Assembly (NCBI GenBank): GCA_003247275.1
Contig: QKAA01000037.1
Span: forward strand, 1 to 13,458
Source of the DNA: a bacterium
Lineage (GTDB): Bacteria; Patescibacteriota; Microgenomatia; UBA1400; RBG-16-45-19
Direction of reading: 5' to 3'
Length of the DNA stretch: 13,458 nt
Shown here: positions 1-13,458 of the stretch, one piece after another
How positions within the stretch are numbered: position 1 is the first letter of the stretch
How the letters are laid out: each line of letters opens with the position of its first letter
Translations under genes and position numbers: made by a program
Notes under the pieces: model-generated
Seen by the model: the letters and a program-made list of their open reading frames with translations, nothing else
The model's database searches: none
What the model was told of the DNA's origin: nothing

Positions 1-412
1 GCAAAAAGTAATCAGAAAGATGGTTAATCATAGCGTTCGGTTGACGCAGTTGAGCCAATGGTTTACCTATCAACTGATCAGTGATTACAAAATAGAGATC
101 TTGATAATAGCCTTGGTCGTAATTTTCAGGTACCCAAAATTGAGAAGTAGCTCGGGGGTTAAGACGATTGAATTCATCGTTCCAACGTGACTCAATTTGG
201 GTAACCGCCCCAATTCCTTTGGTAGTCGCAAGTTTAAGAAAATAATGTTGATTTTCTCTCTCAAGTAATCCGAGAACATGACGACTCTCTTGCCACAAAC
301 GAGTTACGGTATAACGCTCGGAGAAAAAAGCATGAACCGGTTCTAAATCTAGCGTTTCAGCTTGACGATAATCGAGCTTTTGTCCATCAATCGAAATTAC
401 AAATGGATCCAT
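1..412 (-). CDS. Aminoglycoside phosphotransferase / kinase-like protein, 5' part (runs off left edge)
   Basis: An open frame starts at ATG 412-410 and reads 137 codons without a stop to the window edge, so the C-terminal part is missing. A good Shine-Dalgarno (AAAGGAG, then four bases) precedes the ATG. The translation begins MDPFVISIDGQKLDYRQ. It looks like the N-lobe of the APH/choline-kinase phosphotransferase fold: a candidate ATP-binding lysine in HYFLKLA (K60), a helix with Glu (IESRW, E74) that could form the Lys-Glu pair, and a hinge-like stretch YFVITDQLIGKPL (residues 107-119). The catalytic loop (HxDxxxxN) would lie beyond the edge, so substrate and activity cannot be judged. Family assignment is inference from the N-lobe pattern; that it is a real gene is well supported by frame and RBS. 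Confidence 0.72.
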   Translation of the reverse strand, partial: MDPFVISIDGQKLDYRQAETLDLEPVHAFFSERYTVTRLWQESRHVLGLLERENQHYFLKLATTKGIGAVTQIESRWNDEFNRLNPRATSQFWVPENYDQGYYQDLYFVITDQLIGKPLAQLRQPNAMINHLSDYFL

Positions 413-435
413 CAGACTCCTTTAGTTATGAGGCA

Positions 436-452
436 ATTATATCCTCTACAAT
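436..452. promoter_or_regulatory. Back-to-back divergent -10 boxes
   Basis: Minus strand: a perfect TATAAT (441 down to 436) would start transcription near 429, giving a 17-base leader that contains AAAGGAG for the kinase-like gene. Plus strand: TACAAT (447-452) would start transcription at about 459, which is the A of the glycosyltransferase ATG. Neither has a convincing -35 or a TG extension. Only 5 bp separates the two boxes, so two polymerases could not occupy them together. The boxes are seen; activity is inferred. Confidence 0.5.
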
Positions 453-458
453 AAAAGG

Positions 459-1892
459 ATGAGGAAACAATTAGGACTAATACTTGTGATAGCGGCTATC
501 ATGCGCCTATCATTTTTAGGTTTAATCGAATTTAAGGCCGACGAAGCTTTAACCGTTTTAAGTCTGCAACAATTCTGGCAACAACCTCACCTGATTCAAG
601 CTGGCCTCGTTTCCAGTACTGGCGCCAGAAACTTTCCTCTATTTCAATACCTTCTTATTCCTGCCGCCAAAGTGAGTTTTGACCCTCGGTTTTTATCCGC
701 CATCATTGGCGCCATCAGTGTCATTATGATTGGTTGGTTTTATGTGGCCACCAAAAAAAGTTTTAACTCCAAAGTAGCTTTGATTGCTTCCATAATTTTA
801 GCCTCAGCGCCGTACCCCGTCCTCTTTTCCCGAAAAATTTGGGCTCAAGATTTCGTTTGGCTGTTTGCCATTCCCATCTATGTCTTAATCTTAAAAATCC
901 GCAAAGGAAACCATAAGCCAATCACGTTGTTCAGCCTCGGCATCTTGCTTTCCCTTCAAACTCAACTTCATGCCTCCGGCTTATTTATCGCCCTTGTTCT
1001 TATCAGTTACTTACTTGTCAAAAAAGTGAAGCTTTGGTGGCCGATAGCAGGGGGAGTTGTTGGCGCCATTCCCGCCCTACCTTATATTTGGCTGCAATTT
1101 ACCTCATCTCCAAGCTTTCCTGATCTTACTGCTTATCAGCAAGCAGCCAATCAATTGCAAAACAAACCCCAATTACTTCACCTATTGCAACCATTTTTCT
1201 ATGTCACTAACTGGGATTGGGAACAAATTATGGGTGCCGTTGATTATCAGCGCTTTACCGCCACCACCCCCGCTCAAGGTATTGGCATGTTGGCAGGTTT
1301 ACTTCTTGCCCTTGGATTAGGCTACGGGCTCTATCAATCCATTAAAACCAAAACTCACCGCTTGTCATCACTCGTCATTAGTAGTCTCGTCATCATTTAT
1401 TTCATCGCCGCTGTCCCTGCAAGGCTCCATTATTATCAAGTCCTTGCTCCCTACATCGCCGTTGTCAGTGCTTGGGGCTTAATCAAACTCTTCAAAACTC
1501 AACCCCTATTTTTGTGGCCCACCGTTGACTTTGTCATTTTCGCCAACCTGCTGTTTACTGGCATGTTTTGGCGCTACCTCTATACAAATCAGGGAGTCAT
1601 GGGGGACTATGGCCTGCCCTACCGCTATAGCGTGGCAAGAGTTGAGCAAGTAACCGCCGCCTATCAAACTCGTCCCGACAAAAATACCATCAATACCTAT
1701 GCTTTTTTTGATCCCGTTTCCGCCAAACTCACCAATAGTGCCTCAATTCACGCCACTTTAGCCCAATATTTCTATACCCAAGATGATTTTGCTCTCGCCT
1801 CCACCGAAGCTCAAACTGCAGTCAGTCTTGCCCCCCACATTCCCTACTTCCAACAACTTCTAGATGAACTAAATAATCAAAAACAAGAATAG
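459..1892 (+). CDS. GT-C family membrane glycosyltransferase (PMT/ArnT-like) with short C-terminal soluble tail
   Basis: This 477-residue polytopic membrane protein has about 10-12 hydrophobic segments. The early part fits GT-C glycosyltransferases that use lipid-linked sugars (PMT_2/ArnT type): a first membrane helix, then an acidic pair in FKADEAL (D28, E29) where the family carries its catalytic acid, then a loop with RNFPLFQYLL (58-67), a usual feature after the first external loop. The probable role is adding sugar from a polyprenyl-phosphate donor to a surface glycan or protein; donor and acceptor cannot be read from sequence. The last 85 or so residues are soluble, with one TPR-like helix pair (about 431-458). 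No Shine-Dalgarno is present, and a -10 box ends 6 bases before the ATG, so the transcript may be leaderless. An alternative start is Met15. The stop abuts the stop of the opposing transporter gene. Confidence 0.75.
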   Translation: MRKQLGLILVIAAIMRLSFLGLIEFKADEALTVLSLQQFWQQPHLIQAGLVSSTGARNFPLFQYLLIPAAKVSFDPRFLSAIIGAISVIMIGWFYVATKKSFNSKVALIASIILASAPYPVLFSRKIWAQDFVWLFAIPIYVLILKIRKGNHKPITLFSLGILLSLQTQLHASGLFIALVLISYLLVKKVKLWWPIAGGVVGAIPALPYIWLQFTSSPSFPDLTAYQQAANQLQNKPQLLHLLQPFFYVTNWDWEQIMGAVDYQRFTATTPAQGIGMLAGLLLALGLGYGLYQSIKTKTHRLSSLVISSLVIIYFIAAVPARLHYYQVLAPYIAVVSAWGLIKLFKTQPLFLWPTVDFVIFANLLFTGMFWRYLYTNQGVMGDYGLPYRYSVARVEQVTAAYQTRPDKNTINTYAFFDPVSAKLTNSASIHATLAQYFYTQDDFALASTEAQTAVSLAPHIPYFQQLLDELNNQKQE

Positions 1893-2795
1893 TTACACTT
1901 GTGTATCAGCAACAACAGATTGTGGTCGACTCATTCGCCAAAAGGTCATCAGCAAACTACTAATAATGCTGGCAATTAAGACTGCTTGAATTAGTTGAGT
2001 CAATCCCATCGAGCCTGAAGTAATCATAGTTAAGCTAGATGTAATCACAGTCGCTCCAACCAACACTGACGAAACTAAAGTCACTGGTGCTACCCGGATT
2101 GCTCGATACCAAGTCATCACGTAACCAAACAGCAAAGCTCCAGTAATTGCCAATCCTTGCCATTGAACCAACGTAATACTAGAGACAAGTGCCGCTTTTC
2201 CACTCAACAACATATATGCACCCAAGAAAACTGAACCTAACACCATCCGACCAAACACCAGCAAATCAACAGAAATATCACTGGCATATTTTTTAATCAT
2301 GATCGTTTCCACTGACCATAATAATGTTGCTGCCAAAATCATCAGGTGACCAACACCAAAGGTAGAAAACCAAGAACCATTAATAAAGTTTGTCGCATAT
2401 AAACCAAGCACCGAGAGCCACATACCTTTTGACACTTTTTCTTTAAGTAAGGGTAATGCCATCAGCGCGATCCACAAAATCATGCTTTTATGAATCAGGG
2501 TGCCATCAACGGCTCCTGTTTGCTTCAGGCCAGTAAAGAATAATCCAAAGGCCACACTCCCGCCTACCATGGCAATCACTAGCAATTTAAGCCAACTTGC
2601 CAATGATAATGTTTTAAACAATGAAATTTTTTTATGAGCCAACATCCACGCCACCACCAATAGTCCCACCATCGAATTTTTTATTGTCGTCTGCACAATT
2701 GGATCCATGCCCTTGACTAGCTGACCGTTAGCAAAAATAGCCACTCCCGAAATCAACATGGTGACCAATGAAAACACGATGCCTTTATTTTTCAT
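1893..2795 (-). CDS. EamA/DMT-superfamily transporter
   Basis: From the preferred start (MKNKGIVFSL) the product is 300 residues with about ten hydrophobic helices in two five-helix halves, the usual size and shape of EamA (drug/metabolite transporter) permeases. The first half holds IFANGQLVKGMDPIVQT, a typical EamA N-terminal helix pattern, and the second half starts near GHLMILAATLLWSVETIMIKK. The substrate is unknown; members export amino acids, nucleosides or other metabolites. The frame is open to an upstream ATG at 2819, but ATG 2795 has GGAAGG ten bases upstream, so it is preferred. A minus-strand TACAAT at 2840-2835 could be its -10. It converges on the glycosyltransferase with zero bases between the stop codons, so there is no room for a conventional terminator. 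Confidence 0.8.
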   Translation of the reverse strand: MKNKGIVFSLVTMLISGVAIFANGQLVKGMDPIVQTTIKNSMVGLLVVAWMLAHKKISLFKTLSLASWLKLLVIAMVGGSVAFGLFFTGLKQTGAVDGTLIHKSMILWIALMALPLLKEKVSKGMWLSVLGLYATNFINGSWFSTFGVGHLMILAATLLWSVETIMIKKYASDISVDLLVFGRMVLGSVFLGAYMLLSGKAALVSSITLVQWQGLAITGALLFGYVMTWYRAIRVAPVTLVSSVLVGATVITSSLTMITSGSMGLTQLIQAVLIASIISSLLMTFWRMSRPQSVVADTQV

Positions 2796-2834
2796 GAGGC
2801 AAATACCTTCCATAACCATTAACTAACAACAATC

Positions 2835-2840
2835 ATTGTA
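2835..2840 (-). promoter_or_regulatory. Candidate -10 box for the EamA gene
   Basis: TACAAT on the minus strand (2840 to 2835) would start RNA near 2828, about 33 bases before the preferred EamA start. The -35 position falls on the TTGACA that belongs to the plus-strand promoter and matches the consensus poorly in this orientation. The two divergent promoters therefore overlap. Confidence 0.35.
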
Positions 2841-2857
2841 GCTTAAATCACCACCGC

Positions 2858-2886
2858 TTGACACTAACTACATTTGTGATATATTT
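2858..2886 (+). promoter_or_regulatory. Strong sigma-70-type promoter of the membrane protein/HTH cassette
   Basis: A perfect TTGACA (2858-2863), a 16-bp spacer and TATATT (2880-2885) are preceded by TGA (2877-2879), which gives an extended -10. The predicted start is near 2892, followed by a short AT-rich leader and a good Shine-Dalgarno (AAGGAG, 2914-2919) before ATG 2925. It is the best consensus promoter in the window. Confidence 0.7.
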
Positions 2887-2887
2887 C

Positions 2888-2912
2888 TAACATAATGTTA
2901 TAAATATATAAC
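2888..2912. repeat. Two overlapping inverted repeats at the cassette start site (candidate operator)
   Basis: TAACATAATGTTA (2888-2900) is a perfect 13-base palindrome around a central A. It overlaps GTTATA-AATA-TATAAC (2897-2912), a perfect 6+4+6 inverted repeat. They cover the predicted transcription start and the leader just downstream of the -10 box. This is where a repressor dimer, such as the XRE regulator encoded second in the cassette, would block initiation. The repeats are seen; the role as operator is inferred. Confidence 0.5.
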
Positions 2913-2924
2913 TAAGGAGACACT

Positions 2925-3356
2925 ATGATTGGTAGGGCTGAATGGTTTAGTCGAAGAAAATATGGCGGTTGGGGACTATCAGTAAAAACCTGGCAAGGAT
3001 GGTTATATGTTATTGCCGTTGGCGGAATTAGCTTTGCGTTATTGAATGTACCATTTATCAGCGAATCAGTTCGCATGCCCCTAACATACGGCTGGCTCGC
3101 TATCGCTTGCTTAGACATTTTGCATATTATGGCCACCCTCAAGAAAGATGAAATGGAAGTACGCATTGAAGCCTTGGCAGAACGAAATGCATCCTGGGCC
3201 ATGATTGGAGCCCTTGTCATTGGTGTGGCCTATCAAACCGCTCAAACTGCCGTATCCGGTAATCAGCAAATCGATATGTTTCTCATTGCCACCTTGGTGG
3301 CAGGTGTAGTGGCCAAAGCCATAACTAACCTTTGGTTAGAACGGAAGGGTATTTAA
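2925..3356 (+). CDS. Small four-helix membrane protein, DUF2178-like
   Basis: This 143-residue protein has four hydrophobic segments, at about 25-42, 53-71, 92-109 and 117-136. Between helices 2 and 3 is a charged stretch, [16 protein letters not shown] (about 73-88), followed by helix 3. That resembles the D-E-x-x-x-x-I pattern of DUF2178-type membrane proteins, which often occur next to a small XRE/Cro regulator. The function is unknown. It has a strong promoter and Shine-Dalgarno (AAGGAG, five bases from ATG). Its stop codon overlaps the start of the HTH gene by one base (TAATG), so the two are almost certainly translationally coupled. The DUF name is from pattern memory and is less certain than the membrane topology. 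Confidence 0.65.
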
Positions 3357-3550
3357 TGGACAATAAAATTAAAGAATTACGCCAAACTCAAAATCTGACC
3401 CAACAACAACTGGCTGACAAAGTTGGAGTTCGGCGCGAAACCATAGTCTTTCTTGAACAGGGGAAATATAACCCCTCACTTAAATTAGCTAGCGATGTGG
3501 CCAAAGCCTTAGGAAGCCACGTCGAAGCTGTCTTTTATCTCGACAAGTAA
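3356..3550 (+). CDS. XRE/Cro-family HTH transcriptional regulator (64 aa)
   Basis: This is a minimal Cro/C1-type helix-turn-helix protein that is essentially only the DNA-binding domain. The HTH lies in [20 protein letters not shown] (about 15-34), followed by [19 protein letters not shown], the typical second half of the fold, and the hydrophobic tail VEAVFYLDK. The frame is open upstream to 3332, but ATG 3356 is preferred: it overlaps the previous stop (TAATG), has GGAAGGG six bases upstream, and gives [10 protein letters not shown], the usual N-terminus. Small regulators of this type paired with a membrane protein usually act on their own operon. The overlapping palindromes at 2888-2912 are the obvious candidate site. 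Confidence 0.85.
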
Positions 3551-3560
3551 GTCTTCTCCG

Positions 3561-3569
3561 TGCTACGCT
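3561..3569 (+). promoter_or_regulatory. Candidate extended -10 (TGCTACGCT) of the exchanger gene
   Basis: A TGn-TAnnnT element ends ten bases before the ATG at 3580. It would start RNA about four bases before the codon, so the message would be almost leaderless. No Shine-Dalgarno is present; the ATG is preceded by an A-rich run. A very similar element (TGGTAGCCT) lies at the same distance before the exonuclease gene. Confidence 0.4.
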
Positions 3570-3579
3570 TAAAAAACAT

Positions 3580-4575
3580 ATGATCAGTGCTTCTCTCGAA
3601 GCTGTTGCTGGGCAATGGGCCCTCCTCCTTATTTTTGGTGTTATTTTGATTGGGGCAACCAGGTCAATTTCCCTTATTTGTCAGTCTTTTTTAAGTGTTA
3701 AACTGGTTAACAAACCAGGGTTTCAGTCACTCCTGGCTGGAATTTTTTCCAGCCTACCAGAATTATTTTTAACTATCGCCGCTCTGTTTTATCAACAAGG
3801 GGAATTAGTTGTGGCCCTTCTGCTGGGAGCAAACCTAGCTAATCTCTCTTTAAGTATTGGTATCGCCGCCACCTTGGCTGGACCCTTAACTGCTCGCGAT
3901 AAATTATTTGACTCCGATAGTGCCAGCATTTTTTTATTAAGCGCCCTGCCACTGTTATTGCTCTCTGATTTTCAATTGACTCACCTTGAAGGTCTTGGCT
4001 TAATTCTGGCTTACCTTATTTTCTTAAATCGTGATCACCTCATTGGCCCCAAATCAGTAAAACACACTCACGCCAAAGCTGAAGATTACATCAAACAACT
4101 CCTCCACAATCTCACTAAAGCCACCAGGATTAAACAATCGATTCAGTTGGCAAGTTCCATTATCATCGCTATGTTGGTTTCCTTAACTCTTATTTTTATT
4201 GCCGCCAATTCCTCCACCAACACGTTGAACTCTCCCTTTCTTTGGGGGCTGATTCCGCTAGCCATTGTTGCCAGCATCCCCGAACTACTCTTTGAAGCTA
4301 AACGTCTCCACCGCCGGCAATCTCGGATTGTGTTTGGTAGCCTCACTAACTCTTTGGCCACTAATAGCACGGCGCTTTTGGGATTTGCCGCCTTCATTCA
4401 ACCTATTTCCCTAACAGTCAATAAAACGTTTTACCTTGCCCTCGTCGTCAGCTATATTCTCATTTTCATTCTTTTCTGGATTTTTGCTCGCAGCAAACAC
4501 GCCCTAAACCGCCTCGAAGGAATTCTGCTGATTGGTGCTTACGTCAGTCTTTTGGTAGTTATCACTTCACTCTAA
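3580..4575 (+). CDS. Sodium/calcium exchanger family (CaCA-like) membrane antiporter
   Basis: This 331-residue polytopic protein has two related blocks that match the alpha repeats of Na+/Ca2+ exchangers. Alpha-1 is at about 50-98: FSSLPELFLTIAA (E61), then GANLANLSLSIG. Alpha-2 is at about 223-270: VASIPELLFEA (E235), then GSLTNSLATNSTALLG. The glutamate in each S-(L/I)-P-E motif is a key ion ligand in the family, and both are present. A hydrophilic loop rich in Lys and His (about 150-187) separates the halves. It should exchange a cation for Na+ or H+; the ion cannot be assigned because the second motif of each repeat is looser than the canonical GSNIFN. It ends 3 bp before the stop of the opposing valS gene. 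Confidence 0.8.
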   Translation: MISASLEAVAGQWALLLIFGVILIGATRSISLICQSFLSVKLVNKPGFQSLLAGIFSSLPELFLTIAALFYQQGELVVALLLGANLANLSLSIGIAATLAGPLTARDKLFDSDSASIFLLSALPLLLLSDFQLTHLEGLGLILAYLIFLNRDHLIGPKSVKHTHAKAEDYIKQLLHNLTKATRIKQSIQLASSIIIAMLVSLTLIFIAANSSTNTLNSPFLWGLIPLAIVASIPELLFEAKRLHRRQSRIVFGSLTNSLATNSTALLGFAAFIQPISLTVNKTFYLALVVSYILIFILFWIFARSKHALNRLEGILLIGAYVSLLVVITSL

Positions 4576-4578
4576 AAG

Positions 4579-6795
4579 TTAACCGTTTCCATTGGCGCTG
4601 GGCCAAGATTGGTGAATCAACAGTGAGTTATCTGTCACCACTTCTTGCCAAATTGCTTCGGTCACAAACGGCATAAACGGGTGCAGTAATCTGAGCCAAG
4701 TTTTTAGTCCCTCAAATAAGACTGTGGTTGAAATTTCTCCTTTTTTGCACTGTTCAATCGCGATATCGCAATACCAATGCCAAAATTCGTTATGAGCTGT
4801 TTCTGCTGCCAACCCAATTTTAAAATCGTTCAACTGTTGAGTGATCAGAGTGATAGTGCGATTAAGATAGGTCGTAAATTCTTCATCATGAACTTGATCG
4901 GTGGTCACAGATTCAGCCTGTTTCATTTGCACAAATCGGGCCGCATTCCACACTTTATTAGTAAAGTTGCGCATGCCCTTCACTTTCATTTCGCCCACCG
5001 CCGAATCATGTCCTGCTGTGGTGCTCATCACCAAAGCCATCCTCAAAGCATCAGCTCCATATTTCTCCACCAAAGTCAGGGGATTAACCACGTTACCTTT
5101 ACTCTTACTCATTTTCTGACCCTTCTCATCTCGAACCAAGCCATGCAAATACACATCCTTAAATGGCATTTTCCCGGTTAAATAAACTCCCATCATCATC
5201 ATTCGCATCACCCAAAACATCAAAATATCATAGGCAGTTTCCATCACCGCGGTTGGGTAGTAATAATCAAAATCTCCTGGCTTATTGGTTTTCAAGGATA
5301 CTACCGGCCACTGGCTTGAAGAAAACCACGTATCAAAAGTATCGGTTTCTTGTAAATAATTCTCACCCGGTTTAGTTCGACTCACCACATAGTCAGCCTC
5401 TTTCGGAGCCGACAAACTTTGCAAGCCCGCTTCAATTTCTTCAATCGAATAACGTTGCAGTAATTCATCAATTAAACCAGTCACCACTTCCTGTTGTTTG
5501 GTAATAAATTTAATCGTTAAATTCGTTTTCGTTGCCTCATACCAAATCGGCATGCGAATACCCCACACAATTTGGCGAGAAATGTTCCAATCATGCAAGT
5601 TAGTTAACCAGTGTTTCAAAATCTTATCGTGACCTGCACCATGCACGGTCGTTTCTTGTCGATCTAAAGCGGCAAGCACGGGTTTGGTTAATGGTTTGAC
5701 CCGAATAAAAAACTGAGCCATGGGTAATGGTTCGATCACGCTGCCACAGCGATAACACGTTGACACATTGTGGTGATAGGCAGAATCGATATGATCCAGT
5801 AGTCCTTTTTCTTTCAATTCAGCCACTGATTTTTCTCGAGCTGGCATCACTTTGAGACCCACATAATCAGGTGAAGTCGTTTCCAACAATCTTCCATCAA
5901 AGCCAATTGCCTGAATAAACGGCAAGTTGTGCCGCTGTCCGATCTCATAATCAGTCGGGTCATGAGCTGGAGTAATCTTTAAGGCTCCAGTTCCAAATTC
6001 TGGATCCACCGCTTCATCAGTAATAATCGGCAATAAAGCTCCAGTTAACGGATTACGTACTTGTCTATCCTTTAATTCTGCTGCCCGAGGATGAGTTGGA
6101 TGAATCGCCACTGCTACATCAGCAAAAATAGTTTCTGGTCTAACCGTGGCCACCATCAGTGGTTCACCGTCGCCCTCCAACGGATAGGTAACGTAATAGA
6201 GCGCATCATCTCGTTCCACATACTTCACTTCTAATTCCGAATAAGCCGTGCCGCATTTAACACAGTAATTAACTAATCGCTCGCCCCGATAAATCAAGTT
6301 GTCACTCGCCATCTTTTCAAAGGTAGTTAACACTTGATCGACGACGTCTGGATCAAGGGTAAATTTATACCGCTCCCAATCAGCACTAGCCCCCAACTGT
6401 TTCATTTGATCTAAAGCCACACTGGAATTTTCATGCACATAATCCCAAATCGATTGATACAGCGTTTCCCGATCAAATTGGAACCGTGATTTACCTTCTT
6501 TGGACAACTTCTTTTCAAACACATACTGGGTTTCAATGCCGGCGTGATCTGTTCCCGGCACCCAAAGTGAGGCTTCACCCAACATTCGGTGATACCGAAT
6601 CAACATATCCTCAATTGAAACAAACATCGCGTGACCCACATGTAGCGGGTCATTAGCATTTGGTGGTGGCATGATGATACAAAATGGTTTTTTGCCATCA
6701 GCACTACTAGCTTCAGGTGCAGCAAAAGCATTGGCCTCTTGCCACTTTTTGTAAATAGTTGTCTCAAATTGAGAGTGTTCGTATCGAGAATCCAT
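4579..6795 (-). CDS. valS: Valyl-tRNA synthetase, compact form
   Basis: Class I aminoacyl-tRNA synthetase charging tRNA-Val with valine. The HIGH motif is HVGH (52-55) in PPPNANDPLHVGH, followed by WVPGTDHAGIETQ (78-90), which marks ValRS rather than IleRS or LeuRS. The CP1 editing domain spans about 190-345 with TVRPETIFADVAVAIHP (217-233) and GTGALKITPAHDPTDYE (268-284). Two CxxC pairs, CVKC (178-181) and CYRC (347-350), flank it and could hold zinc. WNISRQIVWGIRMPIW (403-418) and KMSKS (561-565) complete the catalytic core. At 738 residues it is shorter than typical bacterial ValRS (about 870-950) and stops just after the anticodon-binding helices, so the C-terminal coiled-coil tRNA arm is missing. 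The start at 6795 has GGAGGG eight bases upstream. A T-box leader precedes it. Confidence 0.96.
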   Translation of the reverse strand: MDSRYEHSQFETTIYKKWQEANAFAAPEASSADGKKPFCIIMPPPNANDPLHVGHAMFVSIEDMLIRYHRMLGEASLWVPGTDHAGIETQYVFEKKLSKEGKSRFQFDRETLYQSIWDYVHENSSVALDQMKQLGASADWERYKFTLDPDVVDQVLTTFEKMASDNLIYRGERLVNYCVKCGTAYSELEVKYVERDDALYYVTYPLEGDGEPLMVATVRPETIFADVAVAIHPTHPRAAELKDRQVRNPLTGALLPIITDEAVDPEFGTGALKITPAHDPTDYEIGQRHNLPFIQAIGFDGRLLETTSPDYVGLKVMPAREKSVAELKEKGLLDHIDSAYHHNVSTCYRCGSVIEPLPMAQFFIRVKPLTKPVLAALDRQETTVHGAGHDKILKHWLTNLHDWNISRQIVWGIRMPIWYEATKTNLTIKFITKQQEVVTGLIDELLQRYSIEEIEAGLQSLSAPKEADYVVSRTKPGENYLQETDTFDTWFSSSQWPVVSLKTNKPGDFDYYYPTAVMETAYDILMFWVMRMMMMGVYLTGKMPFKDVYLHGLVRDEKGQKMSKSKGNVVNPLTLVEKYGADALRMALVMSTTAGHDSAVGEMKVKGMRNFTNKVWNAARFVQMKQAESVTTDQVHDEEFTTYLNRTITLITQQLNDFKIGLAAETAHNEFWHWYCDIAIEQCKKGEISTTVLFEGLKTWLRLLHPFMPFVTEAIWQEVVTDNSLLIHQSWPSANGNG

Positions 6796-7014
6796 AAAAA
6801 TAGCCCTCCAACTGTTCTAATGTTGAAAGGCCGTTTGTTGTAAACGCGGTACCACCTTACTTTTCCCTTGCTAAAAAGCGCAGGACTCATTCTCCAGCTA
6901 TCACGGGCCTACCCGGGAGCATCTACTTTTAGCTTTAAACCGCCAATTTCTCACTCCACCTTGTGTTTTAAAAACACGATTCGGTTGACTAGACCGACGT
7001 TGGTTTTACTACTT
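6796..7014 (-). promoter_or_regulatory. T-box riboswitch leader of valS
   Basis: The minus strand carries the T-box signature AAGGTGGTACCGCG (6858 to 6845), close to the consensus AGGGTGGNACCGCG. Its TGGT (6854-6851) is complementary to the ACCA end of an uncharged tRNA with discriminator A, as expected for tRNA-Val. Flanking GTAA/TTAC can close the antiterminator helix. The 5' part resembles Stem I: AAGTAGTAA near the start (K-turn-like strand), a GTGAGAA element (6953-6947) and an AAACC/GGTTT helix. The best specifier candidate is GTA (6926-6924), a valine codon, in AAAAGTAGATG. GCT (6932-6930) is an alternative register but would not fit the gene. The T-box identity is strong; Stem I details and the specifier are inference. 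Confidence 0.9.
6803..6831 (-). promoter_or_regulatory. Hairpin covering the valS Shine-Dalgarno (sequestrator of the T-box)
   Basis: On the minus strand GCCTTTCAAC (6831-6822) pairs over ten positions (two of them G-U) with GTTGGAGGGC (6812-6803) across a nine-base loop. The 3' arm contains the Shine-Dalgarno GGAGGG (6809-6804) placed eight bases before ATG 6795. The tract after the hairpin is TATTTTTAT, so weak terminator action cannot be excluded, but burying the RBS points to translational control. A small CGTTT/AAACG hairpin (6846-6832) would compete with the antiterminator strand. Confidence 0.65.
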
Positions 7015-7020
7015 GAGGTT

Positions 7021-7026
7021 ATTATA
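7021..7026 (-). promoter_or_regulatory. -10 box for the valS T-box transcript
   Basis: A perfect TATAAT on the minus strand (7026 to 7021) predicts a start near 7014, just upstream of the AAGTAGTAA element of the leader. No good -35 is visible; that position falls on the stop codon region of the VanW-family gene. valS may also receive read-through from that gene, as no terminator separates them. Confidence 0.6.
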
Positions 7027-7044
7027 CACTAAACAGGTTTGTGA

Positions 7045-8874
7045 TTATTGTTGAGGCCCACGCAAGTACACGGCAGCCCACGGCTTATACGTCGTCACAA
7101 AGGTTTGATCTTGTAATACTTCGTTGCCTCGCACTACCGTATAGGTAAATTTTGCTTTTGCTCCCGAAGCTCTCCAATCAATTTGTTTAACTTGTCCTGG
7201 AGCTAGCGTCGGATCATCAATATATACATCGGGCGGTGGGGGAGTCACATCCCATACCACATGGTCAGTGATCGTTGCCACTCTGCCATCGTCCGTTCCA
7301 AAAAAGAGGACCTTCAACGTTAAATTTTCCGTATCAGTTTCAGTCTGAATCAAAATATGACCCGGAGTATCGTTCACAAATCGAAAATCAGTAGTCGGCG
7401 AATAGACCGTTGCATCAATCCCTGCTTTAACATCTTGTTCATAATAGCCCACTCGGTAAGCATGACCTCGTCTCATGGTAATCGGTAAACCCGCATTCAA
7501 AGCGGCCCGAAACACGGTGGTACTATCCTGACAAACGCCTCCTCCATCACCTAATTCCGTTCGACCATTTTGAATAATATATGCGGCCTTGTAGCCCGTT
7601 GCTCCCGAAATTTCTCCCACCGCTGCATTAAACGAAAATTCTTCTCCTGGTTTAATCAAGGTTCCATTCAATCGCGAAGCTGCCAAAGCCACATTATAAA
7701 CTCTGGATGCAATACTTCCTTTAAACGAACTAGTCCCCACCCCAATGACTTCTTTAATCCCTAATCGATTGACTTCTGCCAACGAAACTTCAGGTTGAGT
7801 TTCTCCATAAGCAAGCTCGATAGTTTTTTCTCCACTCTCGACTTCCAATTCCTTCAATGCGGCAACCATGGTTGCAAGGGAAGAAGCTACATTAATTTGT
7901 AAGCCTGGTTCCGCTGGCACAAACTCCACCACTTTTTGGCTCGTCTCATCAAACTGAAACACAGCATTTTGTGGTGCCTGATCAATTGAGCTGGCCACCG
8001 AAGTTAAATATTCAGTTAATAAATCCTCATTAAAACCTCCATCAAAACGAATAAACGGCAACAATTCTTCACCACTTAACTGCCATTGCTGAGCTGAAAC
8101 CACAGCATTTTCTGGAGAAAATTGAATCACCAAAGTCGAAGCAAGCAACATGTTAGCGCGCTCAGCCGTTTGATCCAACTGCTCAGCTGTATAGTCCATC
8201 GTTTCTACTTTCATTGGCAGTTGCCGTTCGGGGAGGCGCAGTTGAGAAATTGCCGCCGCAAACGATTCCTTCCACCGCTGCTGGTCTAACACCCGGCCAT
8301 TTTCTCCAGGAACTACCTTTGCTACAGTCGTTTGATTTTCGTCATTCAGTATTAATTGTGGCGGGACAGCAGGGACATCAGCCTCAGCCGATAGCGAAGC
8401 TGCCACACTCATCAACCACTCATCATCAACCTCGGCTGGTAATGCTACTTGAGTCGGAGCATAAACCAACGCAGCCAATTCCTTGAGTCCCACCAAAGAC
8501 ACTGACCGGCCCACATTCATCGCTTGGGCTACCGCTCCCTCAATGTCATAATCGATCGCTTGTTCATCAAAACTAACACTTAGCCAATGACCATCATCTG
8601 ACAATACTAATGGCCATTGCTGACGATAAGCCGTTACCGAATTAGTCAGTAATAACTCCGCTTCAGAGGCAGATAACCCTCCAACCGCAAATGAACCTAT
8701 TCGTACTCCCGGGTAAATCTGGTTGTGATAAGACACTGTCAATAACAGTAACCCCAATAAACACAAAATAACTACTCCACCAATGCCTCCAGCAATAAAT
8801 CCGAAAAACGATTTACGTGGCACATGAATGTGAGATCTCATTTTGTGATACAGATTGACTAAAAAAGTGGTCAT
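7045..8874 (-). CDS. VanW/YoaR-family membrane-anchored cell-envelope protein with C-terminal G5-like domain
   Basis: This 609-residue protein has a short basic N-terminus, one membrane helix (24-48), and an external part. YPGVRIGSFAVGGLSASEA (54-72) is the usual entry into a YoaR-like putative peptidoglycan-binding (PF12229) region; two such units seem present, at about 65-190 and 230-345. The VanW domain spans about 380-515 with the signature GDGGGVCQDST (443-452), including Cys448, then RAALNAGLPITMRRGH and a DFRFVNDTPGHILIQ ending. Residues 538-600 look like a G5 domain (VVWDVTPPPP, then TYTVVRGNEVLQDQT). The biochemical role of VanW is not established; the architecture suggests wall binding or remodelling at the cell surface. 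The name does not imply vancomycin resistance, and no van genes are nearby. No Shine-Dalgarno is visible before ATG 8874. It lies upstream of valS on the same strand. Confidence 0.88.
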   Translation of the reverse strand: MTTFLVNLYHKMRSHIHVPRKSFFGFIAGGIGGVVILCLLGLLLLTVSYHNQIYPGVRIGSFAVGGLSASEAELLLTNSVTAYRQQWPLVLSDDGHWLSVSFDEQAIDYDIEGAVAQAMNVGRSVSLVGLKELAALVYAPTQVALPAEVDDEWLMSVAASLSAEADVPAVPPQLILNDENQTTVAKVVPGENGRVLDQQRWKESFAAAISQLRLPERQLPMKVETMDYTAEQLDQTAERANMLLASTLVIQFSPENAVVSAQQWQLSGEELLPFIRFDGGFNEDLLTEYLTSVASSIDQAPQNAVFQFDETSQKVVEFVPAEPGLQINVASSLATMVAALKELEVESGEKTIELAYGETQPEVSLAEVNRLGIKEVIGVGTSSFKGSIASRVYNVALAASRLNGTLIKPGEEFSFNAAVGEISGATGYKAAYIIQNGRTELGDGGGVCQDSTTVFRAALNAGLPITMRRGHAYRVGYYEQDVKAGIDATVYSPTTDFRFVNDTPGHILIQTETDTENLTLKVLFFGTDDGRVATITDHVVWDVTPPPPDVYIDDPTLAPGQVKQIDWRASGAKAKFTYTVVRGNEVLQDQTFVTTYKPWAAVYLRGPQQ

Positions 8875-8912
8875 AAAAGTATGTTTAAAAATTATCGATT
8901 TTTTTTATTGTC

Positions 8913-8921
8913 TGCTATGAT
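8913..8921 (+). promoter_or_regulatory. Candidate extended -10 (TGCTATGAT) for the solute-binding protein gene
   Basis: TGn followed by TATGAT (five of six consensus bases, 8916-8921) lies in the 109-bp divergent gap between the VanW-family gene and the solute-binding protein gene. It predicts a start near 8928 and a leader of about 56 bases. A second weaker element, TGC-TTTACT (8971-8979), sits close to the ATG. No Shine-Dalgarno is visible before ATG 8984. No hairpin or other structure was seen in this gap. Confidence 0.4.
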
Positions 8922-8983
8922 AACCAAAGATACATATTCATCAGTATACTAGAGTTATGAAATAGTATCGTGCTTTACTTATT

Positions 8984-10855
8984 ATGGCTCAACCAACATC
9001 TCAAAATTCAAACCAACAAAACCCTGCTTCACCTTCACCAACCACTCCAACGAATAAACCCTTCACTTCTCCTGCTCCTGCCGAAGTAAAACCTGTTGTT
9101 GAATCCAAACCGATTGCACCTGCTCCGACCTCAGCCACTCCCACATCAACCACATCAGGTAGCATTGACGTATCGGCTGCTAAACCAGCCACTGTTACTC
9201 CCTCTCCATCAACCTCTCCTTCGCAAACTCCCAAGCCGGCGACTGGAACCACCCCGTCTCCATCCGTTGAATCAGCCCCAAAGCCGTCATCTTCACCAAC
9301 CACTCCAACGGCTGCTCCCTCGACGCCGTCGACTACACCTCCCACCATTAAACCACCCACGTCCACTCCAACCCCAAAACCATCAACTCCAAGTAATGAG
9401 CCCCCAGTTATTAAACCGCCGGCTTCATCAACGGCACCTTCTAAATCAGAATTTTCTCAACTCCCCAACATTAACTTACCTCCTGCACCGATTGCTGCGA
9501 GTCCATCCAATCCCACCAATCCTCAATCTCCTCCCGTTACTGTCAAGAAATCACCCTTTCGTTTCTTGTTTCCCATCTTAGGTATTGGCTTGCTTCTGTT
9601 TGTAGGCTACATGCTCTTTACTCGTTTCTTTGGTGGATCCATAACGGGTGGTGGCTCAGCTGATAACCCCGTCCAAGTTGTGTACTGGGGCCTCTGGGAA
9701 CCTCCCGTGATTATGGACGAATTAATTGCCCAATTTGAAGCCGAGAACCCCGGAATTGATATTGTCTATCAGCAACAAACAGTCAAAGAATATCGCGAGC
9801 GATTACAAAACAACTTGGCCGGTGGCACGGGCCCAGACATTTTCCGTTTTCACCTCACCTGGACCCCGCTTTTATCAAGCGCGCTTACTCCTATTCCTGA
9901 TGACGTTATTTCTGCCGCCGACTTTGAAGCACAGCAATATCCCGTTGTCACCTCCTGGCTCAAATCCCAAAAAGGCTACCTTGGCATTCCTTATATGTAT
10001 GAGGGCTTAGGCCTCTATTACAATCATTCGGTCTTTGAAGCTGCCGGCAAAACTCCTCCCAAAACTTGGGAAGAATTACGCCAAACGGCCCTTGAGTTAA
10101 CCGTTAAAGATAAAAATGGAGTAATTCAACGCTCCGGTGTAGCGCTTGGGACCACCAGTAATGTTGATAACTGGTCAGATATTATTGGAGTCTTGCTCCT
10201 CCAAAATTCCGCCAATCCCATTCACCCTAATACTACCCTTGGTCAAGATGCCTTAACCTTTTACACCTTATTCTCTCAGACCGATCGAGTTTGGGATGAA
10301 ACCATGCCTACTTCCACCATTGCTTTTGCCACAGAAAAAACCGTCATGATGATTGCTCCTTCCTGGAGAGCTCATGAAGTCAGGAGCATTAATCCAGATC
10401 TTGATTTTGCCATTGCTCCACTTCCTCAATTACCTAACACTAATGTTTCTTGGGCCTCAATTTGGGTTGATGGTGTGTCGTCTCAATCAAGCAAAGAAAA
10501 ACAAGCAGCCGCCTGGAAATTCTTAAGCTTCTTAAACCAAAAAGAAACCCTCCGCAGTTGGTACGCCCTAGCCAGCAAACAACGCTTATTTGGTGAGATT
10601 TTCGCTCGGGTTGATATGGCTGATCAATTAAGTTCAGATCCTTACGTTGGCAGTTACCTAAGTCAGGCCTCCACCGCTAAAACCTGGTATCTTAACTCCC
10701 AAACTTTCGATAACGGCCCCAACGACAAAATCAGTAAATATTATGAAGATGCCATCAACTCTATGCTTGAAAAAAGCAGCTCAGCCAGTCAAGTCCTCCC
10801 CACAGTTGAGCAGGGAATTTCTCAAGTCATGAGCCAATATCAGCTTTCGCAATAA
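8984..10855 (+). CDS. Membrane-anchored family 1 extracellular solute-binding protein with long Pro/Ser/Thr-rich N-terminus
   Basis: This 623-residue protein has three parts. Residues 1-190 are low complexity and rich in Pro, Thr, Ser and Lys with no fold. A single membrane helix follows (193-212), flanked by KKSPFR before and R214 after. After a Gly-rich linker (217-224), residues 228-623 form a periplasmic-type binding domain of the family 1 (maltose/sugar ABC) class: VQVVYWGLWEPPVIMDELIAQF, FEAENPGIDIVYQ, the RLQNNLAGGTGPDIFRF motif, LGIPYMYEGLGLYYN and AAAWKFLSFL. The substrate is probably a carbohydrate but is unproven. There is no signal peptide and no lipobox cysteine, so the inner helix must anchor it. 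No permease or ATPase gene is adjacent. The aldolase-like gene follows after 26 bp and may be co-transcribed. Confidence 0.87.
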   Translation: MAQPTSQNSNQQNPASPSPTTPTNKPFTSPAPAEVKPVVESKPIAPAPTSATPTSTTSGSIDVSAAKPATVTPSPSTSPSQTPKPATGTTPSPSVESAPKPSSSPTTPTAAPSTPSTTPPTIKPPTSTPTPKPSTPSNEPPVIKPPASSTAPSKSEFSQLPNINLPPAPIAASPSNPTNPQSPPVTVKKSPFRFLFPILGIGLLLFVGYMLFTRFFGGSITGGGSADNPVQVVYWGLWEPPVIMDELIAQFEAENPGIDIVYQQQTVKEYRERLQNNLAGGTGPDIFRFHLTWTPLLSSALTPIPDDVISAADFEAQQYPVVTSWLKSQKGYLGIPYMYEGLGLYYNHSVFEAAGKTPPKTWEELRQTALELTVKDKNGVIQRSGVALGTTSNVDNWSDIIGVLLLQNSANPIHPNTTLGQDALTFYTLFSQTDRVWDETMPTSTIAFATEKTVMMIAPSWRAHEVRSINPDLDFAIAPLPQLPNTNVSWASIWVDGVSSQSSKEKQAAAWKFLSFLNQKETLRSWYALASKQRLFGEIFARVDMADQLSSDPYVGSYLSQASTAKTWYLNSQTFDNGPNDKISKYYEDAINSMLEKSSSASQVLPTVEQGISQVMSQYQLSQ

Positions 10856-10881
10856 ATCAATTGTAAACAAAAAGGCTGCCC

Positions 10882-12288
10882 ATGCTTCATTCAACTCTTC
10901 AATCTCTGTGTCATCAAATAGTCGTACCTCACCCCCAATCAGTGGCGATTCTTGATGAAAATAAACTGAAATCTACCCTCATTGACCAACTAATTGAGCA
11001 AGCGGTCTTTGGTGAGCCAGAAGTTAAACCCGGTGCTCGCTGGCTAATTTGGGAAATCGCTCAAGAAATGGGTATTTACCCGAGCTCCATTCATCCCTAT
11101 TACATGGCCAGAGGTCGAAAATTGATTCCTTTAGATCGAACCGTTCCCGCCATGAATATTCGTGGTTTAACCTACGACACCGCTCAAGCTCTCTTTGAGG
11201 TCGCCCTCGAAACCAAATCTCAAGCTTTTATTATTGAACTTGCCCGCGGCGAAATGCTTTACACCGACCAATCGCCCGCTGAATTTACCACTTCGATTTT
11301 AGCTGGAGCTATTAAAGTTGGTTATGAAGGACCCGTTTTTATTCAGGGCGATCACTTTCAATTAAAATCGAAACAACCCGCAGTGCCTGAAGCAGGCGAA
11401 GTTGAAAAAATAAGTCATCTTATTGAGCAAGCCATCGAAGCCGGTTTTTACAATATCGACATTGATGCTTCAACCTTAGTTAATTTATCCGCTGCCAAAG
11501 TCAGTGATCAGCAAGCCGCCAATATTCGATACACCAAGGAATTTTTAAACCAAATTCGCTCCCTCGAACCAGCCGGGGTGACTATTTCTGTCGGTGGTGA
11601 GATCGGCCATATCGGCGGCAAAAATTCCACCCTCGAAGATTTTACCGTCTTTATGACAGGCTTAAATCAAGCCAAAGAAGTCACCGGAATTAGTAAAATT
11701 AGTATCGCCACCGGCACGTCTCACGGCGGAGTGGTTAATCCCGACGGATCCATGGCCGATGTTGCCGTTGATTTCGATTTAATTGATCAAATTACTCAAA
11801 AAGCCACGTCTGGTTATAGTATTGCTGGAGCCGTTCAGCATGGAGCCAGCACCTTACCCGAAGAATGGCTGTCAAAATTTCCAGCCGCTCATGCCGCCGA
11901 AATTCATCTGGCCACTGGTTTTCAAAACCTCATTTTCGATCACGAAAGTTTTCCTGAAGAATTAAAAACCAACATGTATAGTTGGCTCGATGAGCATCAC
12001 CAAGCCGAAAAAGAAAAGGGTTGGACCGATGCCCAATTCCACTATAAATTACGCAAGAAAACTTGGGGTAATTTTAAATCAGAGCTATGGCATCTCCCGC
12101 AAGAAACAAGAAATGCCTTTAAACAAACCCTATCAGCCAAATTTAAAACCATTTTTGAAGCCCTAAATATTAGTGACTCCCAAGAACTCATCAACGAGCA
12201 CACTCCCACCATTCCTATTCATAAAGAAATTATTGATTTTGCTTTAGAATTACCTAAAGACACCAATTCCAACGGATTGTCCGATTGA
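10882..12288 (+). CDS. Class II fructose/tagatose-bisphosphate aldolase-like enzyme, extended
   Basis: This 468-residue enzyme belongs to the class II (zinc-dependent) ketose-bisphosphate aldolase family. The core starts at AMNIRG (90-95). Expected active-site elements are visible in order: IQGDHFQ (H158, zinc ligand position), IDIDAS (193-197), GGEIGHIGG (238-246, E240), ATGTSHGG (276-283, H281, zinc ligand position) and AVQHGAST (317-324, H320, zinc ligand position and phosphate loop). Typical members have 285-360 residues; this one adds about 85 residues before the barrel and about 115 after it, including Lys/Trp-rich helical segments (about 375-430). It could act in glycolysis/gluconeogenesis or in another aldol cleavage; the exact substrate is unclear. 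The Shine-Dalgarno is AAAGG, six bases before the ATG. It ends with TGA, evidence that UGA is a stop in this organism. Confidence 0.85.
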   Translation: MLHSTLQSLCHQIVVPHPQSVAILDENKLKSTLIDQLIEQAVFGEPEVKPGARWLIWEIAQEMGIYPSSIHPYYMARGRKLIPLDRTVPAMNIRGLTYDTAQALFEVALETKSQAFIIELARGEMLYTDQSPAEFTTSILAGAIKVGYEGPVFIQGDHFQLKSKQPAVPEAGEVEKISHLIEQAIEAGFYNIDIDASTLVNLSAAKVSDQQAANIRYTKEFLNQIRSLEPAGVTISVGGEIGHIGGKNSTLEDFTVFMTGLNQAKEVTGISKISIATGTSHGGVVNPDGSMADVAVDFDLIDQITQKATSGYSIAGAVQHGASTLPEEWLSKFPAAHAAEIHLATGFQNLIFDHESFPEELKTNMYSWLDEHHQAEKEKGWTDAQFHYKLRKKTWGNFKSELWHLPQETRNAFKQTLSAKFKTIFEALNISDSQELINEHTPTIPIHKEIIDFALELPKDTNSNGLSD

Positions 12289-12305
12289 AATTACCCCCTC
12301 AAAAA

Positions 12306-12314
12306 TGGTAGCCT
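12306..12314 (+). promoter_or_regulatory. Candidate extended -10 (TGGTAGCCT) of the exonuclease gene
   Basis: A TGn-TAnnnT element ends ten bases before ATG 12325, inside the 36-bp gap after the aldolase gene. It would start RNA about four bases before the start codon. No Shine-Dalgarno is present. Spacing and form match the element before the exchanger gene at 3561. Confidence 0.35.
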
Positions 12315-12324
12315 TTATCGTCGT

Positions 12325-12921
12325 ATGAAACAGTTATTTCTTGATGTTGAAACAAAAAAAACCTTTGAAGAAGTTGGCGGCTATTTCCCCGAAAAGCTTG
12401 AGCCAAGTTTTGTTGGTTTAATCGAGCGCATCGGTTTTCCCGAAAATTCTGGTGAAGGTCAAGAAACAAGATATGAGCTGTTTGAGAAGGACTTTCACAA
12501 ATTACCCCGAATTTTAGAAGAAGCCGATATCATTATTGGTTTTAATAATATTGGTTTTGACCTCCCCGCCCTCAAAAACTTTTATCCCGGAGACATTAAT
12601 AAATTACCTCAACTCGACATTTTAGATATTATTAAAGCCACCGCTGGGCATCGAGTCAGCCTTGATGCGGTCGCCAAAGAAACCCTGCATTCTCAAAAAT
12701 CTGGCAACGGACTTGATGCTATTTTGTATTATCAAAACCAAGAATTTGATAAATTAGCCGCCTACTGTATGAAAGACGTCGAAATCACTAGAGATATATA
12801 CGATTATGGTCGTACGAATGGTTATCTCAAGTTTTTGAATCGCTGGAATAATCTTGTAAAATTAGATGTCGATTTCTCAGTCCAAAACACCGATAACAAT
12901 TTACAGATGACCCTAATTTAA
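12325..12921 (+). CDS. DEDDy-type 3'-5' exonuclease (RNase H-like fold)
   Basis: This 198-residue protein has the four acidic residues and tyrosine of DEDDy exonucleases. ExoI is LFLDVET (D7, E9). ExoII is IIGFNNIGFDLPAL (D79). ExoIII is AAYCMKDVEIT (Y147, D151, spacing YxxxD). The size and FNNIGFDLP pattern resemble stand-alone proofreading-like or RNase_H_2/YprB-type domains rather than a full DNA polymerase. It should remove nucleotides from a 3' end with two metal ions; DNA or RNA preference cannot be read from sequence. It lies 36 bp after the aldolase gene and has its own candidate extended -10 with no Shine-Dalgarno. Confidence 0.85.
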   Translation: MKQLFLDVETKKTFEEVGGYFPEKLEPSFVGLIERIGFPENSGEGQETRYELFEKDFHKLPRILEEADIIIGFNNIGFDLPALKNFYPGDINKLPQLDILDIIKATAGHRVSLDAVAKETLHSQKSGNGLDAILYYQNQEFDKLAAYCMKDVEITRDIYDYGRTNGYLKFLNRWNNLVKLDVDFSVQNTDNNLQMTLI

Positions 12922-12944
12922 TAGTTGCCATAGCAGGGGCATTA

Positions 12945-12968
12945 ATGTTAAACTTCCAGGGTTAACAT
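12945..12968. repeat. Inverted repeat upstream of the Rrf2 gene (candidate operator)
   Basis: ATGTTAA (12945-12951), ten bases, then TTAACAT (12962-12968) form a perfect 7+7 dyad. It ends six bases before a TAAAAT -10 box (12975-12980), so it covers the -35 region of the promoter of the IscR-like regulator. Centre-to-centre arm spacing is 17 bp, roughly one and a half helical turns, compatible with a dimer. It has no T-tract, so it is not a terminator. Binding by the Rrf2 protein is inferred. Confidence 0.55.
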
Positions 12969-12974
12969 AGGAGT

Positions 12975-12980
12975 TAAAAT
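12975..12980 (+). promoter_or_regulatory. -10 box of the Rrf2/suf transcript
   Basis: TAAAAT (five of six consensus bases) predicts a start near 12987, six bases before ATG 12993. There is no Shine-Dalgarno (the ATG is preceded by GAAAGCAACCC), so the message appears nearly leaderless. The -35 position lies inside the inverted repeat. Confidence 0.45.
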
Positions 12981-12992
12981 CGAAAGCAACCC

Positions 12993-13388
12993 ATGATAAA
13001 AATAACTAAAAAAACTGACTACGGCCTCACTCTTATGACCGCTTTGGCTAAGAAGCCCAAAGAACTTCAATCGTTAAAATCCATCTCCGAAGAATATCAC
13101 TTACCATACAAATTTATTGGTCAAGTCGCTGCTGCCCTGCTCGATCAAAATTTGATCGTCAGTAAAGAGGGAGCCACTGGAGGTTATAAACTTGCCAAAC
13201 CTGCCAAGCAGATCACCCTAAACCAAGTTATGGAAGCTCTCGACGGTCCCGTCGTTAAAGTTGACTGCCTCTGTGGTAAGCCATGTCCCCGTAAAGATAG
13301 ATGTCGCCATAAACAAGTCCTCGGCGCCCTTTCTGCTGCCTTAAACCAGGCTTTATGCGATAAAACCATCGCTGATCTGCTCAACTAA
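12993..13388 (+). CDS. Rrf2-family regulator, IscR-like, with Fe-S cluster ligand set
   Basis: This 131-residue winged-helix protein is of Rrf2 type: MIKITKKTDYGLTLMTALAK (1-20), a recognition region ISEEYHLPYKFIGQVAAALL (31-50), and a wing with EGATGGYKLAKP (59-70), all typical. The cluster segment DCLCGKPCPRKDRCRH (91-106) has Cys92, Cys94, Cys98, Cys104 and His106. In E. coli IscR the [2Fe-2S] ligands are Cys92, Cys98, Cys104 and His107, so the pattern matches almost position for position, with one extra cysteine. It probably senses Fe-S status and controls the downstream assembly genes and itself. The next gene begins 30 bp later and encodes an ABC ATPase, probably SufC. An inverted repeat lies just upstream of the promoter. 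Confidence 0.9.
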   Translation: MIKITKKTDYGLTLMTALAKKPKELQSLKSISEEYHLPYKFIGQVAAALLDQNLIVSKEGATGGYKLAKPAKQITLNQVMEALDGPVVKVDCLCGKPCPRKDRCRHKQVLGALSAALNQALCDKTIADLLN

Positions 13389-13418
13389 ATCATCAACAAA
13401 AAAGAGAGAATTATATCC

Positions 13419-13458
13419 ATGTTTGAACTTTCAAACGTTTCCGTCTCGTACAACAAAA
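13419..13458 (+). CDS. sufC: ABC ATPase, probably SufC, N-terminal fragment (runs off right edge)
   Basis: ATG 13419 opens a frame with 13 complete codons before the window edge, reading MFELSNVSVSYNK, the first beta strand of an ABC ATP-binding domain. A weak AGAGAG lies about 11 bases upstream. SufC is inferred because an IscR-like regulator directly precedes it and Rrf2-sufC-sufB orders are common. The visible residues alone would fit any ABC ATPase. Confidence 0.6.
   Translation, partial: MFELSNVSVSYNK

Follow-up and report, generated by a model that had tools for sequence, protein, structure and literature searches.

Does a CPR bacterium control the synthesis of its valyl-tRNA synthetase (ValRS) with a T-box and, if so, what form does the T-box take? 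The question is raised by the window analyzed here, a stretch of 13,458 nucleotides from a draft MAG of 696 kb (89.8% complete) of a probably host-dependent bacterium, in which the minus strand carries a leader that follows a VanW-type gene (stop at 7045) and precedes valS (start at 6795). A sequence-only reading had placed a T-box before valS at 6796 to 7014, called the genome CPR-like, and considered T-boxes unfamiliar in this group. According to the available text of PMC11665869, a paper on CPR, CPR cells are for the most part unable to make amino acids; T-boxes are not mentioned in that text. We found no description of T-boxes from CPR, Patescibacteria, or Microgenomates in the open-access literature searched; Rfam and TBDB may already hold some.

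A T-box leader upstream of valS

Searching the whole window with cmscan returned an RF00230 match at 6824-7025 on the minus strand (43.8 bits, E 4.7e-7). The Rfam check proposed in the sequence-only reading is thereby positive, with a score below the Rfam gathering cut-off of 93 bits, which is a curation threshold and not a biological criterion: 9 of 286 CPR genomes have matches above it, versus 93 with any match. We built a second model, R1, from 22 T-boxes with ultrashort Stem I from other genomes (11 of them upstream of ileS), excluding all sequences of the source genome. In a search of six loci, R1 recovered the valS leader with 42.1 bits and an E of 1.4e-9, a rough value owing to a shortened calibration. 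The stability of the leader by plain RNAfold is ordinary (z -0.68) and hence uninformative, so the evidence consists of profile matches and comparative data rather than folding energy. When the 5' leader was dinucleotide-shuffled 5000 times, 2.4% of the shuffled sequences contained a hairpin with a Val codon followed by A at the end of its loop. With both model matches and the T-box core in place, the presence of a real T-box in a CPR genome is confirmed at the level of sequence comparison. A TATAAT element at 7026-7021 puts the inferred transcription start near 7014, in agreement with the extent first proposed for the leader. The predicted parts are collected in Table 1. The S-turn and the IIA/B sequence CGGGUAGGCCCG, which may form a pseudoknot, are present in the Rfam and R1 alignments. 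Elsewhere in the window, a weak sR5 snoRNA match at 1354-1399 on the minus strand (E 0.74) was taken as chance.

Table 1. Predicted elements of the valS leader, in window coordinates (minus-strand elements, listed 5' to 3' along the transcript).
Element	Position	Strand	Basis
Probable -10 element TATAAT, with a start predicted near 7014	7021..7026	-	Consensus reading of sequence
Stem I region, predicted three-way junction	6958..7004	-	RNAfold and suboptimal folds
Stem I base helix ACC/GGU	7004-7002 / 6960-6958	-	Predicted fold
Specifier hairpin UCGGU[CUAGUCA]ACCGA	6981..6997	-	G002 loop identity, covariation, tRNA-Val GAC in genome
Specifier codon GUC, then A	6989-6987	-	Within loop CUAGUCA
Accessory hairpin GUGUUU[UUA]AAACAC	6963..6977	-	Folding; competes with extended-stem fold
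Stem II: GGAGU/GCUCC, UUGGC/GCUAA; S-turn-like GAGAAA / AAGUAGA	6916..6957	-	Rfam and R1 alignments, fold
Stem IIA CGGG-UAGG-CCCG, 5' part of IIA/B element	6904..6915	-	Rfam and R1 alignments
Stem III region	6864..6885	-	cmscan alignment
T-box core AAGGUGGUACCGCG	6845..6858	-	Rfam, R1, tRNA-Val end
UGGU, complementary to tRNA-Val A73-CCA	6854-6851	-	Genome's own tRNA-Val(GAC)
Antiterminator	6827..6858	-	Sequence; weak alone, -1.9 kcal/mol
Antiterminator A1 AAGG/CCUU	6858-6855 / 6830-6827	-	Sequence
Antiterminator A2 CGUUU/AAACG	6846-6842 / 6836-6832	-	Sequence
Competing hairpin GCCUUUCAAC/GUUGGAGGGC	6803..6831	-	-13.5 kcal/mol; 5' arm common to antiterminator
Shine-Dalgarno GGAGG in 3' arm of competing hairpin, 9 nt from AUG	6809-6805	-	Sequence
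UAUUUUU directly after hairpin, directly before AUG	6796..6802	-	Sequence
valS, 738 aa, regulated gene	4579..6795	-	ValRS comparisons

The source genome contains three T-boxes on three contigs, upstream of valS, ileS, and serS, with a near-identical Stem IIA motif in all three leaders. The ileS leader rises from 36.2 bits with RF00230 to 73.1 with R1; the serS leader scores 33.0 bits. The tRNAs of the same genome fit two of the three elements: tRNA-Val(GAC), with A73, suits the valS specifier GUC and UGGU, and tRNA-Ser(GGA), with G73, suits the serS specifier UCC and UGGC. The ileS T-box (L002:1627-1648) combines loop AUC with a UGGA bulge that calls for U73. The single tRNA-Ile found, with anticodon UAU, carries A73, which UGGA leaves unpaired, and tRNA-Ile(GAU) was not found in the draft genome.

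Stem I of the valS leader and the compact T-boxes of CPR

The Stem I region of the valS leader spans about 47 nt (7004-6958), and the long Stem I with its elbow-binding distal part is absent. In the actinobacterial class II form, the specifier lies near the apex of Stem I, and the window's short Stem I likewise has it close to its tip. Folded from the predicted start at ~7014, the region prefers a three-way junction (-9.7 kcal/mol) over an extended single stem (-8.4 kcal/mol); with a few more 5' bases the order flips (extended stem -11.3, three-way junction -9.4 kcal/mol). When trimmed to 62 nt, the genome's own serS leader is predicted to form a base helix topped by two hairpins, one of them with the specifier; in longer context both hairpins are kept and a different base pairing is preferred. 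The three-way junctions of valS and serS are predictions, made for leaders that have no close relatives for comparison.

G002, a genome of the same order, has exactly the specifier loop CUAGUCA in its valS leader, closed by a different stem (UUGGA/UCCGA, versus UCGGU/ACCGA in the window). Pairing in this helix reaches 88% across five valS leaders, versus 63.9% after shuffling, with a covariation score of 0.700 versus 0.215; 1 of 500 shuffles scores as high, and slid versions reach at most 0.100. When nine valS leaders are aligned with two out-of-register rows retained, none of 500 shuffles attains the paired cells or the score, 29 match the double-change pairs, and 57 match the pair types. A further valS alignment of mixed loop lengths was out of register and was discounted. 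In an alignment of 22 leaders, pairing reaches 98.5% in the lower Stem I helix, whose three pairs all show double changes. In the upper helix it is only 68.2%, owing to Val rows that are out of register, and pair types are not above shuffles (308/500). R1 aligns its Stem I to the accessory hairpin of the window, the loop of which holds no Val codon.

By sequence, the window has no recognizable K-turn, since neither flank of the specifier hairpin (AACG and AUCG) offers a GA/AG internal loop, and a non-canonical kink is possible. The valS leaders of G002, G011, and G036 carry K-turn-like flanks, GAUGA on the 5' side and a GAG- or UAG-type sequence on the 3' side. Among the CPR leaders viewed by eye, many begin with a helix of 3 bp, followed by a K-turn-like GA motif and by a short hairpin with a codon and A at the end of its loop.

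How common are such leaders? The notion that T-boxes are unfamiliar in CPR does not survive the survey. Within the order, 26 of 37 genomes, the source genome included, have an RF00230 match at E <= 1e-3, and the 93 of 286 genomes drawn across the phylum were counted at E <= 1e-4. R1 matches 32 of 37 order genomes (E <= 0.01) and 27 of 96 phylum genomes (E <= 0.001). Among named genomes, grouped by their record titles, RF00230 matches 11 of 16 from CPR and 23 of 23 from Chloroflexota. In the order and phylum surveys, 5 of 14 control genomes also have RF00230 matches. Using match length as a proxy for Stem I length, the CPR matches have a median of 186.5 nt, with 106 of 160 at most 215 nt, versus a median of 274 nt in Chloroflexota, with 5 of 135 at most 215 nt (135 of 143 matches used). 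The 160 CPR leaders examined in detail come from the listed matches, the weaker ones of the 286-genome survey being left out. R1 also finds matches in 12 of 13 Chloroflexota genomes (best 47 bits), 26 of 27 of which coincide with long RF00230 matches.

Two sets of leaders were used to ask whether the loop of the short hairpin holds the codon of the downstream gene. In the first, a codon-blind rule based on K-turn flanks located a hairpin in 53 of the 160 leaders, 38 of them with an assigned amino acid; the cognate codon followed by A was present in 24 of 38 loops, whereas permutation gave 9.9 on average and never more than 19 in 20,000 rounds, a test not independent of the rule, which was set after the leaders had been viewed by eye. 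Counting distinct loops only, 17 of 31 are cognate versus 5.9 permuted. The 24 cognate loops comprise 13 Ile, 5 Val, 2 Gly, and one each of Arg, Thr, Pro, and Tyr. Three of the 14 misses are aspS leaders (in G296, G104, and G223), in which loops CAAACA or AAAACA show the Asn codon AAC; this would suit an AspRS-type enzyme that charges tRNA-Asn as well. In the second set, 13 leaders found later by R1 only and labeled by eye, the same rule located nine hairpins; seven are cognate with A or G next (permutation fraction 0.0044) and five with A alone (0.020), the cognates covering Ile, Val, Arg, and Asp. These 13 were drawn from 15 loci after excluding L347, the gene of which is unclear, and L348, the label of which was partly guessed. 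None of the three leaders of the source genome, which lack K-turn flanks, meets the rule, and the test excludes them.

Two other ways of choosing the hairpin were abandoned. A looser rule (3-bp stems, no energy limit, hand-cut stretches) gave nine cognate hairpins out of nine in 14 leaders, again without L347, and was superseded by the strict one. Taking the lowest-energy hairpin regardless of flanks gave 25 of 91 cognate, with ProRS and GlyRS lumped (permuted mean 10.1, maximum 20 in 5000); it often picked the wrong hairpin and was therefore replaced by the K-turn-flank rule.

These comparisons place the valS leader in a compact, widespread CPR class with an ultrashort Stem I, as judged from sequence, and the compact form, rather than the mere presence of T-boxes, is the real novelty. 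In the literature consulted, short Stem I is described for translational T-boxes, mostly of Actinobacteria (PMC7583486, PMC10651847), a K-turn is considered essential for short Stem I, and contact with the tRNA elbow is considered essential for transcriptional T-boxes. The available text of the TBDB paper (PMC7778990) associates transcriptional T-boxes with a longer Stem I and describes a class II model run on Actinobacteria and on class I matches with truncated Stem I. Compared with the class II ileS elements of Nocardia farcinica and Mycobacterium tuberculosis, as described in excerpts of PMC7583486 and PMC10651847, the CPR leaders have a similarly short Stem I without the IDTM, a Stem II with S-turn, a IIA/B element, an antiterminator-type core, and, in many cases, a K-turn-like GA motif. 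They differ in that they serve several amino acids and that most of those examined have intrinsic terminators; the window differs further in its missing K-turn and predicted accessory hairpin. With the class I transcriptional T-boxes of RF00230 in Bacillota and Chloroflexota, the CPR leaders have in common the core, the UGGN rule, the terminator/antiterminator pair, and aminoacyl-tRNA synthetase targets; class I differs in that its Stem I is long and carries the specifier in an internal loop. A compact, terminator-linked T-box would call into question the requirement for a long Stem I and elbow contact in transcriptional T-boxes.

Targets are not limited to synthetases: in other CPR genomes, argG, argH, and trpE have T-boxes. 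In the same order as the window, leaders of 245-308 nt (L004-L013) are long-Stem-I T-boxes scoring 72-102 bits; the scanned representatives of the genes that follow have no Pfam or NCBIfam match, some are GNAT- or synthetase-like by eye, and they may belong to tRNA-dependent pathways. In G008, a compact T-box (L348) with loop CUGACAA (GAC, Asp) precedes a gene that is aminotransferase-like by eye.

Probable transcription termination and possible Shine-Dalgarno masking

By sequence and energy, the 3' half of the valS leader is predicted to adopt two mutually exclusive structures, as the CCUU arm is required by both the antiterminator and the competing hairpin. The competing hairpin has a predicted energy of about -12.5 to -13.5 kcal/mol, and the antiterminator helices reach -1.9 without tRNA; given -13.5 versus -1.9 kcal/mol, the default state is predicted to be OFF. 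The unpaired probability of GGAGG is 0.0 in the free leader and 0.08-0.62 with the antiterminator enforced. By default, the competing hairpin would form, and both a stop to transcription and a mask over the ribosome-binding site would be possible. Judging from conservation and covariation, GUC at the end of the 7-nt loop may pair with the anticodon of tRNA-Val(GAC), and, by analogy with the known T-box mechanism, UGGU would pair with the free A73-CCA end only in the absence of attached valine. This pairing would stabilize the weak antiterminator, which would capture CCUU and open the competing hairpin, turning valS on. We consider it probable that the leader is a compact T-box in which uncharged tRNA-Val(GAC) raises ValRS synthesis by opening a hairpin that serves as both terminator and Shine-Dalgarno mask.

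Which of the two functions dominates? Among the 152 of 160 CPR leaders with a recognizable T-box motif, a hairpin below -8 kcal/mol followed by a T-run is found in 138, compared to 25 of 152 dinucleotide-shuffled sequences; at -12 kcal/mol with a T-run, nine of 152 shuffled sequences remain. In the subset with a K-turn hairpin, terminators are found in 45 of 52 real versus 8 of 52 shuffled leaders, and at -15 kcal/mol in 36 versus none. The ileS and serS leaders of the source genome end in hairpins of -12.5 and -9.1 kcal/mol followed by U7 and U6, with a separate Shine-Dalgarno sequence downstream. Termination is favored on account of these sister leaders and of most CPR leaders examined; transcription attenuation, with the Shine-Dalgarno mask as a second lock, is the most likely mode for valS. 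The U-tract of valS, UAUUUUU, is imperfect. We regard it as rather unlikely that the switch is purely translational, with a hairpin that masks the Shine-Dalgarno sequence while RNA polymerase reads through. The location of GGAGG inside the 3' arm, predicted to be fully sequestered in the free leader, agrees with such a mode, as does the fact that most translational T-boxes have an intermediate or ultrashort Stem I (PMC7583486); the stable hairpin running directly into UAUUUUU, the separation of the two functions in ileS and serS, and the terminators usual in the CPR leaders examined speak against it, with the caution that some shuffled sequences form comparable hairpins.

It is improbable, in our estimate, that the leader is a decaying T-box that has kept its core, lost its K-turn, and no longer responds to tRNA. 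Decay would account for the missing K-turn beside the GAUGA/GAG-like flanks of G002, G011, and G036, for the 29 valS loci, among the 30 best matches in the order (the window's own included in the 30), that show no T-box core by pattern, and for the ileS bulge at odds with the only tRNA-Ile found. It fits poorly with a valS leader that retains intact its specifier loop, S-turn, IIA, T-box, and antiterminator/terminator overlap as well as the match to the discriminator. The window is a natural test of a question posed in PMC7583486, that is, whether a T-box can function without a K-turn. More tentatively, with our doubts outweighing our confidence, we envisage that the CPR T-box was reduced to a general ultrashort Stem I that reads many tRNAs and stops transcription without elbow contact, and that the lineage of the window may have gone further, losing the K-turn and adopting three-way junctions in valS and serS, with another geometry docking the codon on Stem II.

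A close comparison is provided by Gottesmanbacteria valS leaders (UBA5942, UBA6580, and NC_groundwater_1910), which have the specifier hairpin GUCUGA[CCAGUCA]UCAGAC. Like the window, they present GUC followed by A at the loop end and the IIA sequence CGGGUNNGCCCG; unlike the window, they have K-turn-like flanks and a U7 tract that runs straight into AUG, with no GGAGG.

Host and history of the valS T-box

The proposed CPR host is upheld by ValRS, which places the window in Microgenomates. The window's ValRS is 60% identical to that of RBG_16_45_19, 54-58% to named Microgenomates lineages, and 35-43% to Chloroflexi, and in a quick tree it falls inside a clade of 42 Microgenomates rows. The sequence-only reading had staked its claim on a significant covariance match and on a host outside Firmicutes and other phyla in which valS T-boxes are common; both hold, the sub-cut-off score aside. 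The sub-threshold Rfam score and the MAG origin could be cited for a chance resemblance, or for contamination by a phylum rich in T-boxes; either is very improbable given significant matches with two models, three T-boxes on three contigs, a ValRS inside Microgenomates, a VanW-valS gene order seen by eye also in RBG_16_45_19, and homologous valS leaders in the same order.

What would such a switch report? The IlvC C domain and the IlvD N domain, representing the pathway genes searched, have no match in the 89.8%-complete genome and were found in 14 of 14 controls, which fits a valS T-box sensing valine supply rather than synthesis. By extension, CPR T-boxes would report amino acids supplied by the surroundings or a host and offer a readable record of shortages in uncultivated cells.

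The sequence-only reading had left two origins side by side, inheritance from an ancestor and acquisition with the synthetase. G001, the only family-mate searched, has a ValRS and a valS upstream region identical to those of Microgenomates bacterium RBG_16_45_19; it has no T-box match with RF00230 or R1 and no T-box core at valS by pattern. That the window holds the only valS T-box of its order, considered for a time, was refuted when R1 added those of G002, G011, and G036. These three ValRS are nearest to the window's, together with those of G028 and G316, which are without a T-box (support 92, not starred). In the quick tree, the Microgenomates ValRS with T-boxes form two groups, one with the window, G002, G011, and G036 (plus G028 and G316) and one of Gottesmanbacteria; a 31-row group lies beside both, and the core pattern was seen in none of its members. 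The grouping of carriers speaks more for a T-box that moved along with its synthetase and was lost in places than for a separate new acquisition. A T-box-bearing ancestor with later losses is a reasonable reading of a quick tree that, beyond the order, includes only T-box-bearing valS from other CPR and no non-carriers.

Two further observations concern the surroundings of valS. Several Microgenomates valS genes (L266-L294) have TATAAT a few bases before ATG, suggesting leaderless transcripts. The gene preceding the Gottesmanbacteria valS T-box (L039, L042, and L068, the three leaders compared above) ends, by eye, like a tyrosine recombinase, a possible mobile context.
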